From a virus, in the IMG/VR virus record IMGVR_UViG_3300017989_006421, positions 29,570 to 93,569 of that record: a DNA stretch of 64,000 nt. The stretch is one strand, 5' to 3'. Made by a program: the position numbers and the translations under genes. The notes beneath the pieces were generated by a model. The model saw only the letters and a program-made list of their open reading frames with translations. It searched no databases and was not told the DNA's origin. Shown here in pieces: positions 1 through 64,000 of the stretch. Position 1 is the first letter of the stretch. Every line of letters starts with the position of its first letter.

Positions 1-591
1 CCGCATACTAGTGAGCCAATTTTGCTCGGCACATTTGATATCAACATCAGCGAGAGGAAGGGTGGAGTGGCCACGATTGTTTTGAAGAAGCAGAGAACCA
101 TCATGCACATGGAGCCCACATGGAACCCATCCTGCCCTGCGTCTTCGTCTTTGATTAGACAAAGAATGCCGGGTAAGAATTTCATGATGACTGTTCAAAG
201 CAGGGTACCCAGGTAAGAACACCTGACCACTGGGTAATACCAGTGATCTCGGTTTTCGTCCACCGGGACCATACAGTTTCTTTCTGGTTTCCCAGGCTTT
301 ACGAGCAGCTTCGGACCGACTGGTCTTCTTTTGCTCATCTCCCAACGCAAGTCCCACCGCCCCGTCACTAGGGAGGTTTTTATCTGGAGCGACAGGGACT
401 GGGTTGCCCGTTTCACCATCTCCTTCAACATCGTCGAAGTTACCATCCAAATCCGGTGTTTGGACGGGAATCTCACTTACGAACGCGTGTCCATAAGGGC
501 CACACACATTGCACCTCCTGGTTTTAGGGAACAGCGAATAGCTCAGAAAGTTATCGATTTGTCCATAATGTCGATAACAAGGACTGGACAT
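1..591 (-). CDS. Partial hypothetical protein with N-terminal Cys pairs, cut by window edge
   Basis: The minus frame is open from ATG at 591 to base 1 (197 codons, no stop). No other start lies between it and the upstream in-frame TAG. The N-terminus has a CNVCG zinc-finger-like pair, followed by an acidic linker and the motif EAARKAWETR, which I have seen in other phage hypothetical proteins. A near-consensus promoter lies about 75 bp upstream. The ribosome-binding site is weak. Function is unknown, and the C-terminus lies outside the window. Confidence 0.5.
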   Translation of the reverse strand, partial: MSSPCYRHYGQIDNFLSYSLFPKTRRCNVCGPYGHAFVSEIPVQTPDLDGNFDDVEGDGETGNPVPVAPDKNLPSDGAVGLALGDEQKKTSRSEAARKAWETRKKLYGPGGRKPRSLVLPSGQVFLPGYPALNSHHEILTRHSLSNQRRRRRAGWVPCGLHVHDGSLLLQNNRGHSTLPLADVDIKCAEQNWLTSMR

Positions 592-665
592 CCTCGGACA
601 TCCGAACTACCGCTTGGCTTGCGACCTGTTCCAAACCTCTTAATAAAATGTCTTTCACTATTTCC

Positions 666-695
666 ATTATACCATAAGAGGGGGGTATCTGTCAA
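666..695 (-). promoter_or_regulatory. Sigma-70 promoter, near consensus
   Basis: On the minus strand TTGACA (690-695) and TATAAT (666-671) are separated by 18 bp, with a TGn extended -10. It reads towards the partial gene at 591 and lies just past the stop of the zinc-finger methyltransferase. An A/C-rich segment upstream of the -35 resembles one near the promoters at 18.1 kb. Confidence 0.8.
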
Positions 696-717
696 TACAA
701 CAAAAACCTAACAAGAC

Positions 718-2241
718 CTAGCAGGCCACCACCCAGTGGTGTATAGATTTACGGCCCAACCCCCCGAAATTCACTTCTTCTATCTTCTGGACCCGATACG
801 GCAGGGCCGCGACAAAATCATCTAAAGAACACCCCTGAACCGGCTTGAAATCCAAGATGGCCTTGTCCCGGAGAGTGATTCGCTTGAACGTCTCATGAAT
901 CGCGCGTTGATATTGCTCAAGCGAATCATAGCCCCCATCCCCGTATTCGTCCTTGTTGAAGAAAGGCGGACTAGTAATTACTCCGTCACATTCAACGGGA
1001 TCCATCTGAGAAGAATCAGCGTGATGAATACGTACGCCGGTTAGCCCCATTTCCTTAGCCATGATAACGTTAGCACTACAAGTCCAGGGGTTGATGTCGA
1101 ATCCAGTGTATGTCTTCCCAATAGCACAAGCCCCCAACATTCGACCACCAAAACCAGCAAAGGGGTCCACTATCTCCGGCCCGTCAACCATGAGGGCCAT
1201 TCGCTTACCTAATGAATCCTGGAACATGGTTGGAACCATGTCAAAAAGCTTAAAATAGCGACGTAGGGAAGTTGGAGACAAATTGGCGTATTTTATTCTA
1301 TTGGCGGTTATTTTCGCCGGGTTGCACCGCCAATAGGATATGGGATCAACTTCGGCTCTGGACGTCTTCATTGTCCACAGATGTTTGTGGTACCACTCCA
1401 TGGCCGTTCTACAATAGCAGAAGCCTTTAAGGGAAGTAGTCTTTTGTAAACGGGCGTATTGGTCTTGAAAAGCGATTTTGTCGTATGTGAATACAAACGG
1501 ATTATCGTTGGCCGCACAAAAATCAATGATATCGGCTTCCAGCCGCAAACGCTCTTTCGAATCAGGTTCCCCCTCCAAACTCCAACTAATCGGATGAGGA
1601 ACAAACCCCCGCGACATCAACTGATCCTCGTGGTCGTTGTCTGTGGAATAGGGATACTTTGGGTTCTGGTATTCAATAGCCAATTTCCCCACTACGAAAT
1701 CCACGCCCAAGTCTTCACAGAGCTGTTGGTTATTGTCCTGAGTTAGATTCAAGATTTCTACCAACAGCTTGGCCCCTCGTTTATTGCGGCACCGCTTAGG
1801 TAAGGGCTTTTGGCTAACTGCTTTTTTACACCACACGCACTCTTTTTGGACCAAATCCCGGTTGCAGACCTTGCATTTTTTAGATTGCTTACAACTCCCA
1901 CAAAGACGGCTCTTAGAAGAGTATGTTTCGAATAAGGTTTTACAGCGGTGACATTTTTTGGTGTATTTCCCCCTCTTCTTCTGATGCTCTCCTCGAGATA
2001 AGGTGTTGCTAATTTTATCGCGAGTTTCTTCGCTCAATACTCTGGATTTTGCACACCGATTAGAACAAGTTTTACGACCCCGTTTCCCCTTTTTGGTTTT
2101 AAACTTTGTTCCACATTGACAAAGCCTCTCCTCTAAGAAGGACTCTTTATAACACGCTTGAGAACAATACTTCCCCCTCCCCCGAGCCACCTCGGCTTCA
2201 GAAATATCAAATGAGGCATTACAATTTTGACAAGACCGCAG
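718..2241 (-). CDS. Zinc-finger DNA methyltransferase (N4-C/N6-A type) with a possible nuclease-like middle
   Basis: The C-terminal third is a class I SAM-dependent amino-methyltransferase. It has motif I DPFAGFGG, then the catalytic motif TSPPF at about residue 424; the SPP(F/Y) form is typical of N4-cytosine or N6-adenine DNA methyltransferases. The N-terminus carries several Cys-x2-Cys zinc-ribbon pairs. The middle contains VDFVVGKLAIEYQ, which could be the core of a PD-(D/E)xK-like fold, though this is inference. The open frame continues upstream only by reading antisense through the tRNA at 2276, so that part is not real. No ATG, GTG or TTG lies between the tRNA and the first Cys pair. 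I placed the start at CTG 2241, with GGGGA just upstream; this start is uncertain. A role in self-DNA protection or modification is likely. Confidence 0.75.
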   Translation of the reverse strand: MRSCQNCNASFDISEAEVARGRGKYCSQACYKESFLEERLCQCGTKFKTKKGKRGRKTCSNRCAKSRVLSEETRDKISNTLSRGEHQKKRGKYTKKCHRCKTLFETYSSKSRLCGSCKQSKKCKVCNRDLVQKECVWCKKAVSQKPLPKRCRNKRGAKLLVEILNLTQDNNQQLCEDLGVDFVVGKLAIEYQNPKYPYSTDNDHEDQLMSRGFVPHPISWSLEGEPDSKERLRLEADIIDFCAANDNPFVFTYDKIAFQDQYARLQKTTSLKGFCYCRTAMEWYHKHLWTMKTSRAEVDPISYWRCNPAKITANRIKYANLSPTSLRRYFKLFDMVPTMFQDSLGKRMALMVDGPEIVDPFAGFGGRMLGACAIGKTYTGFDINPWTCSANVIMAKEMGLTGVRIHHADSSQMDPVECDGVITSPPFFNKDEYGDGGYDSLEQYQRAIHETFKRITLRDKAILDFKPVQGCSLDDFVAALPYRVQKIEEVNFGGLGRKSIHHWVVAC

Positions 2242-2275
2242 GATGACATTCCCCAGAAGACGTATGACCCCAAAT

Positions 2276-2347
2276 AGGACCGGCAGGATTTGAACCTGCG
2301 ACCCCCGCCTTAAGAGGGCGGTGCTCTGCACACTGAGCTACGGTCCT
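2276..2347 (-). tRNA. tRNA-Lys(CUU)
   Basis: A complete 72-nt cloverleaf can be folded by hand. It has a 7-bp acceptor (AGGACCG with CGGTCCT), D-stem GCTC/GAGC, a 5-bp anticodon stem CCGCC/GGCGG with loop CTCTTAA (anticodon CTT), and T-arm GCAGG-TTCAAAT-CCTGC. CCA is not encoded. It sits 13 bp downstream of the intron-containing tRNA-Lys(UUU), so the phage carries both lysine isoacceptors in tandem. Confidence 0.95.
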
Positions 2348-2399
2348 GAAGATTTATAATTGGGACTGGTGGGGCTCGAACCCACGACTCACGGCTTAA

Positions 2400-3011
2400 C
2401 ATCCGACATCATGTTTCCATAACCACCAACACTAGGGCTGGCTTGTCGGCTGGACCATCTCTTAACCATCTCAGGCTGAGTGCGTATGGCCTCTACGGAT
2501 CCCGCGTCAGACGGTTTCCTCGGGATTATCGTGAGCATACTTCTTGTACACTCTTACGACGTTCCCCGATATGGCACTCTCCACTTCTGCAGTTGCACTT
2601 TGAAGATTTCTCTTTCTAGCGAAAGAGGTTCCACAAGACCTGCTACAGCAGGTACAATCTCCCCTCCCCTTCCCTAGGTGAGTTCGATTGTGTTTTCTTG
2701 AGAACGATTCACCACAATAGGACAGACGAAATCGCACCACTTTTGTTTCTGGTCAAATCCATGTCTCCTAGCGTGTTCGGCGTTAGACAGGAGTTCCAGA
2801 TTCTTAGGTCGATTATCCTTCCTGTTCCCGTTCTTGATGAACCACTTCATCGGAATCGAGAAGTCTACCGATCATGTTCTCCATGACGACCCTGTGCATA
2901 GGCACGTAATCATGTGCATAAGCTAGGGTGCTTCCTTACAACAGCGAAGCTGTAAGGACTGGCACTGACAACCCTCTCGATCTTCCACACAGAAGGCTCC
3001 TATTTTTCCTG
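2400..3011 (-). mobile_element. Group I intron in the anticodon loop of tRNA-Lys(UUU)
   Basis: The intron is 612 nt. P1 can be drawn between the exon end GGCCTT and the internal guide GGAGCC, with a U-G wobble at the splice site. Near the 3' end, AAGAGATGGTCC resembles the conserved S element (P7 strand) of group I introns. A hairpin CCTTACAGC-TTCG-CTGTTGTAAGG lies in the 5' part. A degraded HNH endonuclease frame fills the middle, as in mobile introns. Core helices P3-P8 were not modelled. No splicing data exist here. Confidence 0.75.
2507..2899 (-). pseudogene. Frame-broken HNH homing endonuclease inside the tRNA intron
   Basis: Read across three frame segments, the strand encodes a typical phage HNH homing nuclease: MHRVVMENMIGRLL, then DEVVH, then KNGNRKDNRPKNLELLSN, then CGESFSRKHNRTH. 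The HNH core is interrupted by a loss of two bases after EVVH and one base before the CGES zinc motif (CCTATTGT where CCTTATTGT would restore the frame). The two changes together restore the original frame. It is either a decayed homing enzyme or an intact one hidden by sequence errors. In-frame it reaches a stop at 2507. Confidence 0.7.
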
Positions 3012-3083
3012 AAGGCCGTTGCTCTACCAACTGAGCTACAATCCCATTACTTCTCCTAACGAATGAGTGACTCCTTCCATTAA

Positions 3084-3187
3084 AGTTGTGGGCCGGACTC
3101 CTACCGGCTGTACAAGCAGCACTCGTTTTCCTACAGGCGGGTATACCGCTCTCCAGTGGCCGAGCCAGCACGCTATGTAGCCACAGC
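3084..3187 (-). ncRNA. tRNA-like cloverleaf of uncertain identity
   Basis: Upstream of the two tRNAs the minus strand can fold as follows: a terminal stem GCTGTGG with CCACAAC (6 of 7 pairs), an arm TGGC/GCCA, an arm GCGG/CCGC, a long arm CTGTA/TACAG, and a T-arm-like GCCGG-TAGGAGT-CCGGC with exactly 5 bp and a 7-nt loop next to the terminal stem. The T-loop is not consensus (TAGGA for TTCGA) and the anticodon arm is poor. It may be a decayed tRNA, a tRNA-like RNA, or chance. Confidence 0.28.
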
Positions 3188-3203
3188 ATCATTCCTTCCT
3201 AAC

Positions 3204-3267
3204 GAATTAAAAAGAAAATAAGTGGTAAGGGCTTGGGCCTCGGGCGGAATTCCTCACCCTTACCACT
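3204..3267 (-). terminator. Long-stem hairpin with T-rich tail after the RNA ligase gene
   Basis: Bases 3221-3231 (AGTGGTAAGGG) are perfectly complementary to 3257-3267, an 11-bp stem with a 25-nt loop. On the minus strand it is followed by a T-rich run. It lies between the RNA ligase stop and the tRNA cluster, so it probably ends the operon message or marks a processing site. The loop is long for a classical terminator. Confidence 0.5.
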
Positions 3268-3349
3268 CCCGATACCCGCGCCGGTACCGGATCAGCTCTG
3301 CTGATTGTCACGCCTGGATTCGGCGGCGTTCCCTACATCCGTCTGCTTG

Positions 3350-4426
3350 TTAAGCTCCCCTATGACTTTTCTTACCCTCGAGATATTGGTTACTCACAAT
3401 TTTGAGCTTTACCCGACCACACATATTATCGCGTCTCTCTTTAATTGGTTGAACCACCACGCCTTCTCTAAGGTGGTTTGCCCCTGGGATAAGGCTGTCC
3501 CCCTCCGCCAGCTCAAGAACTTCCTCATTACAGAGACCCCGATAAACCACAGGTGCCCAATTCAATCCCGGCACCTCTGAAACAAGGGTGAAGGCTTCAT
3601 CAAATTCTAACCAATTCCCATCCAGATCAAGTATATCAAAAACTGCTACAAAGAACTGATTACGATTTGCTCCATATTTGAGACTCTGAACCTGCCCGTA
3701 CACCTCAGCATAAAGGACCAGTCCAGGATGAGCGCGACACCAGGTTTCGATAGCCGGATTTTGTTGGAGGGTTTGCCACCAGGGACTCTTTTCGTCCTTT
3801 TTCTTCCAATTGGTTCGACTACCACAGAACATCCTTAGTGTTTCACTTTCGTTGGGGAAGGCAGCGTCACAAGGACCTATCGGAGTACCATCTGGCCAAG
3901 TCTTATCTGACTTGGGGAGAGTACAAACAAACCGAGCGTTACAACCATGAATCTTCTCGGTTACTACTATCTCTTCACCCTCAACAAAGATACCGCTGCC
4001 ATAGCGGCGGTAATTCTCGACATCATACTTGGGGTAGTAACCATGTGGGCCAGTTTCATTATCTGTGTTGAAACTCGTCGGAAGAGGCGGCTCGTAGCGG
4101 GTGATACCCATCAGTTCCATGACATCATCACCCTCTTTGGTGCCCTCCGGTGCAAACCATACTAAACCCTGCGACAAAATCCCGCGAAATCGACGTACCC
4201 GAATCCGACGCCATCGGTCACTACTGGAGTCCTTTAGGAACTGAAATGCCTCAATATCAGGTACCATATAGTCAGGTGGAATATAGACGGCTAAATCGCC
4301 TTCCTTAAAATCATTCAGCCGTATACAACAGGACCAACCCCAAATATCGACCAACCCCAGGGTATCCGCGTTAGGGTGTTTTTTCACCTTAGGAATGGTT
4401 ATGACTTCAATCGCATGAGAACTCAT
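3350..4426 (-). CDS. RNA ligase, Rnl5/DraRnl-like
   Basis: A 358-residue covalent nucleotidyltransferase that joins RNA ends using ATP. The adenylated lysine is in motif I, TEKIHG (near residue 158). Motif III-like FFVAVFDIL, motif IV REGVVV and motif V VKLKIV follow in order. The N-terminal third (IPKVKKHPNADTL and onward) resembles the OB-like domain that precedes the ligase core in the Deinococcus Rnl type, rather than T4 Rnl1. The start overlaps the stop of the HAD phosphatase by 4 bp, so the two are co-translated and may act together in tRNA or RNA repair. Confidence 0.82.
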   Translation of the reverse strand: MSSHAIEVITIPKVKKHPNADTLGLVDIWGWSCCIRLNDFKEGDLAVYIPPDYMVPDIEAFQFLKDSSSDRWRRIRVRRFRGILSQGLVWFAPEGTKEGDDVMELMGITRYEPPLPTSFNTDNETGPHGYYPKYDVENYRRYGSGIFVEGEEIVVTEKIHGCNARFVCTLPKSDKTWPDGTPIGPCDAAFPNESETLRMFCGSRTNWKKKDEKSPWWQTLQQNPAIETWCRAHPGLVLYAEVYGQVQSLKYGANRNQFFVAVFDILDLDGNWLEFDEAFTLVSEVPGLNWAPVVYRGLCNEEVLELAEGDSLIPGANHLREGVVVQPIKERRDNMCGRVKLKIVSNQYLEGKKSHRGA

Positions 4427-4929
4427 TGACTTACCCTCAAAACATCCATAAATTCCGAGATGTCATAAGTGGCCTGATTCCAGGGCTGAGGAAAAAGCAC
4501 AGCTCTAGCCCCCTCTTCGCTACTGAAATCCTCTACCTGTTTTGGCGTGTCATCAATCAGCAATGTGTGGGGTCGAGCTAACAGATGTTTGTGCCGAGTA
4601 AAAACAAACCGATCAAACTGAGAACCGAAGATCCTCTTAATCCATCTAACTCTGCCATGAAGAGCAGCAAGAGAGGCAGCAGCGGTACAAAGATACCATG
4701 AACCCCGTTTTTCGATCAAATCCACTAGTTCTTCCAACCATGGATAGGGTTCCAACTCTGCCCACCACGTACTGGATTCATTGAGGGTTTTCCAAAAAAG
4801 GGTGGAACTAACCCCAATCAATTTATGTAAAGCCCTGGTGTCCGCGTCCGTAACATCTACTCCAAACTTATCCGATACCCCCTTGTTGAAGTCAACGATA
4901 ACGCCATCCATGTCCAAATATGTGATCAC
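4423..4929 (-). CDS. HAD-family phosphatase, 5'(3')-nucleotidase-like
   Basis: A 168-residue haloacid-dehalogenase-fold protein. The nucleophile motif I is LDMDGVIVDF near the N-terminus. A later TLLIDDTPKQVEDF matches the acidic motif IV of the NT5C deoxyribonucleotidase group. It could dephosphorylate nucleotides (pool control) or polynucleotide ends. Overlap with the RNA ligase gene favours an RNA-repair role, but the sequence alone cannot decide. Confidence 0.68.
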   Translation of the reverse strand: MITYLDMDGVIVDFNKGVSDKFGVDVTDADTRALHKLIGVSSTLFWKTLNESSTWWAELEPYPWLEELVDLIEKRGSWYLCTAAASLAALHGRVRWIKRIFGSQFDRFVFTRHKHLLARPHTLLIDDTPKQVEDFSSEEGARAVLFPQPWNQATYDISEFMDVLRVSQ

Positions 4930-4935
4930 GCGTCT

Positions 4936-5145
4936 TCACCAATGAATAAAGAAGGATTTAACGAATGACGCAACTCTGGCCCGCAACGAACGGGACAAAC
5001 CCCTTGCGATTATGCTTGTGTCTTGGTCATAAACCAACAACATGTCCCCACCCGTAGATACAAATAACTTGCCATCGGCTACATGTACTACTAGCTCTTG
5101 GTCCTTGACGTTAAGAATTGGCAGGGTACCAATTGGTGTTGACAT
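4936..5145 (-). CDS. Small hypothetical protein
   Basis: A 69-residue protein, mostly beta-like and polar in the first half (IGTLPILNVKDQELVVHV) with a basic C-terminus. It lies 7 bp upstream of the HAD phosphatase gene in the same operon. No family recognised. Confidence 0.55.
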   Translation of the reverse strand: MSTPIGTLPILNVKDQELVVHVADGKLFVSTGGDMLLVYDQDTSIIARGLSRSLRARVASFVKSFFIHW

Positions 5146-5167
5146 AACTCACATTCCTCTGGGCTTT

Positions 5168-5422
5168 CTAACGAAGTCCACCAACTAATTCTTTTTGCAA
5201 AGTCTTAGCGAGAGCAGTTGGGTACGCTCTGAGTGTAGGTGTGTAAAGTAATCCTCGCGATACCAGATCACGTACACACCAATCGGTGACACACCATGGA
5301 GGACGACCGTCGCCTAAAAGACGATACCCAAGGGGCTGTATGTGTAAAGAGGCTCCGGTTAACAATCGTCGCATCACATTTCGTGGCCCTCTAGAAAGAG
5401 CCTGTAATGCAGGGTGTGTCAT
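5168..5422 (-). CDS. Small hypothetical protein, possible helix-turn-helix-like
   Basis: An 84-residue basic protein. The pattern of short helices around WCVTDWCVRDLVSRGLLY resembles winged-helix segments of small phage proteins, but this is only a resemblance. Its ATG overlaps the stop of the 25-residue zinc micro-protein (ATGA). Confidence 0.55.
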   Translation of the reverse strand: MTHPALQALSRGPRNVMRRLLTGASLHIQPLGYRLLGDGRPPWCVTDWCVRDLVSRGLLYTPTLRAYPTALAKTLQKELVGGLR

Positions 5423-5496
5423 GAGGCTTCTCCTTCTTCTGCCATCGGATCAGGCTCACTGCCGTTGCAAATAGGGCACTTTACGATATGAGCCAT
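5419..5496 (-). CDS. 25-residue zinc-ribbon-like micro-protein
   Basis: Starts at ATG 5496 with GGAGG nine bases upstream and reads MAHIVKCPICNGSEPDPM, one CPIC knuckle and an acidic tail. It ends in a 4-bp ATGA overlap with the next gene and overlaps the membrane micro-protein upstream by 16 bp. The strong RBS and coupled spacing suggest it is translated. Confidence 0.5.
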   Translation of the reverse strand: MAHIVKCPICNGSEPDPMAEEGEAS

Positions 5497-5570
5497 ACTA
5501 CTAGACCTCCAAGAATCACACCAGCAATAACCGCCGCCCAGCGTTGCCAAGGTTTAATCAACAGTATCAT
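5481..5570 (-). CDS. 29-residue single-span membrane micro-protein
   Basis: Starts at ATG 5570 inside the end of the preceding gene. After a short basic head (KPWQRW) comes one hydrophobic segment AAVIAGVILGGLVVWLI and an immediate stop. Function unknown; small phage membrane peptides of this kind are often lysis- or exclusion-related, but nothing here shows that. Confidence 0.45.
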   Translation of the reverse strand: MILLIKPWQRWAAVIAGVILGGLVVWLIS

Positions 5571-5772
5571 CGTCGTCGTCCTTTTTAGGTGCTACATCGG
5601 GCCTGGCAACTATCAAAACTTCTTGTGCCATGTCTTGCCTCCCGTTTTGGTACCCCCGGAGATACGCTTCGGTCAATCTGGCATCGCCCGGTTGTGTGGT
5701 TTCTTCCGCTGGTCGTTTCGCCTCACCGCGCAGGGTTTCAACCATCTCAGGATCAATCAGTATGGGTTCCAT
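5554..5772 (-). CDS. Hypothetical protein with acidic tail
   Basis: A 72-residue protein. Start chosen at ATG 5772 because GGAAGG lies just upstream, inside the end of the polymerase gene. An upstream in-frame ATG at 5799 would overlap the polymerase more. The C-terminus ends in an Asp run (KKDDDDD). It follows the polymerase stop with one or two bases between. No family recognised. Confidence 0.55.
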   Translation of the reverse strand: MEPILIDPEMVETLRGEAKRPAEETTQPGDARLTEAYLRGYQNGRQDMAQEVLIVARPDVAPKKDDDDDTVD

Positions 5773-5773
5773 A

Positions 5774-8701
5774 TCAACCTTCCTTCTTCTTTTTAGCAAA
5801 TGGACTCTTTGGTTTACACTCCCGATCAGCCCCAGCGTCTAGCCACTTTTCGATCAAATCCATGTGCTGGGTAGTAAAATCCCAGGTGATGGTATCAGCG
5901 GCGTTTAGACCAATCTCCATGTCCACTTCCAAGGGCGTAAACTCTTTATCGATCCCGTACCGATCCAACCCTGGATCGAGCATGACATCTTCGATTACCT
6001 CAACAGCATCTCTCAGTTCTGTTCTGGGAACGACAAAATAGATGGAGTCATGGACTACGTTAACGGCTCGCCAAACCTTTTCATGAGTGTAAACGTACTG
6101 CCAGAATTTATACACGGCTAGCATTTGAACGTCACTGGCAGTAGACTGGATCCCAGAGTTTTGACATTGATTGCGGGCGTGAGTATGCTCACTCTTGATA
6201 GACCACGCACCATACGTAGTTCGACGACGTCCAAACAAGCTGTACACGAATCCCACATTGTCAGCGGCCGCGTTATTCTGCTTGAGGAATTTGGTTAGAT
6301 TAATGAAGGGACCAAGGAAAGCATCTACCTTTATCTTAGCTTCTTCTACTGGAATGCCAAGTTTCCCAGCCATTTGGTGCTCGGGGGTACCGGAGAACAT
6401 GCAACCAAATGTAATCCCCTTGGCTTCAGTACGCTGATCTTTGGTAACCTCACCAACCGGGATACCAAACACCCGCGAATAATTCTGTTTGTGGGCGTCG
6501 CCTTCCCCATCCACAAAAATGCGCTCGTATAATTTCGCGGTGGGCTTCTTACGGAATTTCGCCTTTAATTTACTAATGGCCCTAAACACAGCAGCCATCT
6601 TATCATCTTTACTCGTTATGGCCCCAATTCTCACTTCAGCAGTCGAGTAATCTGCTGCTATGAGAACCCACCCCGGTGGAACGGCCACAATTCGTTTTAT
6701 CCAGGTTTTAATCTCGTTTTCAGCACGCGGTATCTGTTGCAAATTAGGATCAGTACAAGACAACCGGCCAGTAACCGTGGAGTTAATGCGAAAAGACGCC
6801 CTTATTCGTTCGTCTGTATTCATCGCAGCGGCGTCCACAAAACTCTCGATGAACCCCCGCATTTTGTGGGCCTGTTTGTATTCCTTAATCTGTCGAACGA
6901 CTTCTATTTCCCCGTAGTGTTCTTCAAAATCCTTACCAGTGGGGAATTTTCCCTCTTCTGCTCCTGGTGGGGGCTGCAACCGCAGGAATTCATAATAGAA
7001 AGGGACCAAGTGTTTCTGGGTTTTCATTGGGTCAAACAGTTGTTCGTTTTCGTCGTCTAACACTTTGAACAGAGTGGGTTTGACTTGCTCGTCGTTAAGC
7101 TGCTCGTTAAATTTGGCAACTTTGGAATCTGTGAACAGATCCGCTCTTTGGCGGTTGATGAGATTCGAAAGCGAGTTTTCCCATCTTGTACCCAGAAGCT
7201 TTGTAGCCAAATCCATATCAAAGGGCAGACCAGCCGACTCTAATTCTGAGACGGAATAGGACAGTTTGGCCATGATCTCCATTGGTGTTTTGAGAAGACC
7301 AGAGTCTTTTGCAGCGATTAGCTTCCGCAGTAGTTTGTACAGACGTAGGGTGTAGCAGGCGTCTTTAGAACCATACCAGATCACATCCTTCCCTGGAACC
7401 CGAATCAGACTGCTGCGGTGTTCCTTTGCCGCTTCCCAATCTGGGTCAACAAAGTCGAGCCAATACTGGACCATCGCGTCTAGCGAAGACCGAAACATGG
7501 GGGGGCCACCCGACCGCGTTTTGTCGTTAATATTCTCATCCAGAAGATACTGCATAATCATAGTATCGAACTGGAATTGAGCCACCCTAATTCCAAGACA
7601 CCCCCGAGCGATGGCTAAGTCAAACTTGGCGTTGTGAGCGATTTTGGGAACTTTGTTTCGAAGGAGATCCTTGAGCAAACGACGTACTTTGGGTTTCTGT
7701 TTTTTCGTCCACCCCGCATCCGGGTGATCAACCAGAACTCCCCAACAATCAGTGCTATTGGTTGACCAATGCAGGGATACTATGGCGTTATCCCCCGGAC
7801 ACCTCGATAGACCGGTTGTTTCAAAGTCAAACGCCATGACTTTGGCCTTGGATGCTTCTGCCACAGCCTCTCGTAGTTCTGGCAAAGTCTTAGCCCACTT
7901 CACCTCCGGCTGCTCTCTCATCTTAGAGATGTCAAAGGCCGTGTTTGCTGATGCCTTTGTTATGTCAAGGAACAACTGTGATCCCCGATGAGGGTTCCTC
8001 ACAATCATGGAAGGAGACCAAGTCGCCATAACCCGAATAGCGGGGTCAAATTTACACGGATAGAAATTCCCCCGTTTGTTAACCAGCCTGTCCCCCTCTT
8101 CTTCATCAATAAGGGCTGACACGGCTATTTGACCAAGAGCTATGATAACTCGGGGCCTTACTAATTCGATCTCATGTTGTAGGGCCTCTCGGTTACTTTC
8201 AATAGATTCCTCGGTGGGAATCTCAGGATTGTGTTCTACGATAGGCGGCATCGTGTTGACTACATTAGTCAAATAGATGTTATAAGCCGATTGATCGGAA
8301 TTTTCGATACAGAACCGAAGTAAATGACCTGCCCTACCATGGAATACTCGGTTAGCTAAATCATCATCTTTCCCAGGTGCGTCACCAACAAACATAATGG
8401 TAGTAACACACTCCTCGGGAAGAGCATAGAATTCTGCTGGAATATTGGGGTTGCGTGCCCCCGCCAATCGACCAGGGTCCCTGGCTGGGCGGGGTCGGTT
8501 TTCTCGATAGAGCTTCCTTCCGGATTTGGTCAGATCAACTTTGGGGTAAGGAGTATTCCAGGGGTTTTCTCTGCCACCACGGAATCCACCCCGCCCCTGT
8601 CTTTTATAGCCTTTACCCTCAGACCTTTGCCCCATCTGTTTAGGACCAGATTTTAATAGCCCCAAGTTACACCTCGACTTTAAAATTAACAATAAACTCA
8701 A
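5774..8701 (-). CDS. Family A DNA polymerase with N-terminal uracil-DNA-glycosylase-like and 3'-5' exonuclease domains
   Basis: The probable replicative polymerase, up to 975 residues. Residues of roughly 95-235 match a family 4/6-type uracil-DNA glycosylase fold (FVGDAPGKDDD ... HGRAGHLLR ... IIALGQIA). A DnaQ-type proofreading domain follows with DFETTG, AHNAKFD and a Tyr-x3-Asp motif (YGSKDACY). The PolA palm has motif A AADYSTAEVRI, an O-helix region (RTEAKGITFG) and motif C VVHDSIY. A glycosylase-polymerase fusion also occurs in SPO1-like phages. The start is unclear: TTG 8701 gives this frame, while a TTG behind GAGGTG or the ATG before GQRSEGKGY would shorten it by 15-25 residues without affecting domains. 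Confidence 0.93.
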   Translation of the reverse strand: MSLLLILKSRCNLGLLKSGPKQMGQRSEGKGYKRQGRGGFRGGRENPWNTPYPKVDLTKSGRKLYRENRPRPARDPGRLAGARNPNIPAEFYALPEECVTTIMFVGDAPGKDDDLANRVFHGRAGHLLRFCIENSDQSAYNIYLTNVVNTMPPIVEHNPEIPTEESIESNREALQHEIELVRPRVIIALGQIAVSALIDEEEGDRLVNKRGNFYPCKFDPAIRVMATWSPSMIVRNPHRGSQLFLDITKASANTAFDISKMREQPEVKWAKTLPELREAVAEASKAKVMAFDFETTGLSRCPGDNAIVSLHWSTNSTDCWGVLVDHPDAGWTKKQKPKVRRLLKDLLRNKVPKIAHNAKFDLAIARGCLGIRVAQFQFDTMIMQYLLDENINDKTRSGGPPMFRSSLDAMVQYWLDFVDPDWEAAKEHRSSLIRVPGKDVIWYGSKDACYTLRLYKLLRKLIAAKDSGLLKTPMEIMAKLSYSVSELESAGLPFDMDLATKLLGTRWENSLSNLINRQRADLFTDSKVAKFNEQLNDEQVKPTLFKVLDDENEQLFDPMKTQKHLVPFYYEFLRLQPPPGAEEGKFPTGKDFEEHYGEIEVVRQIKEYKQAHKMRGFIESFVDAAAMNTDERIRASFRINSTVTGRLSCTDPNLQQIPRAENEIKTWIKRIVAVPPGWVLIAADYSTAEVRIGAITSKDDKMAAVFRAISKLKAKFRKKPTAKLYERIFVDGEGDAHKQNYSRVFGIPVGEVTKDQRTEAKGITFGCMFSGTPEHQMAGKLGIPVEEAKIKVDAFLGPFINLTKFLKQNNAAADNVGFVYSLFGRRRTTYGAWSIKSEHTHARNQCQNSGIQSTASDVQMLAVYKFWQYVYTHEKVWRAVNVVHDSIYFVVPRTELRDAVEVIEDVMLDPGLDRYGIDKEFTPLEVDMEIGLNAADTITWDFTTQHMDLIEKWLDAGADRECKPKSPFAKKKKEG

Positions 8702-8707
8702 GACGCA

Positions 8708-9025
8708 TCATACCCAATATGCTCCTGATTCATAATCGAATTCTTGGTGATCTTGTAAGGTTGGGTCTGCTATCCACTGAAAAATGGAAGTTTCTCCCCC
8801 ATCGTACTTAATAGACAGGCAAGTAAAAAGTAGCGGGCCACCGCTCCAGGGAGAAACCTGTAGGGTCTCAACAAGTTTACCAAGGAGGGGCGATTGCCAT
8901 ACTCCTAGGGGAACTTCTTCGTCGAACATTCCAAGAGTGGTGTTCTTCTCTTCCAACTTAGGAAGAGCTGTGATAAAGGCGGTCGCCTTGGCAGTCAGGC
9001 CAATGTATTGTGTAGATCGAGACAT
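8708..9025 (-). CDS. Hypothetical protein between helicase and polymerase
   Basis: A 105-residue soluble protein with no recognised motif. It lies 3 bp after the helicase stop and 6 bp before the polymerase frame, so it is part of the replication operon and could be an accessory factor. That is position-based inference only. Confidence 0.6.
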   Translation of the reverse strand: MSRSTQYIGLTAKATAFITALPKLEEKNTTLGMFDEEVPLGVWQSPLLGKLVETLQVSPWSGGPLLFTCLSIKYDGGETSIFQWIADPTLQDHQEFDYESGAYWV

Positions 9026-9028
9026 AGG

Positions 9029-10984
9029 TTATTCCCAGCCTGTGCTAAATTTGCGTTCTTCACGGCGGGCGCGTTTCCTCTCATGAGCACGTTCTTGTAT
9101 GTCTACCAGACCAATTTCTCCCAGAAATCTACTGGGACCTACTTCTCTAACGGAATCCCTTTTTCTCCCATCAGGAATAGTCGCCCGAGAACTGATGTGT
9201 AACCAATCCTTAGCCCTAGTCATAGCGACATACATTAGTCGACGTTCTTCTTGATCATCTTCCTCCCCATCCCCTTCAGCTAAAGCCCGGCTGGAAGGAA
9301 GAACCCCCTCCTCCACGTCGATCAAAAACACGCAGGGCCACTCCAATCCCTTAGCAGAGTGAATAGTGGAGAGAGTGATGACATTTGGGTCGTCCTTATC
9401 CTCAGGAGAAGTTAGCTTGGCGTCCCTCAAATAAGCATCGGCTGAGTCATACGAGTCTAAACTAATCACAAATTCTTCCACATTGGCAAAACGGTCCACC
9501 CCGTCTTCTTCACCCTGACCTTCGTAATAATCATAGAATCCTGACTTTTTAAACACACTGTGCATGGTGGTTCGCAGATCGTATTTAGCTTCCTGGTGTT
9601 TCGCCAACAACTGGGCAAAGGCCCTCAAATTAGTTACAGGATTCTTCCCTAAACCAGGAATCTCATCGGCCCGCAAACACGCGGCCAGTATATCACCGTC
9701 CGTGTGGGCCTCGGCGAAATTTTCCACTTTTCCAATTTTCACTGGGCCAACCTGTCGAGAAGGTACCGCGATGGCCTCAGCGAAGGCCATCCCATTCTTT
9801 GGATTGGCCAATAAAGTCAAATAGCTCAGAGCCATTCTGACTTCTTTGCGGTCATAGAAACTGAAACCCCCAGTTATCCGATAGGGAAGATCGGCTAGCC
9901 GTAAAGTGGTTTCTATTATGCGTGAAGACCGGTTTACTCTGTACAGAACAGCAAAATCTTTGGGCCGTTTCCCCGCACCCAACATCTGTTTAATTGTACC
10001 AGCAATACTTCTAGCCTGGCCCTCCCCCTCTTCGAATTCAGCATATTGAACTTCGGCTCCCACTCCCCTGTTAGAAATTAGCTTAACACCAGCCCTACCA
10101 GAGTTGTTATGAATTAGAACTTCGGACTTAGCCAGTATGTCAGCCGTTGACCTATAATTCACAGGTAAAGTGATCACCCGGCAATCCGGGAAATGAATCT
10201 GAAACTTGTCTAGGTTATCCGGGCGTGCTCCCCGCCAACCATAGATACTTTGATCTGGATCCCCAATCATGTAAACGTTTTTGTGCTGTTCCCCCAAGGA
10301 ACACACTAGATCATATTGGATGCGATTGGTGTCTTGACTTTCATCGACACAGATGAAGCAGAATTTCTCTTGCAACGCTTTCCGGACTCTACTATTAGTT
10401 TGTAATAACTGCCAAGCGAAATACAACAATCCACTGAAATCAACACAACCAAGTTTAAGAAGCGAATCCAAGTAGGTCATCCCCACTGTGGCAAAATCGG
10501 GTGTGTCGAGACGGTTATGGAGTTCCTTAAAAGGAAGCATTTCCTCCCGAACATAATCTACTTCTCTCACAATTACAGAGGCCCCAGGATCGTTAATCTC
10601 TATTCCGTTCTTCCGGGCAATCCGCTTGATAGCATTCTGCTGGTCTTTTTTATCATAAATGGTGAAATTCGAGGAGAGACCAATGGATTTACCATACTTC
10701 GATAGGACCAGGACACACAGCTTGTGGAATGTACAGACGAGCAACCCCCGGACTTGTTGCTTAGACAACCGCCGTTCGGTTCTCTCCATCATTTCACGAG
10801 CGGCTTTGTTAGTGAAAGTCAAACAAAGGACCCCCCGCGGATCTTCACCGTGTTTAATTAGCCTAGCTACACGAGAAGTCAAACATCTGGTTTTTCCGCT
10901 CCCAGGGACCGCAACCACCAGACAAGGACCCGTGGTGTGTTTGATGGCTTGTACTTGGTGTTTGTTTAGCTTGATTTTGGCCAT
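9029..10984 (-). CDS. UvrD/Rep/PcrA-type superfamily 1A DNA helicase
   Basis: A 651-residue 3'-5' helicase with the SF1A motifs in order: Walker A AVPGSGKTR, motif Ia LTFTNKAAREM, Walker B VDESQDTN, motif III GDPDQSIYGWRGA, motif IV VNYRST, motif V TIHSAKGLEWP and motif VI YVAMTRAK. Length is close to Rep/PcrA. It probably unwinds DNA for repair or fork restart alongside the polymerase encoded next to it. The C-terminus is a short basic tail. Its start overlaps the macro-domain gene by 19 bp. Confidence 0.95.
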   Translation of the reverse strand: MAKIKLNKHQVQAIKHTTGPCLVVAVPGSGKTRCLTSRVARLIKHGEDPRGVLCLTFTNKAAREMMERTERRLSKQQVRGLLVCTFHKLCVLVLSKYGKSIGLSSNFTIYDKKDQQNAIKRIARKNGIEINDPGASVIVREVDYVREEMLPFKELHNRLDTPDFATVGMTYLDSLLKLGCVDFSGLLYFAWQLLQTNSRVRKALQEKFCFICVDESQDTNRIQYDLVCSLGEQHKNVYMIGDPDQSIYGWRGARPDNLDKFQIHFPDCRVITLPVNYRSTADILAKSEVLIHNNSGRAGVKLISNRGVGAEVQYAEFEEGEGQARSIAGTIKQMLGAGKRPKDFAVLYRVNRSSRIIETTLRLADLPYRITGGFSFYDRKEVRMALSYLTLLANPKNGMAFAEAIAVPSRQVGPVKIGKVENFAEAHTDGDILAACLRADEIPGLGKNPVTNLRAFAQLLAKHQEAKYDLRTTMHSVFKKSGFYDYYEGQGEEDGVDRFANVEEFVISLDSYDSADAYLRDAKLTSPEDKDDPNVITLSTIHSAKGLEWPCVFLIDVEEGVLPSSRALAEGDGEEDDQEERRLMYVAMTRAKDWLHISSRATIPDGRKRDSVREVGPSRFLGEIGLVDIQERAHERKRARREERKFSTGWE

Positions 10985-11421
10985 GATTTTCTACCAGTGT
11001 AAATCCACACCTCTGCATCTATTCCTGACAGCAAATCAACCATATGAGGTTTAACCACCGCCCAATCAAGACCCCCATACCCACAGCCCAGTAAAGGAAC
11101 AGCGATCGAATTCCACAAAGGGTGCTGTTCCATCACGTTGACGATTTCCTTGATCCCCGACACGATCCATTCAATGCGAGAAACACCCCGCCAGTGGTGC
11201 TTAGTAGCAACACATAGAACTGGAGGGCGATCCCACACCCAAACGGAACCCGGAAGAATACTGCTACTCTTACACGCCCTCTGATAAGCTTTGAACATAG
11301 AAGGAAATGCAAGTTTGAATTGAAGAGCTATCCCGGCCCCCATTACCCCCACACAGTTAACCGCGTTAACCAACACATCGGCTTTAGACTTGAACAGATT
11401 TCCTTGTCGGAATTCGATCAT
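10966..11421 (-). CDS. Macro-domain ADP-ribose-binding/hydrolase protein
   Basis: A stand-alone 151-residue macro domain. The N-terminal part ADVLVNAVNCVGVMGAGIA matches the ADP-ribose-binding loop of the DarG/TARG1-like branch, and GCGYGGLDW matches the second loop. Such domains remove ADP-ribose from DNA bases or proteins. In a phage it may undo DarT-type ADP-ribosylation of viral DNA, or recycle ADP-ribose products. The neighbouring helicase and polymerase fit a DNA-repair role. Confidence 0.82.
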   Translation of the reverse strand: MIEFRQGNLFKSKADVLVNAVNCVGVMGAGIALQFKLAFPSMFKAYQRACKSSSILPGSVWVWDRPPVLCVATKHHWRGVSRIEWIVSGIKEIVNVMEQHPLWNSIAVPLLGCGYGGLDWAVVKPHMVDLLSGIDAEVWIYTGRKSWPKSS

Positions 11422-11456
11422 GGCCCTTTCACTAGCATGTGATTCTCCTAACCCGC

Positions 11457-11927
11457 TTACTTATCCTGCTCCCAAACGTGATCCAGATATTCAAAATCCT
11501 TATCACCCAACAAACGAAGGTGACCCCGGCACCATATGTCTCCCTCCGGGCTATCATGAGTTTGAAATCTGAAATACAGTATATCGGGTTCTTGTGACAC
11601 CTCCAATACCTGATGGTAATGAGGATCAAAGAAACGCCGGTGTTTTGGAGCGCCCGCAGCTATCCAAGCCTTCCAAGCAGTAATGGCTGATTGCATCACC
11701 GCCTTGGGGATTGGCTCATCTGGGTCAGGTCTGAACGGGGGTGGCTCTTCTTTGGGGGGTTGCTTGTCTACGGGTTCAAGAACTTTTAGTATTGAAGTTG
11801 CTAATAAGGTCTGACCATCATCAAGGCCATTTTGGTAATTCCCGCTTTTTTGGGGTATCCTATCCGCCCACTGTCTTAGAATAGCAACCGTTTCTGCTGG
11901 GACGATTTTCGCACCCTTCTTCATCAT
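11457..11927 (-). CDS. Hypothetical protein with proline-rich linker
   Basis: A 156-residue protein: a helical N-terminus, a Pro-rich linker (KQPPKEEPPPFRPDPDEP) and a C-terminal domain rich in aromatic residues. A purine-rich RBS (GCGAGGAGAA) precedes the double ATG. No family recognised. Confidence 0.6.
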   Translation of the reverse strand: MMKKGAKIVPAETVAILRQWADRIPQKSGNYQNGLDDGQTLLATSILKVLEPVDKQPPKEEPPPFRPDPDEPIPKAVMQSAITAWKAWIAAGAPKHRRFFDPHYHQVLEVSQEPDILYFRFQTHDSPEGDIWCRGHLRLLGDKDFEYLDHVWEQDK

Positions 11928-11969
11928 TGTTTCTCCTCGCCGTTTTCATAGTCCACGCACAAACAACTT

Positions 11970-12230
11970 TCACGACAGCCCACAAGCAGGGCAATTCTTT
12001 TCTCCGGGCTCGACGACAGTGAATTTGTCGTCGGTGAAATCGCCGAACGTGTATCTGGTTGAGGGTGTCCAATGTCGTTTCTCGAAAGATGCACTCAGTT
12101 GAAACTCATGGTGATCCGTCTTCCCAGGGTGTATACGACGCATAACCGCCGCACCATCGCCATTAGCATGAACCCACTTCCCCGCTAACAGCGCTCGCTG
12201 GCATTTTGTCATGTCCTGATCTGTCATCAC
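11970..12230 (-). CDS. Small hypothetical protein ending in CPACG
   Basis: An 86-residue protein with a single C-terminal CPACG knuckle. Its ATG overlaps the stop of the preceding gene (4 bp). Function unknown. Confidence 0.55.
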   Translation of the reverse strand: MMTDQDMTKCQRALLAGKWVHANGDGAAVMRRIHPGKTDHHEFQLSASFEKRHWTPSTRYTFGDFTDDKFTVVEPGEKNCPACGLS

Positions 12231-12613
12231 TTTTCTCCTCCATCAAAATCGTCGAACCCTCCCACGAATTCCCCGTCCGGAAGCGGGAATTCCCAAAAAC
12301 CATGGGAGTCCAACTCCCCATACCCGTGGGTAATGAAATCGTGAATGCCGGTGGAAGTCTTTGAAGGGTAACCCTCTGAATGAAGACGTTTTGCCACATC
12401 GGATTTGCTAAGACCTAACTGGAGAAGGCGATGACCTTCTTGAGTCACCCTTGAATCCACATCTATGTCGAAATATGTCTCAACTTCCCTTGATGTAAAC
12501 TCTCTGTCCAAACGAAATCGAGTCCCGTCGATGTCCATCCAAACATGCCAAGTGCGTTCACCGTCCAGACCGGTGCCCCTTTTCAGCGAGTAAACGGGGT
12601 CTTTTTCGGCCAT
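12227..12613 (-). CDS. Hypothetical protein
   Basis: A 128-residue acidic protein, with a helical middle segment (RLLQLGLSKSDVAKRLHSEG) that could be a small helix-turn-helix. It lies downstream of queD in the same operon. No family recognised. Confidence 0.55.
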   Translation of the reverse strand: MAEKDPVYSLKRGTGLDGERTWHVWMDIDGTRFRLDREFTSREVETYFDIDVDSRVTQEGHRLLQLGLSKSDVAKRLHSEGYPSKTSTGIHDFITHGYGELDSHGFWEFPLPDGEFVGGFDDFDGGEK

Positions 12614-12664
12614 CCTTCACTCCTCGATCATACACCAATTTTCTCGGGAACCCAAGCCCAGCCC

Positions 12665-13117
12665 TCAATTTCTTGCTGTACAAGTTGCACAGGAAGTTGG
12701 GGTTTCCCACCACTCCACCGAAACCAGAGTTAGTCCTTTGGGTATGTGGGGATTCAATTGTCCAAAGGCCCACTGAGCAAGATACTCTGCGGTAGGGGGC
12801 TTATCGGTAATGATAAACCGTTCATTTCGTCGTATAATAAAATCCCTATCTGGGTCGTCTTTCCAAATAGCAAACCCATGATCTAGTTTATCGTGGACGA
12901 AAGACATGAGAGCTTGTTTAAGGAAGCGGAAATCCATGACCATGCCTTCACTGCTGTCTCCTGGCTTGGTACAGATTTCTCCTTCGACATGAGCCACTAC
13001 TCTAGCTCTATGGCCGTGGAACTGATTGCAATAACTGAAGTGATTGGGGAGCGTGTGACCGTAGTCTAGCTGGATTTCCTTAGAGACCTGTATGGATTGC
13101 GATTTTGCGATGATCAT
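12665..13117 (-). CDS. queD: QueD, 6-carboxy-5,6,7,8-tetrahydropterin synthase
   Basis: A 150-residue 6-pyruvoyl-tetrahydropterin-synthase fold enzyme. It converts dihydroneopterin triphosphate (the FolE product) to 6-carboxytetrahydropterin in the 7-deazaguanine pathway. Zinc ligands are visible as His21 (YGHTL), His34 and His36 (HGH), with catalytic Cys30 in YCNQFHGH. DKLDHGF and PPTAEYLAQW are conserved, and the C-terminal VEWWETPTSCA holds the pterin-binding Glu. The Cys-x3-His-x-His arrangement favours QueD over a generic PTPS. FolE (53.8 kb) and QueE (31.0 kb) are encoded elsewhere in the window. It overlaps dnaN by 4 bp. Confidence 0.88.
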   Translation of the reverse strand: MIIAKSQSIQVSKEIQLDYGHTLPNHFSYCNQFHGHRARVVAHVEGEICTKPGDSSEGMVMDFRFLKQALMSFVHDKLDHGFAIWKDDPDRDFIIRRNERFIITDKPPTAEYLAQWAFGQLNPHIPKGLTLVSVEWWETPTSCATCTARN

Positions 13118-14208
13118 TCGTCTTCACCCGCATTGCAGGAAGCAATTACTCCCATAATATCGATCAAATTACTTCCAACAGTGATAGGCTTGTTGGGACC
13201 ACTCAAACCAATCACGACTTTAGGAGCATCCAAGGCTTGAACAAACTCCCGAAGATATTTGACGTTCAGAAGGATTTCAACAGCGTCACCCGCTAAGTGA
13301 ACAGGCGTCTCTGTAGAAACAGGGCAGAAGTCAGAAACAGGACCAGATATAAGAACACCCGCGATGGTCGTCCCGTTTTCCCGAAAATCGAAAACGCCAT
13401 TGTCTACTCCCACCGCCTTAAAAGACACCAACGATTCCAACAGGGGGAGTCGATCAAAAGTAGCATAAGTTTTTGCTTTCCCCACCGGAATCTTGGATTG
13501 CCAATCAGGGAAATCTCCCAGGAGTAAACGGGATGAGAACTCATATGGCCCTACCCGAATAGAAACTCCCGCCTTATAAAAGAAAACGTCCGCGATCTCG
13601 TCTCCTTCGATATCGCTGAAGACTTCGAGGATCCTTTTAGGCACGATAGCCGACAACTTCTTTCCCTCAACGGGGGTACCAGAAGCCAGAGCTATGCGTT
13701 TGGTGTCCGTCGCGACCAGTTGTAACTGCTCGGACTCCTGTTGCCAGAGTATTCCCCAAAGTGGGTGCCCTTGGTAACACACGGAACCGGCGGCGTATAT
13801 GACCTGTTGGACCATGTGTCGAAGCACGGCCCCTTGTATCCTAAGAGAAGGGTGAGTGCCCGTTTCTGGAGGGAAGGAACCAGGACAATCATCTTTAAGG
13901 AGTGTAAACACAACGCCATTCGACCGGACCTCCATTACATCAGCAAACGTGTGAAGGTCCACCACGCCACCCCGGGGTAAACTCCCAATAATCTTGTAAA
14001 AGGAGTCAAAAGAAACAGCCGCTTGCCCTTCGTTGCGGATAAACGACTTATCCGTCTGAAACGAAGTAGCAAAATCACCATCCGCACAGCCAATAGTGGT
14101 TATGCCTGAATTGGCCTTGATATCAATTAACTGATGACGTGATGATGAAAATTTAACCAACACCTGGAGTACAGGAGCCAATTCTGCTACTGACAGGGCG
14201 ACATGCAA
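13114..14208 (-). CDS. dnaN: DNA polymerase III beta sliding clamp
   Basis: I start it at TTG 14208, four bases after AGGAGGTG, giving 364 residues, the usual DnaN length. The longer open frame to 14367 reads unrelated sequence. The three-domain clamp pattern is recognisable: the N-terminal LAPVLQVLVKF region, ATDTKRIAL at the start of the middle domain (DnaN usually reads ATDGHRLA), IVPKRILEVF, and a C-terminal domain. The usual C-terminal peptide pocket residues are not obviously intact in the end NAGEDE. It is expected to tether the polymerase. A second clamp-like gene lies at 52.5 kb. Confidence 0.85.
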   Translation of the reverse strand: MHVALSVAELAPVLQVLVKFSSSRHQLIDIKANSGITTIGCADGDFATSFQTDKSFIRNEGQAAVSFDSFYKIIGSLPRGGVVDLHTFADVMEVRSNGVVFTLLKDDCPGSFPPETGTHPSLRIQGAVLRHMVQQVIYAAGSVCYQGHPLWGILWQQESEQLQLVATDTKRIALASGTPVEGKKLSAIVPKRILEVFSDIEGDEIADVFFYKAGVSIRVGPYEFSSRLLLGDFPDWQSKIPVGKAKTYATFDRLPLLESLVSFKAVGVDNGVFDFRENGTTIAGVLISGPVSDFCPVSTETPVHLAGDAVEILLNVKYLREFVQALDAPKVVIGLSGPNKPITVGSNLIDIMGVIASCNAGEDE

Positions 14209-14209
14209 T

Positions 14210-14425
14210 TTACACCTCCTCCGCCTTGCGAGACACCCGCGCGAGAAAAAAAGTACATTTTCCGGTCTGAAGATTGCAGGGATCACGAACGTAGAAAGTA
14301 CATTCTCGCTCCTGGAACTCTCCCGCAGACCACCTGTCACATTTTTGACGAAGGGGACACCTAACACTCTTACAAAGAGTAATGCCCTCCGCCGCCACCC
14401 GTTCTGGGGGTGTACCGGCCTTCAT
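14210..14425 (-). CDS. Cys-rich small protein
   Basis: A 71-residue protein with six or seven Cys (CKSVRCPLRQKC ... ECTF ... CNLQTGKC), probably a zinc-binding mini-domain. It ends one base before the clamp's TTG start, and the clamp RBS lies in its 3' end. Function unknown. Confidence 0.6.
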   Translation of the reverse strand: MKAGTPPERVAAEGITLCKSVRCPLRQKCDRWSAGEFQERECTFYVRDPCNLQTGKCTFFLARVSRKAEEV

Positions 14426-14442
14426 AGTTCCTCTCCCAGTAA

Positions 14443-15102
<660 letters not shown>

Positions 15103-15139
15103 GATACTCTCCATATAAGAATAAACGAACCAACCACAA

Positions 15140-16039
15140 TCATCGCCTCTGCCTCGGCTTAGGCACAGGCAAATTAATAACTTTCCCAGGCAACTGAAGG
15201 TACGGTTTTCTGGTTAGAAGCCATACCCACCGATTTGGGTATTTCACCTCGACTGGAGAACCCATACCATCTGTTAAAACCATTATGCAATCTGGATAAC
15301 GAAGTCCAGACAAGCAGTGTCTTTCTAATTGTTTGAAACAGGTGCCTCCCCCGCCCCGGAAAACAAATTTTCCGTTACGGTCTTTCGTAAGCGGATAAAC
15401 CCCCATAGAGGGGCGATCTACCTTCCACCCTGTGTCAAACGTGAATACTTCCATTTCGAAGTGGTTGGTGGGGACAGTTTCCAAAACTAAACTGAACCTT
15501 TCCAACAAATCATACCCACCCCGGTACCGGGCCGAGACAATCGATCCACTGGTGTCCATGTACACTCGGAGTCTGTATTTAAGACCCGAACTTACAGCCT
15601 CAACAGGTAGATAAGTATCCGGCCAAAATGCGGCTATCCTGGGATTCATTGGCCCCCACACCTCGTTTGTTCTTTCCCCCATTACTGTCCTAACGGCGTC
15701 CTTGAACCACTGCTCTACAGGGTATTTTTCCTTGTCAAGATTCTGCGCCTTGCTAGGAACAAGAAACTCGTTTCCCAATGACGTGTTACCGGCCCTCAAA
15801 AATTCGTCAACCTGATTGCGAAAAGTTGGATCCTCCAACAGTTTGTCGATAGCTTCTCCAATCGCACCAGCAGAATCTTCCCCGAACTTGTGATCGTCCA
15901 ACGTGTTCTTTTTGGATAAATTGGTCTCCCCAAGAAGCCCATACACCTGCTCGGGTATAATCGCCAGGGGGTAGACCATTATTAGCCAAAAGCTGGGGCC
16001 TGAAAGATGCTGATTGCAACGACCTGCCCTCGTCACCAA
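15140..16039 (-). CDS. DUF2201-type VWA-like domain, C-terminal half of a frame-split gene
   Basis: Real homology begins near base 15955; upstream residues in this frame are shadow. The visible part has a helical linker and then a von Willebrand A-like fold: RVYMDTSGSIVS is the metal-ion-dependent adhesion motif (DxSGS), VFTFDTGW and GGGGTCF follow, and MVLTDGMGS completes the Asp site. The N-terminal metallopeptidase half is encoded in the next frame (15807-16493). One extra C in the CCC run at 15953-15955 would join them into one DUF2201 protein of about 440 residues, which works with the MoxR ATPase encoded just upstream. Confidence 0.75.
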   Translation of the reverse strand: MVTRAGRCNQHLSGPSFWLIMVYPLAIIPEQVYGLLGETNLSKKNTLDDHKFGEDSAGAIGEAIDKLLEDPTFRNQVDEFLRAGNTSLGNEFLVPSKAQNLDKEKYPVEQWFKDAVRTVMGERTNEVWGPMNPRIAAFWPDTYLPVEAVSSGLKYRLRVYMDTSGSIVSARYRGGYDLLERFSLVLETVPTNHFEMEVFTFDTGWKVDRPSMGVYPLTKDRNGKFVFRGGGGTCFKQLERHCLSGLRYPDCIMVLTDGMGSPVEVKYPNRWVWLLTRKPYLQLPGKVINLPVPKPRQRR

Positions 16040-16493
16040 ACGTTGGCATGCGAAGCAGCATTTCGTTAATCACGATATCACAAGCTATGTTCCATCTGTG
16101 GTGGTCTCGAATCCAGTTTACCTTGTGGCAATGCCCCAACATAATGTGACACGCCTCATGCAGGGCAACGAACGCTATCTGAACATCAGTGAGACCAGAC
16201 ATGAATTGCGGGTTAAAGATGAATTGCAGCCCTTGTTTGGGACTGTGAGACACTGCGGCCGTCTCGGTTAACGTCGTCCACAAAGGAGTCCCTATCCGGT
16301 AGAGGTGAGATGACCACGCCAGTGCGTGTGAACAATCAATGATATCGACTACGCGATTCCATTTCTCGGTCAGCTCAAATTGGTTTAGCAATTGCGGAGC
16401 CACTGTTCGCCCTCCATTCTTCTTTATCCCGAACGACAGTGTCCCCGTTTTTCCAACCAAATTTACCCCCGTGTCGCTCTCCTGGACTGACAT
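15807..16493 (-). CDS. DUF2201-type metallopeptidase-like domain, N-terminal half of a frame-split gene
   Basis: Carries the zinc-binding motif LHEACHIMLGH followed by WNIACDIVINEML, the signature of the putative metallopeptidase domain of DUF2201. Downstream of about 15955 the frame leaves the homologous sequence and runs on as noise to 15807. The annotated ATG overlaps the MoxR gene by 119 bp, so the true start is probably an internal TTG or GTG nearer 16375. Whether the peptidase motif is active in this family is not established. Confidence 0.72.
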   Translation of the reverse strand: MSVQESDTGVNLVGKTGTLSFGIKKNGGRTVAPQLLNQFELTEKWNRVVDIIDCSHALAWSSHLYRIGTPLWTTLTETAAVSHSPKQGLQFIFNPQFMSGLTDVQIAFVALHEACHIMLGHCHKVNWIRDHHRWNIACDIVINEMLLRMPTFGDEGRSLQSASFRPQLLANNGLPPGDYTRAGVWASWGDQFIQKEHVGRSQVRGRFCWCDWRSYRQTVGGSNFSQSG

Positions 16494-17640
16494 AATACCA
16501 GGAAGGCTCAGTGATTAAACCCGAGTAATCGGCAGTTATGGAACTAGTGATGCCCGCCAAATCTCCGGTTTTGTCTAGGGCTTGTTGCAGATTAGGCAGA
16601 TCGGCGATGTTTTCTCCTACCTCTGTTTTGATCTCCGAATTAGTCCTGATGATCCCAGAGAGCACTTCACTGGGCAAAACAGCTAGCGCATCCAGAATCG
16701 GTTTGCGATCCTTAGGTTTCATAGCCTCAATTTGGTTACGAAGCTTCATGGCCTTTACTTGGTCTAGAAACTCAGCCTGCAACTCCCCGAATCCCGCTGG
16801 AGTTGCTAACGCCTGAACGACCCTCGGGACGATAGAAATCTGTTTCAGCAATTCATCCAGGGCTGCGACTGGTACTCTATTTGGCGGAAGAGCTTGATCT
16901 GGGGGAACGCCCTGCATATACTGCCGACCTATGTATTCCAATCGCCGGGGTGAGACTAGGCGTTTAGCATCAGGGGCAAGCGTTCGCCACCATTCAACCA
17001 AAGCCTGAGAGATTTCTGGGGTAATCCCAGCGACTTCGGTCATCCACTTTCGATCAGGGTTGGCTTCTAGTTGAATCTGGATATGAAACCTATCTTCCAA
17101 CGCCGGGTCCAATTCAACCGAGTCATAATCTCGACCAAAGTTCCCGGCTGCCCAAATCATCTTCAAGTTAGGAAGTTTCTCCCCATTCAGAGAGCCGAAC
17201 TGGATTAACTCAAACATGGCGTTCAGAATCCGGGGGTGACCACGCCCGATTTCATCAAAGAAGATAATCTCTGCATCGTCCACATCATGGGGACGAATGA
17301 ACCGCAATTGACGGGTGCCTTTCACTAAGCCCAGCGCCTTGGCCAAATGTGTGAACGAGGTGTGTTTGGTTTTGATCTTCTCCAGTGCTTTGATGGCGGA
17401 GGCGAGCAGAATTTGCTCCTCGGGCACTTCTTCAGGATAGGGTATCCCTATGAATTGTGTTTGGGGGTCCATGGTGGGAACGGAGTAATACTTCAGCCGC
17501 AAACCTACTTCTCTCGCGGCTTCTAGTATCACGGATGTCTTGCCTACCCCATGGTCTCCCCGAAACAAGACGTTATACTCCTGGCGCATCCATTTGGAGA
17601 TTGATGGAAGAATACTTTGGATAGTAACTTTCTTTGCCAC
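16375..17640 (-). CDS. MoxR-type AAA+ ATPase
   Basis: A 421-residue AAA+ protein with Walker A GDHGVGKTS (near residue 30), Walker B IIFFDEIGRG, a sensor-like MIWAAGNF and an arginine-finger region LEDRFH. MoxR ATPases typically act with a VWA-domain partner encoded next door to remodel target complexes; here that partner is the DUF2201 protein downstream. The target in a phage is unknown; cofactor insertion or host-complex remodelling are possibilities. The gene follows the first gene of the left operon. Confidence 0.85.
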   Translation of the reverse strand: MAKKVTIQSILPSISKWMRQEYNVLFRGDHGVGKTSVILEAAREVGLRLKYYSVPTMDPQTQFIGIPYPEEVPEEQILLASAIKALEKIKTKHTSFTHLAKALGLVKGTRQLRFIRPHDVDDAEIIFFDEIGRGHPRILNAMFELIQFGSLNGEKLPNLKMIWAAGNFGRDYDSVELDPALEDRFHIQIQLEANPDRKWMTEVAGITPEISQALVEWWRTLAPDAKRLVSPRRLEYIGRQYMQGVPPDQALPPNRVPVAALDELLKQISIVPRVVQALATPAGFGELQAEFLDQVKAMKLRNQIEAMKPKDRKPILDALAVLPSEVLSGIIRTNSEIKTEVGENIADLPNLQQALDKTGDLAGITSSITADYSGLITEPSWYYVSPGERHGGKFGWKNGDTVVRDKEEWRANSGSAIAKPI

Positions 17641-17653
17641 CTCGAATCCTCCC

Positions 17654-18013
17654 TTAAAAAACGGTTTCTATCCATGTGGAAGGAACCTTGTACACATCGT
17701 CTTCAGAACCAACAGTAGCTTTGTCTTCGTCAAACGCCACCAACACTCGCCCGGTTTCGGAATCCACCGCTATCAATTCCGCGTCGAGTAGTTCTTTACG
17801 ACCCTCGAAGTGACATTTCACTTTGCGGTGTATAAAGCTGGTCAATTCCTTAGAGCGGTTGACCATTTGTTCTCTGACGACTCCGTTCGCCAGTTCTGGT
17901 AATTGACGAAGATCCGTGTTAGACAGCGCTTCTACGAGTGTCAAGATGTGTAACAATTCTGATGATGTCCCACGCGGGGCGGGCTGCTTTCGCTTTCGTA
18001 TCGGTTTTGCCAT
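17654..18013 (-). CDS. Hypothetical protein, first gene of the left operon
   Basis: A 119-residue protein with a basic head (KPIRKRKQPAPRG), a helical middle and a beta-rich end. A strong RBS (AAGGAGG) and the promoter at 18033-18061 lie directly upstream, so it should be among the first and most strongly expressed genes. No family recognised. Confidence 0.65.
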   Translation of the reverse strand: MAKPIRKRKQPAPRGTSSELLHILTLVEALSNTDLRQLPELANGVVREQMVNRSKELTSFIHRKVKCHFEGRKELLDAELIAVDSETGRVLVAFDEDKATVGSEDDVYKVPSTWIETVF

Positions 18014-18032
18014 TTCCTACCTCCTTATTCCC

Positions 18033-18061
18033 ATTATATCATGGCGGGGTTGTTTTGTCAA
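18033..18061 (-). promoter_or_regulatory. Consensus sigma-70 promoter of the left operon
   Basis: On the minus strand TTGACA (18056-18061), a 17-bp spacer and TATAAT (18033-18038): a perfect consensus. It reads into the 119-residue protein. Probably an early promoter used by host RNA polymerase. Confidence 0.9.
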
Positions 18062-18096
18062 TACGCAAGATGGGGGTTCAACCCTCTCTATTATCT

Positions 18097-18125
18097 ACTA
18101 TAGCAGAGAACAGCCAGTTTGTCAA
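18097..18125 (-). promoter_or_regulatory. Second sigma-70 promoter of the left operon
   Basis: On the minus strand TTGACA (18120-18125), 17 bp, TATAGT (18097-18102). It stands in tandem with the promoter at 18033 and lies 64 bp upstream of it. Confidence 0.82.
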
Positions 18126-18180
18126 GACCTCCTGAGAAGTCAAGGAGAGCCCCTATTACCTAACAAAAACCCAACAGAAA

Positions 18181-18193
18181 CTAGTTAGACTAG
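18181..18193. promoter_or_regulatory. Palindromic operator-like site
   Basis: CTAGT-TAG-ACTAG is a perfect inverted repeat with a 3-bp centre, placed between the leftward promoters and the rightward operon start. It could bind a dimeric regulator; no regulator was identified. Confidence 0.35.
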
Positions 18194-18214
18194 ACAAAAT
18201 GGGGTTAGGCAGTC

Positions 18215-18226
18215 ATTCGTTATAAA
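18215..18226 (+). promoter_or_regulatory. Candidate rightward promoter element
   Basis: The sequence ATTCGTTATAAA lies 23 bp before the first rightward gene. The 11-mer TTCGTTATAAA recurs exactly upstream of the ribonucleotide reductase gene at 27584-27594. There is no sigma-70 -35 at either place, so it may be read by the phage sigma factor. Confidence 0.4.
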
Positions 18227-18248
18227 ACCAGCAGATAAGGAGCCCCTC

Positions 18249-18758
18249 TTGCAAGATGCCCTAAACTCTATTCGAGTGGACCCCCGGATCGCCAATATTA
18301 TAGGACGGGTTGAACGTGTATCTAAGAAAATTGACATAGAAGAAATTCAACGTGAAATTCTTAGATATGGTCAAATCGACGTTCCTCTTTTAGACCCCAA
18401 TAAGAAATCCATTCGCCGGGCCAACCAAACCATCCAAGAATGGGCCGCTAGATTGTCTCGACTTGGATTGGTATACTCCCGGCTAACCATCGCTTATACG
18501 GAAATAAACATTCTTTGCCAACGCGCCAAAACATACATCTATGACAAAGAAGCGTTTACTAAGTTTCGGAACAATGAAACGAGAGAAGCCGCTTTGTGGG
18601 GTATTTTAAAAGAACCCCTTACTCTCTTGGAAAGAATGCGGGGGGTGTATGAAATGATCGAGAGGATATCAAAAGACCTCACTTCTAGTAGACAAGCAGT
18701 TCAAGTTCAACAAGAGAATCTTAGGGTCATTGGGTCATCAATTCGTGCAGGTAAATAG
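18249..18758 (+). CDS. Hypothetical alpha-helical protein
   Basis: A 169-residue protein with a TTG start behind AAGGAG. It is almost wholly helical with heptad-like stretches, especially the last 60 residues, and so may be a coiled-coil structural or scaffold-like protein. First gene of the rightward block. No family recognised. Confidence 0.6.
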   Translation: MQDALNSIRVDPRIANIIGRVERVSKKIDIEEIQREILRYGQIDVPLLDPNKKSIRRANQTIQEWAARLSRLGLVYSRLTIAYTEINILCQRAKTYIYDKEAFTKFRNNETREAALWGILKEPLTLLERMRGVYEMIERISKDLTSSRQAVQVQQENLRVIGSSIRAGK

Positions 18759-18781
18759 AAATGGGTGCTTTCTCAAACTAA

Positions 18782-19108
18782 ATGGTAATGACAAGAGCAA
18801 GGATTTCGCTACCGACATCACCTAATCCGATGATGGGGTGTGTACAATCTTACTATCACAGTATCGGAAGCCAAGATTTACAAGAGTTTACGGAACACTT
18901 CAAGGCCAATTTCAAAGCCTTTCCCACGGAAACGCAAACAATCTCTTGCTATAGAGCATTTCGAAGAGGGTGGCGAATAGAGGAAAGCCTGATCTGGTTG
19001 CTTCTTTGCCTGGACGTGTTTCTATCTCTCCATGTTGATTCTCACAAACTGGTAGTCTTCGCCCGAAAAGAAGTACCAAGGTTGATCAAGAGGATAATTG
19101 CGCAATGA
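18782..19108 (+). CDS. Hypothetical protein with one hydrophobic segment
   Basis: A 108-residue protein. The segment LIWLLLCLDVFLSL may be a membrane span or a buried helix. It overlaps the deaminase start by 4 bp. Confidence 0.5.
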   Translation: MVMTRARISLPTSPNPMMGCVQSYYHSIGSQDLQEFTEHFKANFKAFPTETQTISCYRAFRRGWRIEESLIWLLLCLDVFLSLHVDSHKLVVFARKEVPRLIKRIIAQ

Positions 19109-19743
19109 ATAAGAAATTCACGGACAAGCCTGGATGGGACGATTATTTCATGACGATGGCTTTTTTGGTGGCCATGCGGTCTCCCGACCCAGATACGAAA
19201 CACGGGTGTGTGTTCGTTGATCAGAAAAATCGTATCTTGACCCTTGGCTATAATGGAGCACCCCGAGGTTGCCGAGATGATCTTATTCCTTGGGATAAGA
19301 GGCCGGACAAATACTACTTCTCTACCCATTCAGAAGAAAACGCTTTTGCTAATGCCAACGGGTCCAATCTGGAAGGTTCGACTATCTATGTGACCGGATT
19401 CCCCTGTCACCGTTGTTTCGCTCAGCTTCTACAATATGGCGTGGCCAAAATCGTCTATGGAAAACAGGGGAGCTACTTTGGCAGACAAAACGAATACAGC
19501 CAGGGGGACTGTGATTCAGAATGGGCCGTGCAACTCATGCTTAAGGGTCATGAGGATTTGTCCATCGTTGCGTACGAGGGGAATCCTTTGGAACTTTTCG
19601 CATCCTGCATGCTGTATTACGCAAATCGAATTGAAGGCGATCATGCTTTAGAACAGAACCTCCATGAGTTTAGGGTTGGCTTAACGCCGACCGCTGGATG
19701 GTCGGGGCCTGACCCAACGAACGAGAGCACGACGAATGGCTAG
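19105..19743 (+). CDS. Deoxycytidylate (dCMP) deaminase
   Basis: A 212-residue zinc-dependent deaminase converting dCMP to dUMP for dTTP synthesis. The zinc site is visible as HSEEN (His ligand and catalytic Glu; the usual form is HAE) and GFPCHRC (PCxxC). TKHGCVFVDQKNRIL and GYNGAPRGC are typical of ComEB/T4 cd-type dCMP deaminases. The C-terminal 60 residues are an extension without recognised motif. It belongs with dUTPase and ribonucleotide reductase as nucleotide-pool genes. Confidence 0.85.
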   Translation: MNKKFTDKPGWDDYFMTMAFLVAMRSPDPDTKHGCVFVDQKNRILTLGYNGAPRGCRDDLIPWDKRPDKYYFSTHSEENAFANANGSNLEGSTIYVTGFPCHRCFAQLLQYGVAKIVYGKQGSYFGRQNEYSQGDCDSEWAVQLMLKGHEDLSIVAYEGNPLELFASCMLYYANRIEGDHALEQNLHEFRVGLTPTAGWSGPDPTNESTTNG

Positions 19744-20707
19744 TCACGCAACACCGTACAACCTTGCCAGATTCAAAATCCCTTTCTCCGACACTCCCCG
19801 GAGTAAAACTGAAGCACTGGTTGCAGATACCCCTCGACAGAGCAAACCCCTAGCAACCCTCAAGATTATCTTAGAGGAACTGTTCGGGGAATTCCTGTCT
19901 AAATCTGGGAAACACCGAACTTTCATCAAAGCCAATCCCAACCTAGCAAATTACGCTACGGATGCAGATGAAAACATGGGGGAAGTCAAGATTCAATTCC
20001 GAGTTCACAACCAGGAAATAGAGAAGATCACCCCGGCTATTCAGTTTGTGCTGGGGATTCCTGTGTTACAGCCGGATCTCAATACTGGTTTTGAAAGAAA
20101 CCGGCACATAGTCCAAAGGGCTCAGGTGGCTTTTCGTAGTGCCTATAAGGTCAATTGCATCCTGTTCACTACAGCCCATTCCGGATCAGTGATGGCAGAT
20201 CTGGGCCACCTAGCAGATAACATAATCACCAAATACATCCCCGCGATCTTTGGGGGAAGAATCCTGAGCCCGCAACAAAATTGGCAGTTGTGTTTCCCCA
20301 AGATGACTCAACCCAGCGACATTATCAATCGTCGAGAGGAAGTTCGCGCATCCTTCTCTCAGATTCATTGGGGAGAGAGAACACTGGAATTATTCTTCGA
20401 ACAAGTTGATTATGTCAATCTGGGTGAAGCCCCCATAACCGAAGTCCCTGTCGAATTCGGGCTAGACGGGAACCCAATGTGGTCAGGCCCACAGTCTATT
20501 CTGACTGGCACCAAACACCAGTTCGTTTTAACGGGCCGACAAGATGCCATACCTTTGAGTGTAACCTCCTCAGACCCCAAAATTTTACAACTCCGTAAAA
20601 TAGGCACCTTCACATATGAGGGGAGAGGCAGGATTCCAGGACGTATTTTGTTGCAAGCGGTATATGAAAACTTCGAGCCTGCTCAACTGGAAGTAGAAAT
20701 TGCATAA
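19736..20707 (+). CDS. Hypothetical protein, possibly structural
   Basis: A 323-residue protein overlapping the deaminase by 8 bp. It mixes helical N-terminal and beta-rich C-terminal parts; the last 90 residues (TGTKHQFVLTGRQD and onward) look Ig-like. The run of beta-rich proteins that follows suggests virion or tail components. No family recognised. Confidence 0.6.
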   Translation: MASHATPYNLARFKIPFSDTPRSKTEALVADTPRQSKPLATLKIILEELFGEFLSKSGKHRTFIKANPNLANYATDADENMGEVKIQFRVHNQEIEKITPAIQFVLGIPVLQPDLNTGFERNRHIVQRAQVAFRSAYKVNCILFTTAHSGSVMADLGHLADNIITKYIPAIFGGRILSPQQNWQLCFPKMTQPSDIINRREEVRASFSQIHWGERTLELFFEQVDYVNLGEAPITEVPVEFGLDGNPMWSGPQSILTGTKHQFVLTGRQDAIPLSVTSSDPKILQLRKIGTFTYEGRGRIPGRILLQAVYENFEPAQLEVEIA

Positions 20708-20966
20708 ACGATACTGCTCAGAAAACGATGGGTGCAGGTGGCTTTTCTATTGTGATGCAGGCGGAAAAAGAAATGCAAAACGCATAATCCTCGAAGCGAT
20801 AGCCAAACGATACCCCATTTGTGCTACCATTCGATATGAAATTGCCCACACACAACACAAGTTTTCCGATTGGGTAACTAGAGAAAACCTGGACATCGTC
20901 GGAGATGCTATCGATTTCGCTGTCTCTGATATTCGGATTTATGATATGTCGGACAAACTCACATAG
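20700..20966 (+). CDS. Small hypothetical protein
   Basis: An 88-residue protein starting at TTG 20700 and overlapping the previous gene by 8 bp. It has three Cys near the N-terminus and a mixed fold. No family recognised. Confidence 0.5.
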   Translation: MHKRYCSENDGCRWLFYCDAGGKRNAKRIILEAIAKRYPICATIRYEIAHTQHKFSDWVTRENLDIVGDAIDFAVSDIRIYDMSDKLT

Positions 20967-20977
20967 GCAGATTTATT

Positions 20978-22957
20978 GTGGATAGAATCAATTGTCAAAA
21001 AGTCGGGATCAGAGTCACTTCTGACTTGATTCATTTTCTCCAATCTTCTATCGAGGGGGAATTAATCAATCGGACCACCGAGTTCTCTACTCCTGGAATC
21101 ATCGATCCGGATAATCCTAGTGTCCCTCAATTGGAAAGCCCCTTCTATGTTGAACCCAATCCGTCTTTAACGGGAGTCATCGTTCACTCGGGGACTGTTC
21201 TGTTTGAGAATGGTAACCTCCATTCATTTGAGACTACCGAGGTCACATTCCCCAGCACCAAAGCCGATCATTTTCTGGTAGCAAAATTTGTTGAAGAAGA
21301 GCAGGACGATCAGCTATCTGATTACAATGAGATCATAAAAACTCGGATCGTTGGAACCGGAGAAATCGAAACAGTTCCGATAGGTTCCTATGTCCAGGAA
21401 ACCAATGAAGAAGTAATCGCTGTCTTGGCATACATAGCCTCTGATGATTCTTGGACAATTGAATTCAGTGGGTCTTACACAGTTTCTATTCGCAGATGGG
21501 CTACACCGGTTGATATCACCCACCGCAGTGATTTGGGAACGGGGGAACAAACACCCTCTAACCCGCATGCGATTAGTTTCAACGACCTAACCCTGAAAAA
21601 TGACTTGCGTTTCTGGGATTTGATTACCGGTGATGGGATTGTAGTTGGTAACATGGAAAGACATTTTCATGGAAAACGAGTTGCTGATACTATCCCCAGT
21701 ACCCAGTTCGAAAGTGTTGGTGCCCTCAAACAAGCCACTCTGTCCTACTTCCCCAACTCTTTCATCGAAACTTCCGAGAGCGGTGTGGAAAAATACTCTG
21801 CATTCGCGCCTTCTCAAAAACAGGTTCAGTTTTTCCACGCCGGGGGCAGCAATATCATATTCGAATATACCACTGTGTATGCGGGTCAAGTTAAACCAAT
21901 CCCCGGAACAACCACAGAATTTGAAGTGTTAGCCCCTGTCGAGAAAGAAGTCGTGATTTCGGAGGGAGCAGCCGTTGATTTGACTCAACAGATTCACTCC
22001 ACGAAAGAATTCGTCCATTTCCCCTTGGACATGGGAGTCATTGTCAACTCAACTGGTACAACTCGACTGACACCTAGTTTGGCCACAGAAGTTGCTTTGT
22101 TGTCCGATTTTCAAGTACCGGAGGGCATTTCCGTCAACGTTGAGTTGCCCTTCCCCTCTAAATTGATAATTGGAATCGCGGAAACTAATTCCTTTACTGC
22201 CAATGTTGTTGTTACCTTATCCGGTACTGATGCCTCTGGTACCAACATATCTGAGACGGTTATCCTAAATGATTCTAGCGCATGGACTGAAGCCCCCACC
22301 AGTCATGTAGGATACTTCCCCGATCAGTATGTCGAAGGCACCAACACTTTCAAGACCCTAACTAAGATTCGCGTTGACTCAATTTCTGGGACAGGTGGGC
22401 CTTCAATCAACACCATCCTCGCCGTTTTCAACGAAGAAGTTTCTCCCCCAGGTCTACGGTTGGCCACAATCAAAACTAGCCGAGGCAGTGGAATTGCATC
22501 GTTACAGGATGATCGCCCCATTATCTCTGCACTGCAACAGAAATTCCACAACGACCAAGATACCATCCTATTCGATTGCACTACCAACCCTATGTTGGGT
22601 GGAAATGGATGTGAATGGGATCCAGAGAGTACCTCTCTGATTCGGGGAATTTACCAAACACGTCCATTGATAGTTCAATCTGTTGGTTCCGCTCCATACA
22701 TCGTTCTGAACACTGATCAAGAATTCCGCAGTCCTACTGATGTGGAGGTTCTAATCAGTATCGGGTCCACAGAATATACGTGTACCCCGGAGACTTCCCT
22801 TACCGACGCTTGCCCCCAAGTCGCTGCCAGAGTTCAAAACAGACGGTGGACTTTACCCAGCGAAGCCATTCTTCATATGAACGCCAATGAGGTTTTTCAT
22901 ATTCGTATTACCACATTGACTACCAGAATCCCATTTTGGGCTTTGGTCGCAGGATGA
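20978..22957 (+). CDS. Large beta-rich protein, probable virion/tail structural protein
   Basis: A 659-residue protein with a GTG start. Beta-strand patterns dominate (TFPSTKADHFLVAKF, VVVTLSGTDASGTNISE), and no catalytic motif is visible. Size and composition fit a baseplate, tail or fibre protein; a fibre-type exterior role is plausible but unproven. It is coupled to the next gene by an ATGA overlap. Confidence 0.6.
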   Translation: MDRINCQKVGIRVTSDLIHFLQSSIEGELINRTTEFSTPGIIDPDNPSVPQLESPFYVEPNPSLTGVIVHSGTVLFENGNLHSFETTEVTFPSTKADHFLVAKFVEEEQDDQLSDYNEIIKTRIVGTGEIETVPIGSYVQETNEEVIAVLAYIASDDSWTIEFSGSYTVSIRRWATPVDITHRSDLGTGEQTPSNPHAISFNDLTLKNDLRFWDLITGDGIVVGNMERHFHGKRVADTIPSTQFESVGALKQATLSYFPNSFIETSESGVEKYSAFAPSQKQVQFFHAGGSNIIFEYTTVYAGQVKPIPGTTTEFEVLAPVEKEVVISEGAAVDLTQQIHSTKEFVHFPLDMGVIVNSTGTTRLTPSLATEVALLSDFQVPEGISVNVELPFPSKLIIGIAETNSFTANVVVTLSGTDASGTNISETVILNDSSAWTEAPTSHVGYFPDQYVEGTNTFKTLTKIRVDSISGTGGPSINTILAVFNEEVSPPGLRLATIKTSRGSGIASLQDDRPIISALQQKFHNDQDTILFDCTTNPMLGGNGCEWDPESTSLIRGIYQTRPLIVQSVGSAPYIVLNTDQEFRSPTDVEVLISIGSTEYTCTPETSLTDACPQVAARVQNRRWTLPSEAILHMNANEVFHIRITTLTTRIPFWALVAG

Positions 22958-23085
22958 CAAAGAAACGAGTTTATCCCACTCCCTTAGACCGAGGGTATCA
23001 ACCTTTGTTTATCCCAAAGATCCACACTACTTTCCTCGTACTCCCCAACCAAATGGGATATGGCCATTCAACCACCAGCAGTTAA
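22954..23085 (+). CDS. Short frame, likely the N-terminus of the following gene before a frameshift
   Basis: ATG 22954 overlaps the previous stop (ATGA) and reads MTKKRVYPTPLDRGYQPL before drifting into unlikely sequence. In the next frame, VYPKDPHYFPRTPQPNGIW continues without a stop into the gene at 23109. One extra G near 23007 (CTTTGTTT) would join them. The real gene then probably runs from 22954 to 23972. Confidence 0.5.
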   Translation: MTKKRVYPTPLDRGYQPLFIPKIHTTFLVLPNQMGYGHSTTSS

Positions 23086-23108
23086 AACCAATACAGGTAG
23101 GGTTAGCC

Positions 23109-23972
23109 GTGGCTAAACAACTAAGATGGTGGGATTTCTTATCCCCTATGCCCTTCAACAAACTAAATGCTTGGATGCAACACATCATTCCGAGAGGTGT
23201 CTACCGTTCACCACCGATTCAGATAGACACCAACAACAGCACTTTGGTTGTACACTCTTCTGAATCGGTTGGATTCAAATACATGTATGCCTCTGGTAAA
23301 GTGATCGAAGAACAGCAACTAATCACTTTACCGTTGCCTACTGTCAGCAAAGGGTCTCTTGCTTCCTTCACGGTTGTGGCCTACTCGATTCTAGGAACCA
23401 CTACAAGAAGCTCAGAATCCAAATACATGATAGTCGAAGGGTTCCTGTCTGATGAAAACATGGACATTTTGACCTATCAAGATTTGGGCCTGTTAGAGGC
23501 GGAGTATGAGTTCCTCGTCATAGGTCATATGCAATGGCTCTCTGGATCAGACCCTGATGACTGGTATTGGATTGTCCAACCAACAGAATTGAGCGTGATT
23601 GATGCTGCCAAGGCGGTGGAAAAGAAAATCCCGCCTTTCCATTACCACCTAAGTTCTTCGACCGATCTGACTTTGGTAGTGAATGATTTTGGTCCAGTGT
23701 ATGAAACCAGTGGAGCCCAGATTCAGATCGGGTTGGCGGGTGTTATCCAATCCGCTTGTATTCGGGTAATCGGATCTATAGGTAGCACAGTAAAGATTGA
23801 ATTGTTACCCAACTATGAGTATGTGCAAACCTTTAGTTGTACCGGAGCAGTGGATTCGTTTGAGATCCAACCGCTAATCAGTCAACAAGCCCCCACTCTA
23901 GCGAACACTATTCTGGATTTGCTTTTGGTGGGTGACATTCAAATACTAGATATCACTACGAATAGGATCTAG
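23109..23972 (+). CDS. Beta-rich protein, probable virion structural protein
   Basis: 287 residues from GTG 23109, or about 340 if the frame-split N-terminus at 22954 belongs to it. It is beta-rich with repeated strand-turn patterns and no catalytic motif. It follows the 659-residue structural candidate directly, suggesting a shared structure. Confidence 0.6.
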   Translation: MAKQLRWWDFLSPMPFNKLNAWMQHIIPRGVYRSPPIQIDTNNSTLVVHSSESVGFKYMYASGKVIEEQQLITLPLPTVSKGSLASFTVVAYSILGTTTRSSESKYMIVEGFLSDENMDILTYQDLGLLEAEYEFLVIGHMQWLSGSDPDDWYWIVQPTELSVIDAAKAVEKKIPPFHYHLSSSTDLTLVVNDFGPVYETSGAQIQIGLAGVIQSACIRVIGSIGSTVKIELLPNYEYVQTFSCTGAVDSFEIQPLISQQAPTLANTILDLLLVGDIQILDITTNRI

Positions 23973-23974
23973 TT

Positions 23975-24265
23975 ATGGCGAGAGCGTACAGGCCAGATCT
24001 TGTCATGCGGTTTTTGGAAACTCAGGGTGTTGACGCAACGGAGTTGTCTAAAAAGAAGAAGCTGGTGTATAACGTTAGCCAACAAAAAGAAAAAGATAGG
24101 TTCGTTTATAAGGTAAGACTATCTCTCCAAATATGGCAAGATAATTTCATTACCACAGAAGCCAGTTCGCCTTCCGTAGAGGATGCCCATTCCTCTGCTT
24201 CTCGCCAGCTATTAGAAATGTTAAAAGAAATTGCTGAATTCATAAATTCACTTCTGAAAGTGTAA
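23975..24265 (+). CDS. Small hypothetical protein
   Basis: A 96-residue protein with a basic first half and a helical C-terminus. It starts 2 bp after the previous stop. No family recognised. Confidence 0.55.
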   Translation: MARAYRPDLVMRFLETQGVDATELSKKKKLVYNVSQQKEKDRFVYKVRLSLQIWQDNFITTEASSPSVEDAHSSASRQLLEMLKEIAEFINSLLKV

Positions 24266-24274
24266 GGTGTCGCG

Positions 24275-24835
24275 TTGAAAACAGTAATCAAGTTTTTTCG
24301 CAATGATAACCCCACAAAAGGTAACATCATTTGTTCAGCCACCCTGGGGAAAATCGCAGTCCCAGACCGTATCTGGTTAGACGATAACCAACACCGCATC
24401 AAAGAATTAGAGAATGCCTTTTGGTTAGTAGACGTGACCAAGGAAACAGAACCCGGCCAGCCTCGGGGGTGTTTCATCACCACACCTATAAAACCTCTCA
24501 CCAAAAACCCACCGGAAGACTGGCCCCAGAAATTAACACCCGGTTTCTTCATTCGAAGCTTCTTTAACGGTATGCAAATTGTTACCGTTAATGCAGATCA
24601 CAGGGATTATTTCTGGATCGTACCCCTGTCACTGAAGCGTAAGTGGCGACAGGAAAATCCAGAGACCTATGCGATTGTCGTGGATTTGTATGGCACAGGA
24701 ATAGACTTCCTGGATGCTTACAGCGTTATCCCCCCGACCAAACGATTTGGTAACATCTTGCCCAAGTCCCCAACCCCGCCAGTACCACCACCTGTTTCCC
24801 GTCCTAATAATTCACCCCCACCGGATCCGGAGTGA
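24275..24835 (+). CDS. Hypothetical protein with proline-rich tail
   Basis: A 186-residue protein from TTG 24275. The body is beta/alpha mixed; the last 30 residues are Pro-rich (PTPPVPPPVSRPNN). No family recognised. Confidence 0.55.
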   Translation: MKTVIKFFRNDNPTKGNIICSATLGKIAVPDRIWLDDNQHRIKELENAFWLVDVTKETEPGQPRGCFITTPIKPLTKNPPEDWPQKLTPGFFIRSFFNGMQIVTVNADHRDYFWIVPLSLKRKWRQENPETYAIVVDLYGTGIDFLDAYSVIPPTKRFGNILPKSPTPPVPPPVSRPNNSPPPDPE

Positions 24836-24932
24836 ACCAAATGCTTATCGCTGGCGGCTACGACCATAATGGCTAAGTTTGAACGAACGATCCATCATCT
24901 AACAATGGCATTTAAGGTGAGGTAGAAGAGTC

Positions 24933-25304
24933 GTGTCACGGACAATTACCACACACATAGCGGATGAAGAACGAAACAGTATAGCTATTGAAGTTATAGA
25001 TGAACCCGGTCCCGGAAACGCTTGTCATGTGTACGATATAAACTGGGGGCCTAAAATGAGTCCAGAGCAGGGGGTCACCGTTAACTTCCAACACGGTCCC
25101 CTTCAAGAAGCCGGTCCAAACGGTCTGACAAATGAATCTCTATTGGCTGTTGTAATTGACCGCTTAGAAGGGTTTCAACAAGGCAAATACGCCTGTGAAG
25201 CAAACGCGAAGGCTTTAACGAGTGTTAAACTTGCTTTGATGAACCTGAAGATTCGTACAACAGAACGTATCTCTCGCGGAGTTGAAGGTAGTAACGAACA
25301 ATAG
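24933..25304 (+). CDS. Candidate Acb2/Tad1-like cyclic-nucleotide sponge (anti-defence)
   Basis: A 123-residue protein from GTG 24933. The C-terminal 75 residues follow a pattern I recall from the small phage hairpin proteins related to Acb2 and Tad1: VNFQHGPLQEAGPNGLTNE, LLAVVIDRLEGFQ, a helix with NAKALT, then RT..R..RGVEG. Members of that family bind signalling nucleotides and block CBASS or Thoeris. The usual REN/LEEA helix is diverged here (EANAKALTSVKLAL), so ligand binding is uncertain. Assignment rests on memory of the pattern, not a search. Confidence 0.5.
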   Translation: MSRTITTHIADEERNSIAIEVIDEPGPGNACHVYDINWGPKMSPEQGVTVNFQHGPLQEAGPNGLTNESLLAVVIDRLEGFQQGKYACEANAKALTSVKLALMNLKIRTTERISRGVEGSNEQ

Positions 25305-25405
25305 CCGGTGATTTGCTATGTGTCATAATGTGTGTTGCGCATCTTCGCGGCGTCTTTGCTTTGTCATACCCCCAAAACAGATGACAGTAAGGAAGGGACC
25401 GATTG

Positions 25406-25738
25406 ATGAGAAGGATCATTACTAATGGTCTGCCTGTCCTAATTGGATTTCTAGTTGGGTTTGGAATCATCGAAAGCTTACGTGAGACATCCGCACAGAT
25501 GACCAGTGAGCCAATAGAAGATGGTGTGCCTGCTGTTGTATCTGGCGAACCTGGTGTGTTATCTGTAACCAGTGTGTCAGTTTGTTGTTTTCTATTGCCG
25601 TGGTTAGAGGGTCATACTGACCCCGATGACTGTCTTGGTTATGATGTGGTGACTGGCAGATTTCACAATGTAGTAGAGGGGGTGGAGTTATTGAACATCC
25701 AAATGACGATATGTAGCTCACCTGCCATGTGTTGGTAG
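25406..25738 (+). CDS. Small exported or membrane-anchored protein
   Basis: A 110-residue protein from ATG 25406, with TTG just before. N-terminal RRIITNGLPVLIGFLVGFGII is a signal-anchor-like segment after basic residues. The rest is Val/Ser-rich with several Cys, as in secreted small proteins. A terminator-like hairpin follows the stop. Function unknown. Confidence 0.5.
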   Translation: MRRIITNGLPVLIGFLVGFGIIESLRETSAQMTSEPIEDGVPAVVSGEPGVLSVTSVSVCCFLLPWLEGHTDPDDCLGYDVVTGRFHNVVEGVELLNIQMTICSSPAMCW

Positions 25739-25744
25739 AGTTCC

Positions 25745-25776
25745 GACGCCGTCTGTTAGGCGGCGTCAGTTTTATT
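25745..25776 (+). terminator. Rho-independent terminator-like hairpin
   Basis: GACGCCG (25745-25751) pairs perfectly with CGGCGTC (25761-25767), with a 9-nt loop, followed by AGTTTTATT. It sits just after the stop of the exported protein. Confidence 0.6.
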
Positions 25777-25780
25777 CGTA

Positions 25781-25936
25781 ATGGTAAAATTGGGTTCGAT
25801 TCCCAATGCGAATGTGGTTTTAGACAATTCATTGATTGATCCAGTCCCAGGTCGATATCATCTGGGTTGCCCACTTGTTGTGGGGAATGAGATCGCGAGT
25901 TTATTAATCAATGGAATACATCGCGACAAGACGTAG
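25781..25936 (+). CDS. Short frame in the hairpin-rich region, uncertain
   Basis: 51 codons from ATG 25781 reading VKLGSIPNANVVLDN and onward, plausible protein sequence but with no RBS. A single extra G near 25933 would join it to the open frame beginning before 25945. It overlaps two small perfect hairpins. Confidence 0.25.
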   Translation: MVKLGSIPNANVVLDNSLIDPVPGRYHLGCPLVVGNEIASLLINGIHRDKT

Positions 25937-25944
25937 GTTTAGGT

Positions 25945-27018
25945 TTGACCCTGGTATATAGCAGAGCACGTGTTAGTCAACTGATTAACGACGAACCTAT
26001 TGCCATGACGACTGTGTCAGGGGTGGTACTCACGCCTGACACGACTACCGTCAAATCTATCCCACTATTGCTGATAGATTATGACTATCGCAGTACACTG
26101 ACTCCGGAGCCGAGCAGTACACAGGGCAGGTTGGAAGATATACCAACTACATGTGCCTACCGAGCTTCTCATCCCCTTTTTGGTCTGATGCCGCGACATC
26201 ACCAGAAGGAATCAGGATATCTCAAGCCAGAAGAGATAGCCCAAAGCGTAGCTGGCAAATTACGTGGTTATTGCGGTGCGCACCACGTGTCTACAACTAG
26301 GCGTTGGAGCCCGTCCCCGGAAGTCAATTCCGTAGTGGTGGCCAATGTCAAAGTCCTTGCCTCGTCGATCCATATTTCGCGTTACCCTTCCGAGAGCAGT
26401 GGAGACCGGGCAGGAAATGATTCTGTGGCTAAGTTTAACTCGTGTAGCAGTCGTGGTCAGGTAAGTGGAACGATGTTTCCGAAAGTAAAGACCGGTAAAA
26501 AAGTTAATCCGAGTCGAACAAGTAGCCACCCAAAAGGGCGATCATTCAGGCATTCAACAACCCCTATGCAGTATAAAAGGAGGCACCGTTCAGGAGCGAC
26601 ACACTCCGACCGGCGGAATCCATTGCGTAGAGTATGTAATGCGTTTTCGGTTCGGCTATGCCTGTCCGAACCAGGTAACGAATCATTTCTACTAATTGAA
26701 TATTACAGGGATAGTAGGTTGGTTTCATTGATCGAATTCCCCGCTGCTGCCATTAACTGCGGTGGTGGGTGGGTTGGATCACCATTAGGAAGCTCTCTTG
26801 AAGTTAATTTGAAGTTACCGTCCGATGTGGAGCGTGTGCACGTTGACGCCCCTTGGACGCTTAACGGATCTTGTCTTGGGAGTTACCACAAGTCCTTCTT
26901 TTTATTGCGATGGACTGGTGGATCGATTTTTGTCCTCCCTGGGACTGAAGCGTGTCTCAGGAACAAAGTAGTAATGCAGATTTGGTTACCTGCATTACAA
27001 ATTGCTTCTAATTCTTAA
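25945..27018 (+). CDS. Long open frame of doubtful coding status in the hairpin-rich region
   Basis: A 357-codon open frame from TTG 25945. Such length argues for coding, and the ends read like protein (LEVNLKLPSDVERVHVDAP). The middle is an unlikely Arg/His/Ser-rich stretch, and around 26370-26460 another frame reads better (FRVTLPRAVETGQEM). No RBS is visible. At least seven perfect stems of 6-9 bp lie within it. It may be a decayed or error-containing structural gene, or a large structured RNA that happens to be open. Confidence 0.3.
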   Translation: MTLVYSRARVSQLINDEPIAMTTVSGVVLTPDTTTVKSIPLLLIDYDYRSTLTPEPSSTQGRLEDIPTTCAYRASHPLFGLMPRHHQKESGYLKPEEIAQSVAGKLRGYCGAHHVSTTRRWSPSPEVNSVVVANVKVLASSIHISRYPSESSGDRAGNDSVAKFNSCSSRGQVSGTMFPKVKTGKKVNPSRTSSHPKGRSFRHSTTPMQYKRRHRSGATHSDRRNPLRRVCNAFSVRLCLSEPGNESFLLIEYYRDSRLVSLIEFPAAAINCGGGWVGSPLGSSLEVNLKLPSDVERVHVDAPWTLNGSCLGSYHKSFFLLRWTGGSIFVLPGTEACLRNKVVMQIWLPALQIASNS

Positions 27019-27633
27019 ATTTAATCAAGGGACGGACCCAAGCATCCATAGAGTGATGCCCCGTTCCCCCCGCCCCCCAATTCGGCGATGCGCAATAATC
27101 GGCAATAAACCCTTATATGCGTAATACTGATTAATTTTAATCATTAATGGACAAATTTTTACCTTTTGGTTGAACCCCTTCTAGGGGTTGTATGTCCATC
27201 TCCTGATGTACGTTGTAAGAGTTGATACGTCCTGATTCTCAGGTCTCACAACTCTTACTGTCTTGACTATTTCATAGCCAATACCAAACTCCCGCCGGGA
27301 GGAGATGGAGCTATTGGCCCCTCCGTCAACCGGTGTGCGAGGTGTGATCTTGATAGTCGTCAACACGAGGTGGATGGGTTTAGTTTTGGGCAGTCTGTTT
27401 TTCAACCTAAAAGGGCTCGTCTCTGCCAGGATGTCTTTGGCAGTGGAACCCTAGTGGGGGAGGTCGGGGTAGTACAAGTCTGTTTCGGGGATCAACTTGA
27501 AGTACAACCCCCGGCGCAAACGCTTTGGTTACTCTTTGGTCAGGAGAGATAGAAGTTGCAATGAATGAACTTAGAAGTATTGGTTCGTTATAAATCATAC
27601 CACATAAACAATAACCTTTAATAGAGTGTTCCT
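27019..27633 (+). other. Gene-poor interval with nested hairpins before the ribonucleotide reductase gene
   Basis: No convincing gene in 615 bp. A C-rich tract lies at 27060-27078 and an A/T-rich part at 27120-27165. Perfect inverted repeats: 27173-27189 (7 bp, 3-nt loop), 27215-27224 with 27249-27258 (10 bp, enclosing the 5-bp stem CCTGA/TCAGG), 27277-27283 with 27312-27318 (7 bp, enclosing CTCCC/GGGAG), and 27423-27428 with 27438-27443 (6 bp). A 60-codon frame ending at 27552 has protein-like residues but no RBS. I saw no cobalamin-riboswitch box. Confidence 0.55.
27583..27594 (+). promoter_or_regulatory. Candidate promoter element before the ribonucleotide reductase gene
   Basis: GTTCGTTATAAA contains the same 11-mer found ahead of the first rightward gene (18216-18226). 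It lies 39 bp before the reductase TTG start. Confidence 0.4.
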
Positions 27634-30126
27634 TTGAAAAATATACCGGTTGCACCCCCAGCAAATGTCGAATTAACCGCGCCTCAGATAACTCCTAACG
27701 CCAAAAAGGTGCTGGAAACTCGCTATGTAGCGCGAGATGCCGAGGGCAAGACGACAGAAGAACCTGAAGATGTCTATCGCCGAGTAGCGTGGGCGATAGC
27801 TTCAACAGAGGCTAAACAGGGATGGATATCACGAAAACGGGATTTAACTGAGTTATACGCCAATTTCCATGATTTAATGGCTACTGGGAAATTTCTTCCC
27901 AACACTCCGTGTCTGATGAACGCGGGAAGAAACGGGAAGTTGGGGTTGTCCGCCTGTTTTGTTTTGGCTCTCGATGATGACCGCGAGTCCATCATGAAAT
28001 GTGCCAAGGATATTTGTGACATTCAAGCGGGGGGCGGCGGGACGGGCATCCCCCTGGATCGTCTCCGCCCAACCGGGGACATCGTTTCTAGCACCGGGGG
28101 CCGGGCAGGCGGACCCATCTTATTCTGGGGGGTGTTAAATGCTGTAACAGACGCCATTTCCCAGGGTGGTAAGCGTCGGGGGGCCAACATGGGAATGATG
28201 AATGTCTTTGCCGTGGACATACTGAAATTCCTGTTTGCTAAACAAGACCTCGCCCTATTTAATTCATACAATATTTCTGTGAAGATTCCGGAGTGGTTCA
28301 TGTATGAACTTCGGAAGAAACCAGAAAATCCTTTACGGGTGGTTAACCCGCGAAACCACGCAGAATACTACTTGCCTCACCGTTTGATCGATGTTTGTCG
28401 CAAGGCGGCGGAGGTGTCGGCCAATGGAATACACGATTATAAACTTATCAATTCGTGTTATTCGCTTGATGATTTGTTCCCAGTTGAGGATGGTACTCCT
28501 CAAGAACAAGTCATAACTGTAGCCGATATATGGGAAATCATTGTACAGAACGCTTGGCAAACCGGGGAACCGGGGCTATGCTTTATCGACCGCGTGAACA
28601 ATGATTTCCCACTGCCCATCGAAATTGAAGCCACGAACCCGTGTGGCGAGACGCCGCTCCCCCCGAACGGCGCATGCGTCTTAGGTTCGATTAACGTGTC
28701 TGCCTTTGTATTCGAAGATGCGAATGGAATCCCCCAAATTGACTGGGACGCCTTACACCAATGCACCCTCGACGCTACTCGATTCCTGGATAACGTGGTT
28801 TCAACTAGTTCTTGGGCAACTCCAGAAATAGCCAAAGTAACCGCTGTGACTCGGGACATTGGGTTAGGTATTATGGGCTTGGCTGATCTCTTTTATAAAT
28901 TACGAATTAAATATGGTTCGGGAGAGAGTTTTGATCTGGCCGAAAAGATCATGCAATTTATCCAAGAGACTTCTCACGAAGCTTCGGAGTGGTTGGGTGA
29001 GAACCGGGGGTACTATGGGGCTTATAATGAATACAAAGATGAAGGGGCGCCCCGGCGTAGAAACATTCGTATCACGACTGTCGCTCCTACTGGGACTATT
29101 TCTATACTGGCTGGGTGTAGCGGGGGAGTAGAACCCTTGTTTGCTTTGGTGTTCGATCGTAATATTATGAAGGAACGGGAGGACAGCAAACCCTTGTTGG
29201 AAATCAACCCAGTTTTCCAAGAAGTATTGAGGCAAGAGGGGTTGTTAACTGATGAAGTGTTGATAGAGGTTTCTAAAAATCAGTCTCTCCGGGACGTGGA
29301 ATCAATCCCGCAGCAAATCAAAGACGTGTTTTTAACTACTGCTGATATCACCGCTGATCAGCACGTAATGATGCAAGCGGCTGTACAAAAGTTCACCGAT
29401 AACGCAGTTTCAAAGACTGCGAATTTGGATAAGGATTGTGAGCCTGGTGCAGTTGACCGGGCGTACCAATTAGCCTATGATTTGGGGTGCAAAGGAATTA
29501 CGATTTATCGCGATGGATCACGGTCCAGTCAACCCATGTCTATGGGAAACAGGGTGGAAGATTTAAGCAAATCCAGACAAATTGATCCGGATCCCACTCC
29601 TCGATTCACTGCTTCTATTAAACTCAGACAGACTTCTCCATTCGGGAACCTGCATATTCACGTCTCAATTGACCCCCAACAAGACCGGGAGTTAGAAGTT
29701 TTTGCTCAATTGGGGAAAGGTGGAGAAATCGCAGCCGCTGATTTGGAAGCCATTTGCCGGTTGAGTAGTCTGTATCTGCGATCCGGGGGTTCTCTTAAGT
29801 ACATTATCCGTCAGTTAAGTGGAATTAGTAGTACCTTGCAACTTCCATCTAAAGATGGCAAAATTGGGTCACTAGCGGATGCACTAGCCAAGGCTCTAAG
29901 CAGATATGCTATTGCTAAAGAAAAATTCGGTGTAAAGGCTCTGTTGTTGGGTGAATCTACTTTGTCGGCTGATGAATTAGACAAATTAGAAACGGCTGGG
30001 CAGTTTGGTGGTAGTAACCAAGCCGATGACGCGTTTGAACTTCGGTGCCCAGAATGTGGTAATCGTTTGGTTGTAAGTGAAGGCAAATGCGTTAAGTGTT
30101 ATGCTTGTTCATACTCTGCTTGCTAG
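27634..30126 (+). CDS. nrdJ: Class II (adenosylcobalamin-dependent) ribonucleoside reductase
   Basis: An 830-residue reductase that makes deoxyribonucleotides with a B12 radical and needs no second subunit. The redox Cys sits in GLSACFVL near residue 110, the thiyl Cys in ATNPCGETPLP, followed by NGACVLGSIN. GGGTGIPLDRLRPTGD and GYYGAYNEY are typical of the long NrdJ type (TIGR02504). The C-terminus carries a zinc-ribbon-like CPECGN ... CVKCYACSYSAC, which also provides swinging redox Cys. TTG start at 27634. Class II enzymes work with or without oxygen, fitting a variable environment. Confidence 0.93.
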   Translation: MKNIPVAPPANVELTAPQITPNAKKVLETRYVARDAEGKTTEEPEDVYRRVAWAIASTEAKQGWISRKRDLTELYANFHDLMATGKFLPNTPCLMNAGRNGKLGLSACFVLALDDDRESIMKCAKDICDIQAGGGGTGIPLDRLRPTGDIVSSTGGRAGGPILFWGVLNAVTDAISQGGKRRGANMGMMNVFAVDILKFLFAKQDLALFNSYNISVKIPEWFMYELRKKPENPLRVVNPRNHAEYYLPHRLIDVCRKAAEVSANGIHDYKLINSCYSLDDLFPVEDGTPQEQVITVADIWEIIVQNAWQTGEPGLCFIDRVNNDFPLPIEIEATNPCGETPLPPNGACVLGSINVSAFVFEDANGIPQIDWDALHQCTLDATRFLDNVVSTSSWATPEIAKVTAVTRDIGLGIMGLADLFYKLRIKYGSGESFDLAEKIMQFIQETSHEASEWLGENRGYYGAYNEYKDEGAPRRRNIRITTVAPTGTISILAGCSGGVEPLFALVFDRNIMKEREDSKPLLEINPVFQEVLRQEGLLTDEVLIEVSKNQSLRDVESIPQQIKDVFLTTADITADQHVMMQAAVQKFTDNAVSKTANLDKDCEPGAVDRAYQLAYDLGCKGITIYRDGSRSSQPMSMGNRVEDLSKSRQIDPDPTPRFTASIKLRQTSPFGNLHIHVSIDPQQDRELEVFAQLGKGGEIAAADLEAICRLSSLYLRSGGSLKYIIRQLSGISSTLQLPSKDGKIGSLADALAKALSRYAIAKEKFGVKALLLGESTLSADELDKLETAGQFGGSNQADDAFELRCPECGNRLVVSEGKCVKCYACSYSAC

Positions 30127-30135
30127 GAGATTCAC

Positions 30136-30402
30136 TTGTTAGTGGACGTAATTGATCAGATAAAAGAAATTGTCCTAGGGGTTTATGGTATCATCACCAC
30201 TATCGCTGTGATCTGGCAAAGGAAGACGGTTAGCAAATGGAAACAGACCGCTGTCTATTTGAAGGCAGAACGAGAAGGCCATTTGGCGGCTCACTCACTG
30301 GACACACGATATTCTACTAAACCCACCGCTAAAGCGGTGAAGAAGGCTTTGGTGGAGCTTGATTTAGGGAAATACCAGAAAAATTCCAGGAAGACACGAT
30401 GA
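30136..30402 (+). CDS. Small membrane protein
   Basis: An 88-residue protein from TTG 30136 with one membrane span (VLGVYGIITTIAVIW) and a basic, soluble C-terminus. It overlaps the next membrane gene by ATGA; the two may form a pair. Function unknown. Confidence 0.5.
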   Translation: MLVDVIDQIKEIVLGVYGIITTIAVIWQRKTVSKWKQTAVYLKAEREGHLAAHSLDTRYSTKPTAKAVKKALVELDLGKYQKNSRKTR

Positions 30403-30584
30403 TAACAAATCTGCTTATCCTGTTTATCAAGTGGTTGTGTTTGACGATAACAGCGGGAGTTGGATACAGTATCACAGTTAAGATGACTAGAAACCGATTC
30501 CAACCCAGGATCAGTGCTGGTTTATTTTGGCTGTGGGGAATGGCGGTTGCGACTTTCATCACATTACAATGGATGTTACCATGA
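30399..30584 (+). CDS. Small membrane protein with two spans
   Basis: A 61-residue protein with two hydrophobic segments (LLILFIKWLCLTITAGV and GLFWLWGMAVATFITL) separated by a basic loop. ATGA overlaps on both sides. It is holin-like in size, but no lysis gene is nearby. Confidence 0.5.
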   Translation: MITNLLILFIKWLCLTITAGVGYSITVKMTRNRFQPRISAGLFWLWGMAVATFITLQWMLP

Positions 30585-31033
30585 TAGTCCAAGCGGGTGT
30601 GCAACATCTTTCGATCATCGCGTGTCTGAATGAACAATTTCATCTTGATATGCCGGGTTTTTGTTGGGACCGGGAAGATTGGATTAGCCGTCAAATTGAA
30701 CAAGGTGATTTTTGGCTCCTTCTTGGGGACGATCAGGACAACCAAGTTACTGGGGCTCTGTGTCTCAAACATAAACCAGATGACGAATTGCACATTTTGA
30801 CTTTGGCTGTATCCCCCAGGGGTGAAGGTCGGGGTGCCTGTTTAGTTGAATTTGCCAAACAGCGGGCCGTGCAATTAGACTGTGCTCGGTTAACCGTGGA
30901 TTCTTTTGAGGAGTATGGGCTGTTAGATTTCTACCAGGGGCAGGGGTTTGAAGTGGTGGGAACAACAGGACCACGAGAATGGACTTCCTATAGTTTCGTC
31001 TGGTATACAGAGGCTGATACTCATGTTGAATGA
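30581..31033 (+). CDS. GNAT-family N-acetyltransferase
   Basis: A 150-residue protein with start at ATG 30581, which overlaps the previous stop (ATGA). The acetyl-CoA-binding motif A is LAVSPRGEGRGACLVEFA (R-x-x-G-x-G/A), followed by the C-terminal DFYQGQGFEVVG of GNAT enzymes. Substrate unknown; host-protein or DNA-base acetylation are both conceivable. The next gene, queE, starts 10 bp before its end. Confidence 0.75.
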   Translation: MIVQAGVQHLSIIACLNEQFHLDMPGFCWDREDWISRQIEQGDFWLLLGDDQDNQVTGALCLKHKPDDELHILTLAVSPRGEGRGACLVEFAKQRAVQLDCARLTVDSFEEYGLLDFYQGQGFEVVGTTGPREWTSYSFVWYTEADTHVE

Positions 31034-31736
31034 GCATTTCGTGTCTATCCAGGGAGAAGGTCCTTCGACTGGGCATCCCGCTACTTTTATCCGTTTTGCT
31101 GGGTGTAATCTCAAATGCGCATGGTGTGACACACCTTACGCCCAGAAAAAGGATGGAGGAGTCCAGATTACTGCAGAGGAATTGGCTCGTAAAGTAATCC
31201 AGGGGCCACAGCTTTGTGTGTTTACCGGTGGGGAACCTATGCTTTACCAAGAGACTATACAGAGAGTAATTGCTCTTTGTGCTCCGTTGGGCCATCGTTT
31301 TGAGATTGAGACGAATGGGACTATTGGTCCTAAGAATGGGTCTGCTGGTGAATATCTTGAGGTGTGGACGACCCGACTCCCTAGAACTGGCCCTAATTGG
31401 GAACACCAAGAATCGGGGGTTACCCCTGTTTTGCGAATGGTTTTTAGTCCCAAATTCGAGTGGGTCAAACAAGACTACATGAGAGAAGATTTTGTGTGGG
31501 CACGAAACTACACCATCAAAGCTCCAGTACGAAATCGTGATGAAGTTCAAGCACTGGAAATTTGGCTTAAAAAATTGAATCTATCCTTTGACGATGTTTG
31601 GTTGATGCCTTTGGGGACCACCGCGAGTAAGATTAGGAAAGAAGCAGATTGGTTAATTCAGGCCGCCATCGAATTTGGTTTCAAGGTCAGTTTTCGCACT
31701 CACGTGCTACTGTGGGACAACAAACGAGGCGTATGA
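31023..31736 (+). CDS. queE: QueE, 7-carboxy-7-deazaguanine synthase
   Basis: A 237-residue radical SAM enzyme that rearranges 6-carboxytetrahydropterin to 7-carboxy-7-deazaguanine. The cluster motif is the QueE form CNLKCAWC (Cys28, Cys32, Cys35), preceded by SIQGEGPSTGHPATFIRFAG, a strong QueE signature. GGEPMLY binds SAM and EIETNGT follows. Start at ATG 31023. With FolE and QueD in this window the route from GTP to 7-carboxy-7-deazaguanine is complete. Confidence 0.9.
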   Translation: MLNEHFVSIQGEGPSTGHPATFIRFAGCNLKCAWCDTPYAQKKDGGVQITAEELARKVIQGPQLCVFTGGEPMLYQETIQRVIALCAPLGHRFEIETNGTIGPKNGSAGEYLEVWTTRLPRTGPNWEHQESGVTPVLRMVFSPKFEWVKQDYMREDFVWARNYTIKAPVRNRDEVQALEIWLKKLNLSFDDVWLMPLGTTASKIRKEADWLIQAAIEFGFKVSFRTHVLLWDNKRGV

Positions 31737-31776
31737 TTGCGCCTAAGATAGAACCGGTGACTTGAGGAGATGGCTA

Positions 31777-32070
31777 ATGGATGAAGAGCCGCAATCGCAG
31801 ATGGACGTTGCGAAGTGGGAATATTTGCAGAAACGTCTGGTAGAGATCATAAAGGCCGCAGAAGAAAAATTGGAGTTGGCACTTCATAGAGTACATGCGG
31901 TCCATCACGTAGATATCCTTGTCCAGGAGGCGGCAGCCAATTTTGGTAAGGCTATAGATGAACAGCGAACAGCACTCTTGGATAAGTACCTTTTCGGTGA
32001 GAAATTTGATGTACTCGAAGCGATCAAGTGTTTTGAAACATTTTGTAGTGAACAGGTGAAAAGGCGATGA
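31777..32070 (+). CDS. Hypothetical helical protein
   Basis: 97 residues from ATG 31777, chosen for the GAGGAG eight bases upstream. Helical throughout with scattered His. No family recognised. Confidence 0.5.
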   Translation: MDEEPQSQMDVAKWEYLQKRLVEIIKAAEEKLELALHRVHAVHHVDILVQEAAANFGKAIDEQRTALLDKYLFGEKFDVLEAIKCFETFCSEQVKRR

Positions 32071-32252
32071 AGAATCGGGGCAGGCAAACACGTGTGGTGA
32101 ACGTGAGTGTCGGGTGGAACGCCCCCAGAAGGTGGAATGCCCTCGGTAGGCGAGCAGCCGCTGTGTCGTTGAAAACGGATACCGCTTACCCTTGTGATGC
32201 ACAATGCCGGTATAAAACGTCTCGTGGCTATCATTTAGCGCAGTCGCAATAA
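32067..32252 (+). CDS. Small basic hypothetical protein
   Basis: 61 residues starting in an ATGA overlap with the previous gene. Arg/Ala-rich, probably disordered. Coding is plausible from the overlap only. Confidence 0.4.
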   Translation: MKNRGRQTRVVNVSVGWNAPRRWNALGRRAAAVSLKTDTAYPCDAQCRYKTSRGYHLAQSQ

Positions 32253-32262
32253 GAGGTAAATG

Positions 32263-32409
32263 ATGAAACTAAAATGTGTATCGCCGCAAGTTGGGGTAAC
32301 TTGGTTTTGGGGATTTGCCTTGGGCGTGACGATAGTAGCGGTAATTCTATTGAACAACCGGGTCAAGGAGTTAAGTCAGGTTGTCAACGATCTATTGCAG
32401 GCTCAATAG
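32263..32409 (+). CDS. Small single-span membrane protein
   Basis: 48 residues from ATG 32263 (an in-frame ATG also precedes it), with AGAGG just upstream. One span (WFWGFALGVTIVAVILL) is followed by a short helical tail. Function unknown. Confidence 0.5.
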   Translation: MKLKCVSPQVGVTWFWGFALGVTIVAVILLNNRVKELSQVVNDLLQAQ

Positions 32410-32458
32410 TCGGGAACTTGAAGCATCGCGGTAGGGTTTAGCTTGTAAGCTGGGGTAA

Positions 32459-32472
32459 TGTAACGCGTTACA
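32459..32472. promoter_or_regulatory. 14-bp perfect palindrome TGTAACGCGTTACA
   Basis: It lies in the 92-bp gap between the small membrane protein and the Ala-rich protein, 30 bp before the latter's start. Operator-like, but no regulator was identified. Confidence 0.35.
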
Positions 32473-32501
32473 GCGGTGGAATTCAACAATTGGAGGAAAC
32501 G

Positions 32502-33092
32502 ATGTTCTTTAGTCGGATAAAAAAGCTATTGGACGCGTTGTTGTACGAGAATACAGCCGCAGAGTACTGGGCGACGTGCAATATTGCAGCTAAGAGTGCC
32601 GCGGAAGTAGCCAGGCAAAGACCCACGGATGAGAACGTTAGAGCAGCGGAGGTTTCTGCGGCTGAGTTTGCGGCACTAGATAAACCACATCTAGATGTTT
32701 CAGCGGCTGTTCTAGCCGAGGCTTGGAAAGACGCCCCTTCGTGGACTGCTTTTGAAGAGGCTTGTAATGAGCTATACCGGGCTATTGACGAAAACCGAGT
32801 ATATCAGCAGGCTCAGTATGCGTATGACGCAGCTGGGGCGAAGAGGGTTTCATGCGAGTGGGTGTGTAAGCGAATAGCTGATCCTGACAGAGCAAAAGCA
32901 AAGAAAGCTGCTGCCAGAGCGGTCGAAGCAGTGAAAGAAGCTAAGCGTGCGCGTGATGCTTTGCCAAACCCCAGTCTAGCAGCAGTGCATCGCAAGTGGT
33001 GTCAAGAATTTCAGCAGCTACTAGCTAGCGATTTGCCCACGGAGACTTGCGTGAGCAGACCGCATTTTGCGCGACCCAAGCGGCCACGGTAG
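32502..33092 (+). CDS. Ala-rich helical protein
   Basis: 196 residues from ATG 32502, behind GGAGG. The composition is rich in Ala, Glu, Lys and Arg with helix-forming repeats, and the tail is basic. No family recognised. Confidence 0.55.
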   Translation: MFFSRIKKLLDALLYENTAAEYWATCNIAAKSAAEVARQRPTDENVRAAEVSAAEFAALDKPHLDVSAAVLAEAWKDAPSWTAFEEACNELYRAIDENRVYQQAQYAYDAAGAKRVSCEWVCKRIADPDRAKAKKAAARAVEAVKEAKRARDALPNPSLAAVHRKWCQEFQQLLASDLPTETCVSRPHFARPKRPR

Positions 33093-33096
33093 CTAG

Positions 33097-33192
33097 ATGT
33101 GTAGGTTGAGTCGTTTCGTCGTTAGCTTCTACGGAACACGTACGCTTGCGGCGGTTGCGGATGGGATTGTCCGAGAAGAAATGGGTCACTAG
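33097..33192 (+). CDS. Possible 31-residue peptide
   Basis: ATG 33097 to TAG 33192 fills the gap before the DHH gene. There is no clear RBS and no recognised family. Coding status doubtful. Confidence 0.2.
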   Translation: MCRLSRFVVSFYGTRTLAAVADGIVREEMGH

Positions 33193-33204
33193 CTGGAGAA
33201 GAAT

Positions 33205-34317
33205 GTGGATATCGCGTCCTGGAAACCCAACCCAGTAGTTGAAGCCCAATTTGAGGGGTTTTTGGCTTTAGTAGAAGCGAATAAGACCAAGAAGTGGTTT
33301 CTATTCAGTCATGACGCCCCTGATCCGGATTCTATGGCCTCGATTATGGGTCTGGAATTCCTTCTTAAGATGCTGGGCGTAGAGTCGATAGTAGGTTGTC
33401 ACTTTGGTCCGATCGGGGATCATCGAAATATGGCTATGAAATCGGTTCTGGATATTTCGTTGAATCAACTAAGTTCTAAATCACTTCAAGAGTGTGATTG
33501 GAACGACTCAGTTATTGTACTGTTGGATTGTAGTCCAGGTAGTTCCAATATTTCTTGCTTAGGTTCGATTCCTGCACCGAAGTTGGTAATTGATCACCAC
33601 CGCACCGATCAAAAACATGCAGAGGACTGTCTTTACATCGTAGATATGGTAGGAGCCACCTCTACTTTGATTTGTAATTTGGGACACCAGATAGTTGCTT
33701 ATCTGCGTGAAGGGGATCATGACTTCTTGTCTGGGGAAACACAAGATCTTGCTACTGCGTTGGCTGTGGCGATTAAAACAGATACTAGGGATTTTCGATC
33801 TGATAACGTGACTCCAGGGGATTTTCGTGCATACCAATTCGCTAGTCAATACGCTAGCGAAGATGATTTAGACCAGATCGTAAATTACCAAATCCCTTCG
33901 TATGTAATGGATTACTTGATGCAGGGGTGGAAAAACCGGCTTGAGCCTCACGCCCCCAATTTCATAACCGGTATTGGTTTTATCAACCCCGACCACAAAG
34001 CTTGCCTGTCTCTTCTGGCTGAAGAATTCCTGCAAGTTGAAGGGGTTGGTTTGGTTGTAGTCTACGGCTTAGTGGAAAATGCTCTAATGGCTTCTGTTCG
34101 CATTAGACAACAGAGCACACGTGATGCTAGACTGGTAATTGATGGTGTCTTCGGTAAGGAGTTTGGAGGAACTAAAGCGAAAAATCGGGTGGGCGGGGCT
34201 GCGGTTCCTTTCAACATTTTTGATGTCAGCGGTTTTGGTGAATCTGACAAAGCCCAGTTCTGGGGACTTGTAAAAACTCAGGTCGAGTCTAAGTTTATCC
34301 AAACATTGTCGAAATAA
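33205..34317 (+). CDS. DHH/DHHA1-family phosphoesterase
   Basis: 370 residues from GTG 33205, behind GGAGAA. Manganese-binding DHH motifs: SHDAPDPDS at about residue 34, VLLDCSPG and VIDHH. The C-terminal domain ends with GG-rich GGTKAKNRVGGAAV, typical of DHHA1 nucleic-acid binding. NrnA-type enzymes degrade nano-RNAs or cyclic-dinucleotide products (pApA); a phage copy could recycle RNA or blunt nucleotide signalling. RecJ-type DNA exonuclease activity is less likely at this length. Confidence 0.78.
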   Translation: MDIASWKPNPVVEAQFEGFLALVEANKTKKWFLFSHDAPDPDSMASIMGLEFLLKMLGVESIVGCHFGPIGDHRNMAMKSVLDISLNQLSSKSLQECDWNDSVIVLLDCSPGSSNISCLGSIPAPKLVIDHHRTDQKHAEDCLYIVDMVGATSTLICNLGHQIVAYLREGDHDFLSGETQDLATALAVAIKTDTRDFRSDNVTPGDFRAYQFASQYASEDDLDQIVNYQIPSYVMDYLMQGWKNRLEPHAPNFITGIGFINPDHKACLSLLAEEFLQVEGVGLVVVYGLVENALMASVRIRQQSTRDARLVIDGVFGKEFGGTKAKNRVGGAAVPFNIFDVSGFGESDKAQFWGLVKTQVESKFIQTLSK

Positions 34318-34322
34318 CCTAT

Positions 34323-35120
34323 ATGTCAAAGAAAGTCCAAATTGTTCCCTCGTTCACTTTACCTTGTTATCTTCATGGCGAGACTGTAGAATCTGAGGTT
34401 CTAAGGAAAAAATGTTTCTTTGGATTCGAGGGGAAAGCAGAAGAAATTGCCGACATAGACCAGCGAGACGAGTTTCACGAGTTTCATGGGGTGCGAGTAC
34501 AGATTTGTCGATTGATAAAAGAGGTGGGCTCAGAAGAAATCACTGGTGTGGAGCTGTCGAGATTATCTGTTTTGATCGAACGCTTTATGGCTCTGCGAGC
34601 ATCCCTTTGTGAGATCAATATAGGGCTAGTTTTTGCCACTGTGCGAAGGAAAATTTGGGGGCATCACGAGCAGAGAGATGATCTTGTTGGTGATGGGACG
34701 CTCACTTTACTAAAATGTCTTTGGGGGTTTAACCCCTACCGAGGTTTCCGGTTTTCTTCTTATGCCTTTAAGGCTATTTATACGGACATCCTTCGGATTC
34801 TAGCTCGTCAGAAAGTTCACCGCCCCCTGTGCTATTCTTTGAATACGGAAGATGCTATACTCCCAACTACCTTAGTAACACCGCCGCCCACCCCAAGTTT
34901 GGAATGGGCTATTGATCGGATACGGCAGATTCTTGACGACCCCGCCAACGGTCTCTCTTTACGTGAGTTGTTTATTTTGAGACAGTCCTACACTTACGAC
35001 GTAAAGCCGCCTACTTTGGATACTATTGGGAAAGATTTGGGGATTTCCAAAGAGCGGGTTCGTCAGATTCGTAATAAAACGCTTCACAAATTGAAAACCC
35101 AGCTAACCAAGGTCTTGTGA
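34323..35120 (+). CDS. Phage RNA polymerase sigma factor (sigma-70 family)
   Basis: A 265-residue sigma factor. Region 2 is visible in DLVGDGTLTLLKCLWGFNP and FRFSSYAFKAIYTDILR (core binding and -10 recognition), and region 4 in TLDTIGKDLGISKERVRQI (helix-turn-helix for -35 recognition). The N-terminal part lacks region 1. It probably redirects host RNA polymerase to middle or late phage promoters; the TTCGTTATAAA elements at 18.2 and 27.6 kb are candidates. Confidence 0.82.
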   Translation: MSKKVQIVPSFTLPCYLHGETVESEVLRKKCFFGFEGKAEEIADIDQRDEFHEFHGVRVQICRLIKEVGSEEITGVELSRLSVLIERFMALRASLCEINIGLVFATVRRKIWGHHEQRDDLVGDGTLTLLKCLWGFNPYRGFRFSSYAFKAIYTDILRILARQKVHRPLCYSLNTEDAILPTTLVTPPPTPSLEWAIDRIRQILDDPANGLSLRELFILRQSYTYDVKPPTLDTIGKDLGISKERVRQIRNKTLHKLKTQLTKVL

Positions 35121-35443
35121 TGGTTTTTGACCCTAGTCGAATACTGGTTTTTGCTCTGGTCTCGTACTGGCTTACTTTTGTGGCGATGTACTCTAAGATA
35201 TGTGTTATTCGGGTTATCCGAGTGTACCTAAGAAAGCGTATTCGTTTTTTTCGGGATCAACTGGTTTGTGCCATGTGTACAGGAACAGTAGCCAGTTTTC
35301 TGGTGTCTGGGGTTAGTTGGCTGGGGGGTGGATCGTTAGTAATAGTAAACCCATTTTGTGATGCAGCTTTGGGGGCTTCCTGCTGTTATTTGTTTGACCT
35401 GATCACGACCAAACTAGAAGGTTCTCACCAGGATGCTAACTAA
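35117..35443 (+). CDS. Small membrane protein, DUF1360-like
   Basis: 108 residues with two or three hydrophobic segments. The pattern RDQLVCAMCTGTVASFLVSG resembles the Cys-containing segment of DUF1360 proteins found in phages. It overlaps the sigma-factor and methyltransferase genes. Function unknown. Confidence 0.5.
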   Translation: MMVFDPSRILVFALVSYWLTFVAMYSKICVIRVIRVYLRKRIRFFRDQLVCAMCTGTVASFLVSGVSWLGGGSLVIVNPFCDAALGASCCYLFDLITTKLEGSHQDAN

Positions 35444-36251
35444 AACGCTTTTGCATGATTCCCAACAGCCGTGGCCTCTTCTAAAAGAGAAAGCCGCTTC
35501 ATTGGTATACGCAGATCCCCCGTTCAATATTGGGGTCGATTATGATCAACACGACGATAAGATGTTGGAAGCTGATTATCGAGAATTCGCTGAAAAATGG
35601 GTGGATCAAGCATTCTTACATTTGAAGGTGTCGGGTTGGTTGGTGATTTGTTGCGCTCCTGAATTGGTGTACTTGTACCAGGACATAGCATACAAGCGGG
35701 GGTTCATCTATCATGATACTGTTGCTTGGTATCGCACATTCGGAAATCAAAGCCAATCAAATAAACGGCTCAGTCGGGGGTGGACGGCGGTATTGCTCTT
35801 CAATCTATCACGAGAAACTACGCCTAACTGGGACCACATCCGGGTTCCCAGTGATCGAATGATAAAATACCAAGATAAACGAGCCAGTCCCAAAGGAAAG
35901 ATTCCACAAAACGTCTGGCAAATTAGTCAAGTTTGCGGGACGTTTAAAGAACGTGAGGGGTGGCACAAATGTCAACAACCAATGAAACTGGTTTATCGGC
36001 TCGTGGTGTCATTGACTAAACCCAAAAATTTGGTCATTGACCCTTTTTCTGGATCGGCCACCACTTTGGCTGTTTGTGAATTGGTGGGTCGGAGGGGTGT
36101 GGGTCTCGAAATCAGTGAGAACTACGTTAAACGAGGGAACATTAGAGTTCAAACTATTCAGCAGTTCACTGTTCCTGAGAAACGTAGAACATTGTCACGG
36201 CTGCGAGAAGGGCTAATTCAACACGAGTGTCCTCGGTGTGGGTGGAGATAA
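35433..36251 (+). CDS. DNA N6-adenine/N4-cytosine methyltransferase, beta-type order
   Basis: 272 residues. Catalytic motif IV comes first (YADPPFNIGVDY, near residue 30) and SAM-binding motif I last (VIDPFSGSATTL, then GVGLEISENYVKRG). This IV-then-I order is that of the beta class. The C-terminus has CPRCGW, a possible half zinc knuckle. No cognate endonuclease is next to it, so it is probably an orphan enzyme protecting phage DNA. Confidence 0.86.
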   Translation: MLTKTLLHDSQQPWPLLKEKAASLVYADPPFNIGVDYDQHDDKMLEADYREFAEKWVDQAFLHLKVSGWLVICCAPELVYLYQDIAYKRGFIYHDTVAWYRTFGNQSQSNKRLSRGWTAVLLFNLSRETTPNWDHIRVPSDRMIKYQDKRASPKGKIPQNVWQISQVCGTFKEREGWHKCQQPMKLVYRLVVSLTKPKNLVIDPFSGSATTLAVCELVGRRGVGLEISENYVKRGNIRVQTIQQFTVPEKRRTLSRLREGLIQHECPRCGWR

Positions 36252-36252
36252 T

Positions 36253-36822
36253 ATGAATAAAACGCGGAGTGTTTTAGAACAAATGGATCGAGTTTGTTCG
36301 CGAACTCCAGCGGATGAATACCGAGATTCTAAAATTCGATTTCGTGATGCCAAGCACGCTCGACAATGGCATAAACTAACGGCTCAGAGGTTGCGTCGTC
36401 TTTGTCGGTGTCATCGAGCAGGAAAAGCCAGCTTTCCTCTCTTCAGTGTGCAATACAAACCACGAGACAAATTTGGGTGGTGGGATGTCTACCTGTGGCT
36501 ACCAAATCGTTGGTGGGGCTGGTCAAATCGTTGGGTTTTTACTATCGAAGTAAAGGAATGTTTCCTATCACTAGCTATTGAAGACGTTCGTACAGCTGTA
36601 TACTTTCATGGTTTTCAAGAGGTTCTTACTAAAGACCGTGTGGAGTTGTGGGCCTGGATCGAGCAGAACATCGATAGGGTACTGAGTAAACCAATAATCG
36701 AGTTCGATACTGTCTATACTAATCGGGATCTTTTATCTGGTTCAGATTTGGCCCCCTTTACCGAGGCGTGGTTGCGTAAATGGGTGCCAGAATTAACCGA
36801 GGAGGCAGTTGATGAATCCTGA
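36253..36822 (+). CDS. Trp-rich hypothetical protein
   Basis: 189 residues from ATG 36253, with GGTGGAG before it. A basic head is followed by a Trp-rich beta region (WWDVYLWLPNRWWGWSNRW). No family recognised. It precedes the P-loop kinase gene with an 11-bp overlap. Confidence 0.55.
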   Translation: MNKTRSVLEQMDRVCSRTPADEYRDSKIRFRDAKHARQWHKLTAQRLRRLCRCHRAGKASFPLFSVQYKPRDKFGWWDVYLWLPNRWWGWSNRWVFTIEVKECFLSLAIEDVRTAVYFHGFQEVLTKDRVELWAWIEQNIDRVLSKPIIEFDTVYTNRDLLSGSDLAPFTEAWLRKWVPELTEEAVDES

Positions 36823-37534
36823 AATCAGTTTTCCAATGACTATAGATGTTACTCCAGATGAAGAGTACCCGGTTCGGATACTGGAGGCCTATCGCCGTAG
36901 TTGTGATGTCAGATGGAATACCACTGGACCTTCTTGTGTTCAAGCGAATAAAGATCAACAAAAGCGTGCCACAGTTTTAGACCAAGCCTTAGTTCAACTT
37001 AAGAGGGCAACAGAGGTGCACACAGAAAAAGAACACCCACCTACTTTGCATGTCTTGTGTGGTCTACCGGGTGTGGGGAAAACCAAGTGGGCAAAAGAAC
37101 ACCTGAAAGACCACCCAGATACAGTCGTTATTGATATTGATTGTATTACTGCAATGTTGCACGGTGGGGTGTACACTGATTACCAGCGAAAATTCCAACC
37201 TTTGTACAAGGCCATAGAATGGGACTGCATTAAAAACGCCCTCTTAAATGGTCGAGACGTGATTGTTGATAAAGTGTGTCACCTCAGGAGTACGCGAGTT
37301 CGTTTTCGGGAACTCGCTCAACAACTACACGCCCGAACTACACTGGTTTTATTCGCCACTGCTTCGAGTCCCGAAGAACTAATCGATCGTCGAATGGAAA
37401 ACGCCAGAGGGTTTAGCAGAGAGCACTGGACGGGGGTTATTAAAGAAAGGGCATATCAATCCGATTTCGCTGATGCAGAATCAGAGGGGTTTGATAACGC
37501 TATAACGGTTGGTAACAAAATGAGGCAAGTGTAA
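36812..37534 (+). CDS. P-loop kinase, polynucleotide-kinase-like (AAA_33 type)
   Basis: 240 residues from ATG 36812, behind GAGGAGG. Walker A is GLPGVGKTKWA (near residue 90), a DID metal motif follows, and an RxxxxR-type lid (RRMENARGF) lies near the end. The fold resembles the kinase half of T4 Pnk and small zeta-type kinases. It could phosphorylate 5' ends for the RNA ligase at 3.4 kb, or a nucleoside or base. Confidence 0.65.
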   Translation: MNPEISFPMTIDVTPDEEYPVRILEAYRRSCDVRWNTTGPSCVQANKDQQKRATVLDQALVQLKRATEVHTEKEHPPTLHVLCGLPGVGKTKWAKEHLKDHPDTVVIDIDCITAMLHGGVYTDYQRKFQPLYKAIEWDCIKNALLNGRDVIVDKVCHLRSTRVRFRELAQQLHARTTLVLFATASSPEELIDRRMENARGFSREHWTGVIKERAYQSDFADAESEGFDNAITVGNKMRQV

Positions 37535-37962
37535 TGGTTCCCGAAAAAAGAGTGTATTTAGCTGGTCCTATGTCTGGACTACCCGAGGCCAATTTCCCTG
37601 AATTCAAAAGGGTTAGGGAAATCCTGCGTAAAAACCGGTTTAAAGTTGTGTGCCCCGCTGAAATGACCAAGGCTCTGGGAGGGGGTAGACGAGAATGCAT
37701 GCTTCGAGATGTACAACATGTTTTGAATTTAAACAAATCGGAGGGTCATGGACAGAGCGGGTGTGTGATTATCCTTCCTAATTGGCGGGAGTCAACCGGC
37801 GCTAATACTGAGGTATTGGTTGCTTGGCAAATCGGTATCAACGTATATGAGTATACTGATTTGGAAAAGGACCCTTTCTTTTCCTTAACTCTACTCCACA
37901 CGGTTCCTTCGCGATTGCCTTATTCTAGTAATCCTTCTTATCGGCCTACCACTTTGGAATAA
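37534..37962 (+). CDS. DUF4406 / nucleoside 2-deoxyribosyltransferase-like protein
   Basis: 142 residues. VYLAGPMSGLPEANFPEF is the DUF4406 signature, and NWRESTGANTEVLVAWQIG carries the conserved acidic residue. The fold is shared with nucleoside 2-deoxyribosyltransferases, which cleave or exchange the N-glycosidic bond; activity of DUF4406 members is unproven. Given the modified-nucleotide genes here, a role in base exchange or nucleotide clean-up is possible. Confidence 0.72.
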   Translation: MVPEKRVYLAGPMSGLPEANFPEFKRVREILRKNRFKVVCPAEMTKALGGGRRECMLRDVQHVLNLNKSEGHGQSGCVIILPNWRESTGANTEVLVAWQIGINVYEYTDLEKDPFFSLTLLHTVPSRLPYSSNPSYRPTTLE

Positions 37963-38071
37963 CCGCCTGTTAAAGCGAAATTGCTGAACTTGATACGCGG
38001 TTGTCCAGATTAAGAAATCAGAATTAGGATCTTTTTAGAGCGTTTCACCGGTTCTTTTAACCGATGAAAAT

Positions 38072-40435
38072 ATGCACATTCAATTTGGTCTTTTAGAAGC
38101 CAAAAATGCGACTACTTTCCAACACCTGAAGATTGACCTAGGTACCCCCGGTCTGAATTTGATTCTGGGGCATAACTCCGAGGATGGTCAAAGCAATGGG
38201 TCTGGAAAGAGCAACATTTTTGAGATAGTCAATCACATCCTATTCGGGAACACTGGCAAGACTATTAAAAAAGATTCTATCATTCGTTGGTCCAGTGACT
38301 CTGGGTACAGGGGGTCTCTGTGCGTTAGTATAGGCGGTAAAGACCTCCAAATCGAACAGTGGCGGGGCGTTCCCAAATCGGGGAACGGAATGCGGGTGGT
38401 TTTAGCTGGGGAAGATCTCAGTTCTGATTTGAATACGACTCAAACACTACCCCAGCAAATACTGGGTATGACTCCCCACGAATGGACTTGCTTGTGTTAT
38501 CTCATGCAGGGTTATGCTCACCCCTTCCTCGATAACACTCGTGGCGGGAAAAGTCGTCGGGATTTGCTCAGCCAGATTTATTCTCTGAGATTCGGGGATT
38601 ATCTCAGAGAGACCAAGGATCAACTCAAACAACTACAGAATGATTTGACCGAATCCGAATCAAATATTCAGGGTAGGTTTGAACAGGCCGAGGAAGAAAG
38701 GAAAGAGATTGATCTCGATGAAACTGTCGAGAAGTTAGAATCGGTAGCTGTTGAGTTGCTCGCTAAGAGGGAAGAGAAGAAGCACAAAGAGGTCCAGGCT
38801 ACTCGATTCAAGGAGTTTTCTAAACTGCGGGCGTCCATTGACAAAGCAGAGACTGCCTTAGAAGACACCACCACTAAACCTTCCGCCAAAAAAACTCCCC
38901 AAGCAATGATAACTGATTGGGTCGACTCGATCTCGGGGTTGGAATCGGCTCTGCCTCTGTTAAAGAGAAGGTCACGTATAACGGAAGAATTGGGGACGTT
39001 GGAAGAGAAAGTTCAAGACGTAGATGAGCCAGAAGCGCTGGGACCAGAGATAGTTCGTCTTACCAAAAAGCTCAAGAAAAACGCAGGACTTTATCTGGAG
39101 CTTAACCGATCCCTGGGGATCGCACATGAATTGAAAGAATTGATCGGGGAGAGGGATGCTTCTGAATTCAAATTCTCTGGACAGGAACATCTGGATCAGT
39201 TGAAAACCCAGGTAGCTAATCTGAAGGTCGAGGGGAAAGAGCTTTCCCACCGAAGAAAACTTGTCGAGGCCGGGAAGTGTTCAGAGTGTGGCCAGGACAT
39301 TCATGATGATCAAACAGTAGAAACTTTGGATGCGGCCATATCGCAGTGTAAGACTGATTGTCAACGGATAAAGAATGAAGTTGGTAACCAAGAAACAAAC
39401 GCAGTCGTGGACAAGTTGTTCGGGAAGTTACCGACGACTTCTCTTTCCACTTTTTTCACTGGACTGATTGAAGCTGAAGAACGGGTTAAGCTTCTACAGA
39501 AGAAGATTAGACGGCTTGAGAAGTTACAGCGGACCTTTGGACGAATCACCGAACTTCAAGAATCCTTAGGGGATATAGGGGAAGTCGAAGACGGATGTCC
39601 AGAAGATGTATCTGATCAAATTGCTAAACTGAAGGGAAAACTCGCTAAGGCTAGAGAACAGAATGGATTGTGGGTCGATTATGAAACGACTAAAATAGCC
39701 ACTCAAAAACGAATCGCAGATCTCAAGTCACAACTAAAGGAAATGGGAAAGGTAACAGAGGTATCTAGCGAGGACACGAAAGCTCTCCAGGCTGTGATAG
39801 ATTCTATCTTAGAAGAGCGGGCTCGTCTAAAACAGAAAATCGCTCGGGTCAAGGAATTGAACAAGCTTGTCCGAGATTTGAAAAAACGAAGGCAGGGACT
39901 TGATGCTAAAAGGGAGAAGATTTCGACTTATGAAATCCTCTCTTACTTGTTTGGTCCTAAAGGCTTTTCACTTCGCATCGGGGGGATAGTCAAGCAGTTG
40001 AATGAACGGTTTGAACGATACATCAGTATTCTATTTCCAGAATACCGCAATGGATTTCGTTGTCGAATCGCTAGTTCAGAGGAAGAGATATACTTAGATT
40101 GTGAAAGCAGTCAGGGGTATGAAGCTACCATGGCTAGCCTTAGTGGAGGCGAGAGAAGAAAGGTAGCCATAGCAGCCATGCTCTCGCTTCGGGATTACAC
40201 CCCTCACCACAAGCAGTCTAATTTACTGGTCCTCGATGAGTTTGACCAGCATTGTACTGAGGACAACCGTCATCGAATCATCGATGCTTTAGAAGACCAC
40301 CGGTCTCAAAACCCCGAGACCGCTATTTGGGTTATTACCCATTCAGAGGGGGTTCAGACTCGGGACTGTTGGAATAGGGTTATCAGAGTTAATAAGAAAA
40401 AGGGGTCTAGCTCTTTGGAGACGGTGGTTGGATGA
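38072..40435 (+). CDS. sbcC: SbcC/Rad50-type ATPase subunit of a nuclease complex
   Basis: 787 residues, nearer to T4 gp46 length than to bacterial SbcC. ABC ATPase halves flank a long coiled coil. The N-terminal Walker A is SNGSGKSNIFE, a zinc-hook CSECGQ lies mid-coil, the signature LSGGERRK is near residue 690, and Walker B LLVLDEFD near 720. Partner of the SbcD-type nuclease at 56.0 kb, acting on DNA ends in recombination and packaging-linked repair. A 109-bp gap with a small hairpin precedes it. Confidence 0.92.
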   Translation: MHIQFGLLEAKNATTFQHLKIDLGTPGLNLILGHNSEDGQSNGSGKSNIFEIVNHILFGNTGKTIKKDSIIRWSSDSGYRGSLCVSIGGKDLQIEQWRGVPKSGNGMRVVLAGEDLSSDLNTTQTLPQQILGMTPHEWTCLCYLMQGYAHPFLDNTRGGKSRRDLLSQIYSLRFGDYLRETKDQLKQLQNDLTESESNIQGRFEQAEEERKEIDLDETVEKLESVAVELLAKREEKKHKEVQATRFKEFSKLRASIDKAETALEDTTTKPSAKKTPQAMITDWVDSISGLESALPLLKRRSRITEELGTLEEKVQDVDEPEALGPEIVRLTKKLKKNAGLYLELNRSLGIAHELKELIGERDASEFKFSGQEHLDQLKTQVANLKVEGKELSHRRKLVEAGKCSECGQDIHDDQTVETLDAAISQCKTDCQRIKNEVGNQETNAVVDKLFGKLPTTSLSTFFTGLIEAEERVKLLQKKIRRLEKLQRTFGRITELQESLGDIGEVEDGCPEDVSDQIAKLKGKLAKAREQNGLWVDYETTKIATQKRIADLKSQLKEMGKVTEVSSEDTKALQAVIDSILEERARLKQKIARVKELNKLVRDLKKRRQGLDAKREKISTYEILSYLFGPKGFSLRIGGIVKQLNERFERYISILFPEYRNGFRCRIASSEEEIYLDCESSQGYEATMASLSGGERRKVAIAAMLSLRDYTPHHKQSNLLVLDEFDQHCTEDNRHRIIDALEDHRSQNPETAIWVITHSEGVQTRDCWNRVIRVNKKKGSSSLETVVG

Positions 40436-41025
40436 AATTTGGTAAATTACGAGTTGACCCTCATTCAGTGTCTACTAAGACTTGGACGGATCTTCTCCAG
40501 GGGGTGGTGGGGGATTTTGAATGCAGAATACACAGGATAGCTTTGGACAAGGAGGCGATCCAGCTTCGTCTAACTCTGTCAGAATCGGGGTATTTCAAAT
40601 TGCCTTTTTTGCCCAAATCGAGCCCCGGAAAAAACGACCTGGTTCTTACCCTGGATGAATACCTTTTATTCGGGAGGGTACTCTCCTCTGTTTTTGTTAA
40701 GAGAGTGTCTTCTTCCCAGGCTCTAGTTAACCCCGTCTTTAACTTTCTCAAGGGGGAATGCCGAGCATTTTGTGTGTGGTGTTTACAACAAATGCCTCGG
40801 TTTAAGATTCAGCTATTGGATTCCATTGTCTTGTCCCGGCCCCCCAAGGGAAAAACTGTATTTCAAATTCCGTTGACTAATACAGGGATGTTGTTTGGTC
40901 CTGAAGAATTCAAAGGAATGGAGGGGATCAGAATCAGTACCAAGAAAGGGAGGCCAGTGTTGCTGGTTCCTGTTAAGTCCAAGTTTATTTGGGAGTGGAT
41001 ATTTCATTATGACTACCGAGTGTGA
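40432..41025 (+). CDS. Hypothetical protein
   Basis: 197 residues, coupled to sbcC by ATGA. Mixed alpha/beta with a beta-rich N-terminal half. No family recognised; position suggests a role in recombination or replication. Confidence 0.6.
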   Translation: MKFGKLRVDPHSVSTKTWTDLLQGVVGDFECRIHRIALDKEAIQLRLTLSESGYFKLPFLPKSSPGKNDLVLTLDEYLLFGRVLSSVFVKRVSSSQALVNPVFNFLKGECRAFCVWCLQQMPRFKIQLLDSIVLSRPPKGKTVFQIPLTNTGMLFGPEEFKGMEGIRISTKKGRPVLLVPVKSKFIWEWIFHYDYRV

Positions 41026-41449
41026 TTTCCCGCCTCTACTTGAAGCCATACGAGACGTGTTAGACAAAATGGGGTTTGACGGGAACACCCCGCCTAAAGG
41101 GTGGGTGGATACTGAACGAGGTGTGAAGCATTGGCGCGTTGTATTGGATATGGATAGAAATGTTCGAATCCTGTACACCAAGAAAGCGATCTTCCCACAA
41201 ACCCGTTATATTATCCAGGTAGAAACGTTGGACATCCGTCTGGATCAACAATCTGCTAAACAAGTTCGGGCCGTAGTATATGATACAAGAGGTGGGAACA
41301 CCTCATTGTATCAAACCGATAAGGTGGATTGTTATCTGCCTGATTTTCCTGAAGTAGAACGGGAAGTCCGTAAAACAGCTATTGGGTGGTTGATATCACA
41401 CTTCCCCGACCATCTTAATCCTCTTGCTTATTGGGAGAGTCATGAATGA
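41009..41449 (+). CDS. Hypothetical protein
   Basis: 146 residues from ATG 41009. The body is beta-rich with an aromatic C-terminus. No family recognised. Confidence 0.55.
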   Translation: MTTECDFPPLLEAIRDVLDKMGFDGNTPPKGWVDTERGVKHWRVVLDMDRNVRILYTKKAIFPQTRYIIQVETLDIRLDQQSAKQVRAVVYDTRGGNTSLYQTDKVDCYLPDFPEVEREVRKTAIGWLISHFPDHLNPLAYWESHE

Positions 41450-42114
41450 TGCGATTTATAAAAATGTATGGCCTTCAACGGACTCACACCAATTGGATGG
41501 AGTGGATCTTAGCCGCTAATTTTGATGTGACCGTACTGGTTAATGAGATGGGGTGGAAACACGGCTCGATAAACACCAATGACCCCGATTGGACTCAACT
41601 GGCAACTGTCCCCAAACTGAGAGGGAAAGTACCCGCTCTTCAAGCTGCTTATCAGCAGGGGGAACTGAAGTGGTGTTTTTGCGTGAAAAACCCCTTTGCT
41701 TGGTACCGTAGCTTTCGTGCGTATCGACAGGGGGCATCTCTGACAGAGGCTATGCAGATGTGGAACCAAAGGAACGCCCACTATCTGCAATACTTTGAAG
41801 CCCACAAAGCTAATTGTGGGTTTGTTCGATATGAAGCCCTCCTCGGGTCTTCGCATCGGGTTCTCAGTCGATTAGCTAAGAAACTTCAACTCACCCGAAC
41901 TACCACCAAAGCGTTTGTCCTGGCCCAAAAGATAATGAATAAAGGTAGTCAGGAGACCAGAAAGCCATTTGATCCTTCGTATTATCTCCAACACCGTTAC
42001 TTAGATGATTTGACTCCGGATATAATCAGAATCATTCTGAAATTAGTCAATAGAGATTTGGTTTCCAAGTTTGACTATGACGCCATCTATCGTCTTGCTC
42101 AGGAGAGGGTTTGA
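41446..42114 (+). CDS. Sulfotransferase-like P-loop protein
   Basis: 222 residues. YGLQRTHTNWMEWIL near the N-terminus resembles the 5'-phosphosulfate-binding loop of PAPS sulfotransferases, and VKNPFAWYRSFRAY resembles the 3'-phosphate-binding segment (R/K-x-P-x-x-x-Y-S). The ATGA overlap with both neighbours places it in the recombination/replication operon. Substrate unknown; the loop lacks the usual Lys, so binding is uncertain. Confidence 0.58.
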   Translation: MMRFIKMYGLQRTHTNWMEWILAANFDVTVLVNEMGWKHGSINTNDPDWTQLATVPKLRGKVPALQAAYQQGELKWCFCVKNPFAWYRSFRAYRQGASLTEAMQMWNQRNAHYLQYFEAHKANCGFVRYEALLGSSHRVLSRLAKKLQLTRTTTKAFVLAQKIMNKGSQETRKPFDPSYYLQHRYLDDLTPDIIRIILKLVNRDLVSKFDYDAIYRLAQERV

Positions 42115-42929
42115 TGGCAAGTAACAACAGGGATAAGCCGGTTCTTCACGCCCTTGAACATAAAAGTAAAACTGAGTGGAAGAGGTGCATTAATTTGTTA
42201 CCTCCGGAAGTTTTATTGGCTCTAACCGCTATAGAATATGACCTCAAAACCACGCATTCACGAGCTAAAAAATCTGTTCGGGAGGCGGTTAAGCTAGAAG
42301 TTTTAGACGGTTCATTCAAGGGGAGAAAACTCTCTAGTTTGTCTGAACAGGAGAGGGCCAAATTCGACAAAAGTTTCAAGCAAAAATGCCAAAAGGTGAT
42401 CAAGGATCTTGATTCGGCGTGTAACGACTTGATTTGGGAGCGACGTAGGGAAGTTGTTCTCAGTGAGCGGGTGGGGCTTTCCACTGTGGGGGACGACATA
42501 GATGAGGAGAATCTTTCTGGGGGATTTAGCGATGCTTTCACTCGAGAACTCGCTCAAAAATTGACCGTTGGTCCTAGTGGAGGAAAATTGGGGCAATTGA
42601 TCAACCTCATCGGGACTATTCTTAACTTAGACATGGTTACCATCTGCGCTGTCCGGTCTAGACCTAGTGATCCAGATCAGGATTTATGGAAAGCATACTC
42701 TCTTACGGTATCAGATTGCCCTTGGGAAATAACCAGTGCGGTAATTGGCATTGTTACACAGGTTTTGTGTCGTCGTGTATGTAAGGAATTCTTGGCCAAT
42801 TCTGGGACGTTCGATGAAGAAATGATGCAACGCTATTCTTCCTTCGTTGAATCGGTCAAGAAGAGCGTTGAGATTGGACTTCGGAACGGGCCTGAATCTC
42901 CCCCAGATTCTCCGGAGCAATCAAATTAG
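42111..42929 (+). CDS. Hypothetical protein
   Basis: 272 residues, mainly helical, with charged N-terminal helices and a Pro/Ser-rich end (PESPPDSPEQSN). No family recognised. Coupled to the sulfotransferase-like gene by ATGA. Confidence 0.55.
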   Translation: MMASNNRDKPVLHALEHKSKTEWKRCINLLPPEVLLALTAIEYDLKTTHSRAKKSVREAVKLEVLDGSFKGRKLSSLSEQERAKFDKSFKQKCQKVIKDLDSACNDLIWERRREVVLSERVGLSTVGDDIDEENLSGGFSDAFTRELAQKLTVGPSGGKLGQLINLIGTILNLDMVTICAVRSRPSDPDQDLWKAYSLTVSDCPWEITSAVIGIVTQVLCRRVCKEFLANSGTFDEEMMQRYSSFVESVKKSVEIGLRNGPESPPDSPEQSN

Positions 42930-42940
42930 CGAGGAAAGAA

Positions 42941-43105
42941 ATGCAGCCATTGATGCTACAAGCAATGATTATAGCGATTCTGGTGTGCGCTATCTTGATG
43001 AACTTACCAGCGTTCATATGGCGTATAAGGTTTAGCAACAGGCCAACCTTACTTGTGCCCTTATTATTTAGTATGCTGGCATTCGCTTTGTGGGTATTCC
43101 GATGA
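42941..43105 (+). CDS. Small membrane protein with two spans
   Basis: 54 residues from ATG 42941, behind GAGG. Two hydrophobic segments (MIIAILVCAILMNLPAFIW and LLVPLLFSMLAFALWVF) flank a basic turn. It is joined to the next gene by ATGA. Function unknown. Confidence 0.55.
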   Translation: MQPLMLQAMIIAILVCAILMNLPAFIWRIRFSNRPTLLVPLLFSMLAFALWVFR

Positions 43106-43527
43106 TTATTCTTGATGGTGTTGTTGTTCACATAAAAAACACTGGAGGGAACAGGTCTGTAGAACTTTTCAAGAAGTCGGACTTCTCCCTACTCGTTGAA
43201 GCTTTGCGCATTCCAGAGAAATCCCCCTTTGCCGATCCCCTAATTTTATGGCTCAGGGAAACTTCTACTCAATTTGAAGTGGGGGAGCGGGTTCAGTTAG
43301 AAATAATGGGCGAAGCAGTCAAACTTACCCTGACTATTCAGAAGACATATTCCAGGGTGCGGATGACGCCTCAGAGTAAACCCATTTTCACAGCCGTGGT
43401 AGCCAGTTCTGTGATGAAAGGGGCTTCTCACAAACTATATTCGTTAATTCAAGAGAAAGGTTTGAGAGAACTTCCTTATTTCATTGAGCTGGACCATGGC
43501 CCGACCGCAAGCAATTCTCCGAAATAG
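43102..43527 (+). CDS. Hypothetical protein before the SF2 helicase
   Basis: 141 residues from ATG 43102, within an ATGA overlap. The N-terminus is beta-rich. Ends 32 bp inside the helicase gene. No family recognised. Confidence 0.55.
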   Translation: MIILDGVVVHIKNTGGNRSVELFKKSDFSLLVEALRIPEKSPFADPLILWLRETSTQFEVGERVQLEIMGEAVKLTLTIQKTYSRVRMTPQSKPIFTAVVASSVMKGASHKLYSLIQEKGLRELPYFIELDHGPTASNSPK

Positions 43528-45016
43528 GCTTTTTGTTCCCGCCAAACACGTAAAACCGGAACACACAAAGCCCTTTGAATACCCCTACGAGTTTAAGGAC
43601 TACGATCCGACCAAGGCATTCGGCGATGATTTGGGGTATGATTTTCAACTAATCCAAACTTACCAAATTTCGCCTGATGGGGACTGGTACGGCTTTAATC
43701 GAGGGGACTTGGAAAAGATCGAGCATCTTTTTGGGGATGATTTTCGCATAAAAGATGAACGGGCCAATGTGCCTTTAGGTTTTCATCTTCGTATGCGTGG
43801 TGGGGAAGAAGGGGCAAAATTTTCATACAGGGAGGGCCAAACTGAAGCTCTGCGAGACTGGTTAGACCCCAATTTGGGTGGTATCTTAAAGGCTCCGCCT
43901 GCGTTTGGTAAAACGGTGGTTGCCGTAGCTTATATAGTTGCTCAAGGTCAAAGGGCAGTGTTCATTGCTGATCAAACTAATCTATTAGACCAATTCGAGA
44001 AGGAATTTCGGGCGTTCACCAACATAGACGAATTGGAAGATGCTTTAGGTCGCAGACTCCTGGGTCCAGTGAACAAGAGACTGGGCGATAATGTTTGTCC
44101 TATCAGTTACGCACCTTACCAGTATTTCTTCGCCAACCCTAAGTACCTGAGAATGATAAAAAACCAATTCGGGGTGGCGATATTTGATGAGGTTCATGTT
44201 GTTGGTGCTAAATATTTCTCTCGTGCTGCTACCAGTTTGAACCCCCTTGTTCGAGCCGGCATGACTGCTACCCCATACAGAAAAGATGGGTTGCATTTCT
44301 TATTCGATGATCTAATTGGTCCGGTTCGCCACGAAGCAGAACGCAATGTTGGTACGATAGCCCGTATAGTTTACACTGGATGTAAACTCAGTGCCAACAT
44401 GCGGAATTTCAACAACATCTTGAATTACTTGATGGTGGATGAATCTCGTAACAACGTTATCGCTAAAGAAGTCAAGAAAGCAATACTGGCCGGTCATAAA
44501 GTAATTGTTTTGGTCAGCAGAAAAGCTCATTGCCGTGATTTAGCTGAATTGATGCGAAAGAAATACAAGATTCGGGCAGAGAGTTTGAATGGTGATAACA
44601 AGTGGCAGATAGACGATTTCAAGCAGAGAATCACTAGTGGGGAACTCACCTGTTTAGTAGCTACTGAGAAACTGTTTGGAAAGGGGTTCAATCTCCCCGC
44701 TTTATCGCTGTTGTGTATTACCATTCCGAGTGCTAATCCAGCTAACATTGAACAATGGACCGGTCGAGTTGAACGCCGGGTACCAGGCAAGCAAACCCCC
44801 GTAGTGGTGTATTTGGCAGATTCTGGACCTAATGTAATCTACGGTTGTGTTAACACCGTTAAAAAAGCGTTTAAGAATCTCAGCATCCCTGTAACAATAG
44901 ACACCACTTATTCGGATATTGATAGTGAGGTCGGTGCAGTCACTAAAAGGCTGGGGACTTGGAAGAAAAAGCGGTCTATCGATTGGGCCAATAAAAACAT
45001 CAGGGATTTTGATTGA
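43496..45016 (+). CDS. Superfamily II helicase, T4 UvsW-like
   Basis: 506 residues from ATG 43496. The N-terminal accessory domain (about 110 residues) precedes the helicase core: Walker A variant APPAFGKTV, DEVH box IFDEVHVVG, motif III GMTATPYRK and motif VI EQWTGRVERR. This architecture matches UvsW-type DNA/RNA helicases that unwind branched DNA, R-loops and recombination intermediates, and fits the neighbouring recombination genes. Confidence 0.87.
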   Translation: MARPQAILRNRLFVPAKHVKPEHTKPFEYPYEFKDYDPTKAFGDDLGYDFQLIQTYQISPDGDWYGFNRGDLEKIEHLFGDDFRIKDERANVPLGFHLRMRGGEEGAKFSYREGQTEALRDWLDPNLGGILKAPPAFGKTVVAVAYIVAQGQRAVFIADQTNLLDQFEKEFRAFTNIDELEDALGRRLLGPVNKRLGDNVCPISYAPYQYFFANPKYLRMIKNQFGVAIFDEVHVVGAKYFSRAATSLNPLVRAGMTATPYRKDGLHFLFDDLIGPVRHEAERNVGTIARIVYTGCKLSANMRNFNNILNYLMVDESRNNVIAKEVKKAILAGHKVIVLVSRKAHCRDLAELMRKKYKIRAESLNGDNKWQIDDFKQRITSGELTCLVATEKLFGKGFNLPALSLLCITIPSANPANIEQWTGRVERRVPGKQTPVVVYLADSGPNVIYGCVNTVKKAFKNLSIPVTIDTTYSDIDSEVGAVTKRLGTWKKKRSIDWANKNIRDFD

Positions 45017-45442
45017 ATGACAAACGATGTTTTACGTATGGTGTATACTCTTCTTAGTAGAGATTCTTGTTCGGGGGTAGAGACACAGACTTCCCCTACC
45101 GGTTTCTGTATTTTGGTAGGAGAAGACACAGACCTTGCTCTGCTTAATCGGTTTCACACTTTCGTCTCCACATATGATGACAAAGTGGTTGGGGTGTTTT
45201 CTAACAACACCCCTCCGTTAATAAATGAGAAAGGGTTGATAAGTCAGATTACCACTTGGTGGGGTCCACATTCAATCCTGACTTTGCAAACCGGTCAACC
45301 GGCCATCTATGTAGGCAATGATCTAGAAACATGTGCTAATATGGAATCTTTGTTTGGACTGCCACAACAGAGCAAACTCATTCTAGGGCGGAAAAGTACC
45401 TTAGACCCTTTCGATCTGAGTGAAGCGGAGGTTTTCGATTGA
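45017..45442 (+). CDS. Hypothetical protein
   Basis: 141 residues, starting directly after the SF2 helicase stop. Alpha/beta with no recognised motif. A replication accessory role is possible from position only. Confidence 0.55.
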   Translation: MTNDVLRMVYTLLSRDSCSGVETQTSPTGFCILVGEDTDLALLNRFHTFVSTYDDKVVGVFSNNTPPLINEKGLISQITTWWGPHSILTLQTGQPAIYVGNDLETCANMESLFGLPQQSKLILGRKSTLDPFDLSEAEVFD

Positions 45443-45912
45443 TAATCGCGGATCATGCATTTCAACATCATGATGATTACAACCGAGTTTTATGGCAGTG
45501 GGGCATACCGAAGTTTTATTGGTCTTGGATAAAAGAAGGGCCTAAGTTCACTAAACCAGAGATTATAGCGAAGATCACCGGTGATAGAACCAGCGTGGTT
45601 TTCTTGTCCAATCCTGAGAACGGGGCCATTTTGGAAGCTTTCAAGGCATTGGTGGCCGTAAACAAACCAGCCTCGCTAGCCATTTCAGCAGATCGTGTTA
45701 TAGAAGTTACGCCTGAGTCCCTTGCCAAAAAACAAAGAGTGGTGGTGTATGCGGTCTCTGCTATGGTACCTAAACACATTCTGACTCGAATTCGGGGTAT
45801 GTTCAGTAGGCACACTTTGTTGGTCACATTCGCTGGAAGTAAGAGAGAGTGGATGACTACGTTTCGATATACACCCGAGTATTTTGTTTCTGTTGACAAG
45901 AGGGTGTTCTAG
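45439..45912 (+). CDS. Hypothetical protein upstream of the replicative helicase
   Basis: 157 residues from TTG 45439. Alternating helix/strand pattern, with segments (SVVFLSNPENGAILEAFKAL) reminiscent of the N-terminal fold of clamp-loader delta subunits, but this is weak. It abuts dnaB and could be a loader or clamp-loader part. Confidence 0.5.
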   Translation: MIIADHAFQHHDDYNRVLWQWGIPKFYWSWIKEGPKFTKPEIIAKITGDRTSVVFLSNPENGAILEAFKALVAVNKPASLAISADRVIEVTPESLAKKQRVVVYAVSAMVPKHILTRIRGMFSRHTLLVTFAGSKREWMTTFRYTPEYFVSVDKRVF

Positions 45913-47322
45913 ATGTCTGCTGATCTAAAAGCGATGGAAAGGGAATTGAGGTTAGCGGGAGTGCTAGCCTTTGGGAGTAAAGCGCACAAGGCTTATGTGC
46001 TGAAGATGGTTCCTTCGGAAGCCATAATCCACATCAGACCGGTGTGGGACATTCTGTCAAAAATGGTCTTGGGTGATCGGGACATTGATATCAGTATCAT
46101 CCCAGCGACAGCAGGAAGAAATCTCCCAGATGATCAGGCGGCTTATTTAGAATCGTTAGCCAACTTCACTATCATTGATTCTGATGGGGTGGTAAAGGAT
46201 ATCACAACTGCCATCTTGTCGGATTATCACCGATCTGAAATAGCTAATCGTTTCAAAGACATTTGGCGGGATTTAGCTGAGGAACAATCCACCCCCGATG
46301 AGGCTTTGGGCCAGTCTTATTTGGCGTGTCAAGAACTCTCCACAATGATGAACCGGAGAGATGATGGGATTGGTTTTGGTAAAGGCATTTCCCATGAAGA
46401 GATAATGAGGTTTCTACATTCAGAAGAAACTTTATTGGTGCCAACTGGTTTCACTGGGTTTGATGAAAGAGTCGGGGGTTTTCAACCCGGAGATATGGTG
46501 GTGATTGCTGCTCCATCTAATCAGGGGAAGACCACCGTCATGATCCAGATGGCCCTGAATATGTCTAAGAAAGTACCGGTGTTGTTTCAATCCCTGGAAT
46601 TGGACAAGGGTCAAGTTTATCGCAGGTGTTTGGCTAATCTAGCTCAAGTCCCCTTCAGTCAGTTGCGGTCGTCAAAGAAATGGGATGATGAGATTAGGGA
46701 AACGATAGTTGAGACCATCAAGGGAGCATCGGAGGATAGGAGCAGGAAGGATTCTATCTTCTGGGTTAAAAACACCCCAAATCTAAAAGTGATCGACATT
46801 CTATCTGATGTGATGGTGGGCGGGTACAAGGTTGTGTTTATTGACTACCTGAATATGATGACCGGAGGCGGGGCAGATGAATCCTTATGGCAGCAGCTAG
46901 GCGATATAGCCCGAGAATTGAAAATCCTGGCCATGGACCAGAAGATCGTGGTTGTTGTCGCGGCACAATATGATGAAAAGCAGCAACAGATTCGTTATAG
47001 TCGGGCAGTTCGTGAACACTGTGACATTATGTTGACCTGGGTTCTTCAGAGTGAAGGTGACGCAACGGATGAAGAGGAAGGGATATATGATCCGATTCAG
47101 ACCTTTGATTGTCAGATCGATAAGGGCAGGAATATAGAGAAGTTTCAGTTTCCACTACGGGCTGATTTTAGTATTATGCGCGTTACTGATTGTGGTGAAA
47201 GCCGTCTGGGGGATGCTGATGAAAAGGTGACTACTAGATCTCCTTTGGCCAGATATGGTGGCCAAAAAGGGAAACGAAAAGAAGGAGACACAGAAGGGGT
47301 GGTTTTTCCAGAAATAGACTAA
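45913..47322 (+). CDS. dnaB: DnaB-type replicative DNA helicase
   Basis: 469 residues. A helical N-terminal domain is followed by a RecA-like core: TGFTGFDERVGGFQPGDMVV, Walker A APSNQGKTTV, VLFQSLELDKG (H1a-like), Walker B VVFIDYLNMM and a loop VVAAQYDEKQQQIRYSRA with the conserved S-R-A. A hexameric 5'-3' helicase that opens the fork for the polymerase. The unusual P-loop SNQGKT is of a kind seen in phage DnaB homologues. Confidence 0.9.
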   Translation: MSADLKAMERELRLAGVLAFGSKAHKAYVLKMVPSEAIIHIRPVWDILSKMVLGDRDIDISIIPATAGRNLPDDQAAYLESLANFTIIDSDGVVKDITTAILSDYHRSEIANRFKDIWRDLAEEQSTPDEALGQSYLACQELSTMMNRRDDGIGFGKGISHEEIMRFLHSEETLLVPTGFTGFDERVGGFQPGDMVVIAAPSNQGKTTVMIQMALNMSKKVPVLFQSLELDKGQVYRRCLANLAQVPFSQLRSSKKWDDEIRETIVETIKGASEDRSRKDSIFWVKNTPNLKVIDILSDVMVGGYKVVFIDYLNMMTGGGADESLWQQLGDIARELKILAMDQKIVVVVAAQYDEKQQQIRYSRAVREHCDIMLTWVLQSEGDATDEEEGIYDPIQTFDCQIDKGRNIEKFQFPLRADFSIMRVTDCGESRLGDADEKVTTRSPLARYGGQKGKRKEGDTEGVVFPEID

Positions 47323-47330
47323 ATGCCTAT

Positions 47331-47360
47331 TTGGATCGGGGCTCTACAAAGAGGTATAAA
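47331..47360 (+). promoter_or_regulatory. Possible sigma-70-like promoter
   Basis: TTGGAT and TATAAA with an 18-bp spacer in the 59-bp gap before the NYN-domain gene. A moderate match only. Confidence 0.3.
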
Positions 47361-47381
47361 GTTTTAACTGGAGAACAATAA

Positions 47382-47891
47382 ATGGATAAGCAAATTTCGC
47401 AAATTATTCAAGGTCGTTTGAATGATAGTAAAAAGCTTCTGGTAATCGTGGATGGGTCTGGCATATTTAACGGTCAGAAGCTTTTGGATTATGAAGCTCT
47501 ATTGTCTCATATTCGTGGTGCTAGAACCTTACAGAGGGCCTCTTACTACGCCGTAGAGGAGCCAGGAAAGAACATAAAGAAGTTCGCCTTTATGCTGAAT
47601 CAATCCGGGTTTGACGTTCAAACTAAAACCACAAGAGATTACACGGCGTGGAACGTGAGTATAGTTCTTGATGTAATTGAATCGTTACCTATGTTCGATG
47701 TCCTGGCGATAGTGACTGGTTTGACAACTTTTTCCGATCTGTTTGCACGGGTTCGAGCTAGAGGAAAAGAAGTAGAGGTCTGGAGCTTCGAAGAAAAACT
47801 CAGCTTGTTCCGGGATACTGCCTCGTATTGTTATTCGGTTGATCCTTTTATTCGAGGGGATGATCCTATGATTGAAACGAGAGGTGTATGA
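47382..47891 (+). CDS. NYN (PIN-like) domain protein
   Basis: 169 residues. VIVDGSGIFNG holds the first acidic site; WNVSIVLDVIE and DVLAIVTGLTTFSDLFARVR follow, ending in a GKEVEVW strand, the NYN/LabA layout. The second acidic position (usually SGDGDF) reads TGLTTF, so the metal site may be incomplete. Family members are RNA nucleases or RNA-binding proteins. Confidence 0.7.
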   Translation: MDKQISQIIQGRLNDSKKLLVIVDGSGIFNGQKLLDYEALLSHIRGARTLQRASYYAVEEPGKNIKKFAFMLNQSGFDVQTKTTRDYTAWNVSIVLDVIESLPMFDVLAIVTGLTTFSDLFARVRARGKEVEVWSFEEKLSLFRDTASYCYSVDPFIRGDDPMIETRGV

Positions 47892-48205
47892 TGCCCCAAC
47901 CGTTGTCTGAAGCAACACTAAAGTCCAATGCGGAAGTAGCTAAGGCTGTCCGCGAGTTCGTGGAAAAGGCCAGTATCTTTGTTGAGGTGATGGCTAGGAA
48001 CGACATTGAAGTTCAGCTACCTGAGCAGCCCTCTTCTGGCCCCGACTATGGGGCTCCAGCAATTGACAGTTACAAGAAGACCTACACCCCGATTACCAAA
48101 CAAGAAATCATAGAGGCCAACAAAAAAATGGCTGAGAGTATTGCTGGTGAGAACTGGATTGCGGGGTTCTTTATGGCTGTTCAACTTCTTTCGAGATTGG
48201 GGTAA
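47888..48205 (+). CDS. Hypothetical protein
   Basis: 105 residues, helical ends around a Pro-rich centre. Coupled to the NYN gene by overlap. No family recognised. Confidence 0.5.
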   Translation: MMPQPLSEATLKSNAEVAKAVREFVEKASIFVEVMARNDIEVQLPEQPSSGPDYGAPAIDSYKKTYTPITKQEIIEANKKMAESIAGENWIAGFFMAVQLLSRLG

Positions 48206-48208
48206 GCG

Positions 48209-48658
48209 ATGAGATCAACGAAGTGGTTCAGCGTTTTCTTCCTTCTGTTAACCGGTTGTTTGTGTTTGTTCGTTATGGTTGGTTGTACTTCCACTAGTAC
48301 CCTGGTGGCTCAAAAAGCCAGTTTGCGTACTCAAGCTGTGAAGGACGGCGTCTTCTATGACACTTTCAATGCTTTGTCTAGAGAAAATTTCGAAACCGCA
48401 CGCCTGAAACTTCAGAAAGCAGTTGAAGCTCAGGATCAACCAGCCGCTGAGGCGATTCTGGTGGAACTGGCTACGAAGAGAGACCGGCAACTAGAATGGT
48501 CTCAGGATTTTGAAAGAGCAAATGCATACAAGTATGTCACTGTTGATATGAAGTTATACAGCGACATTGGTATCCTTAACTATCTGGGGGGCAAATTTAG
48601 CGAAGCGACTAAAAAGGTGCTTGAGGCGGTTGATGAGGCAGCCGCCAATAAGCCCTAA
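48209..48658 (+). CDS. Phage lipoprotein
   Basis: 149 residues with a basic start, a hydrophobic stretch and a lipobox FVMVGC at about residue 26, so the mature protein should be lipid-anchored at Cys. The remainder is helical with TPR-like spacing. Phage lipoproteins often block superinfection or serve as outer spanins; no inner spanin lies next to it. A strong terminator follows. Confidence 0.68.
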   Translation: MRSTKWFSVFFLLLTGCLCLFVMVGCTSTSTLVAQKASLRTQAVKDGVFYDTFNALSRENFETARLKLQKAVEAQDQPAAEAILVELATKRDRQLEWSQDFERANAYKYVTVDMKLYSDIGILNYLGGKFSEATKKVLEAVDEAAANKP

Positions 48659-48683
48659 CCAAACCCCTTCCCCTCCCCCTCCT

Positions 48684-48728
48684 GCGAGGCTCAAGGATAC
48701 TCTCCTTGGGCCTCGTTATTATATTTAG
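48684..48728 (+). terminator. Strong Rho-independent terminator
   Basis: CGAGGC and CAAGGA pair with TCCTTG and GCCTCG around a TACTC loop, with one T-G pair between the blocks, giving a stem of about 13 bp. The tail is TTATTATATTT. It closes the SbcC-to-lipoprotein operon. Confidence 0.88.
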
Positions 48729-48760
48729 ACATGGTAAACACCAGGTAATTAAGGCGTGTT

Positions 48761-49729
48761 ATGGTTAAAGCCTTTTCTGATTTCATAGGTAATTCACGGG
48801 CTATCAAACAATTGATGGCTCTTACTAAAAAACCACCTAATTGCCTAATCCTGGTTGGTCCTCGGAAGGTGGGGAAAGCTACTGCCGCCCTAGAATACAT
48901 GTGGGAGGTTCTGGGAGACCCCAAATCTCGATGGCTGTTAGAAACGGGGAAAGAACACCCAGATGTAAAATGGTTGGAGTATGAAATTGGTTCGATGCTT
49001 CCTCGGGAGGTTTCGGCTTTCGTCAAGGGCGATAATTTCAGGCCCATCATTTCAAATCACAAATTCCATGTCGTGGATTTTCTTAGTGCCCCCAGCAAGG
49101 GCAATAACTCAATCCTACCGGGCCTGCTCAAGACTCTGGAAGAACCCCCTGGGCGTTTGACTATCATTCTGATAGTACCGGATTTAGACTATCTGCTGGG
49201 AACTATTCTATCCCGCTCTGTAACAGTTCGATTCAACACGCCCAGTCATGATGATTTAACCGCCTTGGTTAAGCTCCGTTACCCAGACGCAGAAGAAGAT
49301 GTTATCGCCAAGTGTCTAAAGTTGGTGGGTAACAACATGGGGGCGGTTTTATCTACTGAACCAGATGAGCTATACCAGATGGGGGAGAACATCCTGAAAT
49401 TCTTATGGCAGATCCGTCCTGCTGGATTTTGGGAACAAAGTCAATTCTGCACCGCCCTGCAAGAGGAATTCAATCTTACCACCGCTATTTGCGTTGAACA
49501 CCTATCCATGATTCTTAATCAGTTTAGGATCAAGGGAAAATGGGCTCCAGCCGTCTTCGAACAGTGGGGAACCTATGGCATAGCTCGGATCATCCAGATC
49601 ATACTGGAGGCTCGTGAAATTCAACTCAGCCGATGTCCCCATAGGAACCTTCAACTGTTCATGGAAAGTGCCTTTATCGCTGTTTCAGAGGAAGTATTTA
49701 CCAAGGCGGAGGAATCGACTGATGACTAA
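48761..49729 (+). CDS. Clamp-loader subunit, DNA polymerase III delta'-like
   Basis: 322-residue AAA+ protein. A Walker A-like VGPRKVGKAT lies at about residue 32. FHVVDFLSAPS stands at Walker B, LLKTLEEPPG follows, and the SRC-type motif ILSRSVTVRF completes the clamp-loader signature. HolB proteins show the same LKTLEEPP and SR(C/S) sequence. The C-terminal helical collar is present. It should load one or both clamps encoded in the window. Confidence 0.82.
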   Translation: MVKAFSDFIGNSRAIKQLMALTKKPPNCLILVGPRKVGKATAALEYMWEVLGDPKSRWLLETGKEHPDVKWLEYEIGSMLPREVSAFVKGDNFRPIISNHKFHVVDFLSAPSKGNNSILPGLLKTLEEPPGRLTIILIVPDLDYLLGTILSRSVTVRFNTPSHDDLTALVKLRYPDAEEDVIAKCLKLVGNNMGAVLSTEPDELYQMGENILKFLWQIRPAGFWEQSQFCTALQEEFNLTTAICVEHLSMILNQFRIKGKWAPAVFEQWGTYGIARIIQIILEAREIQLSRCPHRNLQLFMESAFIAVSEEVFTKAEESTDD

Positions 49730-50666
49730 CCAGCCTTCTCTATTTGATGAACAAATCATCACTTTAGTGGATATGAGTCCAGTGGTATACAAATGTCAGG
49801 CAGGGCCTCCGGGTGAAAACTACGTAAACTGGAAATGGATCTTACTCCGGTTGCTCAAGAAGATATACACTGACAGAACCAATATCTTCTTTGTTTTGGA
49901 TACTCGACCTGATAGGAAAAGATCTATCGATGCAACATACAAGGCTGATCGTGCTAAAGAGGAAGCCCCAGAAGTTTGGACGGCGCTGGATCCCCTGTTA
50001 CAATGGGTTCCACAGTCTTATCTGTGGGCAGAGGGCGAAGAAGCCGATGATGTGTTGGCTTGGATGGCACTGTCTTTACCTGATTGGGAAGTCAACATCC
50101 TAACGGGTGATCGAGATTTGTGGCAATTGTTAGACAATCGTTGGATTCGAATCTGGGACTTGCGATCGTCAGGGCTGGTCTCTCGTAAGGATTGTCAAGA
50201 CACGTTTGGAGTAAAAGCTCGCCAAATCGCCATGTACAAATCTTGGTTCGGGGATTCTAGTGATGGCATACCGGGTGTACCCCGTTTACACCGTAAGAAG
50301 ATCGCTCCTTTGTTGATCGCCCCATTTAAGAAGATGAAGGAATCAATTGCTTGGTTGAAATCTGAGGAATCGAAAGGGGCCATGACAGCCAAAGCCAGAG
50401 AGGCTCTACTTGCTTTTGTCCCTCGGGCAAAAACCAACTGGAAATTGGTTAAACTAAGTAAGAAAGATTTTAAATCACCGATAAAACAATACTCTTTGCT
50501 GGGTGATTTTGATCGGTTCATGGCTCATGTGGATACAACTGAGAATGCTCAATCAGTTGGCCGAGAAGTGTTTCATTTGGCTTGGCAGAATTTAACCGCT
50601 TGTAGAGACACTCTATTGGATATAGCTCCAGGAGATGAAGCCCCTCAGATTGGGTTTCATAAATAA
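49722..50666 (+). CDS. 5'-3' exonuclease / flap endonuclease (PolI N-domain type)
   Basis: 314 residues from ATG 49722. FEN acidic sites are visible: LVDMSPVVYK, EGEEADDVLAW, TGDRDLWQLL and GDSSDGIPGVP (helix-hairpin-helix entry). As the polymerase at 5.8-8.7 kb has no 5'-nuclease domain, this is the likely partner for removing primers and flaps. Note RLHRKK where the H3TH usually reads GIGxKTA, a small divergence. Confidence 0.85.
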   Translation: MTNQPSLFDEQIITLVDMSPVVYKCQAGPPGENYVNWKWILLRLLKKIYTDRTNIFFVLDTRPDRKRSIDATYKADRAKEEAPEVWTALDPLLQWVPQSYLWAEGEEADDVLAWMALSLPDWEVNILTGDRDLWQLLDNRWIRIWDLRSSGLVSRKDCQDTFGVKARQIAMYKSWFGDSSDGIPGVPRLHRKKIAPLLIAPFKKMKESIAWLKSEESKGAMTAKAREALLAFVPRAKTNWKLVKLSKKDFKSPIKQYSLLGDFDRFMAHVDTTENAQSVGREVFHLAWQNLTACRDTLLDIAPGDEAPQIGFHK

Positions 50667-50678
50667 CCGAGGGTAAAA

Positions 50679-51206
50679 TTGAAAAAACTATTGGAACACC
50701 AGCAGATTCTTGTTCGTATCGATCAATTAGCTAGTCAGATTGACTCAGACTTTGAGGGCCGAAGACTAATAGTTGTTCCCGTTTTGTGGGGTGCTTGCAC
50801 TTTTTCGATGGAGCTATTTAATCGTTTAAAAACTACCGTGACTATTCTTCCAATATGGGCTACTTCTTATTCTGGGACTTCTCAGGGTAATTTATCTATC
50901 AAACATGATTGGGATTTATCCCAAATAGATCCCGCCGCCTGTTCGGCGTTAATAGTAGACGACATTTTGGACTCTGGTAAAACCATCAATGGCGTAGTGT
51001 CTTTGTTGAAAGGTTCCGGGTTTCACGACACAAGAACGTGTTTTTTGTTGGACAAAGAGAAATCTAGCCGTTGCCCAAATTATACTGGATTTGTTATCCC
51101 GGATAAATTTGTAGTAGGGTTTGGATTGGACATGGGTGGTAGATATCGGGGCTTACCAGACATATGCATAATCGAAGAATGTAAGGGTCAGGATGAAAGG
51201 TCATGA
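50679..51206 (+). CDS. HPRT-like phosphoribosyltransferase, copy 1
   Basis: 175 residues from TTG 50679. The PRPP-binding motif is LIVDDILDSGKT, with the usual two acidic residues. VVPVLWGAC holds the PPi loop, and VVGFGLDMGGRYRGLPDI matches the HPRT C-terminal signature (VVGYGLDY...YRNLP). It should attach ribose-5-phosphate to a purine-like base. A paralogue follows with a 4-bp overlap. Confidence 0.8.
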   Translation: MKKLLEHQQILVRIDQLASQIDSDFEGRRLIVVPVLWGACTFSMELFNRLKTTVTILPIWATSYSGTSQGNLSIKHDWDLSQIDPAACSALIVDDILDSGKTINGVVSLLKGSGFHDTRTCFLLDKEKSSRCPNYTGFVIPDKFVVGFGLDMGGRYRGLPDICIIEECKGQDERS

Positions 51207-51793
51207 AAAAATTTCTAGAACATAGAGACATTGTCACTCACATCGATACAATCGCCAATCAAATAAACGATGCCTACCGTGGAGAAAAGGTGGTTGTAGT
51301 TCCGGTCTTGTGGGGCGCCAGTCTCTTTGTAATGGAACTATTCAGGACTTTGCGAATTGACATGATAATTCGTCCGGTTTGGACGGCTACTTATTCTGCT
51401 GATCGTGGGGTAACCATTGCACACGATTGGGAACCGCCAAGCAACCCAGCCGATTATTCTGTGCTAGTAATTGATGCCATCATAAACACAGGCGAGACTT
51501 ATGATAAGATTCTGACCATGCTAGCGGATTTTGGATTTCGAGATGCAGACGCGTGTTTCTTACTGGACACGAAGAAGTCAGGGCATGTTGGTAATTACTC
51601 TAGTCTTGATGTTTCGGGCAAGTTCGTGATTGGGTTTGGGATGGACCTGAAAGGCAAATATCGGGGGTTATCAGATATATGGGAATGTGGTGATGGCCCT
51701 TCCCCAGGTTTTCCTGATTACGATGGTCAAGTAGAACTCCCTCTTGGAGATTGGAAACTCACTTTGTCTCCTCAAGTGACGGAGTCCAAATGA
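51203..51793 (+). CDS. HPRT-like phosphoribosyltransferase, copy 2, altered PRPP motif
   Basis: 196 residues, clearly paralogous to copy 1 from the first residues (KKFLEH against KKLLEH) to VIGFGMDLKGKYRGLSDI. The PRPP motif reads LVIDAIINTGET: the second acidic residue is Ala, and SGKT is TGET. An extra 20-residue C-terminal tail is present. It may have another substrate, or form a regulatory or hetero-complex with copy 1. Confidence 0.75.
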   Translation: MKKFLEHRDIVTHIDTIANQINDAYRGEKVVVVPVLWGASLFVMELFRTLRIDMIIRPVWTATYSADRGVTIAHDWEPPSNPADYSVLVIDAIINTGETYDKILTMLADFGFRDADACFLLDTKKSGHVGNYSSLDVSGKFVIGFGMDLKGKYRGLSDIWECGDGPSPGFPDYDGQVELPLGDWKLTLSPQVTESK

Positions 51794-52311
51794 GTTATCA
51801 TAGTACGCAAGCAATCGATGCCAAGTTATTGCTTGCTGAGAAGATGCAAATGGTTGATCTTCCTGCGGTGATTAAAAGGATTGGTGAAGCGGCTGAACAC
51901 GGAGATCTGAGTGAAAACTCTGAATGGAAATTCGCCATAGAAGAACGAGATTTTCTTTCCAAGAGACTCCAGGATTTACAAACATCGTTGTCTGCGGCTG
52001 TGCCTCTTGATGAAGCAGAGGTTCCAACCGATGTTGTGGGGGTTGGTTCAAAGGTCACTTTCAAGGGATCAAAAACGATTGTCTTTAGGGTACTGGGGCC
52101 GTTTGACTCCAACCCCGATGGGGGCGTGATAAGTTATGAATCTCCCTTTGGTCAAACGCTTTTGGGGAAGAAGAGGGGGGATGTCGTTATTTACCAGGGA
52201 GAGCACTGTGAAATCACATCAATAGAAAATGGCCTGATGGATTATGAGTTAGGTAAATCTGATGAGTCCGAGCCCGATGATGAATTTGGGTTTTCCCAGT
52301 TGATAGGATAA
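51790..52311 (+). CDS. GreA/GreB-like transcript cleavage factor
   Basis: 173 residues from ATG 51790. The coiled-coil tip motif AAEHGDLSENSEW contains the D-L-S-E-N and adjacent residues that supply the catalytic acids of GreA (ARAHGDLSENAEY). A C-terminal FKBP-like domain follows (GSKVTF ... YESPFGQTLLGKKRGD), then an acidic tail. It may help RNA polymerase through stalls on modified DNA, or compete with the host Gre factors. Confidence 0.82.
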   Translation: MSYHSTQAIDAKLLLAEKMQMVDLPAVIKRIGEAAEHGDLSENSEWKFAIEERDFLSKRLQDLQTSLSAAVPLDEAEVPTDVVGVGSKVTFKGSKTIVFRVLGPFDSNPDGGVISYESPFGQTLLGKKRGDVVIYQGEHCEITSIENGLMDYELGKSDESEPDDEFGFSQLIG

Positions 52312-52498
52312 GAAACCACGGAGTAAAGGTGTGGGTAAAATTATCAATAGACAGCCACCCCCTCTTCAAATTTGGACTTTTGATTCGCTCGGTCCTGTTG
52401 GTACCGCGGAGGGTAGACCAGACAGTGAAAAAGCCGCTGGAGAAACTCCGGTCCCAACATCTGAGAAAGACACGTCAAGCGATATAGGATAAGAAACC
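52303..52498 (+). repeat. 15-bp direct repeat flanking a small gene
   Basis: ATAGGATAAGAAACC occurs at 52303-52317 and 52484-52498, 181 bp apart. Each copy holds the last codons (Ile-Gly-stop) of one gene and the leader of the next, suggesting a small local duplication or a shared translation signal. Confidence 0.7.
52331..52492 (+). CDS. Small hypothetical protein before the clamp-like gene
   Basis: 53 residues from GTG 52331, with GGAG upstream. The sequence opens GKIINRQPPPLQIWTF and has an acidic, Thr/Ser-rich end. It fills the gap between the GreA-like and clamp-like genes. No family recognised. Confidence 0.5.
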   Translation: MGKIINRQPPPLQIWTFDSLGPVGTAEGRPDSEKAAGETPVPTSEKDTSSDIG

Positions 52499-53770
52499 GT
52501 GGAATTTACAGTAGAAACTGCACTGATCAAGTCAATCATGTCGATCCTTTCTCGAACCGTCTCGGTGGCTGGTACCGTCACTATTAATACTCGGTTCTCT
52601 GTCTTGAAAAAGAAAGATGGCAGATGGTTGGTAATCGAAATGGTTGGAGAGAAGGCTTATGGAAAGACAGTCCTAAAGCCGAATGAAGTCGACTGGTTAT
52701 CAAAAGACATGACCCCTATCGTAATCGACGGGTCCTTTATTCAGTCCTTGCCTGATATGGCGGGGAATTACGAATTCCGAGCCACTGATGATACAACACT
52801 TACCATTCGCAATAAGCAGTACACGCGAGAGGTAGGTCAAGGCGGCGATGAAAGTTGGAATAGGTTAAAGGTTTCTGAGCCACAAGAATTGGTGATTCCA
52901 ATTGAATCGGCCACTGAGTTAATTGGATCAATTCCATCAGCGTGTACATTCGCTGAATCTATCACTACGTTTAGCCCTGATTCATTAGTTAGAATCAGCA
53001 TAAACGGCAAGGAAATCACTATCGAGGCAACTGATTCTCATAGTGCCTTTTTCCGCCGGGTTCATTTATCAAAGACCCTTGGCAAGGGTCAAATTTTGGT
53101 TCCGGCTGATTGGTTAGCAACGTGGCCTCATTTGATTCGTGGTGGGAAGGGGTCAAAAATCAAACTGCTTCTTTCCAGTGAAGAAGAAGATTCTTGCGTG
53201 GCTATCCACACTGATCGGTGGAAAATTGTGCACGCTCTTCCTGAATCGGATCGGTTCAAAGACGTGCAATCAATCATGAAGCGTCGTAATGATAAGAAGT
53301 TTAAAGGCAAAAATGATCTGGTAGTATTCTGCCCCAGTATGGCCACTGCTATCAACATGGCGTGTAGTTGTTTACCGGGGGACCCAGCCATTGAACTGCG
53401 TCGAGAAGAAAAAGTGTTTTCTCTCTTTGCCGAAGATTCCCAGGCTAGGTCTAGCCTGAATTTGGGAAAGGTTGGGGAAAGCTTTGCCGCTACTGAAAAG
53501 GTGGAAATAGACAAGGAACCCATTAAGAAGCCTGGCAAAAAGACGGAAAAAGAAGAACCCAAGAAAAAAGCTGCCGACACTGTAGTTAAGGGGTGTAAAA
53601 ACTACAGAGAAACGATGCGGACTAATCGTACAGCGTGGGATCTCGTGCTAAAGGCGGGTTCAACGTTGGTAGTAGACAAGACTCTTCGACTTCGTTCTGA
53701 CGGTAGAATGGTGTTTGCTGAAGATGGCTCTGCCAATTTAATCGTGGCCACGACTGAGGTTAAAGGATAA
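52499..53770 (+). CDS. Second beta-clamp-like protein
   Basis: 423 residues from GTG 52499. The three-repeat clamp layout can be followed: an N-terminal ALIKSIMSILSRTV helix, IEATDSHSAFF (DnaN: ATDGHRL), ILVPADWLATW, and a last strand set. It is longer than DnaN because of a Lys/Glu-rich insert near 345 (KKPGKKTEKEEPKKKA). It lies by the clamp-loader and exonuclease genes and is not similar in detail to the clamp at 13-14 kb. Whether it encircles DNA alone or with the other clamp is unknown. Confidence 0.6.
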   Translation: MEFTVETALIKSIMSILSRTVSVAGTVTINTRFSVLKKKDGRWLVIEMVGEKAYGKTVLKPNEVDWLSKDMTPIVIDGSFIQSLPDMAGNYEFRATDDTTLTIRNKQYTREVGQGGDESWNRLKVSEPQELVIPIESATELIGSIPSACTFAESITTFSPDSLVRISINGKEITIEATDSHSAFFRRVHLSKTLGKGQILVPADWLATWPHLIRGGKGSKIKLLLSSEEEDSCVAIHTDRWKIVHALPESDRFKDVQSIMKRRNDKKFKGKNDLVVFCPSMATAINMACSCLPGDPAIELRREEKVFSLFAEDSQARSSLNLGKVGESFAATEKVEIDKEPIKKPGKKTEKEEPKKKAADTVVKGCKNYRETMRTNRTAWDLVLKAGSTLVVDKTLRLRSDGRMVFAEDGSANLIVATTEVKG

Positions 53771-53772
53771 TT

Positions 53773-54387
53773 ATGTCATCAAACGAAGACAAATTTCAAA
53801 CGGGGTACGCGCTAATCCTAGAAGGTTTAGCCGAGATGGGCCACTCCGGATATAACTTCAAAGGTACTGATTCGCGAGCTGCTAAAGCCCTGCATGAAAT
53901 GGTGTGGTCGAAAGATCAGATCAATAAAGAAGTCGCCAAAATTCTTTCTTGTTCATTCCCAGATCAAGGAAACGGGGTGTATGATGCAATGATTTGCAGT
54001 ACGCAAAATATCGTGAATTTTATGTGTCCCCACCACCTTCTTCCGGTTATGGCTTTGGTTCACATAGCCTACGTTCCAGCCGCAGAAAGGCAAGAATTCC
54101 GAATACTGGGTATTAGTAAACTAACTCGCCTCGCGACTACTATGGCTAAGCAGCCCATCCTGCAAGAATCCTACACCTATGAGCTAGCCACGACCTTACA
54201 CAATAGTGTTCATGCAAGGGGAACCGCTGTGATGGTAGAGGCAATGCATAATTGCATGAGTTGTCGAGGAGTGCAAAGTCCCACGTCTCGAATAACCACC
54301 ACTACTGTTTTGGGGGCTTTCGTAGAGGGTCATGTTAAAGCGGAATTTATCGAACGAGTTAGTTCGACTAGGGGGTCATTGCTTTAA
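53773..54387 (+). CDS. folE: GTP cyclohydrolase I
   Basis: 204 residues. Zinc ligands are Cys85 and His88 in MCPHHLLPV and Cys161 in AMHNCMSCRG; GISKLTRL and KQPILQE are conserved. It opens GTP to dihydroneopterin triphosphate, the first step towards 7-deazaguanines (with QueD and QueE in this window) and folate. Its stop and the next ATG share a base. Confidence 0.93.
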   Translation: MSSNEDKFQTGYALILEGLAEMGHSGYNFKGTDSRAAKALHEMVWSKDQINKEVAKILSCSFPDQGNGVYDAMICSTQNIVNFMCPHHLLPVMALVHIAYVPAAERQEFRILGISKLTRLATTMAKQPILQESYTYELATTLHNSVHARGTAVMVEAMHNCMSCRGVQSPTSRITTTTVLGAFVEGHVKAEFIERVSSTRGSLL

Positions 54388-55157
54388 TGGATCGGTGCCC
54401 CGACACTTACGAATTGTTGTTTGTCGATCACGCTTCCATTCCTGAGGTGACTGATAAACTTTTGGCGGCATCTAGTTTAACCCCGAGTAGTGTCTGGGAA
54501 GTTATATCGGTTACTGGGGATTATACTAAAGATGTTCTTTACCGGGAATTGGGTAAGGCTAGTTTAACTCCCTCTTGTTTACAGGCTTCCGAATATGTGC
54601 ATTATAAGTGGGCAGAAGAGGGCATCTTTGACCATTTTTCTGTTGAAATATTGGAACCAGGGGAAAGTCCACAAGGGATAAATTTAGCCATTACGACGAA
54701 TATCCTGTTGATGCAATACAAACTCCCCACCGTATCCGCTATGGTTAAACATTTACGTAAAGTGCACGCCGCTTTACGTAAGGGAGGATCGTATCTGGTA
54801 TATTTTGGTCATATCTACGATGGGTACCTTCGTTTACACGCGCTTCAGAATTATTCCTGGAGTAGGTCGCGGAAAGATATCAAAGCGTCCATTAAATTGT
54901 CAGGGTTAGATATAGACTGGGTATCCAATGCTACTTCTGCTTTCATGAGTATTGCCTCTGATAACACTCGGGTTGGGAAAAACCTGCACAAGACATCCGA
55001 GGCAATTAAGCTGGGTGTTTTTAGTCCGGGGGAATTGGTAAAAATGGCTAAACACGCTGGGTTCAGTGAGTCGCATGTTTTATCTTGGTCTTCTCTTTGT
55101 CAAATTACATCATCAATAATCCATGATGATTACCCCATCGTTCGAATGATAAAGTGA
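54387..55157 (+). CDS. Hypothetical protein, possibly methyltransferase-like
   Basis: 256 residues. The middle (a helix HLRKVHAALRKGGSYLVYF) resembles the post-motif helix and GG-turn of class I SAM methyltransferases, but no glycine-rich motif I is seen. It follows folE without a gap. Low certainty. Confidence 0.45.
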   Translation: MDRCPDTYELLFVDHASIPEVTDKLLAASSLTPSSVWEVISVTGDYTKDVLYRELGKASLTPSCLQASEYVHYKWAEEGIFDHFSVEILEPGESPQGINLAITTNILLMQYKLPTVSAMVKHLRKVHAALRKGGSYLVYFGHIYDGYLRLHALQNYSWSRSRKDIKASIKLSGLDIDWVSNATSAFMSIASDNTRVGKNLHKTSEAIKLGVFSPGELVKMAKHAGFSESHVLSWSSLCQITSSIIHDDYPIVRMIK

Positions 55158-55170
55158 ATCGGAGATTAGT

Positions 55171-55368
55171 ATGGCAGCAGTGACTATCAGAGTTTCCGTT
55201 ACACTGCCTGAAGTGTTAAAGGCTTTGGAAGAGTATTCGAGAGAAGAATACGTCGAACACTGGAGCTTATTGGAGTTGGGTAAGGCCAGGGAGTTGATTG
55301 ACGCAACGGAGCAAAGGTTGTTAAAACTGTTTCAAGATCGGGGAGTCGATTTAGGAGTTCAGAAGTGA
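55171..55368 (+). CDS. Small hypothetical protein
   Basis: 65 residues, a strand then two helices. Overlaps the next gene by 4 bp. No family recognised. Confidence 0.5.
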   Translation: MAAVTIRVSVTLPEVLKALEEYSREEYVEHWSLLELGKARELIDATEQRLLKLFQDRGVDLGVQK

Positions 55369-55640
55369 TTGTGTTGTCCAGACAACAAACTCTCATTCTA
55401 GATCGTTTGGTTCATGTTAAAGGAAGTTATTTATTCAAGAAGAGCAACGATGGTGTTATTGTTTGGAGCGATACGCACGTCAAAGCCGATGGCAGAAGTG
55501 TACGCTCTCTGGTATCACGTGGTCTGATTCGCATATGCCATCTTAAGTCAGTCCCTAGAATCAAATATCGTATAACACCAGTTGGTCGGAAAGTATCTCA
55601 GACTTGTATTATTCGTAGTCGAACGCTCTCCAAAAAGTGA
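55365..55640 (+). CDS. Winged-helix-like small protein
   Basis: 91 residues from GTG 55365. Helices around ILDRLVHVKG and RSVRSLVSRGLIRI, followed by a beta wing (RIKYRITPVGRKV), give a MarR/winged-helix layout. It could be a transcription regulator. Confidence 0.5.
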   Translation: MIVLSRQQTLILDRLVHVKGSYLFKKSNDGVIVWSDTHVKADGRSVRSLVSRGLIRICHLKSVPRIKYRITPVGRKVSQTCIIRSRTLSKK

Positions 55641-56035
55641 TGATCATGTCCAATCTCTTAGAAGCAGCAACTAAATTTCTCACCATTCTTGCCAAATGTC
55701 CTCGTAGCCAATCAGGTGCTGGGGGTCAAACTGTTGATGCCTGTTTAGCGAGAACTGTTATAAATAGAGTTCCTCTTAGGGCGGTTCAAGAGTTTGAACA
55801 AGCGGTTAGTTTTCGTACTAGTGATCCTCCTCACGAATGTGTGTACGCGATAGGGTGCGAGCATAAGCCAGGAGAATTTGGTATGTGGCACGGGCCCAAC
55901 CCCTCCTTGCAGCATATGTTGGAGGTCACCCCCATAGAAACCCAGCCAAATTCGGTCATCTTGAAATTAGAAGGTGAATCCAGTTTGGTTGTATATCGAT
56001 GGCAAGACATGAAGTGGGTTCCGGAACAATGTTAA
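55637..56035 (+). CDS. Hypothetical protein
   Basis: 132 residues, alpha-helical start and beta-rich C-terminal half with conserved-looking His/Cys (PPHECVYAIGCEH). It ends 7 bp inside the sbcD gene. No family recognised. Confidence 0.5.
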   Translation: MMIMSNLLEAATKFLTILAKCPRSQSGAGGQTVDACLARTVINRVPLRAVQEFEQAVSFRTSDPPHECVYAIGCEHKPGEFGMWHGPNPSLQHMLEVTPIETQPNSVILKLEGESSLVVYRWQDMKWVPEQC

Positions 56036-57051
56036 TAGCTCACTGTGCTGACCAGCATTTCGGATCCGGGAAAGGTTTATTCTCAATGGGGGGCGAATTC
56101 TCTTATCTGGATCGGACAGTATCCGCTTGCGATAGGCTAGTAGAATCCTTTCGTTCAAAAGGAGTTGACGGAGTAATTTCTGCTGGGGATCTGTGGCACA
56201 CTAAAAACCCCACTCCAGAAGAAATCGGGGCGGTAATTCGTTTTCTTCTGGAATTAGACACTCTTGGTGTGCCTTGCATCATTATTCCGGGAAACCATGA
56301 TCAACAGAACCCCACTACGACGGTTTTGGATCATTTGCGTCCTCTTCAGGGTAAGCTTTCGAATGTCATACTCGTAAATGACCCCAAGGTGTATGATTTG
56401 TGGGGGTTAAAGGTCGCGGTCGTTCCGGGGCACCGCAATGAATGTGTCTCGGATTTGGTGGGTGAAGACCCCGATATCTTGGTGATTCATGCTGATGTAA
56501 AAGGTGGGGCGTATGACAATGGGGTGAAATCCTACCGGGGGCTGGATTTATCCCCCTATTCTTCTATTCCCTATATCGCGTTGGGAGATTTCCACTCTAG
56601 ACAGCGAATAAACAATGCTGCTTATCCGGGGTCTGCCTATCAAACCAAATTTGGAGAGAAGTCTCTTAAGCGGGGTTACTTACTGGTCAAGTGGACGAAA
56701 TCCGGTCCTAAAGCAAAACCAGTTAACATTCCCCAGGACTATCCACTTATAACCATAGAGGTAGAGACTCAAGATCAACTAAATAGTCGCTTGGCCGAAA
56801 TTCCCCCTTCTTACACCGTGAAAGTCAAGGTCAAACAAGGCGTAACAATTGACCTAGGTGAAGATAAGAGGGTCACAAAAGTGGAAACCACCGCTGTTAA
56901 AACAGACATTGAAATCCAATCGGCGACTGTAGAAGACCCTTTGAGTGGGATAGAAGACATACTTAAACAGGGTGGGTACGACCTTTCCGAAGAGAAAACT
57001 CAAGTGGTTAAAGATGAGGCCAGAAAAATTGTTACGGCGGTGGATGGGTAA
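56029..57051 (+). CDS. sbcD: SbcD/Mre11-type nuclease subunit
   Basis: 340 residues from ATG 56029. Calcineurin-like phosphoesterase motifs in order: ADQHFGSG, SAGDLWH, PGNHDQQ, LVIHAD and LGDFHS. The C-terminal part binds the SbcC ATPase encoded at 38.1 kb. Together they form the gp46/47-like nuclease that processes DNA ends. Confidence 0.92.
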   Translation: MLIAHCADQHFGSGKGLFSMGGEFSYLDRTVSACDRLVESFRSKGVDGVISAGDLWHTKNPTPEEIGAVIRFLLELDTLGVPCIIIPGNHDQQNPTTTVLDHLRPLQGKLSNVILVNDPKVYDLWGLKVAVVPGHRNECVSDLVGEDPDILVIHADVKGGAYDNGVKSYRGLDLSPYSSIPYIALGDFHSRQRINNAAYPGSAYQTKFGEKSLKRGYLLVKWTKSGPKAKPVNIPQDYPLITIEVETQDQLNSRLAEIPPSYTVKVKVKQGVTIDLGEDKRVTKVETTAVKTDIEIQSATVEDPLSGIEDILKQGGYDLSEEKTQVVKDEARKIVTAVDG

Positions 57052-57052
57052 T

Positions 57053-57352
57053 ATGAACCAAGATAACAAGAAAATGACGACGAAGACGAAAAACGACACG
57101 TTCAAGACAGTGGGTTTCGAGGACATCGATAACGCTCATCGCCATGCGAATCGTGTTGGTGGGCGAGTAGTGGAGCTTGGGATTGGCTTCGACGATAACA
57201 CCTTCGCGGTTGTAACCACAGACGTGCTTACCCGACTGATTGCTAGTGGCGACACATATGTGGCCGTTTACCCGCGATGTTCATCCGACGATCTGGGTGA
57301 CGATCTGGACGGTGGTACGTTTCGCACATACGAGTATCCTAAAGGGTGGTAG
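57053..57352 (+). CDS. Small hypothetical protein
   Basis: 99 residues from ATG 57053, one base after the sbcD stop. Lys/Thr-rich head, then an alpha/beta body (DNAHRHANRVGGRVV). No family recognised. Confidence 0.5.
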   Translation: MNQDNKKMTTKTKNDTFKTVGFEDIDNAHRHANRVGGRVVELGIGFDDNTFAVVTTDVLTRLIASGDTYVAVYPRCSSDDLGDDLDGGTFRTYEYPKGW

Positions 57353-57356
57353 TCAC

Positions 57357-58007
57357 GTGTTGAGTATTACCACTGAAACGCTTGATGGCCACGAGGTTGT
57401 GATTGGGGTCGATGAAACGGGCCGGGGGTCTATCGCTGGTCCGGTGGCGGTGGGAGCCACTCTGTTAAAAATGGATCAAGTCGGGGTATCTGTTCCACAA
57501 ATAAATGACAGCAAAGAATTGACCCTAACTGAACGACAACACGCAGCGCAATGGATCGCTGATAAACTACCTTATTCTGTTGAAATGGTGGACGCCAGCT
57601 ATATTGACAAAGAGGGGATTAACCCCGCCATATCAAAAGCAGCCGAGCGGTGTTTGAGGCAATTGTTTTCTCTTTCACCACTGGGAAATCAAACTCTGGT
57701 GGTGTTCGATGGCAATAGGCCCCTGTGTGATGCACCGGTTGATAAGTGCGTTATTAAAGGAGATTCATCTGAATTTGCTGTTGCTTGTGCCTCAATTATG
57801 GCCAAGACCGCCAGAGACAGTTTTATGGATGCATTACACACCTGTCATCCCGTGTATGGGTGGGATGTGAATCATGGGTATTACGACAGTAGTCATGTTG
57901 AGGCTCTTCGTTTGTATGGAATGACCGAGTATCATCGCCGGTCGTTTATTCATTTTGATGTTGGGGTAGGGGATTCTTTTTCGGAAGAAGACCAGGAAGG
58001 TTGGTGA
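57357..58007 (+). CDS. rnhB: Ribonuclease HII
   Basis: 216 residues from GTG 57357, behind GGGTGG. IGVDETGRGSIAGPVAVGA is the RNase HII active-site signature (D-E-x-G-R-G). NDSKELT, VVFDGN and CASIMAKTARD follow, and GWDVNHGYYDSSH ends the core. It removes RNA primers and ribonucleotides from DNA. It directly precedes purZ. Confidence 0.9.
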   Translation: MLSITTETLDGHEVVIGVDETGRGSIAGPVAVGATLLKMDQVGVSVPQINDSKELTLTERQHAAQWIADKLPYSVEMVDASYIDKEGINPAISKAAERCLRQLFSLSPLGNQTLVVFDGNRPLCDAPVDKCVIKGDSSEFAVACASIMAKTARDSFMDALHTCHPVYGWDVNHGYYDSSHVEALRLYGMTEYHRRSFIHFDVGVGDSFSEEDQEGW

Positions 58008-59069
58008 ATGATGAGTATGTTTCCCACAGGCAAGTTTTCAATAGTTATTGACGGGCAATGGGGATCAACCGGTAAAGGCAAATTGCTGGCCTTTATCTTC
58101 GAGCAGAATCCCCAAGTTTCTGTAGTAGTTGGGGACAACATGCCCAATGCAGGCCATTCTTTTTATGGCCCAGTTTCCGGCGAAAAACATGTGTCTAAAG
58201 CCTTGCCAGTAGGCGCATGGTTCCCCACTGTCCACACCGTGATAATTGGACCTCATGCTGTATTTGACGTGGATCGCCTACTAATGGAAGTTGCAGCGGC
58301 CCAAAAAGAACGGGGAGATTTCACCCTGGCTATTCACCCTCGTGCGTGTGTCTTGTCACAAGCTGATGCTGACGTTGAGAAACAAAGACTGACTGGTATC
58401 AGTTCCACCATGCAGGGTAGTGCTGAAGCCGTGATACGTAAGATGCGGCGCGACCCCAAAGATAGCAATATTGCTAAACATGATCTGCGTGTTGCCAAAT
58501 TTGTTGCTGATACTGGCACACTGGTCAGAGAATCTTTGTTGGCAGGGGCCGCGGTGATTTCTGAAACTGCTCAAGGATTTGATCTCGGCATTAACTTTGG
58601 GCATCAATACCCCTACACCACCAGTCGGGATTGTTTGGTAGGACGTGCTTTTGATAACGCTGGTATTCCACCCCATCCAGATTACTATGGTGACATAGTA
58701 GGAATTATTCGAACCTATCCCATTCGAGTCGGTAGTCTGGAAGGATCGACCTCAGGCCCCTATTACTCAGACCATGAAGAAACAACCTGGGCGCACCTTA
58801 GTGAAAAGATTGGTCAACAAATAGAAGAGTACACGACCGTCACAGGTCGAGTACGGAGAGTCTTTGATTTCAGCTTTTTGCAACTAGAAAGATTCCTACA
58901 ACACGTTCGTCCAAATTACATGTTTTTGAATTTCGTTAATTATCTAACAGACCCAGAGCCTTTTTACGAAAAACTGCAGCAGTGTCTAAATGCTCACGGG
59001 TGTAAACTGTGGATGCTGGGAACAGGCCCCAAAAATGATGAAGTGGAACTTAGGCAACTCCCGGATTAA
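58008..59069 (+). CDS. purZ: PurZ-type adenylosuccinate synthetase homologue (2-aminoadenine pathway)
   Basis: 353 residues, shorter than bacterial PurA (about 430) and in the range of archaeal PurA and PurZ. The P-loop-like start is DGQWGSTGKGK; in PurA this reads GDEGKGK, so Ser20 stands where the catalytic Asp is. Loss of that Asp, as I recall, marks PurZ of phages S-2L and phiVC8, which joins Asp to dGMP to make the precursor of dZMP. NAGHS, a TSRDC loop (HQYPYTTSRDC) and IRTYPIRVGS confirm the family. Downstream an Adk-like kinase gene follows after 10 bp. An ordinary AMP-making PurA is less likely because of the Ser. Confidence 0.83.
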   Translation: MMSMFPTGKFSIVIDGQWGSTGKGKLLAFIFEQNPQVSVVVGDNMPNAGHSFYGPVSGEKHVSKALPVGAWFPTVHTVIIGPHAVFDVDRLLMEVAAAQKERGDFTLAIHPRACVLSQADADVEKQRLTGISSTMQGSAEAVIRKMRRDPKDSNIAKHDLRVAKFVADTGTLVRESLLAGAAVISETAQGFDLGINFGHQYPYTTSRDCLVGRAFDNAGIPPHPDYYGDIVGIIRTYPIRVGSLEGSTSGPYYSDHEETTWAHLSEKIGQQIEEYTTVTGRVRRVFDFSFLQLERFLQHVRPNYMFLNFVNYLTDPEPFYEKLQQCLNAHGCKLWMLGTGPKNDEVELRQLPD

Positions 59070-59079
59070 GGAATGACGG

Positions 59080-59610
59080 ATGCAGCTAACCTTCATAACT
59101 GGTTTACCCTGTAGCGGAAAATCGTATCGGTGTGATCACCACAAAAGCGATAATTCTGAAACGATTGTTCTGTCATGTGGAAAGCTGATGCGAGTGCTTT
59201 TAGGAGAAGACTTCTTCGTCAAACATGGATCACACCTAGCTAATCCCCAGGTAGAAAACATGGTTCGTTCCCTGGTAAAAGAATCCGTTCTACTAGCCGT
59301 TGCTCTTGAAAAACCTTTGGCAGTAGACGGGTTCCCCCGGAGTGTGGATCAAGTATGGTGGCTTGCCTCTAACCTCGGGACTTGGTTGGTTGATAACTCA
59401 GCAGTTGAGATAGAGATGCTAGACCCTACGTCCAAAGTGTTACAAGCTCGTAAGAACCGGAGAAGGGGTACCAACGGGGTGTTAACGACTCGGATACTTA
59501 CCACTGAGCGTGAAAAAATCCAACCCATATTTAAAGCATGTGAAGTAGCCGCAGATTATGGGTATTGGCGGGTCCAATACTACACAGGCGAGGAATCTGG
59601 GGATGGCTAA
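59080..59610 (+). CDS. Adenylate-kinase-like nucleoside monophosphate kinase
   Basis: 176 residues. Walker A is ITGLPCSGKS (residues 6-15), and VDGFPRSVDQVWWL matches the adenylate kinase signature DGFPR-x-x-x-Q. The lid is short (RKNRRRGTNG). It immediately follows purZ, so a plausible job is to phosphorylate dZMP or related modified nucleotides, a step that studied Z phages are thought to leave to host kinases. Ordinary AMP or dNMP kinase action is the alternative. Confidence 0.76.
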   Translation: MQLTFITGLPCSGKSYRCDHHKSDNSETIVLSCGKLMRVLLGEDFFVKHGSHLANPQVENMVRSLVKESVLLAVALEKPLAVDGFPRSVDQVWWLASNLGTWLVDNSAVEIEMLDPTSKVLQARKNRRRGTNGVLTTRILTTEREKIQPIFKACEVAADYGYWRVQYYTGEESGDG

Positions 59611-60541
59611 ACCACAGACGGTTAGCCAAAAAGCCCTTATTCGTCATTTGACTGAGAGGGAATTACCCTATTACCTCATCTCCCCAGTATCTGATTACGT
59701 TTGGGCTCGTCTTCTGGCTGGGTTAGAAGAGGACGGTTTTGCTCTCCAAACTCATGGTGAGGGTAAATATGGTCCCAGTATTTTTCATGATCACCACGTC
59801 GTTCTCGCTGGTTTTGACCTAAAGAAAATTGATAGATGGGCAAAAAAGGAAGCGAAACTAGGATACTGTCTGTTAATGCGGTTGCCTGAGGAAAAAATTA
59901 AAGAAGCTCAGGATGCGGAGTACACCTGTTTTCAATTAACCGGAGAATCGGGGGGTGTTTTAATCCGGCGATTGCGAAAACGGTATATTGCTCTAGGTTG
60001 CGAAATTGAAGATGGTGTTATTGAAGCTATCACAGAGATAAGGGAATATCCTGAAGCAGTGGCCGCATTGGACTATCTCGCCTTTATGAATGAAGGCCGA
60101 CTTCAAAAAAGAGGTTTGGCACAAATTTTACAAAGGCGATCCGAATCAGTCCCCGTCTTCAAATTGTTCGAAACTCTGCTCGCTAGCCGAGTACACCATT
60201 TGGGGAAGCATTTTGATTGGGCACTTTCTGAGCCCGAAGCACACCCCCTTCAAATCGCCAAAGCGTTGGCCAGTTTAAACAGAAGTCAATTAATGGCGTT
60301 TAGCATTGTCTTATCTGGGGGTAATTCCAAGCATATCGAAGATACCATTACCAAGCCCGATGGTAGCAATATTACGTCTGGTTATGCCAGAGTATTGGCC
60401 AGCCGCTGTCGAGCTAATCTCCTGCCTGGTTCCCACGGGCTTCACCGCGCTTTGAACTGGGTTGATGAAGAAGTCAAAGAGCGGTTTCAGCCCGATCTAG
60501 ATAGCCTTCGTAATGGTCTTTTTCTTCTTCTTTCCGAGTAA
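59603..60541 (+). CDS. Hypothetical protein, possible clamp-loader delta subunit
   Basis: 312 residues from ATG 59603 (8-bp overlap). An alpha/beta N-terminus is followed by RRLRKRYIALGCEIEDGVIEAI and helical repeats, like the middle and collar of HolA delta proteins, but no decisive motif is seen. A delta-type partner for the delta' at 48.8 kb would otherwise be missing. Confidence 0.42.
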   Translation: MAKPQTVSQKALIRHLTERELPYYLISPVSDYVWARLLAGLEEDGFALQTHGEGKYGPSIFHDHHVVLAGFDLKKIDRWAKKEAKLGYCLLMRLPEEKIKEAQDAEYTCFQLTGESGGVLIRRLRKRYIALGCEIEDGVIEAITEIREYPEAVAALDYLAFMNEGRLQKRGLAQILQRRSESVPVFKLFETLLASRVHHLGKHFDWALSEPEAHPLQIAKALASLNRSQLMAFSIVLSGGNSKHIEDTITKPDGSNITSGYARVLASRCRANLLPGSHGLHRALNWVDEEVKERFQPDLDSLRNGLFLLLSE

Positions 60542-60581
60542 CCTCCTTTCGTTATTAAAATAACAGGAAAGGAAGAAAAGT

Positions 60582-60896
60582 ATGGCGCCTGGAACTTGGT
60601 TAGCTCGTCCCCCTTGGGGATCACGTGACACCCGCTTATCGCATGAGAGGAATATGAAGACGCGCAAAGAATTACCGCCTCCTTGTCATCGTAAGGATGT
60701 TGTATCCCTGGACGGGTTAAGGACATTCTTAACTGCCGCAGCCCTCAATGAGATTCCGAGTCAACGTATCGTCGAAGTATTAACGATGTTCGTGAATGGT
60801 GTCCGTGGCGTTGGGTTACCTGATTTTGCTGCCTCGCTGGTATTCAGTAGTCAGAAGTTGAGTCCTGATACTTATCGCCCGGAAAAGCCCCGCTGA
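60582..60896 (+). CDS. Hypothetical protein
   Basis: 104 residues from ATG 60582, behind GGAAGAAAAG. A basic, Pro-containing head precedes a helical body (LRTFLTAAALNEIPSQRIVE). Ends in an overlap with the next gene. No family recognised. Confidence 0.5.
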   Translation: MAPGTWLARPPWGSRDTRLSHERNMKTRKELPPPCHRKDVVSLDGLRTFLTAAALNEIPSQRIVEVLTMFVNGVRGVGLPDFAASLVFSSQKLSPDTYRPEKPR

Positions 60897-61129
60897 TGTT
60901 TATTGCTCGAAAAATGGGTCTGCTTCCTGAAGGCGTTGAATTCCTGTATTCCGTCAAGTTCGCTGCGGGAGAGCCAGCCGGTGTCTTTTGCTTAAAAGAA
61001 GGTGAGTTGGTTTTCTCCGAGAAGCTCCTTGGAAGAGACACTGTGTTGATCAAGCTTCGGAAAGAAGTTCAGGCTTTGTTGACTACTGGGATGTTGGGCA
61101 AGACTGATGTTCTGCGACTATGTGTATAG
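60896..61129 (+). CDS. Small hypothetical protein
   Basis: 77 residues, beta-rich first half and helical end. Starts on the last base of the preceding stop. No family recognised. Confidence 0.5.
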   Translation: MFIARKMGLLPEGVEFLYSVKFAAGEPAGVFCLKEGELVFSEKLLGRDTVLIKLRKEVQALLTTGMLGKTDVLRLCV

Positions 61130-61141
61130 GAGTGTGGTCAC

Positions 61142-61699
61142 GTGATTTCAGAATTACCGGAAATAAGAGTTCCTTTACCTCGTACTAAGTCCACTAAAAC
61201 ATTGGGCGGTAGGAATGGGGGTTCGATACCCGTAATTCAGAGCAGTCATTTTCCACCTCTTCCACCCCCGAAATACCCGCCAGGAAAGAAAGTTTATTTC
61301 AAGGACAAAGAATGGCGTGTTTCTTATTGCTATCGGACTGCCTTTGCACCAGGAATCTGGTTTTATTACATCGAGTGTGGAACCGATCATAAGCATACGA
61401 CCCCATCACAGATAGTCACTGAATTCTGTTTTAAATCTCATGGTGATGCGGAGTATTATTTTCAACTATGCCCTCATTTGGACGGAAGTCGGTCCATGAT
61501 CGTAGTTGAAGGGGACCTCAGTCCTTTAGTAGAGGAAGATAGTATAGAGAGAATGCGTCAAGCCGCTCACGAAGTAATTGATTTTGTGGGTCTGGCAAAT
61601 TGGCAAGAGCGACAAAACGTAGCCAAAGAATGGATTGACAAAGTAGCCCAAGGAAACTACAATGAGGCTCTTGAAGAAATGTACAAAGATCGCGAGTAG
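61142..61699 (+). CDS. Hypothetical protein
   Basis: 185 residues from GTG 61142. Pro-rich stretch (FPPLPPPKYPPGKKVYF), then a beta domain with Cys/His, then a helical end. It abuts the topoisomerase gene. No family recognised. Confidence 0.5.
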   Translation: MISELPEIRVPLPRTKSTKTLGGRNGGSIPVIQSSHFPPLPPPKYPPGKKVYFKDKEWRVSYCYRTAFAPGIWFYYIECGTDHKHTTPSQIVTEFCFKSHGDAEYYFQLCPHLDGSRSMIVVEGDLSPLVEEDSIERMRQAAHEVIDFVGLANWQERQNVAKEWIDKVAQGNYNEALEEMYKDRE

Positions 61700-61704
61700 G
61701 TGCC

Positions 61705-63591
61705 ATGGCTAAGAAGAAGTACACCGCTGACAACATTACAGCGATGGAGGGGGTCGAACAGATCCGTCATCGGCCTGGGATGTGGGTTGGTGAAGTTACT
61801 GCTTACAAATTATTTCGGGAAATCCTCGACAACGCTGTTGACGAACACCTAGCGCAAGAAGGAAACCAAATCGAGGTCGTCTTGTCTGAGGACAAGACAA
61901 CGATTTCGATCCGTGACTATGGTAGGGGAATTCCTACTGGGCTCCACAAGAAAACCGGTAAGCCTGCCCTTACTACCGTGTTCACGACCTTGTTCAGTGG
62001 GGGTAAATTTGACGATAAGGTGTATGCCACTGCTGGTGGGTTGCATGGTGTTGGGTCAGTCGTTGTTAACGCCCTTTCCAGCCATCTCAAGGTTCGGGTG
62101 TGGCGAGATGGTCATGAATGGCAGCAGGAGTTTAGTCGGGGAACAGAAACGACTAAATTGAGAAAGGTGGGGAAGGCGACTAAGAAACAATCCGGAACCG
62201 AAGTTACCTTTACCCCAGATACGTCCCTAGAAAAACAGTTCGAGGAAATTCAGTTCGATCCTCAGTTGATTTCGGAGAGGCTGGAAGAGGTTGGGTACCT
62301 TTGTCCAGGATTAACCCTGGTCTTCCAATGCGGAAAGAAAACAACCACATACTCCAGCACTGGTTTAACCCAATTCGTAACTGATTGGGCACCCAAGGGA
62401 GAAAGTCTGCTCGGTCCGCTTCATGTGTCTGACAAAGAGGGGAAAGACCGTATTGAAGCTGCCATTTTATTTGTAGACAGTAGCGAGCGGTCAGTTTATT
62501 CCTATTGTAACGTGGTAGAAACTCCCCAACACGGCCGGCATTACGAGGGGTTTTTGGACGGGCTAGAAGAAACCTTGGTTCCTCTAGGGAAGAAAGAAGG
62601 ATTCGAATTTACCCGCAATGAGTTAATGGAAGGATTATCGGGGGTAATCCATGTTCTACTAAAAGAACCCAGCTATAGCTCGCAATCAAAAGAACGGTTG
62701 GTTACAAAGACAGCCCGAGCATTGGTGAAGAAGTGTGTTACTCGCACGTTGACTAAACTTGTGGGTAAGGAAGACCTAACTCAGCTTTTTGAGAAACTCT
62801 CCGCTTCATATCAAGCCAAGACCGAAGCTCAGGACTGGAAAGAGATTGCTAAGAAACTCAGAAAACAGGGTCGTAGGAAAAACGATTTCTTGATGGTTGG
62901 GGGTTTATCTGAGTGTAGCAATCCCAATCCCGCCGAGCGAGAATTGTTCATTGTTGAGGGTGAGTCTGCGGCAGGAACTGCTAAGATGGGCCGGGATCCC
63001 CATACGCAGGCTATTCTGGCCATGCGGGGTAAGATCCTGAATGTACTCAGGTTCAACCCAACACGGGCACTAGATAATGGTACCCTGCGAGCCATAGCCG
63101 ATACCATTGGCACCAACATCATTGATAAGTGTGTGGTAGAGAAAACTCGGTACGGGAAAATCATCATCTTAGCTGATGCTGATAGTGATGGTCATCACAT
63201 CGCATGTTTATTACTAGTGCTTTTCCACCAGTGGTTCCGTCCTTTACTTGAAGCCGGGTGTGTCTATGTTGCTGAACCCCCTTTGTTTGGTGCTAGCAAG
63301 GGTAAGAAACGAATTTATGGAAACACCAGAAAAGAATTGAAACGAGCGATAGGAAAGAACCCGCAGGGTTGGAGGGTCACCCGTTTTAAGGGACTGGGTG
63401 AGATGAATGCGGACCAACTTCAGTATGTAGCTTTAGACCCCGCGACCAGGGTTATCAGTCAGATTAAACCTGGAGCGTTAGATCAGGACGATATCAGAGT
63501 AGATCAACTGATGGGGAGTGATTCTTCCCACCGCAAAAAGTTGTTGTTCGGAGACTCTGATGATTCCCAAGCTAATGGTAAAGTATGCTAG
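61705..63591 (+). CDS. Type IIA topoisomerase subunit B (GyrB/ParE)
   Basis: 628 residues. The GHKL ATPase has EILDNAVDEH, IRDYGRGIPTG and GLHGVGSVVVNALS. The transducer follows, and the TOPRIM domain has EGESAAGTA and DADSDGHHI for metal binding. Length and lack of the long GyrB insert fit ParE or phage-type subunits. Subunit A was not found and is probably just beyond the right end. It relieves supercoils during replication. Confidence 0.93.
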   Translation: MAKKKYTADNITAMEGVEQIRHRPGMWVGEVTAYKLFREILDNAVDEHLAQEGNQIEVVLSEDKTTISIRDYGRGIPTGLHKKTGKPALTTVFTTLFSGGKFDDKVYATAGGLHGVGSVVVNALSSHLKVRVWRDGHEWQQEFSRGTETTKLRKVGKATKKQSGTEVTFTPDTSLEKQFEEIQFDPQLISERLEEVGYLCPGLTLVFQCGKKTTTYSSTGLTQFVTDWAPKGESLLGPLHVSDKEGKDRIEAAILFVDSSERSVYSYCNVVETPQHGRHYEGFLDGLEETLVPLGKKEGFEFTRNELMEGLSGVIHVLLKEPSYSSQSKERLVTKTARALVKKCVTRTLTKLVGKEDLTQLFEKLSASYQAKTEAQDWKEIAKKLRKQGRRKNDFLMVGGLSECSNPNPAERELFIVEGESAAGTAKMGRDPHTQAILAMRGKILNVLRFNPTRALDNGTLRAIADTIGTNIIDKCVVEKTRYGKIIILADADSDGHHIACLLLVLFHQWFRPLLEAGCVYVAEPPLFGASKGKKRIYGNTRKELKRAIGKNPQGWRVTRFKGLGEMNADQLQYVALDPATRVISQIKPGALDQDDIRVDQLMGSDSSHRKKLLFGDSDDSQANGKVC

Positions 63592-64000
63592 TCCAGAAAT
63601 AGAAGCACAAGCACCTCTTAAATACGCCAAATCGGGGGATTGTGGACTGGATTTGGCCAACGCATCCGGTAAACAAATCCTCTTACTCCCCAATGCAAAA
63701 GAATTAATACCGGCAGGAATCCAAGTCAAAATTCCAGAGGGATACTGCGGGCTGATTATCCCTCGGTCCTCTGCTTTTGTGAAAAAGGGCTTAACAATTA
63801 TAACGGGGTTGATTGATTCCGGATACACCGGACCCCTTTATAGTGTGGTTTGGAATTCGGGTCTTTTATCAGTTACAGTTGATCCCTGGGAAAGGCTCAG
63901 TCAAATGATGGTATTTCCCGTCCCGCAAATGGAAATAGAATCAGTTCAAGAGTTACCTGTTACTGAGCGAGGGGCTACTGGATTTGGTAGTACAGGGTAA
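63560..64000 (+). CDS. dut: Deoxyuridine triphosphatase (dUTPase)
   Basis: 146 residues from ATG 63560 (GGAG six bases upstream); it overlaps the topoisomerase end by 32 bp. All five trimeric dUTPase motifs are present: SGDCGLDL, PRSSAF, GLIDSGYTG, ERLSQMMVF and RGATGFGSTG, ending at TAA 64000. It turns dUTP into dUMP, keeps uracil out of DNA and feeds dTMP synthesis; this fits the uracil-glycosylase domain on the polymerase. Confidence 0.95.
   Translation: MIPKLMVKYASPEIEAQAPLKYAKSGDCGLDLANASGKQILLLPNAKELIPAGIQVKIPEGYCGLIIPRSSAFVKKGLTIITGLIDSGYTGPLYSVVWNSGLLSVTVDPWERLSQMMVFPVPQMEIESVQELPVTERGATGFGSTG

Follow-up and report, generated by a model that had tools for sequence, protein, structure and literature searches.

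A divergent PurZ-type gene and candidate helpers for 2-aminoadenine synthesis in a jumbo-sized uncultured phage

Does the gene at positions 58008-59069 of the stretch of viral DNA analysed here (the window: 64,000 nucleotides, running from 29570 to 93569 in a virus record of 93,569 bp) encode a phage PurZ, and does its phage build 2-aminoadenine (Z) into its genome? A first-pass annotation, made from the sequence alone, had suggested both from the motif GQWGSTGKGK, with Ser at the position of the PurA catalytic Asp, and from a PurZ-like length. Our preferred reading, which we consider likely (a probability of roughly 0.8), is that of a divergent phage PurZ assisted by phage-encoded helpers that would together make dZTP; all catalytic specificities, and the presence of Z in virion DNA, are inferred. 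The two adjacent genes at the centre of this reading are:

58008-59069, plus strand: purZ-type gene, 353 residues, predicted N6-succino-2-amino-deoxyadenylate synthetase (dGMP + Asp + ATP)
59080-59610, plus strand: adenylate-kinase-like NMP kinase gene, 176 residues, starting 10 bp after purZ, predicted dZMP kinase

The purZ reading frame comprises 353 codons without an internal stop, the minus strand being full of stops there, and directly follows the RNase HII stop; owing to three in-frame ATGs, the first, second or fourth residue may be the start. The product carries the motif IDGQWGSTGKGK, whose Ser aligns with the catalytic Asp of E. coli PurA, and its length is indeed PurZ-like, most phage references having 341-410 residues and E. 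coli PurA 432. The motif (by translation and alignment) and the length read at first pass therefore both held. Profile searches report strong hits with the NCBIfam PurZ model (2.2e-63), phrog_1211 (2e-58), the phiVC8 PurZ structures 6FM1/6FKO (2e-59) and S-2L PurZ 7ODX (2.7e-40), while PurA structures match far more weakly (2.4e-20 at best). Homology to PurZ is thus far beyond chance, and the nearest proteins from isolated phages are 37-41% identical. On the NCBIfam model NF038379, the protein scores 214 bits, under the curated cut-off of 300 bits that the phiVC8, S-2L and PurZ0 proteins clear, and hence is a divergent member of PurZ. Two members of its own subclade score 215 and 223 bits, and the PurZ of Ochrobactrum phage OH, annotated beside a pyrophosphohydrolase and DatZ, is also under the cut-off (241 bits). 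This cut-off belongs to the model and does not define PurZ biochemically.

The phylogeny check proposed at first pass was run and places the protein in phage PurZ, neither in PurA nor in PurZ0. It falls inside phage PurZ in a maximum-likelihood tree of 57 rows (bootstrap 100, SH-aLRT 99), with PurA split off at 100/100, and a 107-row quick tree returns the same placement. It belongs to a nine-row subclade (100/100 support) composed of metagenomic phages only, of which no cultured or assayed member is known to us. A PurZ cannot be called from the Ser alone because chromosomal homologues of other clades carry it too (22 of 22 sampled from bacteria and archaea outside the phage clade); it is necessary, not sufficient, and its earlier use as a sign of PurZ held only in part. 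Two of these chromosomal homologues, when scanned, reach 222-227 bits with the PurZ model of NCBI and score higher, 265 and 359 bits, on the PRK04293 adenylosuccinate synthetase model, on which the phage protein scores only 117 bits.

Like PurZ enzymes that use ATP, the phage protein has in its nucleotide pocket the Ser, Thr at S-2L position 273, Asn305, Phe306 and, at S-2L 308/phiVC8 N297, an Asn; it thereby fulfils the ATP-type pocket criterion (Asn305, Phe306, Asn/Gln308, S-2L numbering). The S-2L Q308/phiVC8 N297 residue lies opposite position 2 of the energy donor's purine (PMC8342488); it is Asn in the phage protein and its subclade, and Asp in PurA, PurZ0 and 21 of the 22 bacterial homologues. 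ATP-pocket residues, tree position and gene neighbourhood are therefore what separates the phage protein from the chromosomal homologues. Membership of PurA is ruled out by the trees and the pocket residues, and that of PurZ0 by a different clade, 27-29% identity and Asn instead of Asp in the pocket. A divergent PurZ working with dGMP and ATP is likely, its substrate and ATP use being inferred without an enzyme assay.

Among the homologues sampled, L129-L202 form a large bacterial and archaeal chromosomal family of PurA homologues (GQ[YF]GSEGKG, about 350 or 535 residues). PurZ0 groups with this family and not with phage PurZ (95/92), unlike the single-origin view of PMC12884076. On one Bacteroidetes MAG contig (L187), a PurA-family homologue lies beside dUTPase-like and PolA-like genes, resembling a prophage Z-type locus.

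An IMG/VR protein search returned an identical PurZ on IMGVR_UViG_3300029267_004162 (262,650 bp; G001, L013), and this contig holds the whole 93,569-bp record, reversed, at 99.99-100% identity (262-kb contig position = 224058 - window position). The purZ gene therefore resides in a jumbo-sized uncultured phage, which encodes its own PolA, clamp, clamp loader, DnaB, ligase, GyrB, ribonucleotide reductase and sigma-70-like factor. A PHROGs search of ten large proteins recovered little, and the Terminase_6N model had no match on the 262-kb contig, with matches in the relatives G006 and G007. The phage contig also carries, outside the window, a pyruvoyl-dependent arginine decarboxylase (L003 10417-11049, minus strand). 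Within the window, an N4/N6 DNA methylase is found at 35433-36251; one of the adenine-N6 type would be odd if Z replaces adenine.

The gene next to purZ matches adenylate kinase in a profile search (5e-9), and its AF2 model (pLDDT 83) returns adenylate kinases and UMP-CMP kinases with Foldseek. A profile search places a homologue at the purZ 3' end in all 14 loci of the subclade, often with a 4-bp overlap with the purZ stop. Across 80 PurZ loci, the kinase is present in 22 and DatZ in 44, the two never together (Fisher p 1.4e-10, uncorrected for shared ancestry and hence descriptive). This neighbourhood association is shown; the substrate is inferred. In adenylate kinase, the Gln of the motif DGFPR-x3-Q contacts the adenine of AMP, and UMP/CMP kinases have Asn there. 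The motif is kept in the phage kinase and the Gln is invariant in an alignment of 12 homologues. We therefore favour the reading that its substrate is a 6-aminopurine nucleotide, dZMP. Kinases are not named as part of Z gene sets in the literature searched. In the neighbouring PurZ clade (L057-L060, L062, L075, L080, L082), the kinase is present too, mostly within a longer ORF with an unidentified extra domain.

The first-pass annotation had recognised neither MazZ nor DatZ, and this held for the whole 262-kb contig. The search that recovers the DatZ (HD phosphohydrolase) of phiVC8 and S-2L gives no match there, nor does a profile built from eight DatZ, so that the absence of DatZ is shown. 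Profiles for MazZ, MazZ-2, DUF550 and DUF5664 are equally silent on the contig, and such local MazZ-type profiles do detect these genes beside 45 other purZ loci; a Pfam MazG search had no power, both controls being missed. The idea that DatZ, MazZ, DUF550 or DUF5664 genes are hidden elsewhere on the contig thus finds no support in these searches. Since there is no DatZ, removal of dATP remains unexplained, unless performed by a dUTPase-like enzyme. Three options had been left for the missing helpers (outside the window, replaced by other enzymes, or absent), and replacement, by the kinase, the dUTPase-like enzyme and PurB, fits best. Other genes bearing on the nucleotide supply of the phage are:

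63518-64000, plus strand: dUTPase-family gene whose true start is probably near 63575; its product, DutZ-like or an ordinary dUTPase, is a predicted dNTP pyrophosphatase
27634-30126, plus strand: ribonucleotide reductase large subunit, a possible source of deoxynucleotide precursors
37534-37962, plus strand: NDT-superfamily (DUF4406) protein, a possible functional analogue of DmtZ, with homologues in G006 and G007

The dUTPase-like gene directly follows the kinase in 7 of the 14 subclade loci and lies 4 kb further on in the 262-kb-contig phage; the homologues that directly follow purZ-kinase in relatives are 44-51% identical. The DutZ enzyme found in PurZ0 phages has hydrolytic activity on dATP as well as dGTP (PMC12884076). 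The motifs of the dUTPase-like protein look canonical, and its homologues include ordinary dUTPases. The purB gene of the phage occupies 23173-24516 on the 262-kb contig, outside the window; G006 and G007 encode PurB as well (35-37% identical), as does another PurZ contig, of 185 kb. For the NDT-like protein, a known NDT-Dut protein gave no match, and homology to known DmtZ is not shown. Only nine detectable genes are common to the phage and the contigs of nine relatives, and they include purZ, the kinase, dut, purB, polA and the NDT-like gene. The set therefore appears to travel between unrelated phages, a possibility that rests on these shared genes. Two further observations concern nucleotide enzymes of the window: tandem phosphoribosyltransferase genes (50679-51206 and 51203-51793), possibly for purine salvage, and an NT5C-like 5'-nucleotidase (4423-4929, minus strand) that could act on dAMP or dUMP.

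A DNA polymerase of the phage is encoded within the window:

5774-8701, minus strand: family A DNA polymerase (PolA) with a UDG-like domain fused to its N-terminus, a 3'-5' exonuclease and motif B AKGITFGCMFSG

In motif B, a Phe at the DpoZ F459 position (phiVC8 F459) replaces a nearly universal Tyr, and this Tyr-to-Phe change is the only one common to both DpoZ groups (PMC8599892). Controls were the nearest 80 IMG/VR polymerases, 65 of them readable at motif B, all with Tyr; three further pattern matches were spurious. PolA thus meets the DpoZ Phe criterion. Because the sibling phages L045 and L051 retain Tyr in their PolA, the change is not shared by the whole subclade and the Phe is suggestive and no proof; it is a single residue, weak alone, and a preference for dZTP is inferred.

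Put together, the preferred reading predicts the following route. PurZ would condense dGMP and aspartate, using ATP, to dSMP, which the phage PurB would cleave to dZMP; the adenylate-kinase-like enzyme would phosphorylate dZMP to dZDP, host NDK would finish the conversion to dZTP, and the phage PolA would incorporate it opposite T. The dUTPase-family enzyme may hydrolyse dATP and dGTP like DutZ in PurZ0 phages, thereby removing dATP and supplying dGMP. The phage genes themselves are present, and the earlier suggestion of a Z genome is supported; Z in virion DNA, full or partial, is only inferred.

Three other readings compete with this route or parts of it. A true PurZ may make dZMP while Z replaces adenine only partly, dATP not being removed and the polymerase not being strictly selective. 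We would not put this ahead of fuller replacement, although it remains a serious contender: DatZ is absent from the contig under a search that finds it in phiVC8 and S-2L, and the sibling PolAs of L045 and L051 have Tyr. Against it, a dUTPase-family gene accompanies purZ in half of the subclade, DutZ of PurZ0 phages acting on both dATP and dGTP (PMC12884076), and the PolA of the 262-kb-contig phage has the Phe shared by DpoZ. The kinase may instead serve another nucleotide (dGMP, dAMP or UMP/CMP), its place beside purZ reflecting general nucleotide supply. Its low overall identity to known kinases and a Foldseek ranking that puts UMP/CMP and adenylate kinases together speak for this, but the adenylate-kinase Gln is invariant in the 12 homologues, a kinase acting on dGMP would compete for the same substrate as PurZ, and the gene tracks purZ and excludes DatZ/MazZ, so that we lean away from it.

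An enzyme of the nucleotide pool, either an ordinary adenylosuccinate synthetase or a homologue of the chromosomal GS type, in a genome with normal adenine, is unlikely. In its favour, the Ser also occurs in the bacterial and archaeal chromosomal homologues, these match the PurZ model equally well (222-227 against 214 bits), and the phage PurB could serve AMP synthesis. However, these homologues favour PRK04293 over PurZ, whereas the phage protein favours PurZ (214 against 117 bits), and they differ from it by an Asp in the nucleotide pocket and by their place in the tree.

Besides the dZTP-making set of the preferred reading, the phage encodes proteins of a 7-deazaguanine pathway (window coordinates unless stated):

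53773-54387, plus strand: FolE, the GTP cyclohydrolase I with which 7-deazaguanine synthesis starts
12665-13117, minus strand: QueD-like protein of the 6-pyruvoyl-tetrahydropterin synthase family
30948-31736, plus strand: QueE-like radical SAM protein
98692-100560 of the 262-kb contig: DpdA-like transglycosylase, 622 residues

On the 262-kb contig, QueC (8e-60) is accompanied by another QueC-like protein, so that this contig holds all five functions: FolE, QueD, QueE, QueC and a DpdA/TGT transglycosylase. The DpdA-like protein was picked up neither by the TGT Pfam model nor by PHROGs, but by tblastn (a phage protein with an annotated TGT domain is about 25% identical), by its DSGGxQ and CxCPxC..H motifs, and by its predicted fold, for which all 18 matches with E <=0.001 are TGTs or DpdA, the DNA preQ0 insertase DpdA 7UI4 among them; the mean pLDDT of the model is only 58.7, the core barrel being better. 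The same five functions make up the phage 7-deazaguanine DNA modification systems (PMC6884629); here, however, the DpdA-like protein is divergent, with best phage matches of about 25%, and co-occurs with PurZ. Its gene belongs to a minus-strand cluster (98692-106822 of the 262-kb contig) that also holds a TnpB-like fragment, an ATP-grasp-like protein (assigned by eye), the second QueC-like protein and QueC, and that may possibly extend preQ0 to another 7-deazaguanine. QueC was found in none of the 55 other PurZ contigs searched, many of which are fragments, and no phage or natural genome with both Z and 7-deazaguanine is described in the literature searched. Since this set lies in a purZ genome, 7-deazaguanine may coexist with Z. 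In a bolder reading, which we can neither favour nor dismiss, both purines would be altered, A fully or partly to 2-aminoadenine via the kinase-type Z set and G partly to 7-deazaguanine via DpdA; the occurrence of both bases in virion DNA is inferred.

Compared with known Z systems, the phage protein shares with the PurZ of Vibrio phage phiVC8 and cyanophage S-2L (6FM1, 7ODX) the family, fold, Ser, dGMP and ATP pocket residues and phage clade. It is 32-38% identical to them, and sits in a separate 100/100 subclade below the NCBIfam cut-off; its locus has no DatZ or MazZ neighbours, and a kinase instead. With the PurZ0 systems (Gordonia phage Ghobes, Arthrobacter phages; DutZ, DmtZ, DpoZ-1; PMC12884076), the phage shares dUTPase-family and NDT-family enzymes, the motif B Phe of PolA and a phage-encoded adenylosuccinate lyase (so annotated in Ghobes and Hiyaa). 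It differs from them in its PurZ-type synthetase (Asn, not Asp, in the ATP pocket), the adjacent kinase, the jumbo genome and the lack of detected dmtZ homology.

In the classical Z phages known, the steps that follow PurZ are left to host enzymes, and pools are controlled by DatZ/MazZ, or by DutZ/DmtZ in PurZ0 phages. A subclade in which an NMP kinase is fixed beside purZ, joined in large phages by a phage PurB, suggests a third, more self-sufficient solution, with a helper set that is not described in the Z-phage literature searched. The kinase itself provides a candidate for phosphorylating dZMP, of use in dZTP production. If the bolder reading is true, Z and a complete 7-deazaguanine set would give a genome with two non-standard purines, and their coexistence would make testable whether the two pathways compete for guanine nucleotides or the two bases protect against different nucleases.
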